From Flavobacteriales bacterium (GTDB lineage: Bacteria > Bacteroidota > Bacteroidia > Flavobacteriales_D > Sanyastnellaceae): a DNA stretch of 64,000 bases. The stretch spans positions 1 through 64,000 of the forward strand of contig CANEVR010000008.1 of NCBI GenBank assembly GCA_947442505.1, written 5' to 3'. A program made the position numbers and the translations under genes. The notes beneath the pieces are model-generated. The model made no database searches. It saw only the letters and a program-made list of their open reading frames with translations, and was not told the DNA's origin. Of this stretch, positions 1 through 64,000 are shown one piece after another; position 1 is the stretch's first letter, and every line of letters starts with the position of its first letter.

Positions 1-136
1 ACAAATGACAAAATGGACAAAAGCGAAATGAATACTTTTTTCTTCATAATTACCAAAATAGCCCTCTACTCTTTTTGGGTAGAAATGCTAAAATAATGGT
101 TTTTTTCAACAAAACAAAAAAAATCAAAAATTAACT

Positions 137-160
137 GTTCAAAACATACTGTTTTTGAAC
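137..160 (-). terminator. Putative terminator after the arginase-like gene
   Basis: An inverted repeat with arms GTTCAAAA (137-144) and TTTTGAAC (153-160) and an 8-nt loop begins 3 nt beyond the minus-strand stop codon. On the minus strand it is followed, after about 9 nt, by T-rich sequence including an uninterrupted run of T. The stem is AT-rich, so it may be a weak terminator. No gene is visible in 1-136. Confidence 0.5.
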
Positions 161-162
161 GA

Positions 163-1332
163 CTATACCAGCTTTTGAAACGTCTTCCACCATCGGTTGG
201 GAACTTCTTGGTTCAGTGCTGTTTCGTAATCCTCATAACTACATGGGACCAAATGATGTCGCTCATATCTCTCAGCAGATCCGGCAGGATATGGAACATC
301 CATCCACCAGCGATCTGTAAGCGTGCTCTTGTAAAAAATCAACTCATCTCCGGTATCATCCATCAAAACGGAATACCGTGTGTAACGTTCGTAATCGCCT
401 TTTGGGAAATCACCTTTGCGGTGTAAATATCCCTCGACAAAGCACCACACGCATTGGGCTAACAACCCTGCTGATAATCCCTTGGTATCATGTTGTGGAT
501 TGAATTCATAAAATCCAATTGAGGTCAATTTATCACTCATCCCAGCATAGCGGGCAATCTGAGCCATTTCATTTCCAAATAATCCATTGGCTGATGGCTG
601 GCCAAATCCAGGGTGCTCTGATTGCCTAACACTGCTCATGTCAATGGAAACAATATCCGCATTGCGGATGACAGGCTCCACGTTTTTAATATCTGCTTGT
701 ATTTCTCCCAACCGTGTGGCCTCAAAATACATTTTCTCCATCAGGACTGTGAGATCTTTATCCGTTAGATAGCGCTGATGGCCCAAATTACTGTAATTAA
801 AAAGATAATTGGGTTTGTGCAAGACTATCTTATTCAAATAACCTTCAGAAGATTGATCATCATGAGTGGTTGCAAAATCCAATCTGCGATCCACAGAGAC
901 TAGATTGACCGTTTGCTCCAAATTCTCGTAAGCCAAGTAATTGCCGTAAGTAATGTCTTGCGATCCACCGATGATAAGCGGAATAATATCGGCTTTGATC
1001 AAGGCTTCGCAGATGCTTCTCACCGCAAAAATCGTATCCTCAACGGTGGCCCCTGCTTGAATGTTTCCCAAATCCATGATTCGGGCATCCTCGTCCCACT
1101 TGGTTAAAGCGTAAAAATAATCACGAAAAACATGGCTGGATTGTGCGCATCCTATATTGTGCATAGCATTCCTATCCTCTTCAACACCAAACATGGCAAT
1201 CTTCACCCCCTTGTCACGCCAATCATCATCACCATGGTAAAAAACAATATCATGAACCAATGATGAAGCAGGCTCTGAATCCATTGATCGATGGTGCCAT
1301 TGACTAGGGGTAAGAAAAACAGAAAAATCCAT
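163..1332 (-). CDS. Arginase-fold (ureohydrolase family) protein with degenerate metal site
   Basis: 389 residues with the overall layout of arginase/agmatinase/formimidoylglutamase, but the three signature metal motifs are altered. The usual GGDH is IIGGSQD (about residue 121), the usual DAHxD reads VDRRLD (about 147) and the SxDxDxxDP motif reads SIDMSSVRQSEHPG (about 232). The His ligands and one Asp are therefore missing, and a canonical Mn2+-dependent ureohydrolase reaction is unlikely. From memory, Bacteroidota carry a conserved family of this type next to topA, often annotated formimidoylglutamase or arginase. ATG at 1332 is chosen because a -7-like box (TAATTTCG) and a 22-nt palindrome lie directly upstream. 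topA is co-directional and 94 bp upstream. A non-catalytic or altered-chemistry role is inference. Confidence 0.75.
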   Translation of the reverse strand: MDFSVFLTPSQWHHRSMDSEPASSLVHDIVFYHGDDDWRDKGVKIAMFGVEEDRNAMHNIGCAQSSHVFRDYFYALTKWDEDARIMDLGNIQAGATVEDTIFAVRSICEALIKADIIPLIIGGSQDITYGNYLAYENLEQTVNLVSVDRRLDFATTHDDQSSEGYLNKIVLHKPNYLFNYSNLGHQRYLTDKDLTVLMEKMYFEATRLGEIQADIKNVEPVIRNADIVSIDMSSVRQSEHPGFGQPSANGLFGNEMAQIARYAGMSDKLTSIGFYEFNPQHDTKGLSAGLLAQCVWCFVEGYLHRKGDFPKGDYERYTRYSVLMDDTGDELIFYKSTLTDRWWMDVPYPAGSAERYERHHLVPCSYEDYETALNQEVPNRWWKTFQKLV

Positions 1333-1353
1333 TGTCCGAAATTAATCGGACAA
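1332..1353. promoter_or_regulatory. 22-nt palindrome overlapping the -7 box of the arginase-like gene
   Basis: Perfect 8-bp arms TTGTCCGA and TCGGACAA are separated by AATTAA and end exactly at the A of the minus-strand ATG. The minus strand contains TAATTTCG (1344-1337), one base from the Bacteroidota -7 consensus TAnnTTTG, inside the palindrome and 4 nt from ATG. The arrangement looks like a repressor operator covering a promoter of a leaderless transcript. The regulator is unknown. Confidence 0.45.
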
Positions 1354-1372
1354 ATGCAACGCAATTAACTGT

Positions 1373-1414
1373 GTGAAATGGATTATCAACAAAGATTGGT
1401 GCAATCCATTTCAC
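1373..1414 (-). terminator. 12-bp inverted repeat downstream of topA
   Basis: Arms GTGAAATGGATT (1373-1384) and AATCCATTTCAC (1403-1414) are perfect complements with an 18-nt spacer. It begins 13 nt after the topA stop codon on the minus strand. There is no T-run after it, so it may be a processing hairpin or attenuator rather than a classical intrinsic terminator. It also lies upstream of the arginase-like gene, so it could regulate read-through into that gene. Confidence 0.4.
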
Positions 1415-1426
1415 TCGTGGCGGCCA

Positions 1427-3811
1427 CTATTTTTTCTTAGCAGCAGCTTTTTTAGGTGCTGCCTTCTTGGGGGCTGCTTTCTTGACTGCAGCCTTTTTAG
1501 CTGGAGCCTTTCGTCCCTTGGATTTTCCAGAAGGTTTGGTATTGGCCATAATCTCCAACACATCTGCCAAAGTCAAGGTCTCCGCTGCTGTTCCTTTGGG
1601 AATCTTGTAATTTTCTGTATCTGCTTTGATGTAGGGACCAAAGCGACCTTTGATGACTTGAATCTCTGGGCGCTCCTCGAAACTTTTGATCAAATTGGCA
1701 TTGATTCCATTGATTTTATCTTCCACCAACTGAATGGCCCTTTCCAACTGAACGGTATGGGGATCATCTCCCTCCTTCACCCGCAGTGATGCAAATGTCT
1801 TGTCCCACTTGATGTATGGCCCAAATCTTCCCAGTCCAACAGCTATGGGTTTGCCATTCCACTCTCCCAATACTTTAGGGAAAGAGAACAACTTCAATCC
1901 TTCTTCGAGTGAGATGCTACTGATACTCTGATCAGGTCGCAAAGAGGCAAACTTCTTCTCCTCATCCTCTGAAGATCCTATTTGAATAATGGGACCAAAT
2001 CTTCCTATCCTAGCTATAACAGGTTTTCCTGTTGCAGGGTCAATACCTAACTCACGCTCACCTGAGGCTCGAGACGCCGACTCTATTGTGGTTTCAACGG
2101 ATTGATGAAAAGGTTGGTAGAACTTTCTCAACATCTCCCTCCAATCCATTTTTCCTTCAGCAATAATGTCAAACTCCTCTTCGACATTGGCTGTAAAACT
2201 GTAATCCAAAATAGTTGGGAAATAATTCACCAAAAAGTCGTTCACTACAACGCCAATATCCGTAGGAAACAACTTTCCTTTATCCGCACCGGTTCTTTCT
2301 GATTTGACTTCTGATACAATTTCTGAACCCTTCAGTGTTATCACTTCAAATGATCGCAAAACACCATCCAACTCTTTCTTCTCAACATATCCTCTTTGCT
2401 GTATGGTACTGATGGTTGGTGCATAAGTGGAGGGACGTCCTATTCCCAACTCCTCCAACTTCTTTACCAAACTTGCTTCTGAATATCGGCTGGGCTTTTG
2501 GGTGTAACGCTGTGTCGCAATGATTTCTTTTCTTTCCAAAAGTTGACCAATGTGCAGGGGCGGCAACATGGCCGAATCACCTTCTTCTCCATCGTCCTCT
2601 GTGCTCTCAATGTACAATTTTAAGAAACCATCAAATTTGATCACCTGACCTTTTGCTACCAATTGCTCCGGTGTGGTTGAAATTGAAATCGTTGCTGTAG
2701 TATTCTCAAGCTCGGCATCTGCCATTTGGGATGCCATGGTGCGTTTCCAAATCAAATCATACAATTTCCTTTCACGCTCATCATTTCCTGCTTCTCTCAC
2801 ACCCATTTCCGTTGGACGAATGGCTTCGTGGGCCTCTTGAGCTCCTTTTGATTTGGATTGAAACTTCCTGGTTTTGGCATATTGACCACCAAACGACTTG
2901 GTAATCTCATCCTTGGCTGCGCCCAATGCAAATTCCGATAAGTTCACACTGTCGGTTCGCATATAAGTGATTTTTCCGGCCTCATACAACTTCTGAGCAA
3001 TGCTCATTGTGGCGCTTACGCTGAATCCCAGCTTTCTTGATGCGTCCTGCTGCAATGTGGATGTTGTGAACGGGGCTGCTGGCGTTCTTTTGGATGGTTT
3101 GGTCTCCAAATTGGCCACGGTGAATGTTGCGTTTTGACACACCTGAATGAAGGCCATGGCATCCGTGCTCTGGTTCAGTTTTCTCAATAAATCCGCCTTA
3201 ACTGTTGATCCATCTGCATTGAAAATTCCACGCACATTAAAATATTGCGTTGCTGTAAAAGCATCTATCTCCTTTTCACGGTCGGCAATGATTCGCACTG
3301 CGACACTCTGCACGCGACCCGCGCTCAAGGATGGTTTTACTTTCTTCCAAAGCACGGGAGACAATTCAAAACCCACCAAGCGATCCAATATTCTTCTGGC
3401 TTGTTGGGCATTCACCAAATCGATGTCCACCCTTCTTGGATGCTCAATGGCATTCAAGATGGCTTTCTTGGTGATCTCATGAAAAACAATTCTTTTGGTC
3501 TTTTGCTCTGGAATTTCCAATGCTTCCATCAAGTGCCATGATATGGCCTCTCCCTCGCGGTCCTCATCCGTTGCCAACCAAACCACTTCGGCCTTTTGCG
3601 CTAACTTCTTGAGCTCCCGAACCATGTCTCGTTTGTCTTCGGTCACCTCATAGACGGGTTCAAAATCATTGGTCATATCTATGGCCTGGTCCTTTTTTGG
3701 AAGATCCCGCACATGCCCCATACTGGACTTTACAATAAAGTCTTTCCCCAAATAACCTTCTATGGTTTTTGCCTTTGCAGGGGACTCCACGATCACCAAA
3801 TTTTTGCTCAT
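1427..3811 (-). CDS. topA: DNA topoisomerase I (type IA)
   Basis: Relaxes negatively supercoiled DNA by transient cleavage of one strand. An N-terminal Toprim domain starts VIVESPAKAKTI and contains TDEDREGEAISW. The catalytic tyrosine lies in ITYMRTDS, near residue 283. The C-terminal third holds repeated topoisomerase-C modules recognisable by GRFGPII and GRFGPYIK. Instead of Cys4 zinc fingers, the protein ends in a Lys/Ala/Pro-rich tail of about 30 residues (repeats of KKAAPKKAA type), as in histone-H1-like tails. I choose ATG at 3811 (MSKNLVIVESP, 794 residues) because the longer reading would need a TTG at 3835. It runs divergently from miaB, with about 126 bp between the starts. Confidence 0.97.
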   Translation of the reverse strand: MSKNLVIVESPAKAKTIEGYLGKDFIVKSSMGHVRDLPKKDQAIDMTNDFEPVYEVTEDKRDMVRELKKLAQKAEVVWLATDEDREGEAISWHLMEALEIPEQKTKRIVFHEITKKAILNAIEHPRRVDIDLVNAQQARRILDRLVGFELSPVLWKKVKPSLSAGRVQSVAVRIIADREKEIDAFTATQYFNVRGIFNADGSTVKADLLRKLNQSTDAMAFIQVCQNATFTVANLETKPSKRTPAAPFTTSTLQQDASRKLGFSVSATMSIAQKLYEAGKITYMRTDSVNLSEFALGAAKDEITKSFGGQYAKTRKFQSKSKGAQEAHEAIRPTEMGVREAGNDERERKLYDLIWKRTMASQMADAELENTTATISISTTPEQLVAKGQVIKFDGFLKLYIESTEDDGEEGDSAMLPPLHIGQLLERKEIIATQRYTQKPSRYSEASLVKKLEELGIGRPSTYAPTISTIQQRGYVEKKELDGVLRSFEVITLKGSEIVSEVKSERTGADKGKLFPTDIGVVVNDFLVNYFPTILDYSFTANVEEEFDIIAEGKMDWREMLRKFYQPFHQSVETTIESASRASGERELGIDPATGKPVIARIGRFGPIIQIGSSEDEEKKFASLRPDQSISSISLEEGLKLFSFPKVLGEWNGKPIAVGLGRFGPYIKWDKTFASLRVKEGDDPHTVQLERAIQLVEDKINGINANLIKSFEERPEIQVIKGRFGPYIKADTENYKIPKGTAAETLTLADVLEIMANTKPSGKSKGRKAPAKKAAVKKAAPKKAAPKKAAAKKK

Positions 3812-3893
3812 TTCAATCTTTTTAGACGGCGACAAATGTATAGGTAAAAAATTGGGTTCTCCAAAAAAGGCTTATTCGCATGACAGAACGGCA

Positions 3894-3901
3894 TATATTT
3901 G
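3894..3901 (+). promoter_or_regulatory. -7 box of the miaB operon
   Basis: TATATTTG matches the Bacteroidota -7 consensus TAnnTTTG exactly, on the plus strand, 36 nt before the miaB GTG start and in the divergent gap between topA and miaB. A clear TTTG -33 box at the usual distance was not found; the best candidate region is around 3871-3877. Confidence 0.45.
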
Positions 3902-3937
3902 CATATACAATATTAACATTCTAAACAGCCATACACT

Positions 3938-5386
3938 GTGGAGGAAAAAAACATAGATGAAAGCCGTCAAGGGGAGTTCTTGATGGTTGAGGACAGCGCT
4001 CCGCTTCCAGAAAATAGAAAGCAAAAAAAATTGCTTTTAGAAAGTTACGGTTGTCAGATGAATTTTTCTGACAGTGAAATCGTTGCTTCCATTTTAACCC
4101 AACAAGGTTATGTCACCACCCGAGATGCTGAAGAAGCTGATTTGGTTTTGCTAAATACGTGTGCGATTCGTGACAATGCGGAGCAACGTGTCCGCGGTCG
4201 CCTTCAATTTTTTCAGACTTTGAAAAAGAAAAACCCCGAACTTCAAGTCGGGGTGTTAGGCTGCATGGCTGAGCGACTTCGCGAGCAATTGCTGGAACAA
4301 GAAAAACTGGTGGATTTGGTTGTTGGTCCTGATGCTTATCGCGACCTGCCCAACCTCCTAGATAAAATAGATGGGGGTCAAAAAGCGGTGAACGTTTTGT
4401 TAAGTCGTGAGGAGACCTATGCAGAAATCACTCCTGTTCGACTTAACAGCAATGGTGTAACAGCATTTATCTCCATCATGCGCGGTTGTGATAATATGTG
4501 TTCCTTCTGTGTCGTGCCCTTCACCCGTGGTAGAGAGCGCAGCAGAGACCCTGAAAGTATTGTAGGTGAAGCCAAAGAACTTTTTGAAAAAGGCTATCGA
4601 GAGGTCACACTACTTGGTCAAAACGTTGATAGTTACAAATGGAATATCAATAACAAGGGAGAAATATTAGACGCACAACTGCCCACTGTCAACTTTGCGC
4701 AATTGTTGGAAAAAGTAGCATTGGTATCACCTGACTTGAGGGTCCGTTTCAGCACCAGTCACCCCAAAGACATGACCGATGATGTGTTGCATATTATGGC
4801 TCAATATGAGAATATATGCAAATACATTCACTTGCCTGTACAAAGCGGAAACAGTGAGGTCTTGAAAAAGATGAACCGTGGATACACGCGTGGGTGGTAC
4901 TTAACACGCATTGATGCCATTAAAAACATCATGCCTGAATGTGCAATTTCAACGGATGTTATTGCTGGATTTTGCGGTGAAACTGAAGAGCAACACCAAG
5001 AGACCATCAGCTTAATGAGCCTGGTGGGCTATGACATGGCCTACATGTTCAAATACAGCGAACGACCCAAGACATTGGCTGAACGCAAGTATGAAGATGA
5101 TGTTCCAGAAGAGACCAAAGGAAGAAGATTGACAGAAATTATTGACAACCAAATGAAACAAAGTGCAATTTGCACCAAAAAACACATTGGTAAAGTTCAG
5201 CGGGTTTTGGTTGAAGGTGTATCCAAAAAATCTGAGGAACATTTGTATGGACGCAACAGCCAAAACGTGGTTTGCATTTTTCCAAAAAACGATATTGCAA
5301 TTGGAGATTACGTGGATGTCGAAATGAAAGATTGCACTTCCATTACATTGACCGGTGAAGTAGTTGCGCATTATCCAAGGAAATAA
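3938..5386 (+). CDS. miaB: tRNA-2-methylthio-N6-dimethylallyladenosine synthase MiaB
   Basis: Radical-SAM methylthiotransferase that adds the 2-methylthio group to i6A37 of tRNAs reading UNN codons. The N-terminal UPF0004 domain shows the three cluster cysteines in [22 protein letters not shown] and LGCMAER. The radical-SAM motif is CDNMCSFC (CxxxCxxC, about residue 184). The C-terminus (about 415-480) fits a TRAM RNA-binding domain. 482 residues from a GTG codon at 3938 includes an acidic leader of about 30 residues; the in-frame ATG at 3983 is an alternative. It is the first gene of a plus-strand block whose next gene starts 1 nt after its stop codon. Confidence 0.96.
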
Positions 5387-5387
5387 A

Positions 5388-6653
5388 ATGGAATTGAACA
5401 GCATCAAACAAAGATTTGGTATTATAGGACAATCTCCCTTGCTCGTTCGCGCATTGGAAATTGCTACACATGTAGCCCCAACCAATATCTCTGTTTTGAT
5501 CAATGGCGAGAGCGGTGTGGGTAAGGAAAGTATTCCTAAGATCATACACCACCTGAGTACCCGAAAGCACGGAGCTTACATTGCTGTCAACTGCGGTGCC
5601 ATCCCCGAAGGGACGATTGACTCGGAACTTTTTGGACATGAAAAAGGTTCATTTACCGGCGCTCATGAATCCCGCAAAGGATACTTTGAAGAAGCCAACA
5701 ATGGAACCATCTTTTTAGATGAAGTGGCTGAGCTCCCGCACAGCACACAAGTGCGATTGTTGCGTGTTCTTGAAACTGGAGAATACATCCGTGTAGGATC
5801 TTCTAAAGTCCAAAAAACCAACGTTCGTGTGGTGGCTGCCACCAATGTGGATTTCGTCAAAGCCATTCAAAGCGGAAAATTCAGAGAAGATCTTTTCTAC
5901 CGTTTGAATCAAGTACCCATAGCCATGCCTGCATTGCGTGATCGGGGCAACGACATCATCTTGTTATTCAAAAAATTTGCCGCTGATTTTTCAGAGAAAT
6001 ACCAAGTTCCATTGTTGCAACTATCGCCTGAAAGCGAGCAACTGATGCTTCAGTATTATTGGCCTGGAAATATCCGTCAGTTAAAAAATATCACAGAGCA
6101 AATCAGCCTGCTTGAAACCAACCGATACGTCACGCCTGAAACGCTTCATGCATACTTGCCAGATGCTGGAATGAACGCTGCAGGAATTGTACGAAAAGAC
6201 AACAGACAGACTGGAGATTTTCAAGAAAAGGAAATGTTGTACAAAATCTTGTTTGACATGAAAAACGAGATTACCGATGTCAAAAAATTGGTTTTGAATA
6301 TGGCCCAATCTGGGAGCCAATGGATAGACAACCCAGAGAGTGTGGCCCTATTTCAACGTTTGTTTCAAGGTGCCGTTTCAGATGACGGAGAATCCTTTGA
6401 ATCCTTTGAATCCAACAGTCCTGTTATTACTGTTAAAACAACCGGGAGCAGTAACAGTCCGATGATTGTCAACCATCCCATGCACCATGAAATTGTAGAG
6501 GAGAGTTTGTCCCTTTTGGATACGGAAAAGGAAATGATCAAGAAGGCGCTTCTTAAGCACAAGAACCGCAGAAGAAACGCTGCCAAAGAACTGGGAATAT
6601 CGGAAAGAACTTTGTACCGAAAAATCAAAGAATTTGATCTCCACAACCTATGA
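5388..6653 (+). CDS. Sigma-54-type AAA+ transcriptional regulator (Fis HTH)
   Basis: 421 residues. The AAA+ domain follows directly after a short N-terminus, so there is no receiver or PAS sensor domain. Walker A is GESGVGKE, the sigma-54 contact loop reads GSFTGA instead of GAFTGA, Walker B is GTIFLDEVAEL, and the sensor region is RVVAATN. A poorly conserved linker (about 280-370) precedes a Fis-type helix-turn-helix in RRRNAAKELGISERTLYRKI. The ATG at 5388 follows the miaB stop by 1 nt; an upstream TTG at 5364 is less likely. lptE overlaps its stop codon (ATGA). The envelope-biogenesis neighbours suggest an envelope or housekeeping regulon, but targets are unknown. No rpoN is in the window. 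Confidence 0.9.
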   Translation: MELNSIKQRFGIIGQSPLLVRALEIATHVAPTNISVLINGESGVGKESIPKIIHHLSTRKHGAYIAVNCGAIPEGTIDSELFGHEKGSFTGAHESRKGYFEEANNGTIFLDEVAELPHSTQVRLLRVLETGEYIRVGSSKVQKTNVRVVAATNVDFVKAIQSGKFREDLFYRLNQVPIAMPALRDRGNDIILLFKKFAADFSEKYQVPLLQLSPESEQLMLQYYWPGNIRQLKNITEQISLLETNRYVTPETLHAYLPDAGMNAAGIVRKDNRQTGDFQEKEMLYKILFDMKNEITDVKKLVLNMAQSGSQWIDNPESVALFQRLFQGAVSDDGESFESFESNSPVITVKTTGSSNSPMIVNHPMHHEIVEESLSLLDTEKEMIKKALLKHKNRRRNAAKELGISERTLYRKIKEFDLHNL

Positions 6654-7153
6654 TGAAAGTTCGATACATATGTATGGTGTTTTTAGCAATGGTTGTTGTC
6701 AGCTGTCAAGTAAATTATTCATTCACCGGAGGGCAGTTCAGCGGGGCATCCAATTTTCAAGTCAGCTATCTGCGTCCGCAAACGGCATTGGCTAGCCCCG
6801 TTTATGCCCAACAATTGACTGAAGGACTAAAAGATTATTTATTGGCACAAAGTCCCTTGCAATTGGTCACCACCAACGGCGATTTGGTATACGAGGGAAG
6901 CATTGTCGATTATAATCTCTCCCCCATCGCCGCTCAGGGAAATGAAATAGCCTCCTTGACACGTTTATCCATCACGGTGCGCATCAAGTACACCAATCAA
7001 ATGGAAAAAGAATTGAACTTTGAGAAAAACTTCACCAAATACGCGGACTTTCCTGCTGGTCAAGATTTGTTCAGTGTTCAAGAGGAATTGTGGAACAATA
7101 TCAATGATCAATTGATACAAGAAATATACAACGCCAGTGTCGGAAATTGGTAA
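6650..7153 (+). CDS. lptE: LptE-like LPS-assembly lipoprotein
   Basis: 167 residues beginning with a lipoprotein signal peptide whose lipobox is VVSC (Cys at about residue 19). The mature part contains YSFTGG near its start, alternating strands and a C-terminal helix, matching the small LptE lipoproteins that plug the LptD barrel during LPS insertion in the outer membrane. Sequence similarity in this family is low, so the call leans on the lipobox, size, the YSFTGG-type start and the position between the sigma-54-type regulator and secG, which I recall as a conserved Bacteroidota arrangement. The start codon overlaps the preceding stop (ATGA), and the next gene overlaps its 3' end by 17 nt. 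Confidence 0.72.
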   Translation: MMKVRYICMVFLAMVVVSCQVNYSFTGGQFSGASNFQVSYLRPQTALASPVYAQQLTEGLKDYLLAQSPLQLVTTNGDLVYEGSIVDYNLSPIAAQGNEIASLTRLSITVRIKYTNQMEKELNFEKNFTKYADFPAGQDLFSVQEELWNNINDQLIQEIYNASVGNW

Positions 7154-8204
7154 ATACAACAATCCCAAGGAAGCCATTGAAAAATGGCTAATTGCCCCGC
7201 ACACGCTGGATGAGGCTGATATGGGCATGGTCAATCGATGGCTGACAGAATTTCCGTGGTTCGGCACGTTGCACACCCTAAAGGCCGTATACGCCAATGA
7301 CCAAGGGAAGGCTGACTATCCGCATCATTTGCATCGCGCAGCCATCACCACACATGACAGGGGATGGTTGTATGAAATGGTCAATACACCCTCTGCCCCA
7401 CCTCAGGACTTTGCGCCGATACCAACTGTTACTACAACCGTTAACATTGAAGAAAGTAAACCTGACAACATCACATTAACGGATTGGGTAGATATCTTTT
7501 TGGACGATGCCACACCTATAGCCACTGCCCAGCCACAGGAAGAGGAATGGGGCGACTGGAGCATCGCTTTGGAAAATGTTGCCGAAATAAAAGAGGAGAT
7601 TTCGTCACCTATTCCAATTGAAGAAAAAGAGACACCGCCTGCAATACCTTCTGATAAAATAGAACCTGAACCGGAAAGCAATGACTACCCTGAAAGCGTT
7701 GATTTTGCTGAATTGGGCGAACTGGGACAAGATATCCTGAACAAGGCCATCAGCTCAAGCATTGAAATGGAAGTTTCTGAAAAAGAAACTACCGAAGAAG
7801 AGGTAAAATCACCCCAGCCCAAAACTGAAACAGCGGATTACGGTGATTCTTTTTTGAATTTCATTGCTGCTTCTATAGGTCAACCTGCTGAAGAAAAAAA
7901 ATCAGTATTGCCTACCGATTCAACGGAGCCAGAAGAGAAGAAAAAGGAAGATGTCGTTGAAAGGTTTATACAAACGGAACCTCAGATAAATCGCGGAAAA
8001 GCGATAGAATATGTGGCCGGAAACATGGCCAAAGAAAGTTTGGAGGAGGACTTGAATTTGGTCACGGAAACCATGGCCAAATTGTATGTCAAACAAGGCA
8101 AATTAGACAAAGCTCGAAAAGCTTATAAAAAACTAATTGAGCTATATCCCGAAAAAAGCATTTACTTTGCAACGCAATTAAAAAATTTGAACAAGAAAAA
8201 TTAA
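7137..8204 (+). CDS. Conserved TPR-tailed protein with acidic linker
   Basis: 355 residues, not a named enzyme. The N-terminal ~80 residues are helical and carry LTEFPWFGTLHTLKA, a version of the 'hydrophobic-YPYF-x-x-hydrophobic' motif seen in a Flavobacteriia family of unknown function. A long Glu/Pro/Thr-rich, presumably disordered, linker follows (about 100-280). The C-terminus (about 315-350) holds one TPR-like helix pair, LYVKQGKLDKARKAYKKL followed by YPEKSIYFATQL. The GTG start at 7137 lies inside lptE (17-nt overlap); no ATG occurs before residue 29. It sits between an LPS-assembly lipoprotein and SecG, which suggests an envelope-assembly scaffold, but this is inference only. Confidence 0.8.
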   Translation: MSEIGKYNNPKEAIEKWLIAPHTLDEADMGMVNRWLTEFPWFGTLHTLKAVYANDQGKADYPHHLHRAAITTHDRGWLYEMVNTPSAPPQDFAPIPTVTTTVNIEESKPDNITLTDWVDIFLDDATPIATAQPQEEEWGDWSIALENVAEIKEEISSPIPIEEKETPPAIPSDKIEPEPESNDYPESVDFAELGELGQDILNKAISSSIEMEVSEKETTEEEVKSPQPKTETADYGDSFLNFIAASIGQPAEEKKSVLPTDSTEPEEKKKEDVVERFIQTEPQINRGKAIEYVAGNMAKESLEEDLNLVTETMAKLYVKQGKLDKARKAYKKLIELYPEKSIYFATQLKNLNKKN

Positions 8205-8208
8205 TAGC

Positions 8209-8493
8209 ATGGAAAACGCAATTATTATCATCACCGTTATCGTAGCCTTATTGCTCGCTTTGGTAGTATTGATTCAAAATCCCAAAGGTGGCGGATTAAC
8301 AACAGGATTTCAAGCCACACAAGTGGGTGGGGTTCAGCAAACCGCTGACTTCTTGGAAAAAGCTACTTGGTATTTGGTGATAGCCCTTTTCGTTTTGTGT
8401 ATGTTGAGCGCTAGTTTCAGTGCCAGCACCAAGTTTGAAAACGAAGAGCCAGCAGTTGAGCAAGAAGCACCAGCAGAAGGACAACAGCCCTAA
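8209..8493 (+). CDS. secG: Preprotein translocase subunit SecG
   Basis: 94-residue inner-membrane protein with two transmembrane helices (about 3-20 and 52-70) separated by the SecG signature loop, including IQNPKGGGL and a Gly/Thr-rich stretch. It is an accessory subunit of SecYEG that assists SecA-driven export. The C-terminal tail is acidic and Ala/Pro/Gln rich. It starts 4 nt after the preceding stop codon and is the last gene of the miaB block, since a strong hairpin follows. Confidence 0.93.
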   Translation: MENAIIIITVIVALLLALVVLIQNPKGGGLTTGFQATQVGGVQQTADFLEKATWYLVIALFVLCMLSASFSASTKFENEEPAVEQEAPAEGQQP

Positions 8494-8517
8494 TCAGGTT
8501 ATTCATACACTCATTTG

Positions 8518-8556
8518 AAAATGTCAGCGTGTCGCACACACTGACATTTTTTATTT
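8518..8556 (+). terminator. Intrinsic terminator after secG
   Basis: A 15-bp stem (8518-8532 with 8536-8550, one C-A mismatch) and a 3-nt loop CGC are followed by a T-rich tract. The arms carry AAAATGTCAG and CTGACATTTT. It separates the miaB-secG block from groESL. Confidence 0.85.
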
Positions 8557-8644
8557 TATCCCTGCCATTTTTTCGTGATGCGAATGAAAAAAACACAATG
8601 GCACAACAGATGCTAAGCACAAAACAAATTTTAATATAAAGTAT

Positions 8645-10565
<1,921 letters not shown>

Positions 10566-10592
10566 GTCATCGCCAATTTGTTTTTAACTTGC

Positions 10593-10625
10593 AGCCGCTT
10601 TCCGAAAGGAAGGCGGCTTTTTTTT
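10593..10625 (+). terminator. groEL terminator abutting the dusB start codon
   Basis: Stem AGCCGCTTTCC (10593-10603) pairs with GGAAGGCGGCT (10608-10618) around a GAAA tetraloop, with one G-U pair, followed by an eight-T tract ending at 10625. The dusB ATG is at 10626, so the U-tract is immediately 5' of the next start codon. Confidence 0.88.
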
Positions 10626-11606
10626 ATGGTGAAAATTGACAACATAGAACTTCCTGATTTCCCTCTGCTCCTGGCACCGATGGAAGACGTGAGTGATCCT
10701 CCGTTTCGCTTGGTATGCAAGGAAAATGGTGCGGACATGATGTATACAGAGTTCATTAGTAGTGAAGGATTGATCAGAGATGCAGCCAAGAGCAAAATGA
10801 AGTTAGACATATTTGAATATGAGCGACCCATTGGCGTGCAGATATTTGGAAGTGAGATTGACACCATGGTTCAATGCGCCAAAATCATTGAACAAACCAA
10901 ACCCGATTTGTTGGACATCAACTACGGATGCCCGGTGATGAAAGTTACCTGCAAAGGTGCGGGAGCAGGCATCTTGAAAGACATTGACAAGATGGTTCGC
11001 ATGACGGAAGCCATTGTCAAAGCCACTACCCTGCCCGTTACAGTGAAGACACGTTTGGGATGGGACGATGGAACCAAGAATATTTTGGAAGTTGCGGAGC
11101 GATTGCAAGACATAGGCATAAAAGCATTGACGATACACGGAAGAACGCGTGTGCAGATGTACAAAGGAGAGGCGGATTGGAGCCTCATTGCGAAAGTCAA
11201 AGAGAACCCGCGCATTCACATTCCCATCTTTGGAAATGGAGACATTGACAGTCCGGAAAAAGCGTTGGAATACAAGAATCGGTATGGAGTGGATGGCATC
11301 ATGATTGGTCGCGCCAGCATTGGTTATCCTTGGATATTCCGCGAGGTGAAGCATTATTTGGCCACAGGAGAAAAATTGGCGCCGCCCACCATTGATGAGC
11401 GCGTTGAAACATGCAAAAAGCATTTGATGTTCAGTATTCAATGGAAAGGCGAAGTGTTGGGTATCCTAGAAATGCGCAGACACTACACCAATTATTTCAA
11501 AGGTTTTTCTCACTTCAAGGAGGACAGAATGGCCTTGGTTACTTCGGGTAACTTGGAGGAGATATTGGAGCGGTTGGAGTTGATTAAGGTGAAGTATCGC
11601 TTATAA
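10626..11606 (+). CDS. dusB: tRNA-dihydrouridine synthase (DusB-like)
   Basis: 326 residues. An FMN-dependent enzyme that reduces uridines in the tRNA D-loop. It is a TIM barrel starting LLAPMEDVSDPPFR, with the active-site segment INYGCPVMKVTCKGAGAG containing the catalytic Cys, TVKTRLGWDD, the FMN-phosphate segments IHGRTR and IFGNGDI, and GVDGIMIGRASIGYPWIF. The ATG at 10626 gives the standard N-terminus; the longer TTG start at 10578 would place the groEL terminator inside the gene. Because its start touches the terminator's U-tract, expression probably relies on read-through or a promoter hidden in the 3' end of groEL. Confidence 0.93.
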   Translation: MVKIDNIELPDFPLLLAPMEDVSDPPFRLVCKENGADMMYTEFISSEGLIRDAAKSKMKLDIFEYERPIGVQIFGSEIDTMVQCAKIIEQTKPDLLDINYGCPVMKVTCKGAGAGILKDIDKMVRMTEAIVKATTLPVTVKTRLGWDDGTKNILEVAERLQDIGIKALTIHGRTRVQMYKGEADWSLIAKVKENPRIHIPIFGNGDIDSPEKALEYKNRYGVDGIMIGRASIGYPWIFREVKHYLATGEKLAPPTIDERVETCKKHLMFSIQWKGEVLGILEMRRHYTNYFKGFSHFKEDRMALVTSGNLEEILERLELIKVKYRL

Positions 11607-11656
11607 CAATATTCTTTATTTATTGATTTTATCGTTGAGTGCTTTTCAATCTTAAA

Positions 11657-11748
11657 TACTAATTTGTAAAGTAAAAATCTACTAATATGTAAAATGAAAA
11701 GCTACTAATCTGTTCAATGAAAAGCTGACAATTTGTAAAATAGACTAG
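11657..11748. repeat. Four tandem 23-nt degenerate direct repeats
   Basis: Units start at 11657, 11680, 11703 and 11726, each 23 nt, following the pattern TACTAATnTGTAAAnTGAAA plus AGC. The fourth is the most diverged. An inverted partial copy, GCTTTTCAAT, sits just upstream at 11641-11650. The array and its flanks resemble the multiple subterminal repeats at ends of IS21-family elements, but no transposase gene is near, so this may be a solo end or relic. The rest of the 298-bp gap (11607-11904) holds only the small ORF noted at 11830. Confidence 0.6.
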
Positions 11749-11829
11749 TTTTAGCAACAAAAAAATCCCTTTATTCAAGCTTGCAATTCATACCATCCGA
11801 AAGCAGTTCTCAGGATTCATTAAATCGAA

Positions 11830-11922
11830 TTGGGATTAGTTGGCGTTGTGCACGCTATTCTCAGCATAGGAATCATCACGCTATTATCAGGGTTGTTCTT
11901 CCGTCTAAGAACTAAAAAGTAA
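11830..11922 (+). other. Possible 30-residue hydrophobic ORF or gene remnant
   Basis: A TTG-initiated frame encodes one transmembrane-like segment (VHAILSIGIITLLSGLFF) followed by a basic end RLRTKK and a stop. It looks like the C-terminal tail of a membrane protein: a hydrophobic helix with a positive-inside finish. An in-frame stop lies 9 nt before the TTG, so it is either a tiny membrane peptide or the remnant of a gene lost next to the repeat array. It overlaps the end of the convergent gene by 18 nt. Confidence 0.25.
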
Positions 11923-12429
11923 ACTCTTTATTTTTCGTTTGAATCGCGTCCATCTGCTCTGAGGAAGCACTGCATCACTTGGTGCGATGGTAACGGAATC
12001 GTGCAATGCAATGGATTCTTTGGCAACCAATAAGGAATCTGCTGGTGTGCTCAGGGTGTCTTGATTGGGATAGTCCAGTGGCCAACCAATCATTGAAGCT
12101 TTGTTGAAACTGGGATAAGTAAATCCTAGCGGATAGGGCCAATTGTCATAAACAATGCAACCACCGCAAGTGGGATACCATGTATTACAAAAAATGGGGA
12201 AAACAAAATTCCAACCCTCCAAAATTAAAATGGGATAAAACATCGTGTCTTTGTGCAATTCCATCTCAAACCGATGCGTATAATACACCGGTGCTGTGCT
12301 GTGAGCCGAAAATAAATTCGCAGGCTGACGACTCGCATTTTTGATATAAAAAACAACTAATATTAAAACACCAATCAATAAAGGGATTACTATGTTTTTA
12401 ATTTGCTTCACAACAATACAGACTTCCAT
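11905..12429 (-). CDS. Membrane-anchored protein of unknown function
   Basis: 174 residues from the ATG at 12429; a TTG at 12450 would add 7. A single N-terminal transmembrane helix (IVIPLLIGVLILVVFYI, about 12-28) is followed by an exported domain with several Cys and aromatic residues (FCNTWYPTCGGCIVYDNWPY, about 103-122) and a basic C-terminus KRKIKSLLF. I do not recognise a family. The CxxC-like spacing TCGGC could be a disulfide or metal site. It is divergent from the YdeI-like gene, with 57 nt between starts. Confidence 0.6.
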   Translation of the reverse strand: MEVCIVVKQIKNIVIPLLIGVLILVVFYIKNASRQPANLFSAHSTAPVYYTHRFEMELHKDTMFYPILILEGWNFVFPIFCNTWYPTCGGCIVYDNWPYPLGFTYPSFNKASMIGWPLDYPNQDTLSTPADSLLVAKESIALHDSVTIAPSDAVLPQSRWTRFKRKIKSLLFSS

Positions 12430-12474
12430 CCAAGACAAGTGTTGCCCCAAGAATCAATCTTTAACCTTCTTTTG

Positions 12475-12482
12475 CATCTTTG
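12475..12482 (+). promoter_or_regulatory. -7-like box 4 nt before the YdeI-like start
   Basis: CATCTTTG differs from TAnnTTTG by one base and is followed by CAAA and the ATG at 12487. The distance implies a transcript with almost no leader. Confidence 0.35.
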
Positions 12483-12486
12483 CAAA

Positions 12487-13128
12487 ATGAATCCGAAAGT
12501 TGACTTGATTTTAGCAGAAGGTTGTGGCCGCTGCCAATGGCACCAAACCACAAAATGTAAAGTTCATACATGGAAGTTGGAGCTCCCTTTACTCCGAGAA
12601 ATTCTTTTGTCTTGTGGACTAACGGAAGAGGTGAAATGGGGTCAACCCTGCTACACAGACAATGGCCGAAATATCATCATTTTAGCCCCATTCAAAAACT
12701 ACGCAGCCTTGAACTTCTTCAATGGCGCTCTCCTTCCTGACCCACATGGACTTTTAATACAACCAACTGAAAATACACAAGCAGGTCGTCAACTGCGGAT
12801 TACTGATTCGAAGTTCATTTTGGATAATCGCGATGTGATAGCCACCTACATCCATTTGGCCATTGAGGCGGAACGTTCAGGGGAAAAAATCATATCAAAG
12901 AAAACAGAAGAATATCCCCTACCCGACGAACTTTTAATCGCCTTTAAAAACGTCAATGGATTGGAACAAGCTTTTAGACAATTAACACCTGGAAGACAGC
13001 GGGCCTATTTACTCCATTTCAATCAAGCAAAGCAAAGCGCTACCAAAACCAGCCGAATTGAAAAAAGCATTTCCGATATCATGGCTGGAAAGGGATTTAA
13101 TGAAGATTATAGAAATAAAAAAAGGTAG
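12487..13128 (+). CDS. YdeI/OmdA-type protein with DUF1801 domain
   Basis: 213 residues with two recognisable parts. Residues about 25-125 fit DUF1801 (EEVKWGQPCYTDNGRNI, FFNGALLPDPHG), a small alpha/beta fold. Residues about 140-205 fit the OmdA/YdeI C-terminal helical region (LTPGRQRAYLLHFNQAKQ then TRIEKS-type helices and MAGKGFNED). Homologues such as B. subtilis YdeI have been linked to bacteriocin or antimicrobial protection, but biochemistry is lacking. The ATG at 12487 fits the domain start; earlier candidates at 12403 only add the antisense of the divergent gene's promoter region. Its stop codon lies inside the terminator hairpin at 13120-13143. Confidence 0.8.
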   Translation: MNPKVDLILAEGCGRCQWHQTTKCKVHTWKLELPLLREILLSCGLTEEVKWGQPCYTDNGRNIIILAPFKNYAALNFFNGALLPDPHGLLIQPTENTQAGRQLRITDSKFILDNRDVIATYIHLAIEAERSGEKIISKKTEEYPLPDELLIAFKNVNGLEQAFRQLTPGRQRAYLLHFNQAKQSATKTSRIEKSISDIMAGKGFNEDYRNKKR

Positions 13129-13143
13129 CATAAGCTACCTTTT
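13120..13143 (-). terminator. Terminator for tRNA-CAU, shared with the YdeI-like gene
   Basis: A perfect 10-bp stem (AAAAGGTAGC / GCTACCTTTT) with a 4-nt loop. On the minus strand it starts 1 nt beyond the tRNA and is followed by a long T-run, so it should terminate the tRNA transcript. On the plus strand the stem includes the YdeI-like stop codon, and only a short T-run (TTTTG) follows. Confidence 0.8.
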
Positions 13144-13144
13144 G

Positions 13145-13218
13145 TGCGCCCACCTGGGCTCGAACCAGGGACCCACAGATTATGAGTCTGTTGCTCTAAC
13201 CAACTGAGCTATAAGCGC
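13145..13218 (-). tRNA. tRNA-Met(CAU), elongator type (tRNA-Ile2 possible)
   Basis: Full cloverleaf on the minus strand. The acceptor stem is GCGCTTA with TGGGCGC (three G-U pairs), the D-arm is GCTC/GAGC, the anticodon stem ACAGA/TCTGT encloses the loop CTCATAA (anticodon CAT), and the T-arm is CCTGG/CCAGG around TTCGAGC. Discriminator A at 13145; CCA is not encoded. The first pair G1-C72 and the lack of GGG/CCC in the anticodon stem exclude initiator tRNA. The sequence alone cannot tell elongator Met from the lysidine-modified Ile2 species. Confidence 0.9.
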
Positions 13219-13264
13219 GGGGGTGCAATATTACGTTTTTTTTGTTGCCAATCAAAATTCCCCA

Positions 13265-14764
13265 TCAATAATCCCATTGATCCTGAAAATATCCCGGGGT
13301 GCGTATTCCAATCATCAGAAACTGTTGGCTTTGCATTTGAGGCAAATAATGGGTGCGACTCATCACTTCTCCAAAGCATTCCAAGGAATTCTTCAGAATC
13401 TTTTTAGATACTTGAAGACGCTGAAACAAAAAGATTCGTTTATCACCTTGAAAGAAGTCATTGCCATAAATCTGTGCAGGATCTTTATAGCTTAAAAAGA
13501 TGTTTCCCCCGTCATTCAACCCTGAACGATTGAGTCCATAGGCTCCATAATTGCAAGCAAGAATGACTGTCCAGTCCTTCTTTTTGAATTGCGCCATGTT
13601 CACCCACTCAATAAAATTGGCACCCCAAGGATGTGCCAATGGTTGTCCCAACTGACCCCATGCTTGGAGAGAACTCGCATGCGAATAGGTGAAGGGTCTC
13701 ACTGCGTTCAGTTCGGACAAAACATCCCAGCCGGGGATAACGTCAAATGCCTTGACACCCAATTGCCCTCCATACTTTAATCCCCACCATCCATTCTTGG
13801 CTTTGACCTCAGACAACAACCATTCATCCAATAAGAATTGAAAATAAAACTTGCACTTCTGTTTGTAGACATAGCTCATGTTTAACCCCAACAAAGAATT
13901 GTCTGCAGAGCCTTGCGCATACTCAATGGGTCGCCAAAACGCAATGGGATTTAGATAGTGCATGTCAAAATTTCGTGCAGAAGTGCGATCACTCTTCTGC
14001 CATATCACCATCTCATACAAAGTAAAAGTCAACTTCTTGGTTGCTTCATAAGTCAACGAATGCATGCCTATGTATTTGGTGCGCAATTGATCCCAACCCA
14101 GGCTATTGTCTTTCAATTGTGCCCATTGCGCATTGAAACGAAATGGACCCAAATCAGCTACCATTCTTCCATAGGGCATTGCAGCAGCGTTGTGACTGAT
14201 GACCAAAGATCGATAGCCATCTCCAAAAAACAATTTACCTCTACCCACCTCCAATGAAACATGACGATTGGGGTGGTAGGTCAATTTTCCAGTCCAAGTT
14301 TGTGTGCGGTAAAGGCCCGCGAAATCACCCAAGGCCTTTCCCCATCCGAGGATTGTATTGTCACTCGCTACTGACGTTGCAATGGTCTGTGGAAGGTCTG
14401 ACAACAAATGATAATAAGAAAGTTGCACCGCCAATTTATTCTTGTACTTGGAATAGAAGTCCAATTGACCCACCGTCTGATGAAAACCTTGAAACTGATT
14501 GTTTAACCTACTCAAACCACTGGCCAATGACACACTGGGGATAATTGTAAAACCATTCATTCCAATGCTATCATTCTGTCCCATCAAATACTGACGATCA
14601 ATGCCAAATACTTGAGGAAACATGCAGGCATCGGAACTATCCGCCTTTTGAAATGCCAATCGATAAATACCATCTAGCGGATTCACCGGTCGAGAAATAT
14701 CCCAGGATTGACCCAAAACATTGTTGACTTGAAATACAACCAATATGAAAAACCATTTTTTCAT
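13265..14764 (-). CDS. RemB/Wzi-like outer-membrane beta-barrel protein
   Basis: 499 residues with a signal peptide ending at about VLGQS (residue 19). The body is a long series of amphipathic strands with many Trp/Tyr/Gly, and it carries LFFGDGYRSLVISHNAAAMP (about residues 175-194), the region I associate with the Bacteroidota gliding-motility protein RemB and Wzi-type capsule-assembly barrels. Predicted location is the outer membrane. The ATG at 14764 overlaps the stop of the upstream NamZ-like gene (ATGA), so the two are translationally coupled. RemB versus generic Wzi-like barrel cannot be settled without a search. Confidence 0.6.
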   Translation of the reverse strand: MKKWFFILVVFQVNNVLGQSWDISRPVNPLDGIYRLAFQKADSSDACMFPQVFGIDRQYLMGQNDSIGMNGFTIIPSVSLASGLSRLNNQFQGFHQTVGQLDFYSKYKNKLAVQLSYYHLLSDLPQTIATSVASDNTILGWGKALGDFAGLYRTQTWTGKLTYHPNRHVSLEVGRGKLFFGDGYRSLVISHNAAAMPYGRMVADLGPFRFNAQWAQLKDNSLGWDQLRTKYIGMHSLTYEATKKLTFTLYEMVIWQKSDRTSARNFDMHYLNPIAFWRPIEYAQGSADNSLLGLNMSYVYKQKCKFYFQFLLDEWLLSEVKAKNGWWGLKYGGQLGVKAFDVIPGWDVLSELNAVRPFTYSHASSLQAWGQLGQPLAHPWGANFIEWVNMAQFKKKDWTVILACNYGAYGLNRSGLNDGGNIFLSYKDPAQIYGNDFFQGDKRIFLFQRLQVSKKILKNSLECFGEVMSRTHYLPQMQSQQFLMIGIRTPGYFQDQWDY

Positions 14765-15939
14765 GGATACATCAAATATTTTTTTCTTAAACTCAAATAA
14801 TCTTGTAAACCTCTCTCCCAACTCTCGCGAATATCATTGGCGCTCAAACTCAATTTGAGTTGTATTCTCAACTCCATCGTTCCGGCTAATTTATCAAAAA
14901 AAGCAGGGCTATTGAACATGGTGTCGCCCAGCTCTGCATAGGCATCCATTAAATAACTCAAATTGATTTGCGTCAAAAAACTGCAGTCCTCTCGAAGGTC
15001 GACAAAACCACATGAAATATTTTCATGTGGTGGATCTGTGACTTTACCTGAAACATCGACAGGAGTGGCTATAAAATCAAAGTTCTTCTTATTGGGAAAT
15101 CCATAGCAGGTAAAAGGAGACTCCGTGCCCCGACCTACACTCACCGAGGTTCCTTCAAACCAGCACAAGGATGGATACAAGGCAATGGCGCAATCCGAAC
15201 TTAAATTGGGTGATGGGGGAATGGGCAATGAATAGCGCGTTTGATGCGTCCAGTTGTTACATGATACAACCCTCAGATCTAAACTTTTTGTATTTCCCCA
15301 ATTTTCACCTTTGATCATTTTTGATATTTCACCAAGCGTACATCCGTGCACGATGGGTATGGGCAATACCCCCACCATCGATTTCAAATCCATGGATAAA
15401 ATTGGACCATCCACATAATGGCCATTGGGATTGGGCCGGTCCAAGACGATCAATTGCTTGTTTTGCTCCGCGCAAGACTGCATCACATAATACAATGTGG
15501 TGAGGTAGGTGTAGAATCTGGTCCCCACATCCTGAATGTCAAAAATTACGACCTCGACGTCCTCCAAATCTTCCGCCGATGGCTTGGCGTGCTTGCCATA
15601 CAATGACACCACATGGATGCCCGTTCTTTTATCCGTGTAAGAATCAAACTTTTCACCGGGAGGAAGATCTCCTCTGAATCCATGCTCTGGGGCAAGCACT
15701 TTGACCACATTGATGTTAAGGCTGATCAATGTATCGACCAAGTGCTTGTGATTGACCATAGCTGTGTGATTGGCTACCACGGCCACCTTGGAGGCATTGA
15801 TCTGGGGCAAGTATTGTAACACTTGTTCAGCACCAACTTGAACTTCATTCGCTGGTAGTGGAACAGTTTTTTCCACCGGAAGTTGGGTTCGGCAAGCCGA
15901 AATCCAAAAGAAAACAATTAAGAAAAAACCCATCCTCAT
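14761..15939 (-). CDS. DUF1343 lipoprotein, NamZ-like exo-beta-N-acetylmuramidase
   Basis: 392 residues from ATG 15939; earlier ATGs at 15972 and 15963 and a later one at 15933 are possible. The signal peptide ends in the lipobox ISAC. Conserved DUF1343 (YbbC) features are VVANHTAMV, LAPEHGFRGDLPPGE, SLYGKHAKP, VVIFDIQDVGTRFYTYLTT and VLDRPNPNG. The family includes Tannerella NamZ and B. subtilis NamZ (YbbC), which release terminal MurNAc from muropeptides; activity here is inferred from family membership. It forms a two-gene unit with the RemB-like gene and is divergent from the LolC/E-type permease. Confidence 0.82.
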   Translation of the reverse strand: MRMGFFLIVFFWISACRTQLPVEKTVPLPANEVQVGAEQVLQYLPQINASKVAVVANHTAMVNHKHLVDTLISLNINVVKVLAPEHGFRGDLPPGEKFDSYTDKRTGIHVVSLYGKHAKPSAEDLEDVEVVIFDIQDVGTRFYTYLTTLYYVMQSCAEQNKQLIVLDRPNPNGHYVDGPILSMDLKSMVGVLPIPIVHGCTLGEISKMIKGENWGNTKSLDLRVVSCNNWTHQTRYSLPIPPSPNLSSDCAIALYPSLCWFEGTSVSVGRGTESPFTCYGFPNKKNFDFIATPVDVSGKVTDPPHENISCGFVDLREDCSFLTQINLSYLMDAYAELGDTMFNSPAFFDKLAGTMELRIQLKLSLSANDIRESWERGLQDYLSLRKKYLMYP

Positions 15940-16017
15940 AATGTAAATTTCAATCAATTTCATTGAATGCATGGCAATAAGATGAAAAGATTTCAAGGTT
16001 CTATTTTGAACAATGTT

Positions 16018-16025
16018 TAGTTTTG
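16018..16025 (+). promoter_or_regulatory. -7 box 6 nt before the permease start
   Basis: TAGTTTTG is an exact TAnnTTTG match and is followed by TCCTTG and the ATG at 16032. A -7 element this close implies a leaderless or near-leaderless mRNA for the permease-cysK-type pair. Confidence 0.45.
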
Positions 16026-16031
16026 TCCTTG

Positions 16032-17558
16032 ATGCAAATTGTCTCCCTTATAGCTCAAAAGATGCGCGGTCAACATTCCAATGGGACATCGCGGCCCATT
16101 GTATGGATAGCCTTGGGTGCAATTATTTTGGGAATGGTAACGATGTTGATTGCCTTGGGAATGGTGAATGGATTTCAAAAGGAAATCAAATCCAAGATGG
16201 TCGGCTTTGGAGGACATTTGAAAATCTTTGCCAATCTGCAGGCTGGTGGCGATGCCCTTTCTCCTTTTGAACGCATTGATTCCGTAGAACAAAAATTGAT
16301 TGCACATCCACTCGTACAATACATACAACCCACCGTGCACCTGCCGGGAATCATTGAATCCAAAAAAGAATTGCAAGGAATCGTATTAAAAGGAATTGAC
16401 CCCAAGAATGACACTTTGTTTTTCCAACAAATAACACAAGAAGGCCGTCAACCACAATGGAATATAGATGCCAGCAATGATACCATCAGAGAAGTAATGA
16501 TCTCACGTCATTTGCAAAAAGAGCTTGGTGTTGCTTTGAATCAAAAAATAAGCATCTATTTTCTGAATGGCAACGAAGTTCCGCAGCAACAAAACTTCAC
16601 CATTTGTGGAATATATGAGTCCGGTCTCGAAGAATTTGACCACAAAATGGTATTTATTCCGCTCTACCCCTTGCAGAAATACAGCCGCATGGGTATTAGA
16701 GCATGGATCCAGGCTGATATTACCGATCCCGAAGCGACAGCATTACAAGCGCAATTGGTAGCCCAAGTACAAAGCAGTTCTCCGGATTATCAATACTATT
16801 GGAAAACGGCACAAGGGAAATATTATGCCGATACCCTTACGATTGAAAACCTGACTGGAAACGAATTCAGCTTTCTTTTGATGGCCATTGAAAACCAAAC
16901 AGGGCTGAAAGACTCCATACAAGTTACGTTGTATAAAAACACAAATCAAGTGTGGGAATACACCTATCAATACACTGATTTTCCTGCACAAAACATGGTA
17001 GGAAGCTATGAAGTTGCGCTAAAAGACTTTGATGAATTGTTGATTGGGCAAAACGCTTTGTATGATTTACTTCCTTACCAATTGGGGATAGAAAACGTTT
17101 TAGAGAGACATCCTGAAATTATAGCGTGGTTAAACATGTTGGACATCAATGTGATCATCATTATTGTGATGATGATATTTATCGGTATCATCAACATGAC
17201 ATCGGCCTTATTGATCATCATCTTGGAGAAACAAAACATGATTGGAACGCTGAAAGCATTGGGGATGCCCAACAAAATGTTGGTTCGTATTTTCTTTCGA
17301 CACGCTTTGTATTTAATTACAAAAGGTGTCCTAATTGGAAATGCCATCGGATTGGGGTTAATGGCCATCCAAAAGCAGTTCAAATGGATAAAACTAGATC
17401 CCGAACAATACTACGTATCAGCAGTACCCATTGATTTTGATTGGGTCAGCATAGGATTATTGAATATTTTTGTTGTCTTGGTGTGTGCCTTGGCCATGTT
17501 TATACCTGCATTTTATGTCAATCGCATCTCTCCAATCAAAGCCATTAGATTTAGTTAA
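16032..17558 (+). CDS. ABC-type permease of the LolC/LolE-MacB-FtsX family
   Basis: 508 residues. The first transmembrane helix (WIALGAIILGMVTMLIALGMVNGFQ, given here by position about 27-50) is followed by a large periplasmic MacB-PCD-like domain (about 55-360) and then three helices typical of FtsX (about 365-400, 430-450, 470-500), ending in PIKAIRFS, the usual family ending. LolCDE homologues move lipoproteins from inner to outer membrane. No ATPase (LolD) gene is adjacent, which is normal in Bacteroidota. The ATG at 16032 is preferred over the TTG at 16023. The next gene starts 9 nt downstream. Confidence 0.85.
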   Translation: MQIVSLIAQKMRGQHSNGTSRPIVWIALGAIILGMVTMLIALGMVNGFQKEIKSKMVGFGGHLKIFANLQAGGDALSPFERIDSVEQKLIAHPLVQYIQPTVHLPGIIESKKELQGIVLKGIDPKNDTLFFQQITQEGRQPQWNIDASNDTIREVMISRHLQKELGVALNQKISIYFLNGNEVPQQQNFTICGIYESGLEEFDHKMVFIPLYPLQKYSRMGIRAWIQADITDPEATALQAQLVAQVQSSSPDYQYYWKTAQGKYYADTLTIENLTGNEFSFLLMAIENQTGLKDSIQVTLYKNTNQVWEYTYQYTDFPAQNMVGSYEVALKDFDELLIGQNALYDLLPYQLGIENVLERHPEIIAWLNMLDINVIIIIVMMIFIGIINMTSALLIIILEKQNMIGTLKALGMPNKMLVRIFFRHALYLITKGVLIGNAIGLGLMAIQKQFKWIKLDPEQYYVSAVPIDFDWVSIGLLNIFVVLVCALAMFIPAFYVNRISPIKAIRFS

Positions 17559-17566
17559 TTATTGAA

Positions 17567-18544
17567 ATGAAAATTTACAACAACATACTTGAAACCATTG
17601 GTCACACACCCATGGTTAGAATCAACAACATCACCAAAGACATTCCTGCAACAGTATTGGCTAAGGTAGAAACCTTCAACCCAGGCAATAGTATAAAAGA
17701 CAGAATGGCCTTAAAGATGATTGAAGTTGCCGAGAGAGAGGGGAAATTGAAACCAGGTGCTACCATCATTGAAGGAACTTCAGGAAACACCGGAATGGGA
17801 TTGGCCATTGCCGCCATCATGAAAGGCTACAAATGCATTTTTACAACCACAGATAAGCAAAGCAAAGAGAAGGTTGATGCATTGAAAGCATTTGGAGCAG
17901 AAGTCATTGTTTGCCCAACAGATGTGGACCCAGAAGACCCCCGTTCCTATTACAGCGTGTCATCTAGATTGGAAAAAGAAGTACCCAACTCTTGGAAGCC
18001 CAATCAGTATGACAACCCTGCCAATGCCATTGCGCATTACGAATCCACCGGACCCGAAATTTGGGAGCAAACAGACGGGAAAATCACCCACTTGATTGTT
18101 GGCGTAGGAACAGGCGGAACGATTTCCGGAACTGGACGTTATCTTAAAGAACAAAATCCCAATATTCAAATTTTAGGGATTGACACCTATGGTTCTGTTT
18201 TCAAAAAATACAAAGAGACTGGAATTTTTGACAAAGACGAGATTTACTCCTACGTCACTGAAGGAATTGGAGAAGATTTCCTACCTGAAAATGTTGACTT
18301 TAATGTCATCGATCATTTTGAAAAGGTAACGGATGAGGACGCCGCAAAAATGACGCGTCGCATTCCCAAAGAAGAAGGTATTTTTGCCGGAAATTCAGCG
18401 GGTTCTGCAATGGCCGGTCTTATGCAAATGAAAGATCGTTTCAAAGAAGGAGATGTGGTTGTGGTAATTTTCCACGATCACGGCACGCGTTACTTGGGTA
18501 AGATGTTCAATGATGAGTGGATGAAAATGAAAGGCTGGTTGTAA
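17567..18544 (+). CDS. PLP-dependent cysteine synthase / cystathionine beta-synthase
   Basis: 325 residues, fold type II. The PLP lysine is in NPGNSIKDRMA (about residue 44), the substrate loop is EGTSGNTGMGLA, and the phosphate-binding loop is GVGTGGTISGTGRY. The second half (VTEGIGEDFLPENVDF, GIFAGNSAGSAMAG, FHDHGTRYLGKMFNDEWM) looks closer to the catalytic core of cystathionine beta-synthase than to CysK; it lacks C-terminal CBS regulatory domains. It makes cysteine or cystathionine from O-acetylserine or serine. It likely shares a transcript with the upstream permease (9-nt gap), and its stop codon abuts the stop codon of the convergent MORN-repeat gene with no spacer. Confidence 0.85.
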   Translation: MKIYNNILETIGHTPMVRINNITKDIPATVLAKVETFNPGNSIKDRMALKMIEVAEREGKLKPGATIIEGTSGNTGMGLAIAAIMKGYKCIFTTTDKQSKEKVDALKAFGAEVIVCPTDVDPEDPRSYYSVSSRLEKEVPNSWKPNQYDNPANAIAHYESTGPEIWEQTDGKITHLIVGVGTGGTISGTGRYLKEQNPNIQILGIDTYGSVFKKYKETGIFDKDEIYSYVTEGIGEDFLPENVDFNVIDHFEKVTDEDAAKMTRRIPKEEGIFAGNSAGSAMAGLMQMKDRFKEGDVVVVIFHDHGTRYLGKMFNDEWMKMKGWL

Positions 18545-20107
18545 TCAACCTTTCAATTTTTCTCCGTTCTTGTAATAGGTGCGCTTCAGTTCCTTTCCAC
18601 TTTTATCGTCATAACGAATTTCTTTTCCGTGCTTTTTCCCTTCCTTGTAATGGGATACCTCTATCAACTTACCTTTCTCACTGAATTGTTTTACTTCACC
18701 CACCAATTGGCCATCTTTGTAGCTACATGTGCGCAACGTAGCGCCATAAGGATATCGATAAATCCAATTCCCATCAGGCTTTCCCTCCTTGAAATTACCT
18801 TCGCTGATGGGCTTTCCAGCCTCGTTGTACATAACATTCCATCCATGCAAATCTCCATTTAAATTATAGGATTCAGTCTTTTCCGGAATCTCCTTTTCAT
18901 TCCAATAGGTCCATGTTCCAGATTTAACGTTGTCCGTCCATTGCCCCTTGTACTTCTTTTTTCCGTTGGGATGAAACCCTTGCCAATCGCCATTCATTTT
19001 GCCTTTTCTGAAATGACCTTCATCCATTTTTTTTCCGTTGTCATAAAAGCTTACCCAAAAACCCTCTTCCAAATCGTTCTCAAAATGACCCTCATGCAAC
19101 AACTGACCTGTTTCAAAATGGGTTACCCAATGACCATTCTTTTTGTTATCGGCGTAGCTGCCTGTTCGCCATGTTACGCCGTCTTTATAATAATACTTCC
19201 ATTCGCCCTCACGACCGCCCTTGTCATAGTTTCCTTCTTCAGAAATCTGACCATTGGTATAATAATAAGTCCATCTGCCATGTTGCGCATCAGAAAGAAA
19301 AGAGCCTTCCATTTCCTTCAGTCCATTCTGATAAAACCATTTCCATTCACCATGCTTGCCGCCTTGAAAATGCAATCCACTTAGAATGGTATCACCATTT
19401 GAATCCCACTTCAAAATTTCACCATCCAAAACGCCAGCTGTGTAACCAATCACATCCTTGGGATTTCCGTTCAGATAATAAGATTCCCAAACATCGTTTA
19501 ATTGACCTTTAAGATAACTTCCGGAAACTTTCACAGCTCCTGTGCTGAAGTATTCAGTAAATGGACCATCTAAGATTCCCTCCTGGTATTGTTGCTTGAT
19601 CATTATATGTCCATTTTCCTTGACCACTTCAACACCATTCCCATTGTGCACAGCGCACGCGCCTTTATCACAAATCTCCCAAACCTTGATTTCCGCTCCT
19701 AAATACTCTTCTCTCCTTGTCAACAATCCCGCTTCATCAAAATTTTCCCAAATCCCTGTGCGTTGGCCTTTTTTAAATTGACCTTTCTCCAATATGGCAC
19801 CGCTTTTAGAAAGCAAAGTATGGGTACTGTCTTGCTCACCTAAAGTGAAAAATGCTTTGATCATAGGCTGCCCAGAATCATAATACTTGATGCTACTGCC
19901 GTGCAATTTGCCCATGAAATACCATGACTCTTCACCCAACTTTCCATTCTCGTAATATTTCCAAAGACTATCCTCCAATCCATTGAAGTATGTTCCTCGC
20001 ATGATTACAATTCCCTTCTCATCCGTCGCTTCATAGAATTGGCGAGACTGCGCAATCGAAAACAAAGCGTTTCCGAATAAAAACAAAATCAAAAAACTCA
20101 TTTTCAT
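18545..20107 (-). CDS. Exported MORN/YwqK-repeat protein
   Basis: 520 residues with a signal peptide (ends around FSIAQS, residue 20) and then about 20 tandem repeats of roughly 23 residues on the theme G-x-W-x-Y-Y-x-x-N-G-x-x-x-x-E-G-x-Y-x-x-G (for example WKYYYKDGVTWRTGSY, WTYYYTNGQISEEGNY). These are MORN_2 repeats, often labelled 'toxin-antitoxin system YwqK family antitoxin', although no toxin is near and that label is not supported here. Probably periplasmic or surface beta-rich scaffold. ATG 20107 follows a -7-like box TAAATTAG (20120-20113) by 5 nt. Confidence 0.85.
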   Translation of the reverse strand: MKMSFLILFLFGNALFSIAQSRQFYEATDEKGIVIMRGTYFNGLEDSLWKYYENGKLGEESWYFMGKLHGSSIKYYDSGQPMIKAFFTLGEQDSTHTLLSKSGAILEKGQFKKGQRTGIWENFDEAGLLTRREEYLGAEIKVWEICDKGACAVHNGNGVEVVKENGHIMIKQQYQEGILDGPFTEYFSTGAVKVSGSYLKGQLNDVWESYYLNGNPKDVIGYTAGVLDGEILKWDSNGDTILSGLHFQGGKHGEWKWFYQNGLKEMEGSFLSDAQHGRWTYYYTNGQISEEGNYDKGGREGEWKYYYKDGVTWRTGSYADNKKNGHWVTHFETGQLLHEGHFENDLEEGFWVSFYDNGKKMDEGHFRKGKMNGDWQGFHPNGKKKYKGQWTDNVKSGTWTYWNEKEIPEKTESYNLNGDLHGWNVMYNEAGKPISEGNFKEGKPDGNWIYRYPYGATLRTCSYKDGQLVGEVKQFSEKGKLIEVSHYKEGKKHGKEIRYDDKSGKELKRTYYKNGEKLKG

Positions 20108-20203
20108 ATTGGCTAATTTAACGTCAGTCAAGACGAAATTATTGGATAAGGTCAAAACCTTTGAACAAGGAAATATGCAAGAAGTTTTGGGTTATCTTGC
20201 ACC

Positions 20204-22960
20204 ATGCAAAAATTGTTTTTTAAAAACACCTTGTTTTTCCTTGCAGCCGCTGCTCTATGGGGGACTTGCGGATTCTATTTGATGCAACATTCCCCCATAA
20301 AGGGAGGGCTCAATGAAGAAGGCTACGGAATCAATCCAAGCAGCAGAAAATATTTTGAATTCATGCGCAATCACGATCCTGAGTCGGGTCAAGTTCCCGA
20401 GAATTGGAGACAATTGCAACAGGAATTCGCGAACAGAATGCCCAGACGTGCAGACCGCAGCTTGAACTGGGAGCAGAGAGGCCCTTTCAATATAGGGGGA
20501 AGAACACGTGCAATGGCCATTGATGTATTAAATGACAACCACATCATTACTGGTGGCGTCACCAGCGGAGTGTGGTCCAGTACCAACGGCGGATCAAGTT
20601 GGACGCATGGCACTGAAGCACAACACATCCATTCTTTATCTTGTATCGTTCAAGACACCCGTCCTGGACATGAACAAACCTGGTATTATGGAACTGGAGA
20701 GGAGTTTTATGGCGTTGTTAGCGGTACCAGTTTCACTTCTTTATTTTCTGGAGATGGTATTTTTAAAAGTACTGACAATGGAACTACTTGGCAACCCTTG
20801 GCCAGCACGCAAAGTGGCACACCACAATATCAACTTCAAAATGGAAGCTATGACTTCATCTGGCGCATGGCCGTGGACGTTTCTAATACCATTGAGGACG
20901 AGGTATATGCTGCAGTGTACAATGGAATTATCCGAAGCATTGATGGCGGAACAACCTGGCAAAATGTGTTGGGATTTGGCAGTGGACCTTCAGAATTTAC
21001 AGATGTCTTGGTAACCCCAGAAGGAGTTGTTTACGCAACGTTCAGTGACAACACCACCAATGGAGGAGGTTTTTATCGATCAGAAGACGGCATCAATTGG
21101 GTAGGCATCAATCCCACGCAACCTGACATTGCCAATCTGCGCAGAACAGTCATGACCATGAACCCTCAAAACCACAATGAAATTTATTTCTTGGGAGAAA
21201 CTTTGAACAACAACCAATACGCATTGGATCACTTTTTATATAAGTACACTTACGTTGATGGTGATGGCACAACTGGAACTTGGGAAAATCGTTCTGCCAA
21301 TCTTCCTGATGATGCTTGTAACTTAAATACAGGAATTGAATTTGATTTTGGAACATTCCGGTCACAATACAGTTACGATCTAACGATTGCGCACCATCCC
21401 ACTAGCAATGTATTGTTTATAGGCGGAATTAATCTGCACAGAGGTGTTGATGGATTCAGCACAGATACCAACGATTGGATTGGTGGATACCGCTGTAATC
21501 CAGAGGCACCATGGTACTATGTTTATCCCAATCATCATCCTGATCAACACTTTGTCGTTTTTCACCCAAACAATCCAAACGTATTGTACAGCACCAATGA
21601 CGGTGGAATATACAGAACAGATGACTGCATGGCCGATAGCATCACTTGGACCTCACTCAACAACGGATACATTGCCAGCCAATTTTACACCGTGGGATTT
21701 GAACAAGGATTGAGCAATTCCGATTTTGTTATGGGTGGCATGCAAGACAACGGAACATGGATAACCAACTCAGCCGATCCCAATCAACCTTGGAAAGAAG
21801 TACATGCTGATGATGGCGCCTTTTGTGCCATACCTGAAGGACGTGATTTTGTCATCTCCACTTCACAATCAGGAAGGATGATGAAAAAATCAATCGACGA
21901 TCAAGGGAACCTAGTGGGAACTGAGCGCATTGACCCACAAACAGCTCCATCTTATCTTTTTATCAACCCAATTCTATTGGATCCAGTGAATCACCAAGAT
22001 GTATTCATGGCTGCGAACAAAGCCATTTGGTATTTGCCTGATGTGCAAGACATCCCTGTAACAGGTAATTATCCTACAAAATTGGCTGATAGTATGTGGG
22101 TGAGACTCACCGCTTCATCTGTGCCGCTTTTGGCCGGAGCCATCAGTTGTTTGGACAAGCCCATCAACAATAACAATGTCATTTACTACGGAACCAATCA
22201 AGGCAAAGTATATCGCTTAGACAATTGCTACAGTGAAACACCCACCCGCGTTGACATTTCAGATACCCAATTCCCTACCAATGGATATGTATCCAGCATT
22301 TCTGTCAATGACTACCACCCCAATGAGATCTTGATAGGATTTTCCAACTATAACAAAAAGAGCCTATTTCATAGCATGGACAGCGGAGATACTTGGACCG
22401 ATGTCAGCGGAAACTTAGAAGAGAATCCAGATGGAACGGGAGCAGGACCTGGTGTGTATGGTGTAGAGATTTATCCCAGTGATCCTCCACAATATTTTGT
22501 GGGAACAAGCGCAGGTCTCTATTCCACAAATGCTTTGGACAGTACCAGCACGATATGGCAAATGGAAGGAGCCAATACCATAGGCAATGTCATCATCAAT
22601 CAAATCAACAGCCGTCCATATGATGGATTGTTGGTTGTAGGCACCCATGGCAATGGAATTTGGACCACGCACCTTGAACCTGCTGTTGGCATAGGATACA
22701 ACGCAGAAGATTGGAAGAAAGATTGGCGTGTTTACCCGACTCAGGTGCGGGATATTCTCAAATTTGAAGCACCTATTCACTCCAACGGAAAAGTCACCAT
22801 TCGCATGTATGACCTTTCTGGTCAACTCATCATCGAAGATCATTTCCAAGCAGAAAAAAAATTGCATCAGATAAATACGCAACACCTTACTTCAGGCATG
22901 TATTTATTTGTAATAGAAAACAACGGAAAGAAAACCACAGGAAAAATAATTCATGAGTAA
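20204..22960 (+). CDS. T9SS-secreted BNR/sortilin-like beta-propeller protein
   Basis: 918 residues with an N-terminal signal/transmembrane segment (about 8-24). The body contains many BNR/Asp-box-type repeats (S-x-D-x-G-x-T-W: STNGGSSWTH, STDNGTTWQ, SIDGGTTWQ, SMDSGDTWTD), typical of VPS10/sortilin or sialidase-like propellers. The last ~80 residues form a type A T9SS C-terminal sorting domain (WRVYPTQVRDILKF, IRMYDLSGQLI, LTSGMYLFVIENNGK, TGKIIHE). It is predicted to be exported by Sec, moved through the T9SS and attached to the surface or released. Asp-boxes are structural, so glycosidase activity is not implied. RidA's start overlaps its end by 8 nt. Confidence 0.88.
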   Translation: MQKLFFKNTLFFLAAAALWGTCGFYLMQHSPIKGGLNEEGYGINPSSRKYFEFMRNHDPESGQVPENWRQLQQEFANRMPRRADRSLNWEQRGPFNIGGRTRAMAIDVLNDNHIITGGVTSGVWSSTNGGSSWTHGTEAQHIHSLSCIVQDTRPGHEQTWYYGTGEEFYGVVSGTSFTSLFSGDGIFKSTDNGTTWQPLASTQSGTPQYQLQNGSYDFIWRMAVDVSNTIEDEVYAAVYNGIIRSIDGGTTWQNVLGFGSGPSEFTDVLVTPEGVVYATFSDNTTNGGGFYRSEDGINWVGINPTQPDIANLRRTVMTMNPQNHNEIYFLGETLNNNQYALDHFLYKYTYVDGDGTTGTWENRSANLPDDACNLNTGIEFDFGTFRSQYSYDLTIAHHPTSNVLFIGGINLHRGVDGFSTDTNDWIGGYRCNPEAPWYYVYPNHHPDQHFVVFHPNNPNVLYSTNDGGIYRTDDCMADSITWTSLNNGYIASQFYTVGFEQGLSNSDFVMGGMQDNGTWITNSADPNQPWKEVHADDGAFCAIPEGRDFVISTSQSGRMMKKSIDDQGNLVGTERIDPQTAPSYLFINPILLDPVNHQDVFMAANKAIWYLPDVQDIPVTGNYPTKLADSMWVRLTASSVPLLAGAISCLDKPINNNNVIYYGTNQGKVYRLDNCYSETPTRVDISDTQFPTNGYVSSISVNDYHPNEILIGFSNYNKKSLFHSMDSGDTWTDVSGNLEENPDGTGAGPGVYGVEIYPSDPPQYFVGTSAGLYSTNALDSTSTIWQMEGANTIGNVIINQINSRPYDGLLVVGTHGNGIWTTHLEPAVGIGYNAEDWKKDWRVYPTQVRDILKFEAPIHSNGKVTIRMYDLSGQLIIEDHFQAEKKLHQINTQHLTSGMYLFVIENNGKKTTGKIIHE

Positions 22961-23384
22961 TAGCATCATCTCTTCCAATGAAGCACCCAAACCAGTTGGC
23001 GCTTATCCACACGCTCGTCGTGTGGGAAACCTTTTGTTCTTGAGCGGTGTTGGCCCTAGAATAGCGGGCTCTGACGCCAACGATAGTGGCGTACCTGGCT
23101 TGAAACTTGACAAAAACGGAAACTTTTTGGAGTTCGATTTTGAAGCGCAGTGTCGCAATGTATTTGATAATGTCAAAAAAATATTAGAGGCCAGCGGATC
23201 CAAGTGGGACAACTTGGTGGATGTGACTGTTTTCTTGGTCAACATGAAAAGAGATTTTCACACTTATAACCGATTGTATGCAGAGTACTTCAAAGATGCC
23301 CAACCCTGCAGAACCACTGTTGAAATCAATTCCCTTCCTACCCCTATTGCCATTGAATTAAAATGTATTGCCACCATTGAATAA
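22953..23384 (+). CDS. ridA: RidA-family reactive imine/enamine deaminase
   Basis: 143 residues of the YjgF/YER057c/UK114 family, trimeric cytosolic enzymes that hydrolyse reactive 2-aminoacrylate and related imines. Seen here: KPVGAYPHARRVGNLLFLSG near the start, the helix KILEASGSKWDNLVDVTVFL and the CRTTVEI segment containing the conserved substrate-carboxylate Arg. An extra loop at about 35-55 (GSDANDSGVPGLKLDKNG) is longer than in canonical RidA and recalls 2-aminomuconate deaminase-like members. It overlaps the preceding gene by 8 nt. Confidence 0.88.
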   Translation: MSNSIISSNEAPKPVGAYPHARRVGNLLFLSGVGPRIAGSDANDSGVPGLKLDKNGNFLEFDFEAQCRNVFDNVKKILEASGSKWDNLVDVTVFLVNMKRDFHTYNRLYAEYFKDAQPCRTTVEINSLPTPIAIELKCIATIE

Positions 23385-23416
23385 TTTTTGGCAAAGGATT
23401 TGCGTTAGGCAAAAAC

Positions 23417-24244
23417 ATGAAAACGAAAGTGGTTTTATTTGCCCTCGTTATCATGATGACTGGGGGCAGCAGCTGGGCTCAATCAAGTAAGCCGGTAAAA
23501 GTAAATATCAAGAACCTTCCCGAATTGGGATTGCGTTCTCAATCCAATAAGGCGTTTAAGCCTGGTGAGAAATTGGTGTACCGTCTTCACTACGGTATCA
23601 TAGATGCGGCTATCGCTACCATCAGTGTTGACCCGCAGGTGACCAAAGTAGGCAATAGAGAGGTTTACCACGTTATCGGTGAAGGGAAAACGGTTAGCAC
23701 ATTTGACTATTTTTTCAAGGTTCGGGACAAGTATGAATCGTACATCGACAAGCAAGGAATGTTCCCGCACAAGTTTGTGAGAAACGTAGATGAAGGTGGT
23801 TATAAAATACAACAAGAGTACACCTTTTATCCGTCCAAGCGTGCTTACAAAAACCAAAAAGGCGAAGGCTATCTGACTCCCGAGTATGTACAAGACATGA
23901 TCAGTGCATTTTACTTTGCCCGCAACATGGATTTTTCTAAGGCCAAAAAAGGAGACATCTTTAAAATCACTTGCGTTGTGGACGATGAGATCTTTCCTTT
24001 GAAGATCAAATACATCGGTAAGGACAAGGTTTCTACAGATGCTGGAACCTTCAACGCACTAAAATTTGCGCCTGTTATTCAGAAAGGACGCATATTTAAA
24101 AGAGAAGAAGACCTCAGTGTATGGATCAGTGATGATGCAAACAAAATCCCATTGATGGCATCTGCCAAGATCATGGTTGGAAGCGTTAAGATGGAGCTTC
24201 AATCCTACACCGGCTTGGCCAATACACCTGCCCGCATTAAGTAA
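23417..24244 (+). CDS. DUF3108 periplasmic protein
   Basis: 275 residues. The signal peptide ends at about SSWAQ (residue 22). The mature domain matches DUF3108, a beta-rich periplasmic fold: FKPGEKLVYRLHYGIIDA at the start, a central segment AKKGDIFKITCVVDDEIF, and LSVWISDDANKIPLMASAKIMVGSVKMEL given by position (about 237-262). No enzymatic residues are known for this family. It is widespread in Bacteroidota as a single-copy exported protein. A clear terminator follows 21 nt after the stop. Confidence 0.8.
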   Translation: MKTKVVLFALVIMMTGGSSWAQSSKPVKVNIKNLPELGLRSQSNKAFKPGEKLVYRLHYGIIDAAIATISVDPQVTKVGNREVYHVIGEGKTVSTFDYFFKVRDKYESYIDKQGMFPHKFVRNVDEGGYKIQQEYTFYPSKRAYKNQKGEGYLTPEYVQDMISAFYFARNMDFSKAKKGDIFKITCVVDDEIFPLKIKYIGKDKVSTDAGTFNALKFAPVIQKGRIFKREEDLSVWISDDANKIPLMASAKIMVGSVKMELQSYTGLANTPARIK

Positions 24245-24265
24245 AAATTATCTTTTCTCAATTTG

Positions 24266-24292
24266 AAAAAACTCCCTTGTGGAGTTTTTTTT
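24266..24292 (+). terminator. Terminator after the DUF3108 gene
   Basis: Stem AAAAAACTCC (24266-24275) and GGAGTTTTTT (24281-24290) with the loop CTTGT, ending in a run of eight T. Its loop supplies the TTG of the putative -33 element of the following promoter. Confidence 0.85.
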
Positions 24293-24305
24293 ATTGGTAC
24301 TTTTG
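24277..24305 (+). promoter_or_regulatory. Promoter of the pgi/pmi-type gene overlapping the terminator
   Basis: TACTTTTG (24298-24305) is an exact TAnnTTTG -7 box, with TTG (24277-24279) 18 nt upstream as a -33 candidate. The -33 lies in the loop of the upstream terminator, so termination of one transcript and initiation of the next share the same 40 bp. The gene's ATG is 19 nt downstream. Confidence 0.5.
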
Positions 24306-24324
24306 TGGGAGTAAAACAAAGAAA

Positions 24325-25311
24325 ATGAAAGCATTAGTAGAAGCTTTTCCGAAGCACTTAGAAGAAGCAATGGGCATTGGACGCTCAGCAAAATTGAACA
24401 AGTCCGAAAAATCATTCAACAACATCGTTATCTCTGGATTAGGAGGTAGTGGCATTGGCGGAAAAATCGTATCCCAATGGGTAGCTGATAGCTGCGCAGT
24501 TCCGATTGTTTGCACCAATGATTATGTTTTGCCAGGATTTGTGAATGAAAAAACTTTGGTCATTATTTCAAGCTATAGCGGAGATACTGAAGAAACGGTA
24601 GCGGCAATGGATGAAGCATTTGCCAAAGGAGCTGAAGTTTGCTGCATCACAAGCGGTGGGAAAATTGGAAAAATTGCTGAAGAAAAAGGATTGAATTGTA
24701 TCTTGATTCCAGGAGGCAAGCCGCCACGTTCTATGTTTGGTTATAGTGCCATTCAGCAATTGTACATGTTGGCCAATTATGGATTCATCGGTATGGACTT
24801 CGAAACTTCCATTACCAACGCCATTCACAATATGAATACCAACATGGCTGAATTGCGCGCCAATTCATTGGACATTGCCAAAAAGATTGTAGACCGCATT
24901 CCTGTATTATATAGCGAGGCCATGTATGAAGGGGTGACCATTCGTTGGAGACAACAGATCAATGAAAACTCAAAGATGTTATGTTCACACCATGTGTTTC
25001 CTGAAATGAACCACAATGAGTTGGTTGGATGGACTGGAGGTGACAACCGCGTAGCAGTTGTTATTCTTCGAAATGAGGATGACCACAAGCGCTCTCAAAT
25101 GCGCATGGAAATCTGCAAAAAATTAATGGGTGAAAAATGTGATACCATCCTTGAAGCATGGAGCAAAGGTGCTAACAGAATCGAGCGCTCATTGTACTTG
25201 GTGCATTTGGGTGATTGGATCAGCATTGACTTGGCAGAATTGCGCAATGAAGATGCTACGGCCATTCCAGCAATTATTTTCCTCAAAGGAGAATTGGCCA
25301 AAATGCAATAA
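24325..25311 (+). CDS. Phosphoglucose/phosphomannose isomerase (SIS domain)
   Basis: 328 residues of the bifunctional PGI/PMI family with two SIS subdomains: ISGLGGSGIGGK (about residue 36) and SSYSGDTEETV (about 89) bind the sugar phosphate. Later, HHVFPEMNHNELVGW carries the conserved catalytic Glu and the His of this family. It interconverts fructose-6-P with glucose-6-P and/or mannose-6-P, and could feed nucleotide-sugar synthesis for the polysaccharide locus. The ATG at 24325 is preferred to a TTG-type upstream start that would run back through the promoter and terminator. lipB follows 2 nt after the stop codon. Confidence 0.85.
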   Translation: MKALVEAFPKHLEEAMGIGRSAKLNKSEKSFNNIVISGLGGSGIGGKIVSQWVADSCAVPIVCTNDYVLPGFVNEKTLVIISSYSGDTEETVAAMDEAFAKGAEVCCITSGGKIGKIAEEKGLNCILIPGGKPPRSMFGYSAIQQLYMLANYGFIGMDFETSITNAIHNMNTNMAELRANSLDIAKKIVDRIPVLYSEAMYEGVTIRWRQQINENSKMLCSHHVFPEMNHNELVGWTGGDNRVAVVILRNEDDHKRSQMRMEICKKLMGEKCDTILEAWSKGANRIERSLYLVHLGDWISIDLAELRNEDATAIPAIIFLKGELAKMQ

Positions 25312-25313
25312 GC

Positions 25314-26051
25314 ATGTCAGAAGAAATATTTCCACTTCCTATATCTTCAAGTCGCCTGGTGCGATTTGAAGATATGGGAATGCGGGATTACAAGGAAGCT
25401 TGGGACTTTCAGGAATCAATTTTTCAAAGAATTGTAGACCGCAAGCTGTCCAAAAGACTCAATCCTGAGACTCCTGACAACATGGAGAATCACTTGTTAT
25501 TTGTCGAACATCCACACGTTTACACATTGGGTAAAAGTGGAGATGAAAAACATTTATTGCTCAGTGAAGAGCAATTGAAAAAGGTGGGGGCATCTTTCTA
25601 CCCCATCAACCGCGGCGGGGATATTACCTACCATGGACCCGGACAAATTGTTGGCTATCCGATTTTTGATTTGGAATTGTTCTTCACAGACATTCATTTG
25701 TATCTGCGTTTTTTAGAAGAGGCCATCATACTCACTCTTGCTGAGTATGGCATTGTGGCTGCTAGAATCGAAGGATTAACTGGCGTTTGGTTGGACGAAA
25801 CACATCCAGTCAAAGCCAGAAAGATTGCAGCCTTGGGTGTCAAGTGCAGCAGATGGGTAACGCTGCATGGCTTTGCATTTAATGTGCATCCAGACATGCA
25901 GTATTTCACCAACATCATTCCTTGTGGAATCAGCGACAAGCCTGTCACATCCATGGAGAAAGAATTGGGATTTCCGCCAAATATCGAAGAGGTAAAGACC
26001 AAACTCAAAGGACACATTCAGCGTCTTTTTGGCATCACTTATCAATCATGA
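25314..26051 (+). CDS. lipB: Octanoyltransferase LipB
   Basis: 245 residues. Transfers octanoyl from ACP to the lipoyl domains of 2-oxoacid dehydrogenases and GcvH. Motifs are VEHPHVYTLGKSG, NRGGDITYHGPGQIVGYPI (family signature), KIAALGVKCSRWVTLHGFAFNV with the catalytic Lys in KCSR, and IIPCGI with the catalytic Cys. It follows the isomerase gene with a 2-nt gap. Its last 10 nt overlap the convergent rlmH. Confidence 0.96.
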   Translation: MSEEIFPLPISSSRLVRFEDMGMRDYKEAWDFQESIFQRIVDRKLSKRLNPETPDNMENHLLFVEHPHVYTLGKSGDEKHLLLSEEQLKKVGASFYPINRGGDITYHGPGQIVGYPIFDLELFFTDIHLYLRFLEEAIILTLAEYGIVAARIEGLTGVWLDETHPVKARKIAALGVKCSRWVTLHGFAFNVHPDMQYFTNIIPCGISDKPVTSMEKELGFPPNIEEVKTKLKGHIQRLFGITYQS

Positions 26052-26512
26052 TGATAAGACTCTCCTTTGAGTATTGTAAACGATCGATAAAGCTGTTCCA
26101 ACAGGAACATGCGGATCATCTCATGAGAAAAAGTCATTGCTGAAAAAGACAACTTGGCATTGGCGCGTTCATAGATGGAGTCGTGAAAACCGAATGCTCC
26201 GCCTATGATTAGAACACAAGTCTTGGTTCCTGCATTCATCAATTTTTGAATTTGGTGGGACCATTCAGTGGAAGAAAACATTTTGCCTTTCTCATCCAAA
26301 AGCCATACAAAATCCTCGGTTTTGATATGCTTCAAAAACAAAAGCGCTTCCTTTTCCTTGATGAGTTCACGTGACATTCCTTTTGCTGAAACATCGGGAA
26401 GAACCACCCATTCGCAGGAAATGTAATGCGTTAAGCGCTTCTTGTATTCCTCTTCACCAGCAATCAAATAGGGCGCCTTGGTTTTTCCAATATTGAGGAC
26501 TTTGATCTTCAA
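26042..26512 (-). CDS. rlmH: 23S rRNA pseudouridine-1915 N3-methyltransferase RlmH
   Basis: 156-residue SPOUT methyltransferase. The N-terminus MKIKVLNIGKTK and EEYKKRL are typical. The knotted SAM-binding C-terminus includes FVWLLDEKGKMFSS, VLIIGGAFGFHDSIYERA and SFSAMTFSHEMIRMFLLEQLYRS. It methylates pseudouridine in helix 69 of assembled 70S ribosomes. It starts with TTG at 26512, directly after the pdxA stop codon; the protein alignment leaves no better start. It is convergent with lipB, sharing 10 nt. Confidence 0.95.
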   Translation of the reverse strand: MKIKVLNIGKTKAPYLIAGEEEYKKRLTHYISCEWVVLPDVSAKGMSRELIKEKEALLFLKHIKTEDFVWLLDEKGKMFSSTEWSHQIQKLMNAGTKTCVLIIGGAFGFHDSIYERANAKLSFSAMTFSHEMIRMFLLEQLYRSFTILKGESYHHD

Positions 26513-27583
26513 TTACTCGCGTTTATCGTCCCTGGATTCTTTGATGTTTTGCTTTTGCAATGGATTCATTCCATATTCACGAAACCTTTTGCGCTGAACA
26601 TAAACGTCGTAGGCACAAAAGACAGCAGCACGAAAAGAAGACTCATCAGCCTGATTTTTTCCAGCGATATCATACCCCACTCCATGGTCCGGAGATGTTC
26701 TTACAATGGGCAATCCAGCTGTATAGTTCACTCCAGACTGGAATGCCATCGTCTTGAACGGCGTCAATCCTTGGTCGTGGTACATGGCCAATACAGCATC
26801 AAATTGATGAAACGTTCTTGAACCAAAAAAACCGTCTGCCCCAAATGGACCAAAAACAGCCAATCCTTTCTCATTGAGTTCGCGCACTGCAGGTTGAATA
26901 ATTTCTTTTTCTTCAGTCCCCAATAATCCATTGTCTCCTGCATGCGGATTCAATCCCAAAACAGCAATACGCGGATTGGGAACACCAAAATCTTTGATTA
27001 ATGCATTATGCATCATGTTGACTTTTTTGACAATTTTTTCTTTGGTGATTTGTCCCGCAACATCTTTAATGGGAACATGTCCTGTAACGACACCTACACG
27101 CAATTGATCAGCAACCAAAAACATCAATACATCTTCTGTCCCCGCCATCTTGGCCAAATATTCGGTATGCCCAATGAATCCCGCTTGATTGCTTTGCACG
27201 ACATCCTTATTGATGGGTGCGGTTACCAAAACATCGATTGAACCATTGGCCAAATCTTGCGCTGCAGTTTCTAGTGATTTCAAAGCCCATTTTCCTGCTT
27301 GAGTATCAGCCTTTCCCCACTCAATATTCATTGGGGTTTCCTTATCGATATTGACCAAATTCAATTTTTTTGCTTGCGCTTCTTTTGCGCTAGCAACTGA
27401 GAAATACATCAGTTCTTCTATGCGTAATCCTTTCTTTGTTTGCTTAATCCATTCTGGATGGGCATACAAGACAGGGGTAATGGTATCAAACAAACGCATG
27501 TCGGCAAAGGTTTTTAGCACCACTTCCATTCCTACACCGTTGGGGTCGCCGCAGCTGATTCCCACTTTTACTCTTTGCTCCAT
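26513..27583 (-). CDS. pdxA: 4-hydroxythreonine-4-phosphate dehydrogenase PdxA
   Basis: 356 residues. NAD-dependent oxidation of 4-phosphohydroxy-L-threonine in the DXP-dependent pyridoxal-phosphate pathway. The N-terminus VGISCGDPNGVGMEVVLK is diagnostic. Metal-binding His residues lie in QAGFIGHTEYLA, in GPFGADGFFGSRTFHQFDAVLAMYHDQGL (given by position, about 248-276) and in VRTSPDHGVGYDIAGK. It is followed without a gap by rlmH, so the pair is co-transcribed. Confidence 0.96.
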   Translation of the reverse strand: MEQRVKVGISCGDPNGVGMEVVLKTFADMRLFDTITPVLYAHPEWIKQTKKGLRIEELMYFSVASAKEAQAKKLNLVNIDKETPMNIEWGKADTQAGKWALKSLETAAQDLANGSIDVLVTAPINKDVVQSNQAGFIGHTEYLAKMAGTEDVLMFLVADQLRVGVVTGHVPIKDVAGQITKEKIVKKVNMMHNALIKDFGVPNPRIAVLGLNPHAGDNGLLGTEEKEIIQPAVRELNEKGLAVFGPFGADGFFGSRTFHQFDAVLAMYHDQGLTPFKTMAFQSGVNYTAGLPIVRTSPDHGVGYDIAGKNQADESSFRAAVFCAYDVYVQRKRFREYGMNPLQKQNIKESRDDKRE

Positions 27584-27660
27584 TTTTACAAATTAGGATA
27601 ATACAACTTTCTCATTAACAAATATAATGAAACCTCATTCAAAACTTAATGACATTGGCC

Positions 27661-28743
27661 TTAAGCACTTCTTTTGTTTCTAAAAACTATATTGTAAATT
27701 GATTTAAAGAACAATTTTATATCTGTCCAAAAAGGACTTTTCTCCTTCATCTCTAAATACTCTTTTTCAGCAAAAAGAACATCTTCTTTAGAACCCTTCC
27801 TGTTCAACGCGACGTATGGAGGTATACAACCAGGTTTATGTTTTAGCCTTAACTTCTGAAGTTCCTCTGGAATATCTTGAAAATACCTTGCACTTACAGG
27901 CCGGACACCTAAGAGACGCATCTCTCCTTTTAAAACATTAATCAATTGAGGAAGCTCATCCAACCAATACCTTCTTAAAAATGGACCATAAAAAGTCAAT
28001 CTAAAATCATCTGCAGGCTTACCTGTTTCAGCGTATCCATTCAGTTTCAGAATATAATCGTGCAGATACTCAGCGTAGGGATGCATTGTTCTGAACTTAT
28101 AAACTTTAATTGTTTTTCCGTTCTTACCCAATCGATTCAATTTAATCAAAGGGCCATAACTTGGATTTTCTCCGACAATAGGTTCCGATACCTTGGTTAC
28201 TCTAAAATAATGAACCCCACCAATATTTGCAACACCACTAATCTCAAATCCACAACTCACCAACCTCCCAAGTACTTCACCTTCAGACAGCAGGCGATTC
28301 CTCCCTCTGGTTACTAAAAAGTACATTTTCTTTAATCCCCATATTTTAGGACTAATGCGCAAAAATAGAAATTCAAACAAAAAAACCACAGAAAAGTGAA
28401 AAGGATTTAGCTTCCTGCTTTTCCTGAGGTATCGATTCTTAATGCTCTCAAATCTTCCAATGTAAAATTGTCCGTTCTCTAGTTTCTCATTGACTTGAAT
28501 AAAAAATCGATTGATAAAACGGATATTATTCACCTTACCCAAATTGAGTATTCCATCCAGAGGCTCCTCCAAATTGTCAATATTAAATCCATTGGTAGTA
28601 TCTAACAACCTAACCCCAGAAAGATTTGATGGTAGCCAATCACAGAGAATCCGCAGCTCCTCTTGCGAAACACTTCTGTTTAAAAACTCTATTTTTGATT
28701 TTATCTTGTGCAACTCAATTAAATAATATTCTCCATCACGCAA
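27661..28743 (-). CDS. Initiating sugar-phosphate transferase with atypical N-terminal domain
   Basis: 360 residues. The C-terminal ~170 carry the bacterial sugar transferase (PF02397) core: YGPLIKLNRLGKNGKTIKVY, KFRTM, then FLRRYWLDELPQLINVLKGE with the catalytic Asp-Glu, and GVRPVS. This transfers a sugar-1-P to undecaprenyl-P and would prime surface polysaccharide synthesis. The usual N-terminal reentrant helix (KRxxDxxxS type) is absent. Instead there is a ~190-residue domain ending EGEVLGRLVSCGFEIS, which resembles a degenerate methyltransferase C-terminus, with one hydrophobic stretch (FHFSVVFLFEFLFLRI). The only in-frame start is TTG at 28743; the next Met is far downstream and an in-frame stop lies at 28789, so N-terminal loss is possible. 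Confidence 0.8.
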   Translation of the reverse strand: MRDGEYYLIELHKIKSKIEFLNRSVSQEELRILCDWLPSNLSGVRLLDTTNGFNIDNLEEPLDGILNLGKVNNIRFINRFFIQVNEKLENGQFYIGRFESIKNRYLRKSRKLNPFHFSVVFLFEFLFLRISPKIWGLKKMYFLVTRGRNRLLSEGEVLGRLVSCGFEISGVANIGGVHYFRVTKVSEPIVGENPSYGPLIKLNRLGKNGKTIKVYKFRTMHPYAEYLHDYILKLNGYAETGKPADDFRLTFYGPFLRRYWLDELPQLINVLKGEMRLLGVRPVSARYFQDIPEELQKLRLKHKPGCIPPYVALNRKGSKEDVLFAEKEYLEMKEKSPFWTDIKLFFKSIYNIVFRNKRSA

Positions 28744-28799
28744 ACAAGGGCAAAATACTGAACTAAACCAATTAGTTATACAAGAAGATTATAAATCTT

Positions 28800-30242
28800 C
28801 TACACACGCTTTCTACCTTCAACGTAATAATTGACAATAAACTTATACAAAAGCCGCACTCCCACGCCGGTCCCGCCCTTTGATCTATAATCTTGGGATT
28901 GATTAATCCATGCAGTACCTGCAATATCAATATGAACCCAAGGGTATTTGGTAAAATGTTGAAGAAACTTGCCTGCGGATATATGGCCTGCATTGCCACT
29001 ACCTAAATTCTTTAGATCTGCTACATCACTTTTTAATTCATCTCCGTAATCTGGCCATAACGGAAACTCCATGGTGCGCTCCCAAACCTCGAGTCCCGCC
29101 TGAGCAATGGATTTCATCACTCTTTCATCCGCAGTTCCCATCACGGCAGATGCATAGGTTCCGATGGCTCTGATAGCAGCTCCAGTGAGCGTAGCTAAAT
29201 CAATCACCAAATCAGGATTGTACTTCTGTGCATACACCAAAGCATCTGCCAATATTAAGCGACCCTCTGCATCTGTGTTCATCACTTCAATAGTAGTACC
29301 ATCAGAAATGGTTAAAACATCTTGTGGAACAATGGCATTCATGCCAGGGCGATTATCCGTTGCAGGAACCAAGCCTATCACATGAACGGGTAAATTATTG
29401 GCAGCAACTGCATACATCGTTCCTATTACTGCTGCTGCACCACCCATGTCGCATTTCATTTCATCCATGGAACCGGGCGTTGGCTTTAAAGACAATCCTC
29501 CCGTATCAAAAACCACTCCTTTACCTACCAAAACCAAAGGTTTCTTATTGCTTGGCTTGGCCGGCTTGTATTCCATAATGGTGAAGGTTGGTGGGTCGAT
29601 AGAACCCTTATTGACACCCAACAAACCACCCATTTTCAAGGATTCGATTTGCTTTTTGTGCAGCACTTTTACAGAAAAACCAGCTTCCTTTCCCAATCTC
29701 ACCGCCTCTTTAGACAATTGCTCTGCAGTTAAAAAAGAAACAGGTTCATTGACCAAGGTACGGGCCGCATGATTGGCATTTACTACGCCGTACAACTCAC
29801 GCTGTTTGTCCTCTGTGAGGTGTGTATCTTGAATATACATTTGCTCCAAAGACAATGCGCGTTCTTTGGCGTTGGTATAATACTTATTGAACTTGTAATT
29901 CCCCAAGGCCATTCCTTCAGCAAAGGCATAACTGATTTTCTCATCTACACCTTCACCTTTAACCAAAACAGCTTTCTCTTTGTTCGCATTGGCTGTTGCT
30001 TGCACATCATTTCCTTTGGTTCTCCATTTCTCCAAAGTTCTAGCGGATAAATCGCCATTATCAGCAAAATAGAAATACTCCCAGCTGCCCATATTCTGGA
30101 TGACTACACTATCCTTTTTATTCTTGCGCTGATCCAACAAATGCTGTTGAACGTCCTTATTCAAAGACTGAAAAATTTTAGACTTCTCGTTGTTCCATAA
30201 AACAACGATTACCTTGGACTCTAATTGCTTTTGCTTGGCCAT
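28800..30242 (-). CDS. pepA: Leucyl aminopeptidase (M17 family)
   Basis: 480 residues. A hexameric cytosolic metallo-exopeptidase that removes N-terminal hydrophobic residues. The catalytic domain contains VLVGKGVVFDTGGLSLKP (Lys and Asp metal ligands), DMGGAAAVIG, the M17 signature NTDAEGRLILADALVYA with Asp/Glu ligands and the catalytic Arg, and VIDLATLTGAAI. It is upstream of and co-directional with the sugar transferase (56-nt gap), with a 7-bp palindrome at 28784-28800 at its stop codon. Confidence 0.94.
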   Translation of the reverse strand: MAKQKQLESKVIVVLWNNEKSKIFQSLNKDVQQHLLDQRKNKKDSVVIQNMGSWEYFYFADNGDLSARTLEKWRTKGNDVQATANANKEKAVLVKGEGVDEKISYAFAEGMALGNYKFNKYYTNAKERALSLEQMYIQDTHLTEDKQRELYGVVNANHAARTLVNEPVSFLTAEQLSKEAVRLGKEAGFSVKVLHKKQIESLKMGGLLGVNKGSIDPPTFTIMEYKPAKPSNKKPLVLVGKGVVFDTGGLSLKPTPGSMDEMKCDMGGAAAVIGTMYAVAANNLPVHVIGLVPATDNRPGMNAIVPQDVLTISDGTTIEVMNTDAEGRLILADALVYAQKYNPDLVIDLATLTGAAIRAIGTYASAVMGTADERVMKSIAQAGLEVWERTMEFPLWPDYGDELKSDVADLKNLGSGNAGHISAGKFLQHFTKYPWVHIDIAGTAWINQSQDYRSKGGTGVGVRLLYKFIVNYYVEGRKRV

Positions 30243-30249
30243 TTCTTTA

Positions 30250-32313
30250 TTATTTAAATATTACTCTCTTGGTGGATTGCTTGCTTTCCGATTTCACCAT
30301 TAAAACATACAACCCAGGAGTTTGGTGTGGCAAGATGTACTTCAAATGATCGTTGGGGGCACTAGCAAAAGGTCTTGACCAAACCAATTGACCCAAGGCA
30401 TCATACAATTCAAATTGACCTCTCTGCGCCTGAATCCATTCTGTCTCGATGGTCATGTCTTCTTGAGATGGACTTGGATATACCGACCAATTCTGCAATG
30501 ACAAATCTTCCAATATCCCCGCACCCTCTTGACCGTAAACATTGATATCATCAATGTACAAGTTGTTTCCACCCTTGGCGACAAATTCAAACTTCACTTG
30601 AAAATGATCTGACATGTATGTGGGGTTGGAGATGAGCACCACATTGGATCCCCATTGATCTGGGCCTGATGGAACAAAATTTCCATCCGTATCTGGAGCG
30701 GTAGCCAAGTTAGAAATTCCCTGATGAATTTTAACCAATCCCCAATTTTGTCCGCAATCAGCAGATGCGCTGATTCTGAAACGATCATTGGTACTCGTTG
30801 TCTTTTTGGCCCATGCCCATTTGTAGGAAATGTAAATGGTATCTCTGCCTGACATGTCAAATGGAGCAGAAATCAATTCATCCTTACTGTCAATGATGCT
30901 CACTGTTGAGTTCAGCAATCGCAAAGATTTACTGCCAGAAAAGGAAACATTGTTTACGATACCGTAACCAGCATCGCCCATTTCATTCCAAACAGACCAA
31001 CGATCTGTATTGGGCCATACTTCCTCAAAACCCTCCCAAATGGGTGCTTCCAGCGCAGGTGCTTGAAAAACATGAATGAGATTATTCTTCACTTTTGTCA
31101 AGTTTCCTGTAGGATTCCCAACTGTCAAGGTAACCGTATAAATGCCCGCTTGCTCGTAGGTATGAATTGGATTTTGGTGAATATTGGGGTCTGATCCCGT
31201 TATGGTATTTCCATCACCGAAATCCCAGGTCCATGTTGAAGGCGCGTTGTAACTATTGTCATTAAAAGCAATATTTTCACCTGCGCAAATAACAACTTTG
31301 TCTGATTCAAAATCAGCCACACACAAAGCTGGATTGGCGACTCCTGTGGCGTTGAGATTGGATGCTGAAATCAATTGATTGCGCTGAGCTATAGAAGAAG
31401 TCAAAGCAGCGCGCATTCTGACCGCCTGTCCAATGGTAAACATTCTTGAACAATAGCTGTACTCCATGTAGTTCTGTACGTTATCCAGTGGACTACCGCA
31501 GCTTGCCCCTTGCAGGTTGCAAGAAGTCCATCCGATTGTCAATGGGGTATCTTCTACATCATCATCAATGTCACAATTGGTAGCAACGGCTGGCTCATTG
31601 CCATCTCCCCAGGTATGTTTAAGGTTGAGCCAATGTCCAGCCTCGTGGGTTAAGGTTCTTGACTTTTGTACTGAACTCGTGCCAATTGACCCAACATAAT
31701 CGGAACGGACAACAATTCCATCCGTCGACATGCCCCAATTCCCCGCGACATTGGGCGGTAAGTTGGAATAACCTGCAGCTCCGTTGGCATTTTGAACAAC
31801 CCAAATATTCAGGTATTCATTTCTTGGCCACATGATAAGGTCTTTAACCTGTTGATCACCCACTGTTGTCAAATCACTGACTGTTCTTGTGATTCCTGAA
31901 GTACAATTTCCATTGGGATCCTTGGTGGCCAATTTGAATTCAATTCCAACATCAGCAACCAATTGATCAAATGCATCCACAACGATCACAGTATCGCTGT
32001 TCATTTTTCTGAAATCCCTATTCAGGATAAACAACCCATCCAAAATTTGATCATCTGAAATGTTCTCTGAACCATAATTGTGCACAACATGAAAAACAAC
32101 TGGAATGGTGTAAATGGTTTGACCACCCCTGGACTCTTGGAAAGTGCGCGTATACTCATCCAAATAGGCTGCAGCGCTCATGGCCTCTTGTCTATACTCT
32201 GGATGTTTTTCAAAGAAAGCATCCATGGCGTGCACTTGTCCGCAAGGATGCTCATGCTGTGCCCAAACAGAAATGGTTAGCAACCATCCCAACATTAAAA
32301 AAAGTTTATTCAT
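30250..32313 (-). CDS. T9SS-secreted M43 metalloprotease with PKD domain
   Basis: 687 residues. Signal peptide to about SVWAQ. The pappalysin-type (M43B) zinc site is HEAGHWLNLKH (HExxHxxxxxH; the usual Gly is Asn, about residue 222), with a later Met-turn NYMEYS. A PKD domain follows (WDFGDGNTITG, HTYEQAGIYTVTLTV), then an adhesion-like beta domain (about 430-590) and a type A T9SS sorting domain (WSVYPSPSQEDMTIE, FELYDALGQLVW, PGLYVLMVKSESK, KRVIFK). It should be secreted and anchored at the cell surface and degrade extracellular proteins. ATG 32313 is chosen, with CAAATTTG (-7-like) 5 nt upstream. leucyl aminopeptidase begins 8 nt downstream. Confidence 0.9.
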   Translation of the reverse strand: MNKLFLMLGWLLTISVWAQHEHPCGQVHAMDAFFEKHPEYRQEAMSAAAYLDEYTRTFQESRGGQTIYTIPVVFHVVHNYGSENISDDQILDGLFILNRDFRKMNSDTVIVVDAFDQLVADVGIEFKLATKDPNGNCTSGITRTVSDLTTVGDQQVKDLIMWPRNEYLNIWVVQNANGAAGYSNLPPNVAGNWGMSTDGIVVRSDYVGSIGTSSVQKSRTLTHEAGHWLNLKHTWGDGNEPAVATNCDIDDDVEDTPLTIGWTSCNLQGASCGSPLDNVQNYMEYSYCSRMFTIGQAVRMRAALTSSIAQRNQLISASNLNATGVANPALCVADFESDKVVICAGENIAFNDNSYNAPSTWTWDFGDGNTITGSDPNIHQNPIHTYEQAGIYTVTLTVGNPTGNLTKVKNNLIHVFQAPALEAPIWEGFEEVWPNTDRWSVWNEMGDAGYGIVNNVSFSGSKSLRLLNSTVSIIDSKDELISAPFDMSGRDTIYISYKWAWAKKTTSTNDRFRISASADCGQNWGLVKIHQGISNLATAPDTDGNFVPSGPDQWGSNVVLISNPTYMSDHFQVKFEFVAKGGNNLYIDDINVYGQEGAGILEDLSLQNWSVYPSPSQEDMTIETEWIQAQRGQFELYDALGQLVWSRPFASAPNDHLKYILPHQTPGLYVLMVKSESKQSTKRVIFK

Positions 32314-32418
32314 TGTTTCAAATTTGCAGGACAACAAAAATATCTGAAATTCAAGGTGAACGTTGGATTTTTTTGGTTAAATACACGTATTTTCGCAATC
32401 CGCAAATTGGGGTAAATT

Positions 32419-34209
32419 ATGGATCACATCAGGAATTTCTGCATTATCGCACACATTGACCACGGCAAAAGCACGTTGGCCGATCGTCTTTTACAAATTA
32501 CCAAGACGGTTGATGACAGAAAATTGGTTGCCCAAACCCTTGATGACATGGACTTGGAGCGTGAAAAGGGAATTACCATTAAAGCCCACGCCATCCAGAT
32601 GAGTCATACCCACAAAGGTAAAAATTACACCCTCAATTTGATTGACACTCCCGGTCACGTTGACTTTAGTTACGAGGTTTCTCGATCCATCGCTTCTTGT
32701 GAAGGAGCGTTATTGATTGTAGACTGCACCCAGGGCATTCAAGCCCAAACCATTTCCAATCTTTATTTGGCGATGGAACATGATTTGACCATCATTCCCA
32801 TTCTCAATAAAATTGATTTGCCCAATGCAGAACCTGAATTAGTTAAAGATCAGGTAGTGGAGTTATTGGGATGTGAACGTGATGAAATTCTCATCGCCTC
32901 CGGAAAAACAGGCCAAGGTGTAGATTTGATTTTAGAAGCCATTTGTGAGCGCATCACTCCTCCCAAAGGTGATCCTTCTGCACCATTGCAGGCCATGATT
33001 TTTGATTCCGTCTTTAATTCTTTTCGTGGAATCATTGCCTATTATAAAATTTTGAATGGTACACTAAAAAAGGGAGACAAAGTAAAATTCATGAGCAATG
33101 GTCGTGAATATTTTGCAGATGAAATTGGTTGCCTTGGATTGGATTTGATGCCACGCACTGAAGTGAAAGCGGGCGATGTTGGATATATCATTTCAGGTAT
33201 AAAAACAGCATCTGAAGTAAAAGTGGGTGACACCATCACAACGACAGTCAATCCATGTTTGGAAGCGGTTAAAGGTTTTGAAGATGTGAAACCCATGGTA
33301 TTTGCGGGTGTCTACCCCGTTGATACAGATGAATACGAGGAACTCCGCGCAAGCATGGAGAAACTTCAATTGAATGATGCCTCTTTGGTATTTGAACCTG
33401 AAAGCTCAGCGGCATTGGGATTTGGATTCCGATGTGGATTCCTTGGAATGCTCCACATGGAAATTATCCAAGAAAGATTGGAACGTGAGTTCAATATGAC
33501 TGTCATTACTACTGTGCCCAACGTAAGCTATATCGCCTACTTAAAGGATGGTACGCAGCATGAAATACACAATCCATCAGAATTGCCGGATCCCAATAAA
33601 TTGGAATATGTGGAGGAACCCTACATCAAAGCTCAAGTGATTACCAAATCCGATTACATTGGCGCTATCATGACGCTTTGCATTGAAAAGCGCGGCATGT
33701 TGACCAATCAAGTTTATTTGACTTCTGATCGAATTGAATTGACTTTCGAAATGCCATTGGCTGAAATTGTCTTTGACTTTTACGATCGCCTCAAGACCAT
33801 TTCGAAAGGATATGCTTCATTTGATTATTTCCCTATAGGCATGCAACAGTCTGACTTGGTGAAAATGGATATCTTGTTAAATGGTGATCAAGTAGATGCA
33901 TTGAGCGCATTGATACACAGGGATCATGCTTTTGATTTGGGTAAAAAGATTTGCATCAAATTGCGTGAATTGATCCCAAGACAACAATTTGAGATTGCAT
34001 TACAAGCCGCGATTGGTGCTAAAATTATCGCACGCGAAACCATCAAGGCATTGCGCAAGGACGTTACTGCCAAATGTTATGGTGGTGATATTTCTCGTAA
34101 AAGAAAGTTGCTAGAAAAACAAAAAGAAGGAAAAAAGAGAATGCGACAAGTAGGTTCTGTTGAGGTTCCGCAAGAAGCGTTCTTGGCAGTGTTGAAACTG
34201 AATTCATAA
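32419..34209 (+). CDS. lepA: Elongation factor 4 (LepA)
   Basis: 596 residues, standard length. Ribosome-dependent GTPase that acts on stalled or back-translocating ribosomes. G1 is [15 protein letters not shown], the switch region contains RGIT-like [13 protein letters not shown]3 is [12 protein letters not shown], and G4 is [11 protein letters not shown]. The LepA-specific C-terminal domain ends [24 protein letters not shown](R). It is divergent from the M43 protease gene; TATTTTCG (32388-32395) is a likely -7 box. Confidence 0.97.
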
Positions 34210-34235
34210 TTGAAGAAAACTTATTGAGACAATGC

Positions 34236-34262
34236 ATAAGCCCTCCACATGTGAGGGCTTAT
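34236..34262 (+). terminator. Hairpin between lepA and polA
   Basis: A 10-bp stem ATAAGCCCTC / GAGGGCTTAT with a 7-nt loop, 26 nt after the lepA stop codon. The right arm runs directly into the polA -7 box, so the lepA terminator and polA promoter are merged. The T-run is short. Confidence 0.65.
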
Positions 34263-34267
34263 CTTTG
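34260..34267 (+). promoter_or_regulatory. -7 box 4 nt before the polA start
   Basis: TATCTTTG matches TAnnTTTG exactly and is followed by AGAC and ATG at 34272. The expected transcription start would be at or next to the start codon. Confidence 0.5.
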
Positions 34268-34271
34268 AGAC

Positions 34272-37040
34272 ATGATCTCTCAAAACCATCCCAGAAAACT
34301 CTTTTTACTCGATGCATACGCGTTGATTTTTAGAGCTTACTACGCTTTTATTCGCAGCCCCAGAATCTCATCAAAGGGATTAAATACCTCAGCGATGTTT
34401 GGATTCACCAATGTCCTCTTGGATATCATGCGCAATGAAAAACCTTCTCACATGGCTGTGGTTTTTGACGCTCCTGCCCAAACACTTCGTGAGATAGACT
34501 ACGAGGCCTACAAAGCCAATAGAGAAGAAACCCCAGAGGATATCAAACTTAGCGTGCCATACATCATGCAAATCATTGATGCTTTCAATATACCCATCTT
34601 GATGAAGGAAGGATACGAAGCGGATGATGTGGTGGGCACATTGGCCAAAGTGGCCGAAAAAGAAGGTTTCTTGACCTACATGATGACCAGCGACAAAGAT
34701 TATGGTCAGTTGGTTTCTGAAAATATTTTTGTTTACAAACCAGGATACCAAGGCGGTCCAGCTGAAATATTGGGGATTCCAGAGGTATTAGAAAAATTCA
34801 ATATCCAAAGAATTGATCAGGTGATTGATATCTTGGGCATGATGGGAGACGCTGTAGATAACATTCCCGGAATACCCGGCGTTGGTGAGAAGACAGCTCA
34901 AAAATTGGTCAAGGAATTTGGATCACTCGAAGGTCTTTTAGAAAATACCCATCAATTAAAAGGTAAGCTCAAAGAGAATGTTGAGCAATACAAAGACCAA
35001 GCAATTCTTTCCAAGAAATTAGCTACCATCATCTTGGATTCGCCCGTTCCTTTTGATGAAGAGCAATTGCGTTTGAAGGATTGGAACAAAGAAAAATTAA
35101 AGGATTTATTGGAAGAGTTGGAGTTCAGAACGTTAAGCAAACGAATACTCGGAGAGGAGCCTACAGAGCCCGTTCAAGGGGAGTTGTTTGCTGTGGAAAG
35201 CCATGATGCTCCTGCACCTGCCATGTGCAAAACCATATTGGATGTAGATCATGAATATCATCTGATTCAATCAAAAGAAGAATGTTTGGACTTGATGGAT
35301 CGCTTAAAAGGTGTAAACCAATTTTGCTTTGATACAGAAACATCAGATCTCAATACATTTACATGTCGGTTGGTAGGAATTTCTTTCTCCTTTAAAAAAG
35401 GCACTGGTTATTATGTTCATCTTCCCGAAGAACGCTCACAAGCCGATGAATGGCTTAAACTCTTTCAACCCATTTTAGAAGACTCCAGCAAAACACTCAT
35501 TGGTCACAACATCAAATTTGACTTGAAGGTCATGCGCCAATACGGAATTGACTTAAAAAACAATTTGTTTGACACCATGATAGCGCATTATTTACTTCAT
35601 CCTGATGGTAAACATGGAATGGATGAAGTGTCGGAAAAAATGTTGTGCTATACACCCATTAGTATTGAAACCTTAATAGGAAAAAAAGGGAAAGACCAAG
35701 GGAGCATGAGCACCTTGAATGCTGAACAAATTTGTGATTATGCTTGTGAAGATGCGGACATCACTTACCAACTTTTTGAAATCCTTGGACCGCAATTGGA
35801 GAAGGAAGGACTCATGGAGCTTTTTACAGATGTTGAAATGCGATTGATGCCCATACTGGCCGATATGGAATGGGAAGGAATAAAAATTGAAATACCATTT
35901 CTTAAAGTCTATTCGCAAGAATTGGAGAAGGATATCGCCATTATCGAAAAAGAAATTTTTGAATTGGCGGGAGAGACTTTCAACATGGATTCACCCAAGC
36001 AATTGGGCCCCATACTCTTTGAAAAATTAAAAATCACTGACGAGATAAAAAAGACCAAAACAGGACAGTACAGCACCGCGGAAGATGTACTATCCAAATA
36101 CATACACAGCCACCCTATCATTGCCAAGATTTTAGATTACCGCGAGCTAAGAAAGCTAAAATCGACCTATGTTGATGCTATTCCGGCGTTGGTTCAAAAT
36201 ACAACAGGAAGATTGCATACTTCTTTCATGCAAACGGTAGCAGCAACAGGTCGATTGAGTTCCAACAATCCCAACATTCAAAACATCCCCATTAGAACGG
36301 AGAAAGGCCGAAGAATACGCAAAGCATTTGTTGCCAGAGATGAGCAGCACACCATTCTCAGTGCTGACTATTCTCAAATTGAATTGAGGGTGATTGCCAG
36401 CATGAGTGAAGATCCCAATATGTGCGAGGCATTTAAAACTGGTGCAGATGTGCATCAGGCCACAGCATCTAAGGTGTTCCATGTTCCCATGGAGGAGGTA
36501 ACCAAAGAGATGCGAAGCAAGGCAAAAGCAGTAAACTTTGGAATTATCTATGGTCAAGGGGCGTTTGGTTTGGCACAAAATCTCGGTATCAGCAGAACTG
36601 AGGCAAAAGAAATCATTGACTCCTATTTTCAACAGTTTTCAACGCTCAAAAATTTCCAATCTGATCAAATAGATCGTGCCAAACACACAGGATATGTAGC
36701 CACATTACTTGGGCGTAAAAGACAACTTCCGGATATCAATAGTAAGAATGCCATAGTACGTGGATTTGCAGAAAGAAATGCCATTAACGCACCCATTCAA
36801 GGCTCAGCTGCTGACATCATTAAATTGGCTATGATCAAGATATATCAAGCCTTTCAAACGCATCATTTGAAATCCAAAATGATTTTGCAGGTGCATGACG
36901 AATTGGTATTTGACGTGTTGAAAGATGAATTGAATGAAGTCAAATCCATTGTTGAGGAGTGCATGGCCAAGGCCTATACATTGAATGTCCCTCTGCTTGC
37001 TGAGGCTGGTGTTGGAGACAATTGGCTAGAGGCGCATTGA
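34272..37040 (+). CDS. polA: DNA polymerase I
   Basis: 922 residues with all three domains. The 5'-3' exonuclease (1-~290) includes LFLLDAYALIFRAYYAF, EGYEADDVVGTLA and the H3TH region GIPGVGEKTAQKLVKEFG. The 3'-5' exonuclease (~320-500) retains its Asp-Glu pair in CFDTETSDLNTF, so proofreading is likely active, unlike in some Gram-positive enzymes. The polymerase domain has motif A DYSQIELRVIAS, motif B KAVNFGIIYGQGAFG and motif C LQVHDELVFDV. It removes RNA primers and fills gaps in replication and repair. purD is 83 bp downstream. Confidence 0.98.
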   Translation: MISQNHPRKLFLLDAYALIFRAYYAFIRSPRISSKGLNTSAMFGFTNVLLDIMRNEKPSHMAVVFDAPAQTLREIDYEAYKANREETPEDIKLSVPYIMQIIDAFNIPILMKEGYEADDVVGTLAKVAEKEGFLTYMMTSDKDYGQLVSENIFVYKPGYQGGPAEILGIPEVLEKFNIQRIDQVIDILGMMGDAVDNIPGIPGVGEKTAQKLVKEFGSLEGLLENTHQLKGKLKENVEQYKDQAILSKKLATIILDSPVPFDEEQLRLKDWNKEKLKDLLEELEFRTLSKRILGEEPTEPVQGELFAVESHDAPAPAMCKTILDVDHEYHLIQSKEECLDLMDRLKGVNQFCFDTETSDLNTFTCRLVGISFSFKKGTGYYVHLPEERSQADEWLKLFQPILEDSSKTLIGHNIKFDLKVMRQYGIDLKNNLFDTMIAHYLLHPDGKHGMDEVSEKMLCYTPISIETLIGKKGKDQGSMSTLNAEQICDYACEDADITYQLFEILGPQLEKEGLMELFTDVEMRLMPILADMEWEGIKIEIPFLKVYSQELEKDIAIIEKEIFELAGETFNMDSPKQLGPILFEKLKITDEIKKTKTGQYSTAEDVLSKYIHSHPIIAKILDYRELRKLKSTYVDAIPALVQNTTGRLHTSFMQTVAATGRLSSNNPNIQNIPIRTEKGRRIRKAFVARDEQHTILSADYSQIELRVIASMSEDPNMCEAFKTGADVHQATASKVFHVPMEEVTKEMRSKAKAVNFGIIYGQGAFGLAQNLGISRTEAKEIIDSYFQQFSTLKNFQSDQIDRAKHTGYVATLLGRKRQLPDINSKNAIVRGFAERNAINAPIQGSAADIIKLAMIKIYQAFQTHHLKSKMILQVHDELVFDVLKDELNEVKSIVEECMAKAYTLNVPLLAEAGVGDNWLEAH

Positions 37041-37123
37041 TGCTACTTTTTTACAATTGTTGGTAAGTCCAACTTTGGACATAGAAGACTCTTTGCTTAC
37101 TTTGTAACATAGAGAAAATTGCT

Positions 37124-38419
37124 ATGAATGTACTTGTGTTAGGATCCGGCGGAAGAGAAAACGCCATTTGTTGGAAAATTTCCCAAAGCTCACTTTTGAG
37201 GAGCTTGTACATTGCTCCCGGAAATGGAGGAACTGGTCAATATGGAGAAAACATTAATATTGACCCCTGCGATTTCAAAGCGGTCAAAAAATTGGTTCTC
37301 GAAAAGAACATCCAAATGGTTATCGTTGGACCAGAAACTCCACTGGTAGAAGGAATCGTAGACTTTTTTGAGTCGGACAAACATTTGAAAGATGTGTCCA
37401 TCATTGGACCCAACAAATACAGTTCACAATTAGAAGGAAGTAAAAAGTTTGCCAAGGAATTCATGATTCGTCATAACATTCCCACGGCAAAATACGCTTC
37501 TTTTGATTCATCTCAAATCAAAGAGGCCCAAGCATTCATTGACACCATCAAAAAGACTGTTGTACTAAAAGCCGACGGATTGGCCGCAGGAAAGGGAGTC
37601 TTGATTTTGGAAGACCACAAAGAGGCCAAGAAGGAAGTTGAGAAAATGTTATCAGGGAAAGCCTTTGGCGATGCCGGAAAAACCGTTGTAATTGAAGAGT
37701 TTCTGAAAGGCATTGAATGTTCTGCATTTATCATCACGGATGGGCAATCATACAAAGTATTGCCAGAAGCCAAGGATTATAAGCGAATAGGTGAAGGGGA
37801 CACTGGATTGAACACTGGCGGTATGGGGGCAATTTCACCCGTCCCATTCTGCACACCTGAATTTTTAGATAAAATTGAGACGCAAGTCATCATTCCAACG
37901 ATGAAGGGACTTCAAGCAGATGGAATGAAATACAAAGGATTTATTTTCTTTGGAATCATGAAAGTAGGCAATGAACCTTTTGTCATTGAATACAACTGCA
38001 GATTAGGAGATCCTGAGACGGAAGCAATACTTCCACGACTAAAATCAGATCTGTTAAACTTATTTGAAGGAGTGGCCACCGACACATTGGGAGAGTGTGA
38101 CTTGTATTTTGATGAAAGATGTGCTGCCACTGTAATGCTTGTGTCTGAAGGCTATCCAGAAGAATATGACAAAGGAAAAGAGATCAAAGGCTTGGAAGAA
38201 ATTACGGATAGTTTTATTTTCCATGCAGGCACGAAACTAAGTGGCAAGGAAAACAAACTCATCACCAATGGCGGAAGAGTGTTGGCCTTAACATCCTTGG
38301 CTTACCGCATGGAAGATGCCATATTTGCCAGCTTAAAAAACGCGGCTCAAGTGCGATACAGCAACAAATACTACAGGAAGGATATTGGGGAGGACCTCAT
38401 GAAGTATTTCACCAAATAG
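37124..38419 (+). CDS. purD: Phosphoribosylamine-glycine ligase PurD
   Basis: 431 residues, ATP-grasp enzyme of de novo purine synthesis (PRA + Gly + ATP to GAR). The N-terminal domain starts VLVLGSGGRENAICWKI; the ATP-grasp core has KADGLAAGKGVLILED, VVIEEFLKGIECSAF, GDTGLNTGGMGAISP and EYNCRLGDPETEA. The upstream gap has a GTCCAA/TTGGAC palindrome (37067-37080) and a near-consensus -7 (TTACTTTG, ~37095). Its stop is only 9 nt from the convergent wzc stop, which marks the boundary between housekeeping genes and the polysaccharide locus. Confidence 0.96.
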   Translation: MNVLVLGSGGRENAICWKISQSSLLRSLYIAPGNGGTGQYGENINIDPCDFKAVKKLVLEKNIQMVIVGPETPLVEGIVDFFESDKHLKDVSIIGPNKYSSQLEGSKKFAKEFMIRHNIPTAKYASFDSSQIKEAQAFIDTIKKTVVLKADGLAAGKGVLILEDHKEAKKEVEKMLSGKAFGDAGKTVVIEEFLKGIECSAFIITDGQSYKVLPEAKDYKRIGEGDTGLNTGGMGAISPVPFCTPEFLDKIETQVIIPTMKGLQADGMKYKGFIFFGIMKVGNEPFVIEYNCRLGDPETEAILPRLKSDLLNLFEGVATDTLGECDLYFDERCAATVMLVSEGYPEEYDKGKEIKGLEEITDSFIFHAGTKLSGKENKLITNGGRVLALTSLAYRMEDAIFASLKNAAQVRYSNKYYRKDIGEDLMKYFTK

Positions 38420-38428
38420 CAAAAATAA

Positions 38429-40858
38429 TTATCCTTTTTTACGAAAAAAAAACAATCTACGGAATGCTGACATCATCTTTCTCAGCTTTCCATTTCCTTG
38501 GTTATTCTCTTCATTGACATATCCGTATCCATAGCCATAGCCATAACCGTAGCCATAACCATAACCAATACCCTTAGGTCTTTTTCCATTAAAAATTAAA
38601 CACAAGTTTGGAATTCGATTGGTGATGTGTAATTCCTCAATTAGTCCAATCACTTTTCGGTGTGTAAGATTCTCTCGAGTAACAAATGCCGTAATATCAG
38701 CAAACTTGACCAACTGCATGGTGTCAGCTACAAGTCCTACAGGTGAAGTATCTACGATAACTGTGGCATAATTGGATCTGGCATACTCAAATATTTCCGC
38801 CATTCTCTCGGAAAGTATCAGCTCTGAAGGATCTGGTGGTATAGGACCTGCTGGTAAAATATCAAAGATTACATCCTCATCTGCTGGCATAATCAAGCTT
38901 TTTAAATCTTGCGTTTTACCAGATAAAAAGTTTGTCATTCCCAATGCACTAGGTCTGTTGAGATAATTACTGATTTTAGGATGACGAAGGTCCGTACCCA
39001 ACAACAAAACTTTCTTACCTGTTAATGCAATTGCAGCAGACAAGTTAATTGCCATGAATGATTTACCTTCTCTAGAAACAGCTGAAGTAATGAAAATTAC
39101 TTGACCATTCATTCCTTTGATACCCTTCAAAAACTCTAGGTTTGAGCGCAGCATTCTAAAAGACTCTGCCGCCATCGTCCTGTCATTTTTCCCAATAACA
39201 ATAGGATTATCGGATTGTATAAAGGGTATTTCACCAATAATAGGAACGCCGAGTCTTTCCAACTCAGACTTATTCTGAATTCGAGCTCGAAACCAATAGA
39301 CAAGATAAATGATTATCATTGGCAGTATCAAACCTAAAACCAAGGAAACAAACCAAATCAACTTAACTTTTGGAAACACTGGCGTTTTAAATCCATGAAT
39401 ATCATCTATGGTTCTAATATTCGATACTGTCATGGCAAGCGCTATATTCGTTTCCTCACGCTTTTTCAACAAGTATAAATACAACTCTTCCTTGATTTGC
39501 TTTTGCCTAACAATGTCTCGCAGCAAACGTTCCTTTGTTGGTACAGCCTTCAATAGGCCAAACAACTCATTGTCTTTTTGAGTCAAATCATCCGTTTGTA
39601 CTTTAATCGATTTCTGTAAATTTTTCAAGGATTCTTCAATGCTATTTCTAACTGAAATTGCCTTGCTGGTGTATAACGATAGCATTGGATTGTCCTCTCC
39701 ACCGGCCTTTACCAATCGATTTATCTCTAGTACAAGCTTGTTGTAGTCAGAAACCAGTGAAGCAATTTGGACATTCTCCACTCCTAGATTACTGGGAAAC
39801 AATTCAAAATTACCCTTGTAAGTCTTGAGCTGATCTATCATCATCTGAACAAGCCTCATTTCACTTCCCAATTTGGTAAGTTGCTCATCCAACTGCAGCT
39901 GCTTTTGAAACAAATACTCAGACTCCTTAGATTGTCCGCTAAAAATTTCTGTTTTCTTAAAACTTTCCTCAGCAGCTTCAACGGTGGATAGCTCATCAAG
40001 AATAAATTCAATACGGCTATTGATAAAATCCGCTGTATTTTGGCTCATCATGTTCTTATCCTCAATAGCATCTATGCTCCGCTGATAAATCAACTGACTC
40101 AATACGTCCTTTGCTTTTTGCAAATGCGTATCCACCAAATACAATTTGAGAATGGATGAGGCCTTGGCCGAGGGCTCAAGTTCAAGGTTGCCTATATAAC
40201 TGCTAACCACATTTTGAACTGTTTGTTTTTTAATCCGAAATTTTCTTTTGACACATTGCTGATTGAAGAAATTGGTTTTACTAATTTTCAGTTTTCCCCA
40301 AGGGAACTCGATATCATTTTGAAATGAAAATTTCCCCTCTCTTATCTCATCATTCTTGTCTAATAAGATAAAGTTATCTTGATCAATTACTTCAATCTCA
40401 AAACTATTTGAATAATCGTCAAAAGCTACAGAGTCTCTGGGATAGGTTTCAATGCGCAGTGGGAAATTGTTATACTTCTCATGATATATTGGATTACCCT
40501 GAGAAAAATATGAAAAATCAAGATCCAACTTTTTCACCACTCTATACATAATCGAACGGCTCTTGAAAACTTCTATCTCGTCTTCCATAGAAGAAGCAGA
40601 TTGCATCAAGCCTAACTCTTTAAAAACCTCTGACTCTGCACTTCCGGTTCCTTTGTTATTATCCTTGAGCATTACTGTTGCAGAAACCTGATACTTGGGA
40701 ACTTGAAATCGAATAAAAGCGAAGGCCGCCATCAAGGAAAAAAACAATGCAAACAATATCCACCTCCAATGACGGAATACCAATGATAAATTATCGGCTA
40801 TGTTTATATCATCTTTTCTGAGAAAACTCTCAATTGCCTTTTCACTTTTATCTTCCAT
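38429..40858 (-). CDS. wzc: Wzc-type polysaccharide co-polymerase with BY-kinase domain
   Basis: 809 residues. Wzz domain between two transmembrane helices (about 32-50 and 505-527) with a long coiled-coil region between, then a cytoplasmic BY-kinase (about 560-760): Walker A VSREGKS, Walker A' LLLGTDLRHPKI (first Asp replaced by Gly), Walker B VIVDTSPVG. The C-terminal tail begins with eight Gly-Tyr pairs (coded by 38520-38567), the autophosphorylation cluster, and ends with a basic stretch. It controls chain length and export together with Wza, encoded 5 nt upstream. It is the last gene of the locus. Confidence 0.93.
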   Translation of the reverse strand: MEDKSEKAIESFLRKDDINIADNLSLVFRHWRWILFALFFSLMAAFAFIRFQVPKYQVSATVMLKDNNKGTGSAESEVFKELGLMQSASSMEDEIEVFKSRSIMYRVVKKLDLDFSYFSQGNPIYHEKYNNFPLRIETYPRDSVAFDDYSNSFEIEVIDQDNFILLDKNDEIREGKFSFQNDIEFPWGKLKISKTNFFNQQCVKRKFRIKKQTVQNVVSSYIGNLELEPSAKASSILKLYLVDTHLQKAKDVLSQLIYQRSIDAIEDKNMMSQNTADFINSRIEFILDELSTVEAAEESFKKTEIFSGQSKESEYLFQKQLQLDEQLTKLGSEMRLVQMMIDQLKTYKGNFELFPSNLGVENVQIASLVSDYNKLVLEINRLVKAGGEDNPMLSLYTSKAISVRNSIEESLKNLQKSIKVQTDDLTQKDNELFGLLKAVPTKERLLRDIVRQKQIKEELYLYLLKKREETNIALAMTVSNIRTIDDIHGFKTPVFPKVKLIWFVSLVLGLILPMIIIYLVYWFRARIQNKSELERLGVPIIGEIPFIQSDNPIVIGKNDRTMAAESFRMLRSNLEFLKGIKGMNGQVIFITSAVSREGKSFMAINLSAAIALTGKKVLLLGTDLRHPKISNYLNRPSALGMTNFLSGKTQDLKSLIMPADEDVIFDILPAGPIPPDPSELILSERMAEIFEYARSNYATVIVDTSPVGLVADTMQLVKFADITAFVTRENLTHRKVIGLIEELHITNRIPNLCLIFNGKRPKGIGYGYGYGYGYGYGYGYVNEENNQGNGKLRKMMSAFRRLFFFRKKG
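38520..38567 (-). repeat. Hexanucleotide (Gly-Tyr) repeat tract in wzc
   Basis: Eight consecutive 6-nt units encode Gly-Tyr. Synonymous third positions differ (GGT/GGC/GGA, TAT/TAC), so the tract is conserved more in protein than in DNA. Confidence 0.85.
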
Positions 40859-40863
40859 AAATT

Positions 40864-41658
40864 TTACTTAAAAAGAACCAACATCGTGAGTATTAAGGAC
40901 AATCCGGAGAAAATCAATCCTACATTCGTATTATTAATAATGGAGCTGTTTTGCTTGGCTCTATTTGGAGCAATGTAAACAACGTCATTCTGTTGCAGAT
41001 AAAAAACAGGTGAACTCAGAAAATCAGATGATGTAAGATCTATTCTATACTCCTCAATTTTTCCCTGGTTCTCTCTGATCACTAAAACATCTTTCCGGGA
41101 ACCTGTAATCAACAAATCTCCTGCAATTCCTAACGCATCTAACACTGTAACGCGATCATTGGGAATAGTAAATGTTCCTGGATTTCTAACCTCTCCCAAA
41201 ACAGTTACTTTATAGTTCAGAATGCGAATAATCACTGTAGGGGAATTTAAAAAAGGAACTAACTTCTCTTTGATAAGATCCGTTGCTTCTTGCTTACTCA
41301 GCCCATCCAATTTCAAATCTCCAATAACAGGAAAATCAATTAGTCCATTGGCATCAATTAAATACCCGTTTTGAGGGGCCACTCCCTGGGCATAGCCGCC
41401 CATACTCCTTTGCTCAGCCACTGGAAAGTTGAACGGTTTGGATGCCTCTACATCTTGACCGATAACAATGATACTCAATAAATCGTCTTTTTTTAATATC
41501 GGTGAGTAAAACTCACTTTTTGTTTTGCCTTGGGAAGAATCTTGGAAGTAAATTATTCTTTTTCCTTGGTTACATGAAACTAATAAAAAAGCAATTAAAA
41601 TGTAGCCTATACTAGGACAAAAAAATGGTTTTCTTAAATTTTCCTTTATGACTTTCAT
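40864..41658 (-). CDS. wza: Wza-type polysaccharide export lipoprotein
   Basis: 264 residues. Signal peptide with lipobox LVSC (Cys at about 29). The Poly_export domain starts SPILKKDDLLSIIVIGQD; a SLBB-type domain follows (YKVTVLGEVRNPGTFTIPND, LDALGIAGDL). A C-terminal hydrophobic segment (VGLIFSGLSLILTMLVLF) may be a transmembrane helix. This is shorter than E. coli Wza (~380) but usual for Bacteroidota members. It forms the outer-membrane export channel for the polysaccharide; it overlaps nothing but sits 5 nt before wzc. Confidence 0.92.
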   Translation of the reverse strand: MKVIKENLRKPFFCPSIGYILIAFLLVSCNQGKRIIYFQDSSQGKTKSEFYSPILKKDDLLSIIVIGQDVEASKPFNFPVAEQRSMGGYAQGVAPQNGYLIDANGLIDFPVIGDLKLDGLSKQEATDLIKEKLVPFLNSPTVIIRILNYKVTVLGEVRNPGTFTIPNDRVTVLDALGIAGDLLITGSRKDVLVIRENQGKIEEYRIDLTSSDFLSSPVFYLQQNDVVYIAPNRAKQNSSIINNTNVGLIFSGLSLILTMLVLFK

Positions 41659-41696
41659 AATTATTGCTTATCGAATTAAAAAATACTCAAAATTCT

Positions 41697-42644
41697 CTAG
41701 AATGTATCAAAGTCTAGAAATCGCACCATCAATTTAGAATCGTACTTCTTATCACCATCAATATTCTTTTGAATCAATGGAAGCCCCCTTTGGGGTGTCA
41801 CCCCACTCATCAAAAACTCGATGGCAGAATTAGGAACACCTTCTGAAAGTTGCTGAAAAACAATTTTATGACTTCCGGAAAGCACTGCAAAAAAAAACAA
41901 CTTTCGCCTTAGTGAAAGTGGAGTGTTATTCAATCCGTGGACAGATCCCAATTTGATATGTTTATGAACTGAAAAAAGAAGTTTGAAATCAGCATTTGAA
42001 ACCTCATAAACTCCAGGACCAATCTTGTACTTGTGATAAAATTCACTATCTTGTATTTGGAATTCTTCTGGTGTTCTTTCCGATTCAGAAAAAAAGACAT
42101 CGTTACCAAAAATTATTCTTTTCAATAGACTCGTATAGTGGTAATACAACTTTGTAAATAACCCGTACTTGTGCAGAAAATAGTTAATCGGAAGAGTGAA
42201 AATTTTTTTTTCATACACTAAGTAATAATCCTTTATTTCCCAATCTAAATGTTTAACAAAACCATGTAACGAGTTCTCATTTGGTATACCAAACAACACT
42301 TTTATATTCAAACTTTTACATAGATCTACTGTAAGGAGCGCTAACTTAACGAAAAGACCTCTTTTTCTGTAATTGGGGTGAGTAACAGTATCTGCACTCT
42401 GGGCCACTCGCACCTGCTCACCTTTGAATTCCGCAATTACCGGTAATACTCCATAAAAAGCCACTGCTTTCTGTTCTAACTTATCATAAGCTAAATAACC
42501 AACATACTCGTTTTCAAAACTCTCCGTCGAATATTTACGACTCAAATCCGATTTACTCACACCCTTTCCGCAAGCTACAAATAGCTCTCTCAAATCCTCA
42601 AGATTATTGGGGTTTAGTTTCCTACATTCAATCAGATCATTCAT
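41697..42644 (-). CDS. GNAT-type N-acyltransferase
   Basis: 315 residues from the ATG at 42644; a TTG at 42662 would add six. The first ~150 residues form a GNAT fold: YVGYLAYDKLEQKAVAFYGVLP (strands), QSADTVTHPNYRKRGLFVKLA with the acetyl-CoA P-loop RKRGLF, and VLFGIPNENSLHGF. The C-terminal half is less clear. In Bacteroidota, large GNAT proteins like this are common in exopolysaccharide loci and could acylate an amino sugar or lipid-linked intermediate, but the acceptor is unknown. Confidence 0.7.
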   Translation of the reverse strand: MNDLIECRKLNPNNLEDLRELFVACGKGVSKSDLSRKYSTESFENEYVGYLAYDKLEQKAVAFYGVLPVIAEFKGEQVRVAQSADTVTHPNYRKRGLFVKLALLTVDLCKSLNIKVLFGIPNENSLHGFVKHLDWEIKDYYLVYEKKIFTLPINYFLHKYGLFTKLYYHYTSLLKRIIFGNDVFFSESERTPEEFQIQDSEFYHKYKIGPGVYEVSNADFKLLFSVHKHIKLGSVHGLNNTPLSLRRKLFFFAVLSGSHKIVFQQLSEGVPNSAIEFLMSGVTPQRGLPLIQKNIDGDKKYDSKLMVRFLDFDTF

Positions 42645-42710
42645 GACAATCAACGAATACAAACATCATATTTAATTCTGTAAATATAACCAAATTGGTG
42701 AATGCTATTT

Positions 42711-43619
42711 TCAATTTGACTTTACATTTTCATTGATGGTTGTCTTGATACCGTGATTAACACTTTTTGAAAAATTCTGCTTTAAAAACATCCACAAGCC
42801 AGAAGCCTTGACTGAAATTTCATCTAAGTTATCTGAATCACCGAGGGAAATTCGTTTCAATCGAAATAAATCCGAAAACCTGTCATTGAATCCCAAATCA
42901 ACAGTTAAAGCGCAATGAAATCCGCTATTCTTTACTAGCGCAATATCTCTCTCCGAATAATCACCGTTGGGAAATGCAAATGAATTGACGCATAATCCAA
43001 ACCTATTCTCCAACACGATTTTTGACCCTAAAATCTCCTCTTTAGCTTCATCAAATTTACATGTTGGTAGAATGGGATGAAATTTCGTGTGAGCCTGAAA
43101 GTCTACATGAGACTTCATTTCATTTATATGAAACTCTTGAAGTGATTGAGGTGTCTCAAACTCCCTTTCAAAACTGAAATCATTTAACTTCAAGAACTCT
43201 ATTCTTTTTTCGTTTGACATTCGCTTCAAAGAATCTATGGAAACATCACTAATTCTATGCTTGAACCAATATTTCCTATTGGTACCGACAATTGAAGCGC
43301 AAAGAAAAACAGTAACAGGTAAGGACATGGATTTAATCGTTGGCAACAGTTGGTAGTTTGATACATGACCATCGTCGAATGTAATGATAAGTGCCTTTTT
43401 AGGAATCCGGCTATAATCCTTATTCAACATAGCCTTCAAATAAAACTGAAGTGAAATAACATTGTATTTACTCATGAGAAAATTGAAAACACGTCCAGCA
43501 TCCTTAGCCTTTAACTCATGAAAGAGTACAATCGTTACTTTATTCCTTTGTAAACTATTCCTTATCAAAAACGGAATGCCCGACAAACAAAATATCTTAA
43601 AAACTATTTTCTTCAACAT
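42711..43619 (-). CDS. NodB-type polysaccharide deacetylase
   Basis: 302 residues starting at ATG 43619 (a TTG at 43631 is the alternative). The NodB domain shows motif 1 ALIITFDDGHVSN (catalytic Asp and metal Asp), motif 2 DFQAHTKFHPILP (metal His pair HTxxH) and a later CVNSFAFPNGDYSERDI. A short hydrophobic N-terminus (IVFKIFCLSGIPFLI) could be a membrane anchor. It likely removes N-acetyl groups from the polysaccharide or a lipid-linked unit. It is 24 nt downstream of the GT4 gene. Confidence 0.85.
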   Translation of the reverse strand: MLKKIVFKIFCLSGIPFLIRNSLQRNKVTIVLFHELKAKDAGRVFNFLMSKYNVISLQFYLKAMLNKDYSRIPKKALIITFDDGHVSNYQLLPTIKSMSLPVTVFLCASIVGTNRKYWFKHRISDVSIDSLKRMSNEKRIEFLKLNDFSFEREFETPQSLQEFHINEMKSHVDFQAHTKFHPILPTCKFDEAKEEILGSKIVLENRFGLCVNSFAFPNGDYSERDIALVKNSGFHCALTVDLGFNDRFSDLFRLKRISLGDSDNLDEISVKASGLWMFLKQNFSKSVNHGIKTTINENVKSN

Positions 43620-43643
43620 ACCTAATTGCAATTAGCTCCCATT

Positions 43644-44606
43644 TTACTTCTTTGAATGTTCTAATTTCGATAGCAATATATCCCTATAAAGGTTGACTAA
43701 TTTTGCTGCAATTTGTTCTGAGCTTAGCTCAAGGGCAATAATTTTCTTTCGGAAACTTGTAGAACTTGAAATATTCTCGTAATAATCTAAAGCGCAAATA
43801 AGTTGATTTTTACAATCCAAGACGTTATCATCTGTTAGAAAGGCACCCTTCTCTGCTTCCAGCAAATTAGGAACATCTCCTACTTTAGTGGAGAGAATAA
43901 TTTTATTGCAAGCCATTGCCTCCTTTATCGCATTTGGGCTTCCTTCCCACTTACTAGTTAGACAAACGATATCTGATGCATTTAAAATAAGATTCACCTC
44001 ACTATGCGGAACACGATCAAGAAAATGTAACTCAAGATCATCTCTTCCTATAGCCTCAATGCTTTTTGATAAGAGCTCAAAATTCTTCTCACGACGAGAC
44101 GGATCTGAAGGAAACAAAATATGTATTTTATTTGGTTCCCAATTAAGAAAACTTTTTGATGATGCGCTGCATAGAGGATAAAATTTGTCTAAATCAACTC
44201 CGTTTGGCAAAACGGAAACTTTTTGCGATCTCAATCTCACTTTCATAGATTCAGATTTCACAATTACTAACTTACAAAACGGAATGATTGACCATTTAAT
44301 GAAAAACCGTAAAATTTTACTAGCATTAACATCACTCCCCATCAATGAAGATACTACATTTTTTGATCCCGCTAATATTGCCACCCAAGTAGAAAATGAA
44401 TAGTGACTGTGGACAATTTGAAATGCATTTCTCTTTAAAAAAAACCTTAATTTAAAAATAGACTTTAAATAATTCGTCCAACCCTTTCCATCAATAGAGA
44501 ATATCTCTATTTCCACACCCTCTCTTCTCAGCGAATCAACTTGTGCCTTTACAATATTAGAAACTCCTGAAAACTTGTTGCCGCTAGCTACGAATAACAC
44601 TCTCAT
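43644..44606 (-). CDS. GT4-family glycosyltransferase
   Basis: 320 residues, GT-B fold. The N-terminus MRVLFVASGNKFSGVSNIVK has the Gly-rich acceptor-side loop; a central VLPNGVDLDKFYP is characteristic of GT4, and the C-terminal donor site KWEGSPNAIKEAMACNKIIL contains the EX7E motif. It adds a sugar to the growing lipid-linked repeat unit in the cytoplasm. It overlaps the ATP-grasp gene by 23 nt. Confidence 0.9.
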   Translation of the reverse strand: MRVLFVASGNKFSGVSNIVKAQVDSLRREGVEIEIFSIDGKGWTNYLKSIFKLRFFLKRNAFQIVHSHYSFSTWVAILAGSKNVVSSLMGSDVNASKILRFFIKWSIIPFCKLVIVKSESMKVRLRSQKVSVLPNGVDLDKFYPLCSASSKSFLNWEPNKIHILFPSDPSRREKNFELLSKSIEAIGRDDLELHFLDRVPHSEVNLILNASDIVCLTSKWEGSPNAIKEAMACNKIILSTKVGDVPNLLEAEKGAFLTDDNVLDCKNQLICALDYYENISSSTSFRKKIIALELSSEQIAAKLVNLYRDILLSKLEHSKK

Positions 44607-45642
44607 CCTTTATCATTTTAAGAAATGTCTCAAGTCTTAAGTTATACGATAAATTATCATTAAAAACTCCAGCCTCAAAAACCCAATTTCCTTGTTCAAA
44701 TATCAGACGGCCTGGCACATTATCTTTAGCGCATATAAAAGACTGAACGTGTCCAAAAATACATTGCATCTCATTTACCAAATAATTTCCATCTCCATTT
44801 TCAAACAAATCAATGGCCATACAATAGAATTCATTCTTAGATGTTAGATCTTTGACAAAATTCAACAAAGAATCCGGGGGGATAATGTATTCTATTCCTT
44901 TTGTTCCGCTCGCTTTATCTCCTTGCTTTGTTTTTTGATGAGCAAAGAATGAATCACCTATTCGCACAACCCTCCACTCATAATCATGCGGAATATACTC
45001 TTGGAATATTACAAAACCTCGTTGTATTTCCAAACGATTCATATTGTAAACCTTTAATCTCTTATTAATTCTCGAGGGATTCTTGATAAGTTTCTTTATT
45101 CTCTGTATCCACCCACCCATGGCAAGGTTAGGGCCCCAATTCTGCCCAACCCCTTCAGTAAAAGCCTTCCTAATATAGTCCAATTGATCTGCCTTATCTC
45201 TTAAAACCCTCACTCCCTTTCCTGACGCTCCGATATTCACTTTGGCCACCAAATCGTTATGCTTGTATTCTAAAACAAATTTCTCCGCCTCTTGCTGATT
45301 ATAAAAAACAAATGTTTTAGGGTGCGGAATCTCATTAGCATACAACCAATAGCTGAGATACTTTTTATTCTCATGTAACTTCACCTCTGATAAAGTTGGA
45401 AAAAAAAGCTCAGGAGGGTATATTTCGTTGAGTAATGAAAGTCTTTCATCATACAAAGATTTAAACAACGCCTGCCTACCTGAAGGACAAACTAAAAATC
45501 CTGTCCACACATTTGCCTTCAGCAAGCTCATCCATTGCTGAGATACAATATCCACCACCTCAAACTGAACTCCAAAACATTCACAAGCTTTTATCCAATG
45601 CAAATGGTTATCGTCAAATTCATTTTTTAATATTGCGAACAT
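44584..45642 (-). CDS. ATP-grasp ligase of the polysaccharide locus
   Basis: 352 residues. An ATP-grasp core is visible: NDLVAKVNIGASGKGVRVL (phosphate-binding loop), FVIFQEYIPHDYEWRVVRIG, and FYCMAIDLFENGDGNYLVNEMQCIFGH given by position (about 280-306) with Mg-binding Asp/Glu/Asn, like RimK or Ddl relatives. Such enzymes join a carboxylate to an amine via an acyl-phosphate. The adjacent, overlapping genes are a glycosyltransferase and an asparagine-synthetase-like protein, so it may attach an amino acid or carboxylate to a sugar. Substrates are unknown. Confidence 0.82.
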   Translation of the reverse strand: MFAILKNEFDDNHLHWIKACECFGVQFEVVDIVSQQWMSLLKANVWTGFLVCPSGRQALFKSLYDERLSLLNEIYPPELFFPTLSEVKLHENKKYLSYWLYANEIPHPKTFVFYNQQEAEKFVLEYKHNDLVAKVNIGASGKGVRVLRDKADQLDYIRKAFTEGVGQNWGPNLAMGGWIQRIKKLIKNPSRINKRLKVYNMNRLEIQRGFVIFQEYIPHDYEWRVVRIGDSFFAHQKTKQGDKASGTKGIEYIIPPDSLLNFVKDLTSKNEFYCMAIDLFENGDGNYLVNEMQCIFGHVQSFICAKDNVPGRLIFEQGNWVFEAGVFNDNLSYNLRLETFLKMIKDESVIRS

Positions 45643-47347
45643 CGTATTGTTTTTTCAGTAAATAAATCCAAATTTTGTTTGTGTATACGTGCCAAGCACC
45701 TTCTTGCTCTTTAGGTTGATTGACAGAACTTATTAGTAAATGCTGATTCTCAGACAATAATAAATAACGATTCACAAACTCTAAAAACCAATCACGGTAT
45801 GCAAATGTAGGAATATCCTTCACCTTCAGAATCTGAAGGTAAATGCGCTTAAGCAAGTATAAAAATTTATTCCCTAGAATGTCTTTAGGTTTATAGAGAT
45901 TCGCCATTGGAATTTCTCCCAGTTTTGGAAACAAAGTACATATAATGTTTGCTTGTAATTCCCCTCCACTTATTTTTTTCAAAGGATTGCTAGAATTCCT
46001 GTGAGCTGAATAAAGATTGTACTTTGAAACAAATTGAGCTTCCATAAAATCAATATCCATAAATGGGCTAAAAGCTTCCAAACCACTATATCGAGCTAAT
46101 AACATATCCTGAACATCGTGCAGAGTTCCAACGAAATGATATGCTAACTTCAGCTCTGCATTCTTTGTCCAATTCTTCTCTAAGAAATTCAAGCCTTCTA
46201 TCAGTTGAATTAATTCATCAAGTTGAGATACATCTAATTTCAAATGATTCTCCTCTAAAATCTGAGTAACCCAGACGCGCAAATTGGTTGGGTCTGAGTA
46301 ATATAATCTTATAAATTTTGTAACAATGTAATCATTAAATGCAACTCCTTTAGAATAATCACCTCCCATGCATCCTAACCACAAAAAACGTGAACTAGCT
46401 TTTTTTTCTTTCATGGTCATAAATGCATGCAAGCGATGTGCTCTATGCAGGTGTATAAAAGGGTCTCCAATATTGATAAGCCGATGAACCCAATTCTCAT
46501 AACTCTCAGCTGTTAAAGGTTCTATAACCGGATTAAAAAAATCAATTTTCAAAATTTTACAAATCTGCTTTGAAATAATGACATCTTTACCCTCTGAAAA
46601 TCCAAAGGTAAATGCAGAGGTCGTTACTTTATTCTTTAACAAGGAAGCCAATACTGACCTTGTATCGCGACCGCCCGTAAGCGTAATTAAACATTCATCA
46701 ATCTCCAGATATTCCTTTGTTTGGGAGATACAATTATCAAAAACAGAAATCAAATCATTTATTTCTACCTTGGATTGTTGACACGTTCTATCTTCACAAA
46801 ACGAAAGGTATTCTTCCGTTTGAATGGTGTTGTCCCTAAAAAAAATAAAACTAGGATTTTCAACAAACCTTAAGTGCTTATGCGGCAAAAACCCACCTAC
46901 GGGATGCTGAAACAAAGCAATCAGGGCCGGGTACAATTCACTGACATCATCGTGATCTGAAAGTAGACTACTATAATGGTTTGAATACTCCATTACATTT
47001 GCTTGGCTTCGATAATACACTTTGGATAACCCATGGGGGTCAGTCATGATAGTCACTAAATGGTCCTCAACGACCACAAGCGTATAGTTTCCCTTTATGT
47101 ACAAATTCCAATCTCGGATACCTTTTTTAATGAGTTCAACTATTAATTCATCAGAATTAAATGAAGAAAACTCATCGTAATATTTTATTCTTGGGACAAA
47201 CCAACCATTAGTCCAAATTTTTATAGATCCGAATGTTGACACATTGCCTTGGAAATAGAAACTTTTCCCCTGATGTTGGAACGAGGAATCAAACTCAAAA
47301 TCAATTTGACCACCACTTTTTTCACCAAAATAAAATCTTTTATACAT
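45620..47347 (-). CDS. Asparagine-synthetase-like protein lacking the glutaminase Cys
   Basis: 575 residues from ATG 47347, which overlaps the wzy gene by 8 nt. The N-terminal half resembles the Ntn glutaminase fold (GNYTLVVVEDHLVTIMTDPHG, about 98-118) but residue 2 is Tyr, not the nucleophilic Cys. The synthetase half has a PP-loop LTGGRDTRSVLASL (about 230-243) where SGGxDS is usual, and ends in a helical region. It should still bind ATP and adenylate a carboxylate, but ammonia cannot come from glutamine via its own Cys. It overlaps the ATP-grasp gene by 23 nt, hinting at a two-enzyme amide/peptide-forming step on the polysaccharide. Confidence 0.82.
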   Translation of the reverse strand: MYKRFYFGEKSGGQIDFEFDSSFQHQGKSFYFQGNVSTFGSIKIWTNGWFVPRIKYYDEFSSFNSDELIVELIKKGIRDWNLYIKGNYTLVVVEDHLVTIMTDPHGLSKVYYRSQANVMEYSNHYSSLLSDHDDVSELYPALIALFQHPVGGFLPHKHLRFVENPSFIFFRDNTIQTEEYLSFCEDRTCQQSKVEINDLISVFDNCISQTKEYLEIDECLITLTGGRDTRSVLASLLKNKVTTSAFTFGFSEGKDVIISKQICKILKIDFFNPVIEPLTAESYENWVHRLINIGDPFIHLHRAHRLHAFMTMKEKKASSRFLWLGCMGGDYSKGVAFNDYIVTKFIRLYYSDPTNLRVWVTQILEENHLKLDVSQLDELIQLIEGLNFLEKNWTKNAELKLAYHFVGTLHDVQDMLLARYSGLEAFSPFMDIDFMEAQFVSKYNLYSAHRNSSNPLKKISGGELQANIICTLFPKLGEIPMANLYKPKDILGNKFLYLLKRIYLQILKVKDIPTFAYRDWFLEFVNRYLLLSENQHLLISSVNQPKEQEGAWHVYTNKIWIYLLKKQYDVRNIKK

Positions 47348-48599
47348 TTCGAAGATATTTAATTCTATCACGCAATCTCCTCCTCTCATGATAAGCAACA
47401 AATCCACCAACCAAAAGAAAATAAGTTCCTCTAGGCTCAACCCCATGAATTATACCTGCAACACCAAAAACCAACATGGCAACTGTCATAGCAATAACAA
47501 TTCCTGAATAAACTTTTGTTAAACGGCCTGAACCCGATAAATAAGCCTTAGAAAAAAAAATGATAATAGAAATGTACAGGCCTATAAATATAAATAAACC
47601 GATTGCACCTCCGCCACTTAAAATGGTCATGTAATCTGTATGAAGCATCCGTTTCACCCTGTAATAATGACGGTCATTGAACATTTCTGAACCAATTAAA
47701 CGATGCTTCCATGATCCATCTATCCATGCATCGGTGACTCTAAAATACTCAAGATATCGCGCTTGTTTTTCTCTGTTCTCTTCTGACCTCAAATCAATCG
47801 CCTCTTCTCTTGCTTTAAAATTATCTATCACCTGATCAATATAAACAGGAGCGGTTAATATGGAAAAAACACCTAATCCTATTGAAAACTTTATAATCTT
47901 ACCTCTGCTAGGGTAAGTAAATGCAATAATTAAAAAACCGATAACCGTTCCGAGCATCGCTGACCGTTTAAAAGCGAATAAAATAAACAAAACAGAAACA
48001 AAAATTAATAAATATAAAATCCATTTTTTTTTTGATTGATGAAACAATAGAAATAAAAATGGAAACAGCATTAAAATCATGGATACAGATTTTGCTAAAT
48101 TTACCCCTAAGCCCCCAAAATTAAGACTATTCTCCACACCGCTATAACTCACTCCTCCGTATCCAAACAAATTGGCCAAAAGAAAATCCAGCATGTAAAT
48201 AGCCAACATTAACAAAATTGAAATACTCAAGCGCTTAATAAAACCTTCTCTGCGTGAATAATAGAGCCCGAATAAAAGATGAACAACTGAAACATAATAC
48301 TTGAGGTATGAGTTAAAACTTACACTCCAGTCGGATGAAAAAAAACAAATAATAAAAAAATACAAAAGGTTTGCATAAACCCAAAAACTCATCCAACCTA
48401 GAGATACGAAGTTTTTTGAAAGAAAAAAAAAAGAAAACCCTAGAATGAAGACTCCCCTCAATATTCCTGGATTTATAGAAGATCCAATAAAATAAGTTGT
48501 TAAGATTGTGGCAAAAGCATTAATGATTGGCAGGAGAAGAACTGCATTTTCCATCCAATCATCTACAAGCCAAACTCTGATTAAGGCTCTAATCCTCAT
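47340..48599 (-). CDS. Wzy/WaaL-type O-antigen polymerase
   Basis: 419 residues with about ten to twelve transmembrane helices and one large periplasmic loop (about 270-320, LRSEENREKQARYLEYFRVTDAW region and SWKHRLIGSEMFNDR) as in Wzy_C-type polymerases and ligases. Arg-rich stretches in the loop fit catalytic-arm roles. It should polymerise flipped repeat units at the periplasmic face. It overlaps the neighbouring KpsC/S-like and Asn-synthetase-like genes by 11 and 8 nt. Polymerase versus ligase cannot be separated by eye. Confidence 0.82.
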   Translation of the reverse strand: MRIRALIRVWLVDDWMENAVLLLPIINAFATILTTYFIGSSINPGILRGVFILGFSFFFLSKNFVSLGWMSFWVYANLLYFFIICFFSSDWSVSFNSYLKYYVSVVHLLFGLYYSRREGFIKRLSISILLMLAIYMLDFLLANLFGYGGVSYSGVENSLNFGGLGVNLAKSVSMILMLFPFLFLLFHQSKKKWILYLLIFVSVLFILFAFKRSAMLGTVIGFLIIAFTYPSRGKIIKFSIGLGVFSILTAPVYIDQVIDNFKAREEAIDLRSEENREKQARYLEYFRVTDAWIDGSWKHRLIGSEMFNDRHYYRVKRMLHTDYMTILSGGGAIGLFIFIGLYISIIIFFSKAYLSGSGRLTKVYSGIVIAMTVAMLVFGVAGIIHGVEPRGTYFLLVGGFVAYHERRRLRDRIKYLRNV

Positions 48600-50283
48600 A
48601 TATCATCTCACTGTAAAAATCACTCAAAGCTTTTTCATTCATTTTAATTAAACTATCTGCGTTTAACTCCTCATCCACATAATCCATACCAATTAAACGA
48701 ACTATTCCAAAACCGCTCAAATCTACCACGCGCATGAAATACAAGTAATAAAGATAGCGCTTTAAAGAATTCAAATCAACATTTACGTTCAATTTACCTT
48801 CCACCAGATTTTTCAATAAAAAATTATACTCTGACTTTGATTTTGGGTGTAAGCCAAATTCTTTATAAAAAGTAGTTCCCGAGGAAATCACCAATTTATT
48901 TAACATCATTGCTTCTACTCCCATTGTGCTTGAATAAACCAAGATACCGCAGGACTGATCTAACAAATCGTAAGAACTAATTGCACTATCCGAATCCACA
49001 AAAAAAACTTTTTCACTGACGAGTGAAGTCATGATATTTCTTACAAAGTCACTGGAAGGGGTTAGAAACTTTAATTCACCAGGATGTGCTCTAACCACTA
49101 ATTTAACTTTGGTTTCCAATTCATTCCAATAGTTACATGTATGCTCAATCCATTCAAACATACTGGTGAACAATTTATCCCTTCCCAACACATAGGTATC
49201 AAAATTCATGTTTGTATACAAAACCACAAATTGATCATGACTGCTCATTCCCAAGAGTCCCTTTACATTGGACTTTGCATCAAAATCATGATTTCCGCTA
49301 AAACTTTTAACAAGATTCTCTAACTTTTCGTTCTCCGTCTCACCAAAAGAAAACTTTTCCTTATCTCTCTCATACTCTTTAAAATAATCGAGATGGATAG
49401 CTATTTTATTCTTTGCATAAATCCATGAAGAATTTCCCCAAAATGACTCTTGTGTGATAAACGGAATTTTCCTCATTCGACAAACTTCCATCGCCACTCT
49501 ATCCATAAACCCGGCACCATTCCAAAAAACAACCAAATCTTTATGATGTACATCCAAGTAATGGTTAAACAATAGCGCACAACGCGCTCCTTCCTTTAAG
49601 TAACGCTTGTATACCTGAATATACTCTTGTTTGAGCACTCCGGAATAAAAAAATCGCAAAACAGAGACCCTCACCAACTCTCCTAATGGCATCCCTTTAA
49701 ATGTGAATTTCTGACAATCCTCTATGGATAACAACTCACTATCTATATTCAAAAGTTCTTCAAAACTAGATGATACAGAACCTTGTACATAGGCACTCAT
49801 TCTATCCATTTTCAATCCCGATTCCCTCTCGACATGCTTATAACCATGAACACAATCTTGACAAAACAATTTATTGCTATCTCGGGTCTTTCCTATGCGC
49901 TCTTTGTGACACAACTCAAAAACCCCATCACAGATTAAATACTCTGGATGCCAACCTTTACTTTGAAAAAAGTAGGCTAGCATAAAATTCCTTGCGTTGT
50001 ATGTGCTTTCTGAACCCATGGCAAAGAAAAATAAAAGTTGTTTAGAATTCACATCTCTATCCTCTAACGTGAAAGCATGTTTAAATACTTTAGAGTATTG
50101 CCGATAAATCATGCTGCGTCCGAAACGCTTCTGTATCGCCTTTTTTTTCAAAACCAAATTCGCAAAGTATGACCAAACAGAAAATAATCCGATTTTATCC
50201 ATAAAGAACTGAGACCACAAAACCAATCCCTTCGCCTTACCTAACCAGGCCAACCTGTTTCTATTCTGATCAAATTTTGACAT
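48589..50283 (-). CDS. KpsC/KpsS-like capsule glycosyltransferase
   Basis: 564 residues. The second half resembles Capsule_synth (PF05159) or related GT-B domains: VVLYTNMNFDTYV, KLVVRAHPGELKFLTP, and VYSSTMGVEAMMLNKLVISSG with the donor-site SSxxxEAM pattern. The KpsC/KpsS enzymes transfer Kdo to phospholipid acceptors, so a nonulosonate-type donor would be a natural substrate here. A Cys cluster (C118, C126, CQDC about 141-144) in the N-terminal half is unusual and could bind zinc. The exact donor and acceptor are unknown. Confidence 0.7.
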   Translation of the reverse strand: MSKFDQNRNRLAWLGKAKGLVLWSQFFMDKIGLFSVWSYFANLVLKKKAIQKRFGRSMIYRQYSKVFKHAFTLEDRDVNSKQLLFFFAMGSESTYNARNFMLAYFFQSKGWHPEYLICDGVFELCHKERIGKTRDSNKLFCQDCVHGYKHVERESGLKMDRMSAYVQGSVSSSFEELLNIDSELLSIEDCQKFTFKGMPLGELVRVSVLRFFYSGVLKQEYIQVYKRYLKEGARCALLFNHYLDVHHKDLVVFWNGAGFMDRVAMEVCRMRKIPFITQESFWGNSSWIYAKNKIAIHLDYFKEYERDKEKFSFGETENEKLENLVKSFSGNHDFDAKSNVKGLLGMSSHDQFVVLYTNMNFDTYVLGRDKLFTSMFEWIEHTCNYWNELETKVKLVVRAHPGELKFLTPSSDFVRNIMTSLVSEKVFFVDSDSAISSYDLLDQSCGILVYSSTMGVEAMMLNKLVISSGTTFYKEFGLHPKSKSEYNFLLKNLVEGKLNVNVDLNSLKRYLYYLYFMRVVDLSGFGIVRLIGMDYVDEELNADSLIKMNEKALSDFYSEMIYED

Positions 50284-50284
50284 A

Positions 50285-51805
50285 TCACTTCTTTAAAAAC
50301 ATCCTTAACATCTTAAATCTGGATAAAATATTCTCCATTTCAGGATGAATTTTTATCGTTAGCTTTAAACCAAAAACAATAAACAACACCAAAATTGGAC
50401 AATATAACAAGAGTAAATCAAAATTTGAAATGCAAAGCAGATAGGAAACAATCCATTTGTTTACCAGAAGTAAAAGAATACTTAAAGCAAAAAGAAATCC
50501 AAAGCGAGTAAAAAACTTTCGCCCATCGACAATACCTTTTTTATTCCTCTGTAAGTATATAAAAATTAAAACAATAAAAAATACTTTACCAATTGTCAAT
50601 GCAATAGGAATGCCTTGATTAAAATGGAAAATTAGCTGATACATCAAAACCAACTCCACTATAGTTTTAACCACAGTAGCCTTGAGCATCCAGGTATTCT
50701 TACCCTCAATGAACATTATTCTAGATAAAAAACCCATCATCAAGCCTGGCACAAATCCTAAACATAGCACCTGATAAATCGACATCGTAAGATACACATC
50801 GTTTGCATCAAAAGCTCCACGCCTGAACAAAACAATTATTATAAATGGCGCAAAAATCAGTGAGAATAATTGAGCAATAAAAGCAAGAGTCGAAATGAAA
50901 TCATTCATTTTCTTAGAATAATCCATGTAGGATTCCTCACATTCAGCTTTCAACCTAATTTGTTCGGCATAAGTTGTGGTCAAAATAGAGGAAAGTAGAA
51001 CTACACGGGGTAACTCAATAACAGATTTTGCATAATTCATTGCACCAATGTAACCCTCTGCCAAATAACGAAATCCAATTGACCTTTCCGCCAATGAAGA
51101 AAGCTGATTGATTACAGTTTGCAACCCTAACATAGCTATCCTATAAAATGTTTCCTTTAGTTTTTGATAGTAAACCTTCCAAATGCGTTTACGGGAACTA
51201 ACTAAAAAATTAATTTTCAGTAAATACATGTACCCAAGAGCATTAATCGTCGAGGAAAGCACCAAAGCTAAAGCAAAACTCAATATTCCTATTTTCTGAG
51301 AAGTCAGTACGATTAAAATCAAACCCGAAATTTCAGCAGTTAAACTTATATACAAAGAGGACTTGTATGCCTTTTTCACATAAATAAACTGTTGCAACGA
51401 AGAAACAACTGAAAGGGGTATCTTAGAAATGATAACAAACATTGTTAACTGCAAAAAAAGCTCTAAATCTGATGGTTCAACACCAATAACTTGAATCATC
51501 AATGGGAGAAAAACCAAATATAAGAGATTAGCTAAAATGGTAATCCCTATCAGAGCAATTGTAGATAATGCAATTAAGTGAGCGTTTTTTTTTGTGTCAC
51601 TTCGAAATTGAATGGCCATGATTTCGCCCGCTCCACCAGAAAAAACACTCCCTATCAATGTAGGAATTAATTGTGCAACAATGAGCAAATCAACATCTCT
51701 TGACACCCCTAGGAAAAAAGCCAACAATAATTGCCTTATAAAACTACTCCCCTTCAAAGCAATTTGAGTCAAGAACAATAGAAAGGTGCTTCGAACTTGG
51801 CTCAT
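50285..51805 (-). CDS. MurJ/Wzx-type lipid-linked oligosaccharide flippase
   Basis: 506 residues with about 14 transmembrane helices and the MVF/MATE-like beginning KGSSFIRQLLLAFFLGVSRDVD (about 18-39), which resembles MurJ more than classical Wzx. A homologue placed between a capsule-type glycosyltransferase and nucleotide-sugar genes should flip undecaprenyl-linked repeat units. It follows the Gfo/Idh gene with a 3-nt gap and precedes the glycosyltransferase by 1 nt. Confidence 0.85.
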   Translation of the reverse strand: MSQVRSTFLLFLTQIALKGSSFIRQLLLAFFLGVSRDVDLLIVAQLIPTLIGSVFSGGAGEIMAIQFRSDTKKNAHLIALSTIALIGITILANLLYLVFLPLMIQVIGVEPSDLELFLQLTMFVIISKIPLSVVSSLQQFIYVKKAYKSSLYISLTAEISGLILIVLTSQKIGILSFALALVLSSTINALGYMYLLKINFLVSSRKRIWKVYYQKLKETFYRIAMLGLQTVINQLSSLAERSIGFRYLAEGYIGAMNYAKSVIELPRVVLLSSILTTTYAEQIRLKAECEESYMDYSKKMNDFISTLAFIAQLFSLIFAPFIIIVLFRRGAFDANDVYLTMSIYQVLCLGFVPGLMMGFLSRIMFIEGKNTWMLKATVVKTIVELVLMYQLIFHFNQGIPIALTIGKVFFIVLIFIYLQRNKKGIVDGRKFFTRFGFLFALSILLLLVNKWIVSYLLCISNFDLLLLYCPILVLFIVFGLKLTIKIHPEMENILSRFKMLRMFLKK

Positions 51806-51808
51806 ACT

Positions 51809-52768
51809 TTACATGCTGTCCTTTTTGCCATTCAATATTTGGTTCAACCAATTAATATCCTGTACTTGTTCATCAAGTGTCTTTAGCGGAGAATCACTAC
51901 CTTCAGATAAAAACGCTTGAACTTCCTTAAACACACCTGGTTTGTATTTATCATCAATCAAAGCTTCGTTTACATTCACTTCATTCACTGTCAGCTCAAA
52001 CAATTTTTGCTCAAACAATTTTTCCATTGGACGCAATACCAATTTCCGTTTTGCGGTTAAAAGTTCTATTCCCCACCTCCCCGCTGACTCCCAATTAGCA
52101 GAATAACTAAATAAAACGTTCCTATCCGTTACACCTGAGCCCGCAAAAACTGAAGGCTTATGCCAACCACAATCTCCGTCTACAAAACTTGAAAGGTCTA
52201 TGGGCTTACCCATTAAGTAAAATGCCAAATCCAAAACATGGCTAGAATTGGCCAAAAAATAATTTTTTTTGATGTTGTCACTAACCTTTAAATCCTGAAT
52301 AACATGAGACCATTCAGTAAACTCAAAATTGCCAGAAATGATTCCTCCATCTTCTTCTATCAGTTTCATCACTTGATTGACTGAAGAGTAGAATCTTCTA
52401 TTGTACGCTATGAATACCTGTGAATCAATGCGTGATGACATTTCATGCAATTCAAGAATCTCATCAAAATTAAGACCCCCTGGTTTTTCAAGTAAAATAC
52501 GGTTACAGTTCAATCTTAGTACCTCAATGGCTGTGCGCTTCAACACATCCACACCAACAGCCACGATCGCGCCATCAAATCTTTCCGAACAAGTCTTTAA
52601 GTAATTTTCAACGCCTCCTGTGATCGGTAAAATTCCAAACTCTTTGTTAAACTCATCCGCGCCTTCTTGACCCCGTCCTACTATCGTTATCTCAACATCC
52701 AGGTCCTTCAATACTTTAAAATACTCTTTGGCCATATAACCGGTACCAACCAACAAAATCTTCTTCAT
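51809..52768 (-). CDS. Gfo/Idh/MocA-family oxidoreductase A
   Basis: 319 residues. The N-terminal Rossmann fold starts ILLVGTGYMAKEYFKVLKDL (GxGxxA) and contains RILLEKPGGLNFDEI with the conserved EKP Lys; the C-terminal alpha/beta domain has AYNRRFYSSVNQ. NAD(P)-dependent oxidation or reduction of a sugar is expected. It is one of three such proteins in the operon, and adjoins the second through a 4-nt ATGA overlap; the pair may act on the same substrate in succession. Confidence 0.88.
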   Translation of the reverse strand: MKKILLVGTGYMAKEYFKVLKDLDVEITIVGRGQEGADEFNKEFGILPITGGVENYLKTCSERFDGAIVAVGVDVLKRTAIEVLRLNCNRILLEKPGGLNFDEILELHEMSSRIDSQVFIAYNRRFYSSVNQVMKLIEEDGGIISGNFEFTEWSHVIQDLKVSDNIKKNYFLANSSHVLDLAFYLMGKPIDLSSFVDGDCGWHKPSVFAGSGVTDRNVLFSYSANWESAGRWGIELLTAKRKLVLRPMEKLFEQKLFELTVNEVNVNEALIDDKYKPGVFKEVQAFLSEGSDSPLKTLDEQVQDINWLNQILNGKKDSM

Positions 52769-53733
52769 GTCACTGGAATAAATGATTCGCTCTTATTTAA
52801 TTTAAAATTATACCAATCTATAGCCGATAAAACAAACTTCTGATGCATTGAAAACGCTTCAGCATATGTCGTCAAAGGTAGTTCGTCATGTTGCAATAGT
52901 CCGTCAATTAACTCTTTAGAAAGATTGCTTTGATACTCAATCTCACCTTCAATCAGTTTATCCCCATCTTCCTTGTTGAACAAGCGCAAACTTTCAGACT
53001 CATCTATGACGTACTCAACAAGTTCTCCTTTTACGCTTATTGAAATGGATTTCAAATCTGGTAAAATTTCTGACGTCATTTGCAAAGCATCACCATTGGC
53101 AAAATCAACTTTTATCGAACCATGAACCTCAATAAAAGAAGTTCTTTTAGAATTTACTATCGTATTATTTTGATTGAAAAAATCAATCTGATCAACTTCT
53201 GTATTTCTTAAAAAACACCACAAGTCTATATAGTGCAGGGCATTGCAAGCTATGCCCCAGTCATTGCCGCGAATATCCACAAAAAAACTCTCGTTCTCGA
53301 TGGAGTTAAAAAAATTCTCTACCAATTGATAAAACTTGAACATCCTTCTCGGATGGTTCACCCAAATTTTCATGTCCGGATATCGAGAGAAAAGCGACTT
53401 GGATTCTTCAAAATCAGCAGATGAATTAAACAAAATTTTCTCCAAAACTAAAAAACGCACTTTAACTTTTTTCAAAATGCTTTTAATGTGATCCATTCTC
53501 ACATTAGCAGTACCAGATATTATACATACATCCACCTCTTCCGGCAGGTTTGAAAATCCGTCCTGAAAATGAATGATTGCATGATGGGGAACTTCACTGC
53601 TTCGTTGATACGCCAATTCCAATGAAGACTTCCATTCATCTATTACCCATACCTCCGTGATACTCGGGTTTTTTAATACTCCTTGCAAATGTCGTGAGCC
53701 CAGCTGCCCTGATCCAACCAAAATAAACCTCAT
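52765..53733 (-). CDS. Gfo/Idh/MocA-like oxidoreductase B
   Basis: 322 residues from ATG 53733 (MRFILVGSGQLGSRHLQ), which lies 10 nt after the stop of the upstream SDR; a longer TTG start would overlap it. Rossmann motif GSGQLGSRH, and FLVLEKILFNSSADF in the EKP position (EKI here). NHPRRMFKFY could be the substrate-site segment. It is weaker than its neighbour at the Lys-Pro motif and so may be a divergent or non-standard dehydrogenase. The role in nonulosonate or branch-sugar synthesis is inferred from context. Confidence 0.8.
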   Translation of the reverse strand: MRFILVGSGQLGSRHLQGVLKNPSITEVWVIDEWKSSLELAYQRSSEVPHHAIIHFQDGFSNLPEEVDVCIISGTANVRMDHIKSILKKVKVRFLVLEKILFNSSADFEESKSLFSRYPDMKIWVNHPRRMFKFYQLVENFFNSIENESFFVDIRGNDWGIACNALHYIDLWCFLRNTEVDQIDFFNQNNTIVNSKRTSFIEVHGSIKVDFANGDALQMTSEILPDLKSISISVKGELVEYVIDESESLRLFNKEDGDKLIEGEIEYQSNLSKELIDGLLQHDELPLTTYAEAFSMHQKFVLSAIDWYNFKLNKSESFIPVT

Positions 53734-53743
53734 TGTACTTAAT

Positions 53744-54472
53744 TTATATTGCTGTCCAACCACCGTCAATGATAATATTCTGGCCTGTTATGTATTGAGA
53801 TTCATCACTGATTAAAAAAGAAATTGCAGGAGCTATATCAACAGGAGTCCCCATTCTTCGCATTGGCACTTTTTTGCAATAAGCATCCAAAAATGCTTTG
53901 GGCTGAGCATCAATAATTCCACCTGGCGAAACACAATTGACGCGCACACCGTCAGGCCCTAGCCGCGCCGCAAGAAAACGTGTTAAATTAATTATGGCAC
54001 CCTTAATTGCCGAATATGCTGCAGGCATCGTCATTTCTGTATTTTCATAAACTGAAAAATCCGGACCGACAACTCCATAAATAGACGATAAATTTACAAT
54101 TGAACCAAAGCCCTGCTTGGTCATAATATCACTTACCTTGTGCATGCACAAAAAATATCCATTCAAATGCATGTCAATGTTCTTTTGCCATGATGTAAAC
54201 TCAATATCCTTCCAATCTTTCCCCCAATCTTTTGTGCGAGGATAAGCGTTATTCACCCAACCATCAATATAGTCATGCTTTGCCAACAACTTCATCAACA
54301 TGGATTGGACACTTTCTTGATCTGTAATATCCAAATAATAACAATCACCCGCGTCTTCTAATGACTTATCGGCACGTATGACATGAAATCCTTTTTTCGT
54401 CAAATCCAGAACCATCTCTTTGCCTAAAAGTCCCTCTGAACCAGTAACGACAACTAACTTTCCGCGCTTCAT
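53744..54472 (-). CDS. Short-chain dehydrogenase/reductase, PtmA-like
   Basis: 242 residues. SDR features: VVTGSEGLLGKEM (NAD(P) site), WVNNAYPRTKDWGKDW, the catalytic Ser in IVNLSSIYG and the YxxxK in YSAIKGA, then VNCVSPGGI and TGQNIIIDGGWTAI. The NNAYPR segment is one I associate with PtmA of the Campylobacter legionaminic-acid (ptm/leg) locus, and its position near PtmE-, LegG- and LegI-like genes supports this. It is 1 nt from the methyltransferase gene. Confidence 0.85.
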   Translation of the reverse strand: MKRGKLVVVTGSEGLLGKEMVLDLTKKGFHVIRADKSLEDAGDCYYLDITDQESVQSMLMKLLAKHDYIDGWVNNAYPRTKDWGKDWKDIEFTSWQKNIDMHLNGYFLCMHKVSDIMTKQGFGSIVNLSSIYGVVGPDFSVYENTEMTMPAAYSAIKGAIINLTRFLAARLGPDGVRVNCVSPGGIIDAQPKAFLDAYCKKVPMRRMGTPVDIAPAISFLISDESQYITGQNIIIDGGWTAI

Positions 54473-54473
54473 T

Positions 54474-55205
54474 TCAATCTTTTGTTATTTCAAGAACATA
54501 CCAATTCATGAGCAATCCACCAGAAATCTGAATTCTTCCTTGTTCTGTCATTACTGTGTGTGTCCCTCTTCCTCTTGATACTTTTTCGAAATCAACCGCT
54601 GGGACAAACTTGTGAAACTTAAGCCTAACGCCGCTATCAACCAACCAAGAACTTATCGTCTTTTCACTAAAAGTATTGTAAGCAATGGGTATATTGCGGA
54701 TGTCTTCTGGACGGGTAAGATCTGTCAAGTTGCTAAAAATATCAACATCATAATCCAAATTGAAAAGAGAACTCAAGTACAATTTCCCTCCTGGTTTAAG
54801 AACCCTAATCAACTCAAGCAAACCCTGTCTTGGATGAGTTATCCAACTTAAAGTCTGCCAGCAAAACATCAAATCAAAAGTTTCATTTTCCACGTTGTTC
54901 ATATTGCACATGTCACCAACATGAAATTCTAAATTTCCGTCCACTAAATTGCGTTTTGCCAACTCAATGGATTCTTCCACATAATCCAACAAGAAAAATC
55001 GATGATTCTTGTTTTTGAAATACTCATTGATATGATAAGTCAAAGTCCCAGCACCACATGCAATATCCGCGATGTACAATTCCTTTTCTGGAATATCTAT
55101 AATTGACTCCAAGAACTTTTGCTGTTCTGTTTTTACTAAGGACTTGAGATAATAATCTTTAGAATACTCCAAATCTAATTTTATCACTTTCTTATAATCA
55201 TCCAT
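54474..55205 (-). CDS. Class I SAM-dependent methyltransferase
   Basis: 243 residues. SAM-binding motif I is YIADIACGAGTLTYHI, motif II-III region ENETFDLMFCWQTLSWITHP and a later LLELIRVLKPGGKLYLSS with the post-motif. It resembles small-molecule (Methyltransf_11/25) enzymes. It may O- or N-methylate the nonulosonate or another sugar; no substrate motif is evident. It lies between the fusion protein and the PtmA-like SDR, 1-6 nt from both. Confidence 0.87.
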   Translation of the reverse strand: MDDYKKVIKLDLEYSKDYYLKSLVKTEQQKFLESIIDIPEKELYIADIACGAGTLTYHINEYFKNKNHRFFLLDYVEESIELAKRNLVDGNLEFHVGDMCNMNNVENETFDLMFCWQTLSWITHPRQGLLELIRVLKPGGKLYLSSLFNLDYDVDIFSNLTDLTRPEDIRNIPIAYNTFSEKTISSWLVDSGVRLKFHKFVPAVDFEKVSRGRGTHTVMTEQGRIQISGGLLMNWYVLEITKD

Positions 55206-55211
55206 TTCCCT

Positions 55212-57317
55212 TCAATTAAACTGTCTAAATACCGGTTTTACTAGCGGTCCTTGAATTTTATCCGTAATTCCTGAATCCAAAGCTGAGGAAAGCACTGAGA
55301 ACACCTCAGAAACTTTTTCAAGCGTATACGCAATATCTTCTGGCTTGTGGGAAAACGATGGAGAGATATAGGACATGATGATTTTTCTTTTGATCATTTC
55401 TTGAAGAAACAAAGTTCTCATTTCCATTGAAACATTTCCCTGTTCATCTTTCCAAACAAACAAAGGCGAGCAATCATATCCCAACATTTCAAAATTATTC
55501 ATTAAACCGTGTTGCCTTGCCAAATCTAACATTCCAGATTTCAACATGGCTCCTATCTTCCAAATATGCCGTATGACATCATCTCTTTCTATGATTTCAA
55601 CTGTCTTTAAAAATGCCCCTAAGGCACCCATCTCGGCTCCGTGAGTGGTTGATGTTAAAAACACCCTTTCCATCCCCAATTCATTAATGTTACCAAGCAT
55701 CATTATTTCACGCTTCCCCGCCAAAGCGGCAACAGCAAAACCATTTGCCATGGCTTTTCCGAATGTGCATACATCAGGTTCTACCCCATAAAAATGCTGC
55801 GCTCCCTTGAGATCCCAACGAAATCCAGTAATCATCTCATCTAAAATGAACAAAGCCCCATTCCTATGACACAAGTCTTTTACTTGATGCAAAAAATGAG
55901 ACTTATTGCTGGGGCATGTTAAACAATTTCCATGAGGGCTTTCACAAGAGCATGGTGAAAGATGAGTAGCAGGTTCCATCAACACAGCGGCAATTTCTCC
56001 CGGGTAATTTTGAAACAAAATTTCAAGAGATTGTAAATTTCCAAAATTGAATTTGTGGGTGTAGGCAGCAGACTCTTCCAAGGTGCCTTTTTTTAATGGT
56101 GTTGTCCCAATAAACCAATCGTCAAAGGAAAAGAATGGCTGCTCACTCGGTACTAAAATTCTCTTTCGTCCTGTATATGCTCGGGCCAATTTAATTGCCG
56201 CTGTTGTGACAGTGGAACCGTGCTTAGCAAACTTCACCATATCCACTGAACCAATAAGATCAACTAACTTCTCTGCAGCTACTAGCTCTGTGTAAGATGC
56301 TCTTGTCAAATTGTTGCCTTTCATCGCTTCCTGATAAAAGGCTTCATTGATTTCACCATTTGCATAACCAATATTCACACTTCTCAATCCCATGCCATAG
56401 TCCAAATAACGATCCCCGTTATTTGTAAACAAATGACAGCCCTCACCTCTATCAAACAATGCCGGGGTGTTGGCAGAAAACTGGTCGTCTCCTCTGGAAT
56501 AAGTATGGGCACCGCCTGGAATTACTTTGTGCAAGCGCTCACGTAATTGTTCATTATCTTTATCCTTTTCAGTATTCATCTCACTGTTAAAATTAATCCA
56601 ATAATCTTGATGCACAGCCATATTGGTCTGAAAAAAAACATTTTCTTCAACCGTTTGAACAATATCAATTGTTGAAGTAGAAAATATTTTGCTTTTAAAA
56701 AATTCTATAATCGAATTGAAAAATTCCGCATCCTCATTGTAATCAAGTGTATATCGGTGATGTGAGTATGGTTCATAATTAACCAAAGGACTTATCTCCT
56801 CATGTTTTGAATCTTGGAATACCCTGCCCCAGCCTGTTTCCATTTTTTCATCTCTCCAAACAGCTGCCTTTTCTAACAAAAAATTGCGCTCATATCCAGA
56901 AACGTTCATTCCAAACGGCCATCCCTTTGTTTGACAATAAAGCCCTCCTGATTCTAAATACTGAATGACGGACAGCACTGACTCTGGTGAGACCAATACA
57001 TCGTCACCGTCCACTGATACCAAACCATCCAATTGATAAGCAGCAACACATTCTGCTAAACGTTTTGGAATGTGGTTATCATTCCCTCTAAAAATTTCAA
57101 TTTCATTTTTCACACCCCAATCTACCAATGGATCATTGATTGCGTTCACACCACTACAAATAATGACTTGAACATCTTTCTTAAGGTTTTGAGAAAGATG
57201 AAAAATCAATCTTTGACACAAGATATCCAGATAAGTATTTTCCTTATAAGAAAGTAAATGTTTGTTTGGCAAGCGTTTAGAACCTAGCCTCACCAATATG
57301 GCAACAGCTATCTTCAC
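55212..57317 (-). CDS. Fusion: SpsF-like cytidylyltransferase + GSA-aminomutase-like PLP enzyme
   Basis: 701 residues. N-terminal domain (1-~240) is an SpsF/CMP-NulO-synthetase-like nucleotidyltransferase: ILVRLGSKRLPNKHL, GLVSVDGDDVLVSPESV. After a short linker with an internal ATG (residue ~247, 56579) comes a class III aminotransferase (~265-701) like HemL: VIPGGAHTYSRG, FAKHGSTVTTAAIKLARAYTG, LDEMITGFRWDL, PLP lysine in CTFGKAMANGF (~521), TSTTHGAEMGALGA. An insert (about 453-470) has four Cys, CSCESPHGNCLTCPS, unknown to me in HemL-type enzymes, possibly a metal site. Starts GTG at 57317, overlapping the Gfo/Idh stop codon by 4 nt. It occupies the operon position where legF/neuA is expected. 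CMP activation by its N-terminal half is inference. Confidence 0.85.
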   Translation of the reverse strand: MKIAVAILVRLGSKRLPNKHLLSYKENTYLDILCQRLIFHLSQNLKKDVQVIICSGVNAINDPLVDWGVKNEIEIFRGNDNHIPKRLAECVAAYQLDGLVSVDGDDVLVSPESVLSVIQYLESGGLYCQTKGWPFGMNVSGYERNFLLEKAAVWRDEKMETGWGRVFQDSKHEEISPLVNYEPYSHHRYTLDYNEDAEFFNSIIEFFKSKIFSTSTIDIVQTVEENVFFQTNMAVHQDYWINFNSEMNTEKDKDNEQLRERLHKVIPGGAHTYSRGDDQFSANTPALFDRGEGCHLFTNNGDRYLDYGMGLRSVNIGYANGEINEAFYQEAMKGNNLTRASYTELVAAEKLVDLIGSVDMVKFAKHGSTVTTAAIKLARAYTGRKRILVPSEQPFFSFDDWFIGTTPLKKGTLEESAAYTHKFNFGNLQSLEILFQNYPGEIAAVLMEPATHLSPCSCESPHGNCLTCPSNKSHFLHQVKDLCHRNGALFILDEMITGFRWDLKGAQHFYGVEPDVCTFGKAMANGFAVAALAGKREIMMLGNINELGMERVFLTSTTHGAEMGALGAFLKTVEIIERDDVIRHIWKIGAMLKSGMLDLARQHGLMNNFEMLGYDCSPLFVWKDEQGNVSMEMRTLFLQEMIKRKIIMSYISPSFSHKPEDIAYTLEKVSEVFSVLSSALDSGITDKIQGPLVKPVFRQFN

Positions 57318-58324
57318 AAATACAAGATTTGTCCTGTTTTTGAATCAGATGATGTTTCAATCGCTTCTAGCACTTGCAAAACGCGATCATCAAAAATTAA
57401 GTCGTTCGGAAATGGAGTTCTATTGCTCAATGACTCAATAAAAGCGTTCATTTCCAATTCATACATTTCCTCGGTAATATTGGAATTATAACCCTCATGA
57501 GCCTTTTTTGCTGTAAAACTGATGCGCTCTTCTTCCGACTTGTCATTAAAAATGGAAATGTAGCTGTTACTCCAATTCCATTGAATTTGACCTTCAGAGC
57601 CATTGATGATGAGATGCCTTACTGCTTGGCGGCTCACCACATCCACTGTCAATGCAAGAATACCTTCAGTTAATGTTAGAATCGCACTGTAAGTATCATC
57701 TATTTTCTCAGCTCCCGGTATTTCTATTGTTTTTCCATAATAACCCATTACAGATTTAGGAAATCCCCAAATATCAAGCATCCAGGTTAATTCGAATGGC
57801 ACAATCTCCCTTGCCCCTCCTGTTTCTTTTTTAGAAACGTAATACTCCTCAACACTTTCATAGGTGTGCCAGTCAGGTAAAAACTGCCCTGAACAGTAGT
57901 TGATATTGGAAAGCTTTCCAATGCTACCATCCAAAAAAATTTGTTTGATTTTCTGAATAGCCGGATGAAATCGCAAAGTGCAAGATGGGGCAGCAATGAT
58001 TGCTTTCTCTTTTGCCCATTCATAACATTCCAACAAACCCTCACGTAAAACACTTGCCTCCACAAAAAAAGATATTCCTCTACTCACAGACCAATTCATG
58101 TATTCCAAATGAGCATCTGGTGGCACTGAAATGATAACAGCATCAAAGTTGTTTTCTTCAAAACTCTTCCAATTATCAAACACAGGTAAGGACATAATAT
58201 CTGAAAACTCATCACATCGATCAAGCCTTGAATCAAAACCCACAATGTTATTGTATCCTAGACTTCGCAAATTCCTTGCTCTACGCTTTCCCATAGAGCC
58301 CAAACCAATAATTCCAATAAGCAT
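57314..58324 (-). CDS. Gfo/Idh/MocA-family oxidoreductase C
   Basis: 336 residues. Rossmann motif GIIGLGSMGKRRARNLRSLG, AVIISVPPDAHLEYM, and the FFVEASVL segment in the EKP region (Glu-Ala, so the Lys is missing). The C-terminal domain includes GGAREIVPFELTWMLDIWG. It is placed between the PtmE-like nucleotidyltransferase and the fusion enzyme, the position where a PtmF/oxidoreductase-type gene occurs in leg/ptm loci as I recall them. NAD(P)-dependent sugar oxidation is likely but the active-site Lys is doubtful. It overlaps the fusion gene by 4 nt (GTGA). Confidence 0.83.
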   Translation of the reverse strand: MLIGIIGLGSMGKRRARNLRSLGYNNIVGFDSRLDRCDEFSDIMSLPVFDNWKSFEENNFDAVIISVPPDAHLEYMNWSVSRGISFFVEASVLREGLLECYEWAKEKAIIAAPSCTLRFHPAIQKIKQIFLDGSIGKLSNINYCSGQFLPDWHTYESVEEYYVSKKETGGAREIVPFELTWMLDIWGFPKSVMGYYGKTIEIPGAEKIDDTYSAILTLTEGILALTVDVVSRQAVRHLIINGSEGQIQWNWSNSYISIFNDKSEEERISFTAKKAHEGYNSNITEEMYELEMNAFIESLSNRTPFPNDLIFDDRVLQVLEAIETSSDSKTGQILYL

Positions 58325-58325
58325 A

Positions 58326-59369
58326 TCAATCCTCTAAAAGTTTATATTCATTCAAAGCTCTTGTATAATCTGAGTGTCTTCCTATATCCAACCAATATCC
58401 AGTATGCATGTATGCAGTGACAACCTTATTGTTTTTAATCAATGAATCAATCAAGTCTGTCGCGTCAAAGTAGTCTTGGTCTATCAATTCGAGGCATTCC
58501 TTTCTAAACATGTACATGCCCCCATTTACCTGATGAACCACTGTCGGTTTCTCTTTTAAACCGATAACTCGATTTTCTTTGATCTCTAAAACTGCAAAAG
58601 GAATATTGGTATCATAGGGAACACTCAAAACACAAAAATCAGAACCAGAATCCACAAAATACTCGTACCACGCTTCATAATCAACGTCACTTAACAAATC
58701 AGAATTGGCCACTAAAATGACTTCATTCTCCCAATCTTGATTTAATCGAACGGATCCAATCGTTCCCATTTCTTGACGCTCATGAATAAACGCAACCTTC
58801 TTCGAGTGGTCAGGATGGTGGATCATGTGTGAGACAATTACATCAGCCAAGTAATTCACGGAAATCCACACTTTTCCCACGCCAAAACTATATAAACGAA
58901 GAATGTGACGCTCGATAATGGGTCTATCACCCAAAAGCAACATTGGTTTTGGTGTTTTCTCCGTTAGTGGGCGCAAACGCAAACCCTTTCCCCCCGCCAT
59001 CAAAACAATATCTATGGGAAGATATGACTTCTGTTTTCTAAAATTGACTATATCTACTATGTGCTTTTCCTCATCAAGGACAGGAACAATTTTAAAGTTA
59101 TTCTTGCGGTATTCTTTTAACGTGGCCATGTCAATTTGACCTTGTCTAAAAAATTTTGGATCAGGCTGAATCACCTGTTTTACATTGTCACTCAAGTTAA
59201 TCCCGCTCAACAAACCCCTTCGTATATCACCATCTGTTAAACTTCCTATCAACTGATTCTCCGGATTGCAGACAAACAAAACAGCATCAGCTGCTAAAAT
59301 ATTTAACCGCTCTAATGCCTCCTTTATACTGGACGTTTCCTCAATGATATGATTACCAGGTCCCTTCAA
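58326..59369 (-). CDS. ptmE: CBS-domain nucleotidyltransferase, PtmE-like
   Basis: 347 residues. Two N-terminal CBS motifs (about 15-115: ADAVLFVCNPENQLIGSLTDGDIRRGLLSG given by position, and KIVPVLDEEKHIVDIV) precede an NTP-transferase domain with DIVLMAGGKGLRLRPLTEKTPKPMLLLG given by position (about 120-147), and ILVANSDLLSDVD. This is the layout of PtmE, the glucosamine-1-phosphate guanylyltransferase of the legionaminic-acid pathway. Start is TTG at 59369, overlapping the LegG stop (TTGA); no Met occurs before residue ~72. It makes GDP- (or another NDP-) activated GlcN-type precursors. Confidence 0.84.
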   Translation of the reverse strand: MKGPGNHIIEETSSIKEALERLNILAADAVLFVCNPENQLIGSLTDGDIRRGLLSGINLSDNVKQVIQPDPKFFRQGQIDMATLKEYRKNNFKIVPVLDEEKHIVDIVNFRKQKSYLPIDIVLMAGGKGLRLRPLTEKTPKPMLLLGDRPIIERHILRLYSFGVGKVWISVNYLADVIVSHMIHHPDHSKKVAFIHERQEMGTIGSVRLNQDWENEVILVANSDLLSDVDYEAWYEYFVDSGSDFCVLSVPYDTNIPFAVLEIKENRVIGLKEKPTVVHQVNGGMYMFRKECLELIDQDYFDATDLIDSLIKNNKVVTAYMHTGYWLDIGRHSDYTRALNEYKLLED

Positions 59370-60493
59370 TCTTGGTTTTTTAACAAATTTAAGACAATTT
59401 CAGAGGTGTTTCCTTCACCATATATGTTTTTGCCTAAAAATCGACTCCTCTTGATTTCTATGTCTAGAATAGCTTTTGTGATTGCTTTGGTATCAAATTC
59501 ACATTGTACAACATTATCACTTACCGCTCTTCCCTTTTGTCTGTTACCAAGATTGATTACCCAACATCCAAGTGTGGCAGCTTCAACTATACCACTTGAG
59601 GTATTGCCTAACATCAACTTGCAGTTTCGCATTGCCGTATAGTACAATTTCACGCCTAGATGTTCAGCGCAAAATACATGGTCCGGATATGATCTGGACA
59701 ATTGCTTCCACATCTGACGCCAAACTTCAGATGCCGTATCAGTATTGGGCAAAGAAACCAAAAACTTCCTATCCGAATTGGCAATTTCAAACTCAATCGC
59801 CTTCGAAAAACTTTTAGCATTTACTGAATTGCTTTCCACATCCGCGGTTTCAGGATGAACGGTCACCAATATAAATTCATCAGTCAATGCCAGTCCTGTT
59901 CGACTATAGAAAAATTCTGAGTTACAATCTTGATGAGACAATAACGAGTCTATAGCCAATGAACCAACTTTGAAAACTCTTCTGATCTGATGAGGTAGTT
60001 TCAAACTTTTAACTCTGTCATAACTGCCTTGCTCGGCAGTAAAATTCCATTTTGAAACAATTGAAATAAAATCACGATAGCTTTGGTCAATAGCCCCCAT
60101 GGTCACCTCACCTCCATGAAAATGAGCAAAAGGAATTTGAAAAGGGATACCGGCTGCAACAACTGCTGCTAACTCATACCGGTCACCCAAAACAAAAACA
60201 ATGTTATAACCAATATGATCTTTCCAAAACTCAGCAAACCTCATCACCACCATGCCATAGTTCAAGGCAATAGAGCATGCGTCATGGGAGGTTAACAAAG
60301 CTGGAATCAGATGATACTTCAACAAAGGAAAATCATCTTTCACTTCATCAAAAGTAGATCCATGATAAATTGATAAATGAGATCCTGTAACGATAATCTC
60401 CAATTCCCATTGGGTTGAATTTTCAATGCCGCCAATCAACGGTTTCAAAATTCCATAATCCGCTCTCGATGTTGTTACTATCGCTACTTTCAT
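59366..60493 (-). CDS. legG: Hydrolysing UDP/GDP-sugar 2-epimerase, NeuC/LegG-like
   Basis: 375 residues, GT-B-like epimerase fold. Starts VAIVTTSRADYGILKPLIGGIE, with FVLGDRYELAAVVAAGI, HFHGGEVTMGAIDQSYR and LMLGNTSSGIVEAATLGCWVINLGNRQKGR (by position, ~315-343). The family removes the nucleotide while epimerising C2 to give free ManNAc or 2,4-diacetamido-hexose for the NeuB step. In a legionaminic-acid pathway the substrate is GDP-linked. It overlaps both neighbours by 4 nt (ATGA with LegI). Confidence 0.9.
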   Translation of the reverse strand: MKVAIVTTSRADYGILKPLIGGIENSTQWELEIIVTGSHLSIYHGSTFDEVKDDFPLLKYHLIPALLTSHDACSIALNYGMVVMRFAEFWKDHIGYNIVFVLGDRYELAAVVAAGIPFQIPFAHFHGGEVTMGAIDQSYRDFISIVSKWNFTAEQGSYDRVKSLKLPHQIRRVFKVGSLAIDSLLSHQDCNSEFFYSRTGLALTDEFILVTVHPETADVESNSVNAKSFSKAIEFEIANSDRKFLVSLPNTDTASEVWRQMWKQLSRSYPDHVFCAEHLGVKLYYTAMRNCKLMLGNTSSGIVEAATLGCWVINLGNRQKGRAVSDNVVQCEFDTKAITKAILDIEIKRSRFLGKNIYGEGNTSEIVLNLLKNQD

Positions 60494-61509
60494 TCGAAAT
60501 CATCAAAATTCAGCATTTCACCTACTTGGATGTTCCGTTTACACTTCTTACCCACTAAAATATTCCAACTCATTGGACTAATTCCCGAACCTGGTCTCAG
60601 CGCTGTCAAATCTTCTTTTGAAACTATATCACCAGACGACAAATTGCGCTTGGCGAACAAACTCCTTCTTGCAATTAATATGTTCTTCCTTTCAACCGCA
60701 GTTGGTTCTTTCACACCTGTTCCTGAAATAGCCGCGGATACATTTCTAATGCTAGTAACCAGTTGATTCAATTCATTCTGATCTAAAGACGCCTTGTGGT
60801 CAGGACCTTCTAGCCCTTTGTCCAATGTAAAATGCTTCTCAATTAAAACAGCTCCCAATGCTACAGCGGCGATAGACACTTCAATCCCATTGGTGTGATC
60901 CGAATAACCCACTTCAACACCCAATTCATCGGCAATGGCTCGCATGGCGAGTAGATTCACATCCGAAAATTCAGTTGGATACTCCGTATGACAATGTAAG
61001 ATAACCAAATCAGAAATGCTCATACCTGACTCTATCAATACACGCACCGCAGCTTTGACCTCTTCCATGGTTGACATTCCTGTGGACAGAACTACTCTTT
61101 TCCCACATGAACCAACAAACTGCAGAAAATCAAAATTGGTTACTTCCCCCGAGGGGATTTTAATAAAGTCCGGATTGAATTGCAATAAAAACTGCACAGA
61201 ATCCCTATCAAAACCGGTAGATAAAAACTTTATTCCTAGATCTTGGCAGTGCTGTATCAATTGAGGATACCACTCCAAAGGAATCTCTAATTTCTTAAGC
61301 ATTTCCAATTGAGAAACAGAATCACCCATGTTTCTCTTTTGATAATCTGCGAGATCCGCGCTGGCACTAACCAGTTCTTCTGTACAAAAAGTCTGAAACT
61401 TCACATAATCTGCACCCGCATGCGCCGCTGTTTCAATCAGTAGGAGCGCTTTTTCAAGGTCGCCATTATGATTCACACCGGCTTCAGCAATAATCGAAAT
61501 TTTGTCCAT
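60490..61509 (-). CDS. legI: Nonulosonic acid synthase, NeuB/LegI-like
   Basis: 339 residues from ATG 61509 (MDKISIIAEAGVNHNGD). TIM-barrel NeuB domain with IIAEAGVNHNGDLEKALLLI, DYVKFQTF, SGEVTNFDFL, VGYSDHTNGIEVS and ALGAVLIEKHFTLD, followed by an SAF/antifreeze-like C-terminal domain (RRSLFAKRNLSSGDIVSKED). It condenses PEP with a C6 amino sugar to form a nine-carbon acid. LegI versus NeuB (sialate) cannot be decided by eye; the adjacent LegC/LegH-like and PtmE-like genes point to legionaminate. The gene upstream is a FISUMP protein, 36 bp away. Confidence 0.93.
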   Translation of the reverse strand: MDKISIIAEAGVNHNGDLEKALLLIETAAHAGADYVKFQTFCTEELVSASADLADYQKRNMGDSVSQLEMLKKLEIPLEWYPQLIQHCQDLGIKFLSTGFDRDSVQFLLQFNPDFIKIPSGEVTNFDFLQFVGSCGKRVVLSTGMSTMEEVKAAVRVLIESGMSISDLVILHCHTEYPTEFSDVNLLAMRAIADELGVEVGYSDHTNGIEVSIAAVALGAVLIEKHFTLDKGLEGPDHKASLDQNELNQLVTSIRNVSAAISGTGVKEPTAVERKNILIARRSLFAKRNLSSGDIVSKEDLTALRPGSGISPMSWNILVGKKCKRNIQVGEMLNFDDFE

Positions 61510-61544
61510 TCTAATTTGAATCCCATTAACACAAAAAAAACTTA

Positions 61545-62876
61545 TCAATCCCTGACACAACGAACAGACATACCCATAACGTTAGAAGCACTATTTCTGA
61601 ATATCATTCCACTAGTACTTAACAAGGAACGGAAAAAAGCACTAGATGCTGGAGCGGAACTTGATGTCCAATAATAAGCACCTGTAGTCAGTACACGAAA
61701 ACTTCCTGTTTGATTTCTGTATCCCCCTGGTAGTGCAGAGAACGAAAACTCGTCAGTAGCGCCAGAATTTGGAGCTGCCCATAAATTTGTTGATTTCAAC
61801 TTACCACCTTGCATGGAACCTCTTCCACCAGTAGCAATTTGCGATGCCAAGGTTAATCCAATGGTGTTTTCTAAAAACATCCAATCGCAATCAGAAGGGA
61901 CATGCCAACCTGTTGGACAGAGTCCCCTGCTATCATTCACAGCATACCAATTGTACAATCTGCCGTAGACATCACTATTTGCCGCCAAATTAGCCCATCG
62001 GCAATACGCGCCCGTTGTGGACGAAACCCAACCAGAAGTGGTGTTAATTTGAGGTATCGATGTCCCATCTCTGTATTGGGTTGATGTAAGATTCTCAGCA
62101 AACCAGCATTGACCGCCCACCTCAACCAAAGAATAATTTACGCCCTGATAATCCAATGAGGTCTCCCCTAAACAACCTGTCACAGAGATTGGTGAAGTTG
62201 TACAGGACGAATTTCCTGGCAACAATGCAGTTCCAGTAAAAAAACCTTGACATTCACAAAGCGTATTGATAGCATCATTGATTGTGAGCGCATTTCCATC
62301 ATCACATTGATCATAAACCTGCAAACAGCTTCCATTATCAAGATTCGCGGTGGATGAATAATTGCAAGCGGTTGGATCCGTGCATCCTCTAACGTAGTTT
62401 GCATCACTAATCCCCGGAATAATCACATAGGAGTTAGGTCCAGAATACAAAGTGTCACCTGAGGTGCTCACAGTAAAAGTAACTTGTTCTGCAGTTTTGC
62501 TGTGCAGCGCATAAGGAACAGACAACAGCTGCTGATTGCCAATTTCCAATCCATTCATCAATATCTGCATGTAATGATTGTGACTGGCCCAATTGATGGT
62601 TGAAAAATCACCAATCACAACATTGCCAGCACCAATATTCACTGTGAAAAAACCGCGAGTATCTGTAATCAAAGTATGATTCTCATCGTAAACAACCAAT
62701 CCACTAAAACTGTCCTGTCTTATTTTGAAGTTCAATGTGATATTGGTTTGGGACAGAGGATTCCCATCTGCATCTCTGGCAATAGCCTGATAGGGTATGA
62801 GTTCTGGTGTTTGCGCTCTTGACACAAAAACAGAAACAAACAAAAAACCCATGAGAAAAATTATCCGACGCATCAT
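61545..62876 (-). CDS. Exported FISUMP-domain protein
   Basis: 443 residues from ATG 62876, with a signal peptide to about VSRAQT. N-terminal ~150 residues: LIPYQAIARDADGNPLSQTN, a beta-rich stretch frequent in Bacteroidota surface proteins. Middle (~175-200): GCTDPTACNYSSTANLDNGS, a Cys-rich repeat. C-terminal ~200: the Fibrobacter succinogenes major paralogous domain (GQCWFAENL, YGRLYNWYAV, GLCPTGWHVPSDCDWMFLE, LPGGYRN, YYWTSSSA, SVRCVRD). No T9SS sorting domain is visible at the C-terminus. Located within the nonulosonate operon, it interrupts the sugar genes and has no evident role in them. Confidence 0.85.
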   Translation of the reverse strand: MMRRIIFLMGFLFVSVFVSRAQTPELIPYQAIARDADGNPLSQTNITLNFKIRQDSFSGLVVYDENHTLITDTRGFFTVNIGAGNVVIGDFSTINWASHNHYMQILMNGLEIGNQQLLSVPYALHSKTAEQVTFTVSTSGDTLYSGPNSYVIIPGISDANYVRGCTDPTACNYSSTANLDNGSCLQVYDQCDDGNALTINDAINTLCECQGFFTGTALLPGNSSCTTSPISVTGCLGETSLDYQGVNYSLVEVGGQCWFAENLTSTQYRDGTSIPQINTTSGWVSSTTGAYCRWANLAANSDVYGRLYNWYAVNDSRGLCPTGWHVPSDCDWMFLENTIGLTLASQIATGGRGSMQGGKLKSTNLWAAPNSGATDEFSFSALPGGYRNQTGSFRVLTTGAYYWTSSSAPASSAFFRSLLSTSGMIFRNSASNVMGMSVRCVRD

Positions 62877-62940
62877 TACATATTTTGTGCTAAGATACCA
62901 TAAAAATATTAAAGTATTGCAGTTTCGGTTACTGTAAAAA

Positions 62941-63558
62941 TCAAACCCTCGAAACTGCCGGAGCTCCCCAACAAGTATCCCCGTCAGGGATGTCCTTAAG
63001 AACCACTGAACCTGCGCCAACAATTACATTCTTCCCTACCTGAACACCTTCCCTTATAACCGCCCCTGCGCCAATCCACGAGCCACTTCCCACAATTACT
63101 CCGCCGCACAATACAGCACCTGGTGAAACATGCACTCCATCCATAATTACGCATTCATGCTCCACAATAGCACCCGAATTAATAATGCACCCATTTCCTA
63201 TCTTAACAAAGGTTTGCACCACACTCCCTTTTGAAACAAAATTAAATTGCCCTATTGAAGCAAATACTGAAAGCGAAGCCGATTGATCAATAATGTTTAC
63301 TCCCCTAACACCTCTATTCTGCAGATTACTGATTAACCTTAATCTCATCTGATTATCACCAAATGCAGCAAAGACATTGACTTCATTCCAATCCTTGAAA
63401 TCAGTTTCACTGCCTAAATATTTTAGAGAAAAAGGATTTTTCAACTTCTCTTCTTTCTCAAAATAACCCAAACAAGTCATGCCGCTTTGAATTGCGCTTT
63501 CAAGGACTACAAAGGAATGTCCAGAGTAACCTAGAATATAAAATTCAGACTCTAGCAC
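62941..63558 (-). CDS. LegH/NeuD-like hexapeptide acetyltransferase
   Basis: 205 residues, PglD/NeuD layout: an N-terminal Rossmann-like subdomain (YILGYSGHSFVVLESAI; VFAAFGDNQMRL) and a C-terminal left-handed beta-helix of hexapeptide repeats (NFVSKGSVVQTFVKIGNGCI, INSGAIVEHECVIMDGVHVSPGAVLCGG by position ~127-154). The His in EHECVI is the expected catalytic base and the helix ends IPDGDTCWGAP. It acetylates the amino group of a 4-amino sugar (LegH-type) or a sialate (NeuD-type). The start is GTG 63558, overlapping the LegC-like gene by 14 nt, so the two are probably coupled. Confidence 0.87.
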   Translation of the reverse strand: MLESEFYILGYSGHSFVVLESAIQSGMTCLGYFEKEEKLKNPFSLKYLGSETDFKDWNEVNVFAAFGDNQMRLRLISNLQNRGVRGVNIIDQSASLSVFASIGQFNFVSKGSVVQTFVKIGNGCIINSGAIVEHECVIMDGVHVSPGAVLCGGVIVGSGSWIGAGAVIREGVQVGKNVIVGAGSVVLKDIPDGDTCWGAPAVSRV

Positions 63559-64000
63559 TGCTCGGTAAGTTAACTAAAGTTTGATAAACTTTTTCCGAAC
63601 AAGACAATTCATCTTTCCATGCATTCTGAAACATCGGAAGGTGATTCATGGGCTTCCAAGAGGGTCTGACCATAACTCCACGCTCAATTGATTTCGCAAT
63701 AAAGTACTCTCTTTCATCCCAACTGCTGAATAATATCGCATTTAACCAATAATTGGATTTCCTATCTTCATCTTCTTTGAAAAAACGAATATCATTGTAC
63801 TCAGATTCAATAAATTTTCTATAAAGATCGGATGTATTTCTTTTGTCCAATAAAATTTGATCAAGCACCTCGAGCTGTGCGCAAAACAATGCCGCATTGA
63901 TATTTGGACAACGATAATTATAGCCTATCTTGTCATGAAAAAACTCGTAAGGATGATGAACCTTGGCTTGAGTGGTTAAATACTTGGCCTTTTTGGCCAA
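63545..64000 (-). CDS. DegT/DnrJ-type aminotransferase, LegC-like, partial (N-terminus off-window)
   Basis: Only the C-terminal ~151 residues are in the window; the gene continues beyond 64000. Segments AKVHHPYEFFHDKIGYNYR, CPNINAALFCAQLE, NYWLNAILF, VMVRPSWKPMNHLPMF and LVNLPSSARV match the C-terminal half of DegT/DnrJ/EryC1/StrS aminotransferases and, as I recall it, LegC of the legionaminic-acid pathway, which makes a 4-amino sugar from the 4-keto product of LegB. LegB and the PLP lysine lie outside the window. The reading frame is open to the edge. Confidence 0.85.
   Translation of the reverse strand: MAKKAKYLTTQAKVHHPYEFFHDKIGYNYRCPNINAALFCAQLEVLDQILLDKRNTSDLYRKFIESEYNDIRFFKEDEDRKSNYWLNAILFSSWDEREYFIAKSIERGVMVRPSWKPMNHLPMFQNAWKDELSCSEKVYQTLVNLPSSARV

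Follow-up and report, generated by a model that had tools for sequence, protein, structure and literature searches.

At one end of the window, a stretch of 64,000 nucleotides from the genome of a freshwater bacterium of the Flavobacteriales, lies a legionaminic-acid-type operon in which one gene joins a cytidylyltransferase-like domain to a PLP enzyme. The genes, and the parts of the fusion, are as follows in order of transcription.

63545..64000, minus strand, LegC, a DegT-type aminotransferase, running past the window (the LegB dehydratase is next, outside it)
62941..63558, minus strand, NeuD/LegH acetyltransferase (TIGR03570 over cut-off)
60490..61560, minus strand, NeuB/LegI synthase (TIGR03569 over cut-off)
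59366..60493, minus strand, NeuC/LegG epimerase (TIGR03568 over cut-off)
58326..59369, minus strand, PtmE-like protein, CBS and nucleotidyltransferase
57314..58324, minus strand, Gfo/Idh oxidoreductase, PtmF by position, candidate oxidising partner
55212..57317, minus strand, fusion gene, 701 aa (GTG start at 57317, stop at 55212-55214), SpsF-type cytidylyltransferase and PRK06209-type class III PLP enzyme
56598..57317, minus strand, N-half of the fusion, residues 1-240, predicted cytidylyltransferase (PF02348, alignment, model)
56544..56597, minus strand, linker, residues 241-258, including an internal ATG
55215..56543, minus strand, C-half of the fusion, residues 259-701, predicted HemL-fold transaminase (D493 and PLP lysine K521 conserved)
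55896..55961, minus strand, optional four-Cys loop, residues 453-474 (C456, C458, C465, C468)
54474..55205, minus strand, methyltransferase between fusion and SDR, possible N-methylation of the product
53744..54472, minus strand, PtmA-like SDR (PRK09186 258 bits, cut-off 255; FlagModPtmA 180 bits, below the cut-off of 350)

By family, the operon is complete for a nonulosonic acid (NulO) of legionaminic type: LegB, LegC, LegH, LegG, LegI and PtmE are present, and the role of LegF is taken by the SpsF-type domain. Upstream of the fusion stand LegB (outside the window, in L084), LegC, NeuD/LegH, NeuB/LegI, NeuC/LegG and the PtmE-like and PtmF-like genes; it is followed by the methyltransferase, the PtmA-like SDR, two more Gfo/Idh-type genes and a flippase-like gene. 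The Leg/ptm clusters of Campylobacter and Plesiomonas (PMC4481668) have LegB, C, H, I, G, PtmE, PtmF, the LegF position and PtmA in matching order, but the window has an SpsF-type domain for LegF and, in addition, the PLP enzyme. A preliminary description of this DNA had placed the fusion where a legF or neuA gene is expected, within a NulO locus, and the comparison agrees on both counts: as the Plesiomonas order is PtmE, PtmF, LegF, PtmA, the fusion occupies the place of LegF. PtmF itself is described as an oxidoreductase (PMC4481668). A separate canonical neuA was looked for in the whole genome with PF02348 and none was found, the only matches being the fusion, kdsB and an SpsF-like gene on contig C44. 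The last may serve two further NeuB-family genes outside the window (G000:C2:6804-7859 and G000:C14:33979-35019), with a HAD-type phosphatase-like gene following the second. Between neuB and neuD, at 61545-63023 on the minus strand, the operon also contains a Fib_succ_major (PF09603) gene, as does that of a second species of the genus (L004); its start overlaps neuD and its product has a signal-like hydrophobic stretch. The two Gfo/Idh-like genes past the SDR occupy 51809-53769 (minus strand), with no Pfam or NCBIfam match for 52765-53769, and in L027 and L054 such a pair again lies downstream of the PLP gene.

The two domains named in the preliminary description are both recovered above the Pfam gathering cut-offs, PF02348 (CTP_transf_3) at residues 5-131 and PF00202 (Aminotran_3) at residues 283-606. 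The fusion is genuine and maintained under purifying selection, since an intact 701-codon copy with 95% identity is found in the second species of the genus (L004/G245) and dN/dS between the two is low: 0.107 in the N-half, 0.072 in the linker (3 changes only), 0.085 in the C-half and ~0.09 over the whole. A sequencing or frameshift artefact as the source of the fusion is ruled out by the same intact copy. Within the genus the fusion is present in two of the seven genomes searched, those of the window and of L004/G245; patchy presence of this kind is common for variable surface-glycan loci. The internal ATG that had been read as a trace of two ancestral genes does lie at the domain junction (56579, codon 247, in the linker), but no obvious ribosome-binding site precedes it. 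Descent from two genes is supported by the relatives, most of which carry the domains as separate neighbouring genes.

For comparison with fused and single-domain relatives, the two halves were aligned and modelled separately. The N-half scores 35.6 bits against PF02348 (cut-off 22.6), and R10, R15, K19, D105 and D192 are invariant across 30 N-half relatives (alignment A2). D105 and D192, which we take to be the counterparts of two metal-binding Asp residues in KdsB, are probably the metal-binding acids, the roles of N-half residues being presumed from what is known of KdsB. The AlphaFold model of this half (pLDDT 93.3) has as its nearest fold 6oew, a Leptospira cytidylyltransferase (TM-score 0.80), followed by KdsB. 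Domain score, fold, metal acids and the Arg and Lys residues of the nucleotide loop together point to a CMP-ulosonate cytidylyltransferase of the SpsF/KdsB/NeuA group, for which CMP transfer is predicted. SpsF companions of the PLP gene are of two kinds: one has an ETGWG motif (15 loci) and PtmF adjoins the PLP gene in all of them, and the other has an REHV motif (17 loci) and PtmF in none. The SpsF domain in the window is of the ETGWG kind. The SpsF of Bacillus subtilis is a putative cytidylyltransferase needed for legionaminic acid at the spore surface (PMC7439481).

The PLP half, described earlier as HemL-like, turns out to belong to a known and widespread, if misnamed, family that is usually encoded by a separate gene beside a cytidylyltransferase. 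It passes NCBIfam NF004856 (PRK06209) with 579.2 bits against a curated cut-off of 486, as do stand-alone and fused relatives; members are normally single-domain, whereas the one in the window is fused to a cytidylyltransferase. The name of NF004856, glutamate-1-semialdehyde 2,1-aminomutase, is not borne out, the context being NulO synthesis and not haem synthesis. The C-half has the same fold as HemL (GSAM) and the same PLP-site Asp and Lys, but scores 176.1 bits against TIGR00713 (hemL), far below the curated cut-off of 527.3, and a separate true hemL in the same genome exceeds that cut-off (564.9 bits). In addition, 8 residues of the gating-loop region are missing relative to the HemL of the same genome, a deletion common to the relatives aligned, the motif PF[FY]S[FY]DDWFIG stands where HemL has its YHGH.D stretch, a C-terminal VFR motif is found in the family and absent from HemL, and a Cys loop is optional. 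HemL identity was rejected on the failed TIGR00713 score, the hemL elsewhere and the shortened gating-loop region. The class III aminotransferase residues are nevertheless in place, with the pyridine-nitrogen Asp (D493) and the PLP-binding Lys (K521) both conserved, and the model (pLDDT 90.6) resembles GSAM, its close matches including FumI (6hbs) and omega-transaminases. Matches to the C-half also include the aminoglycoside C-6' aminotransferases 7lld and 7lm0. From these features we infer that the C-half is a transaminase, not an aminomutase.

The four Cys residues to which attention had been drawn, C456, C458, C465 and C468, do exist, as a C-x-C-x6-C-x2-C pattern in an insert following E448-P449 that is modelled at pLDDT ~65, but they are not peculiar to the fusion protein and recur within PRK06209. 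In the stretch after E448-P449, 48 of 96 relatives have no Cys, 40 have four or five, and only eight have one to three; on a tree built with the loop columns left out, the four-versus-zero state changes 11 times. The loop is dispensable, given these changes and the half of the relatives with no Cys there, and on both grounds it was rejected as a special, essential catalytic feature. It appears to have been gained and lost largely as a unit (~40% of relatives carry it), and its near all-or-none distribution suits an optional, putative structural metal site.

Across 84,980 species genomes scanned, 80 loci were found, and a search through 399 genomes from the same order returned 31 above the PRK06209 family cut-off; relatives were collected by similarity to the fusion protein, so that the sample of contexts is biased. 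Most are stand-alone PLP genes adjoining a CMP-synthetase gene (SpsF or NeuA), and their constant neighbours are Leg-type NulO genes in the order LegB-LegC-NeuD-NeuB-NeuC-PtmE-(NeuA or SpsF)-PLP-SDR. PRK06209 genes stand in NulO clusters across many phyla, including Bacteroidota, Pseudomonadota, Nitrospirota and Planctomycetota, in most cases accompanied by a PtmA-like SDR. A NeuB gene is present in 78 of the 98 loci fetched, and a NeuB match in all 31 PLP-positive genomes (30 strong, one fragmentary); the corresponding figure for same-family controls is 11 of 29 (eight strong), in a comparison uncorrected for kinship. Of 84 complete loci, 68 have an SDR gene no more than four genes away from the PLP gene, and some of the 16 without one are probably gene-calling failures in high-GC DNA. 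Besides the window genus, the SpsF-PLP fusion occurs in L054, in L011 (Deltaproteobacteria/Myxococcota), and in L119 and L121, which come from another family of the same order. A quick tree with SH-aLRT support only needs four changes for the fusion (three of them forced by starred branches) and nine between SpsF and NeuA context, which suggests that the fusion arose about four times. Burkholderiales PLP ORFs of 600-755 aa, considered as further fusions, were set aside: they have no match to a second domain and are probably over-extended high-GC frames.

The architecture that the preliminary description had singled out has a characterised analogue, in which a reductase takes the place of the transaminase. 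In Acinetobacter baumannii prophages, EpaA consists of CTP_transf_3 and an aldo/keto reductase and EpaB is an adh_short_C2 SDR; together they convert pseudaminic acid to its 8-epimer (8-epi-Pse), as established by NMR (PMC12053666). The natural reading is that one partner oxidises C8 and the other reduces it from the opposite side. Common to EpaA/EpaB and the window are an N-terminal CTP_transf_3 domain joined to a tailoring enzyme, an SDR gene nearby and, as predicted for the window, a 5,7-diamino NulO. However, the C-terminal partner is an aldo/keto reductase in EpaA, with 8-epimerisation as the outcome, and a class III transaminase (Aminotran_3) in the window, where a methyltransferase gene also intervenes between fusion and SDR. 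The EpaA and EpaB sequences were not found in the phage collection using related queries. Similarly, a Vibrio Pse cluster contains an SpsF-aldo/keto reductase fusion whose SpsF-like domain replaces an absent NeuA, as in the window, but the partner is again a reductase and its function is predicted only (PMC7371886).

An aminated product of the kind that such a transaminase could give is known from the O-polysaccharide of Flexibacter (Tenacibaculum) maritimus, which contains 5-acetamido-7-(3-hydroxybutyramido)-8-amino-3,5,7,8,9-pentadeoxynonulosonic acid (PMC3210612); no biosynthetic pathway for it was found in the literature searched. An aminotransferase of the Leptospira NulO cluster has been left without an assigned step (PMC3438082), and in Legionella serogroup 6 a gene annotated as glutamate-1-semialdehyde aminomutase adjoins a cytidylyltransferase gene (PMC3694923). 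The Legionella gene list was all that a literature search for the PRK06209 family in NulO synthesis yielded, and no functional assignment for the family was found in the literature searched. The known fusions carry a reductase, and against the literature searched the transaminase fusion and its proposed function are therefore new, whereas the family itself, under a wrong function label, and cytidylyltransferase-reductase fusions were already known. In the Shewanella Kdo8N pathway, KdnA and KdnB oxidise and then transaminate C8 of an ulosonic acid; this order of reactions is like that proposed below, but the enzymes are others and the sugar has eight carbons. Kdo8N is mentioned alongside the Flexibacter sugar (PMC3210612).

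The preferred reading, with a probability of about 0.55, is that the fusion is a two-step NulO-tailoring and -activating enzyme, in which oxidation at C8 by the SDR or PtmF is followed by PLP-dependent amination and CMP transfer; both activities and the order of the steps are predictions from domains and gene context, and C8 is suggested by analogy. The operon would make a legionaminic-acid-type NulO. The PtmA-like SDR, which is the best candidate for the ketone-making dehydrogenase, or less likely PtmF, would oxidise one hydroxyl, in all likelihood that at C8, on either the NulO or its CMP form. The intermediate would be a side-chain methyl ketone, because C8 bears the terminal methyl group. 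Class III (omega) transaminases act readily on methyl ketones, and HemL-like class III enzymes among the matches (7lld and FumI 6hbs) aminate acyclic or terminal carbons, which gives a chemical precedent. The C-half would swap the ketone oxygen for an amino group from an amino acid and the N-half would move CMP from CTP onto the sugar. What results would be a CMP-8-amino NulO for a surface polysaccharide, perhaps with an N-methyl group added by the methyltransferase encoded next to the fusion; replacement of the EpaA reductase by a transaminase would likewise lead to an 8-amino NulO. This amination would be an additional one, since LegC, the ring C4 aminotransferase, is separately present in the operon. 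The earlier idea of a PLP half that aminates a NulO gains support from the gene context, with activity, substrate and position all predicted. PtmA need not be dedicated to amination, as we know of no PLP gene of the PRK06209 kind in the PtmA-bearing clusters of Campylobacter and Plesiomonas.

The same module could carry out the same type of reaction elsewhere on the NulO, for example at C4, whose hydroxyl is the other free one common to Leg- and Pse-type NulOs, and the gene context points to a NulO-tailoring transaminase and not to a position. This is unlikely, however, as the only C-aminated NulO beyond C5 and C7 found in the literature searched is aminated at C8 (PMC3210612) and the analogous EpaA fusion acts with its SDR at C8 (PMC12053666). 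Slightly less probable still is action before NeuB on a nucleotide-linked hexose or its precursor, where the PLP half would either stand in for LegC or join PtmA and PtmF in supplying precursors. In Campylobacter, PtmA has been assigned to the opening, GDP-sugar part of the pathway (PMC4481668). Against this reading, LegC is encoded within the operon itself and at most PLP loci, and it is the CMP-synthetase of the last step, not the early genes, that the PLP gene neighbours or is fused to. Isoleucine 2-epimerase and racemases also occur among the matches of the C-half, which could accordingly be a HemL/isoleucine-2-epimerase-type epimerase or racemase, or make an amine-bearing substituent; such roles are improbable, the matches being weaker than those to GSAM-type transaminases and no acyl- or peptidyl-transferase partner being constant across the loci. 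An aminomutase for tetrapyrrole synthesis, which the name of NF004856 and the GSAM-like fold would suggest, can hardly be entertained against the hemL score, the separate hemL, the 8-residue deletion and NulO-synthesis context throughout.

If C8 amination by the fusion is correct, a large family annotated as a tetrapyrrole enzyme would in fact consist of sugar transaminases, which install one more amine on bacterial sialic-acid-like sugars and so alter the charge and recognition of cell-surface glycans. Genes would be assigned to the 8-amino-NulO structure known from an O-antigen, with a genomic marker for more, and CMP-NulO synthetase domains would be seen to fuse with C8-tailoring enzymes as a rule, a reductase in EpaA and a transaminase in the window. 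It is suggested more tentatively, at a little under even odds, that PRK06209 with its SDR partner is a widespread route to C8-aminated NulOs, repeatedly fused with the CMP-synthetase and so coupling amination and activation.

Several of the other loci have features of their own. In L054, a stand-alone SpsF gene is directly followed by the SpsF-PLP fusion (9995-12865), giving two cytidylyltransferase domains in one NulO operon. L119 and L121 are pseudaminic-type loci that have PseG- and PseH-like genes and encode NeuA separately; in both, an aldo/keto reductase gene lies just upstream of the fusion (7101-10075 in L119), and reductase and transaminase may there be alternatives at the same carbon. 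A conserved protein of ~222 aa with no Pfam match is encoded between HisF and the PLP gene in 30 loci (L008:9315-9980 and others), whose clusters contain a PtmG-like amidotransferase with HisH and HisF. Finally, a carbon-nitrogen hydrolase gene (PF00795) directly follows the PLP gene in ~10 loci (L010:9383-10156, L011, L012, L027 and L073 among them).
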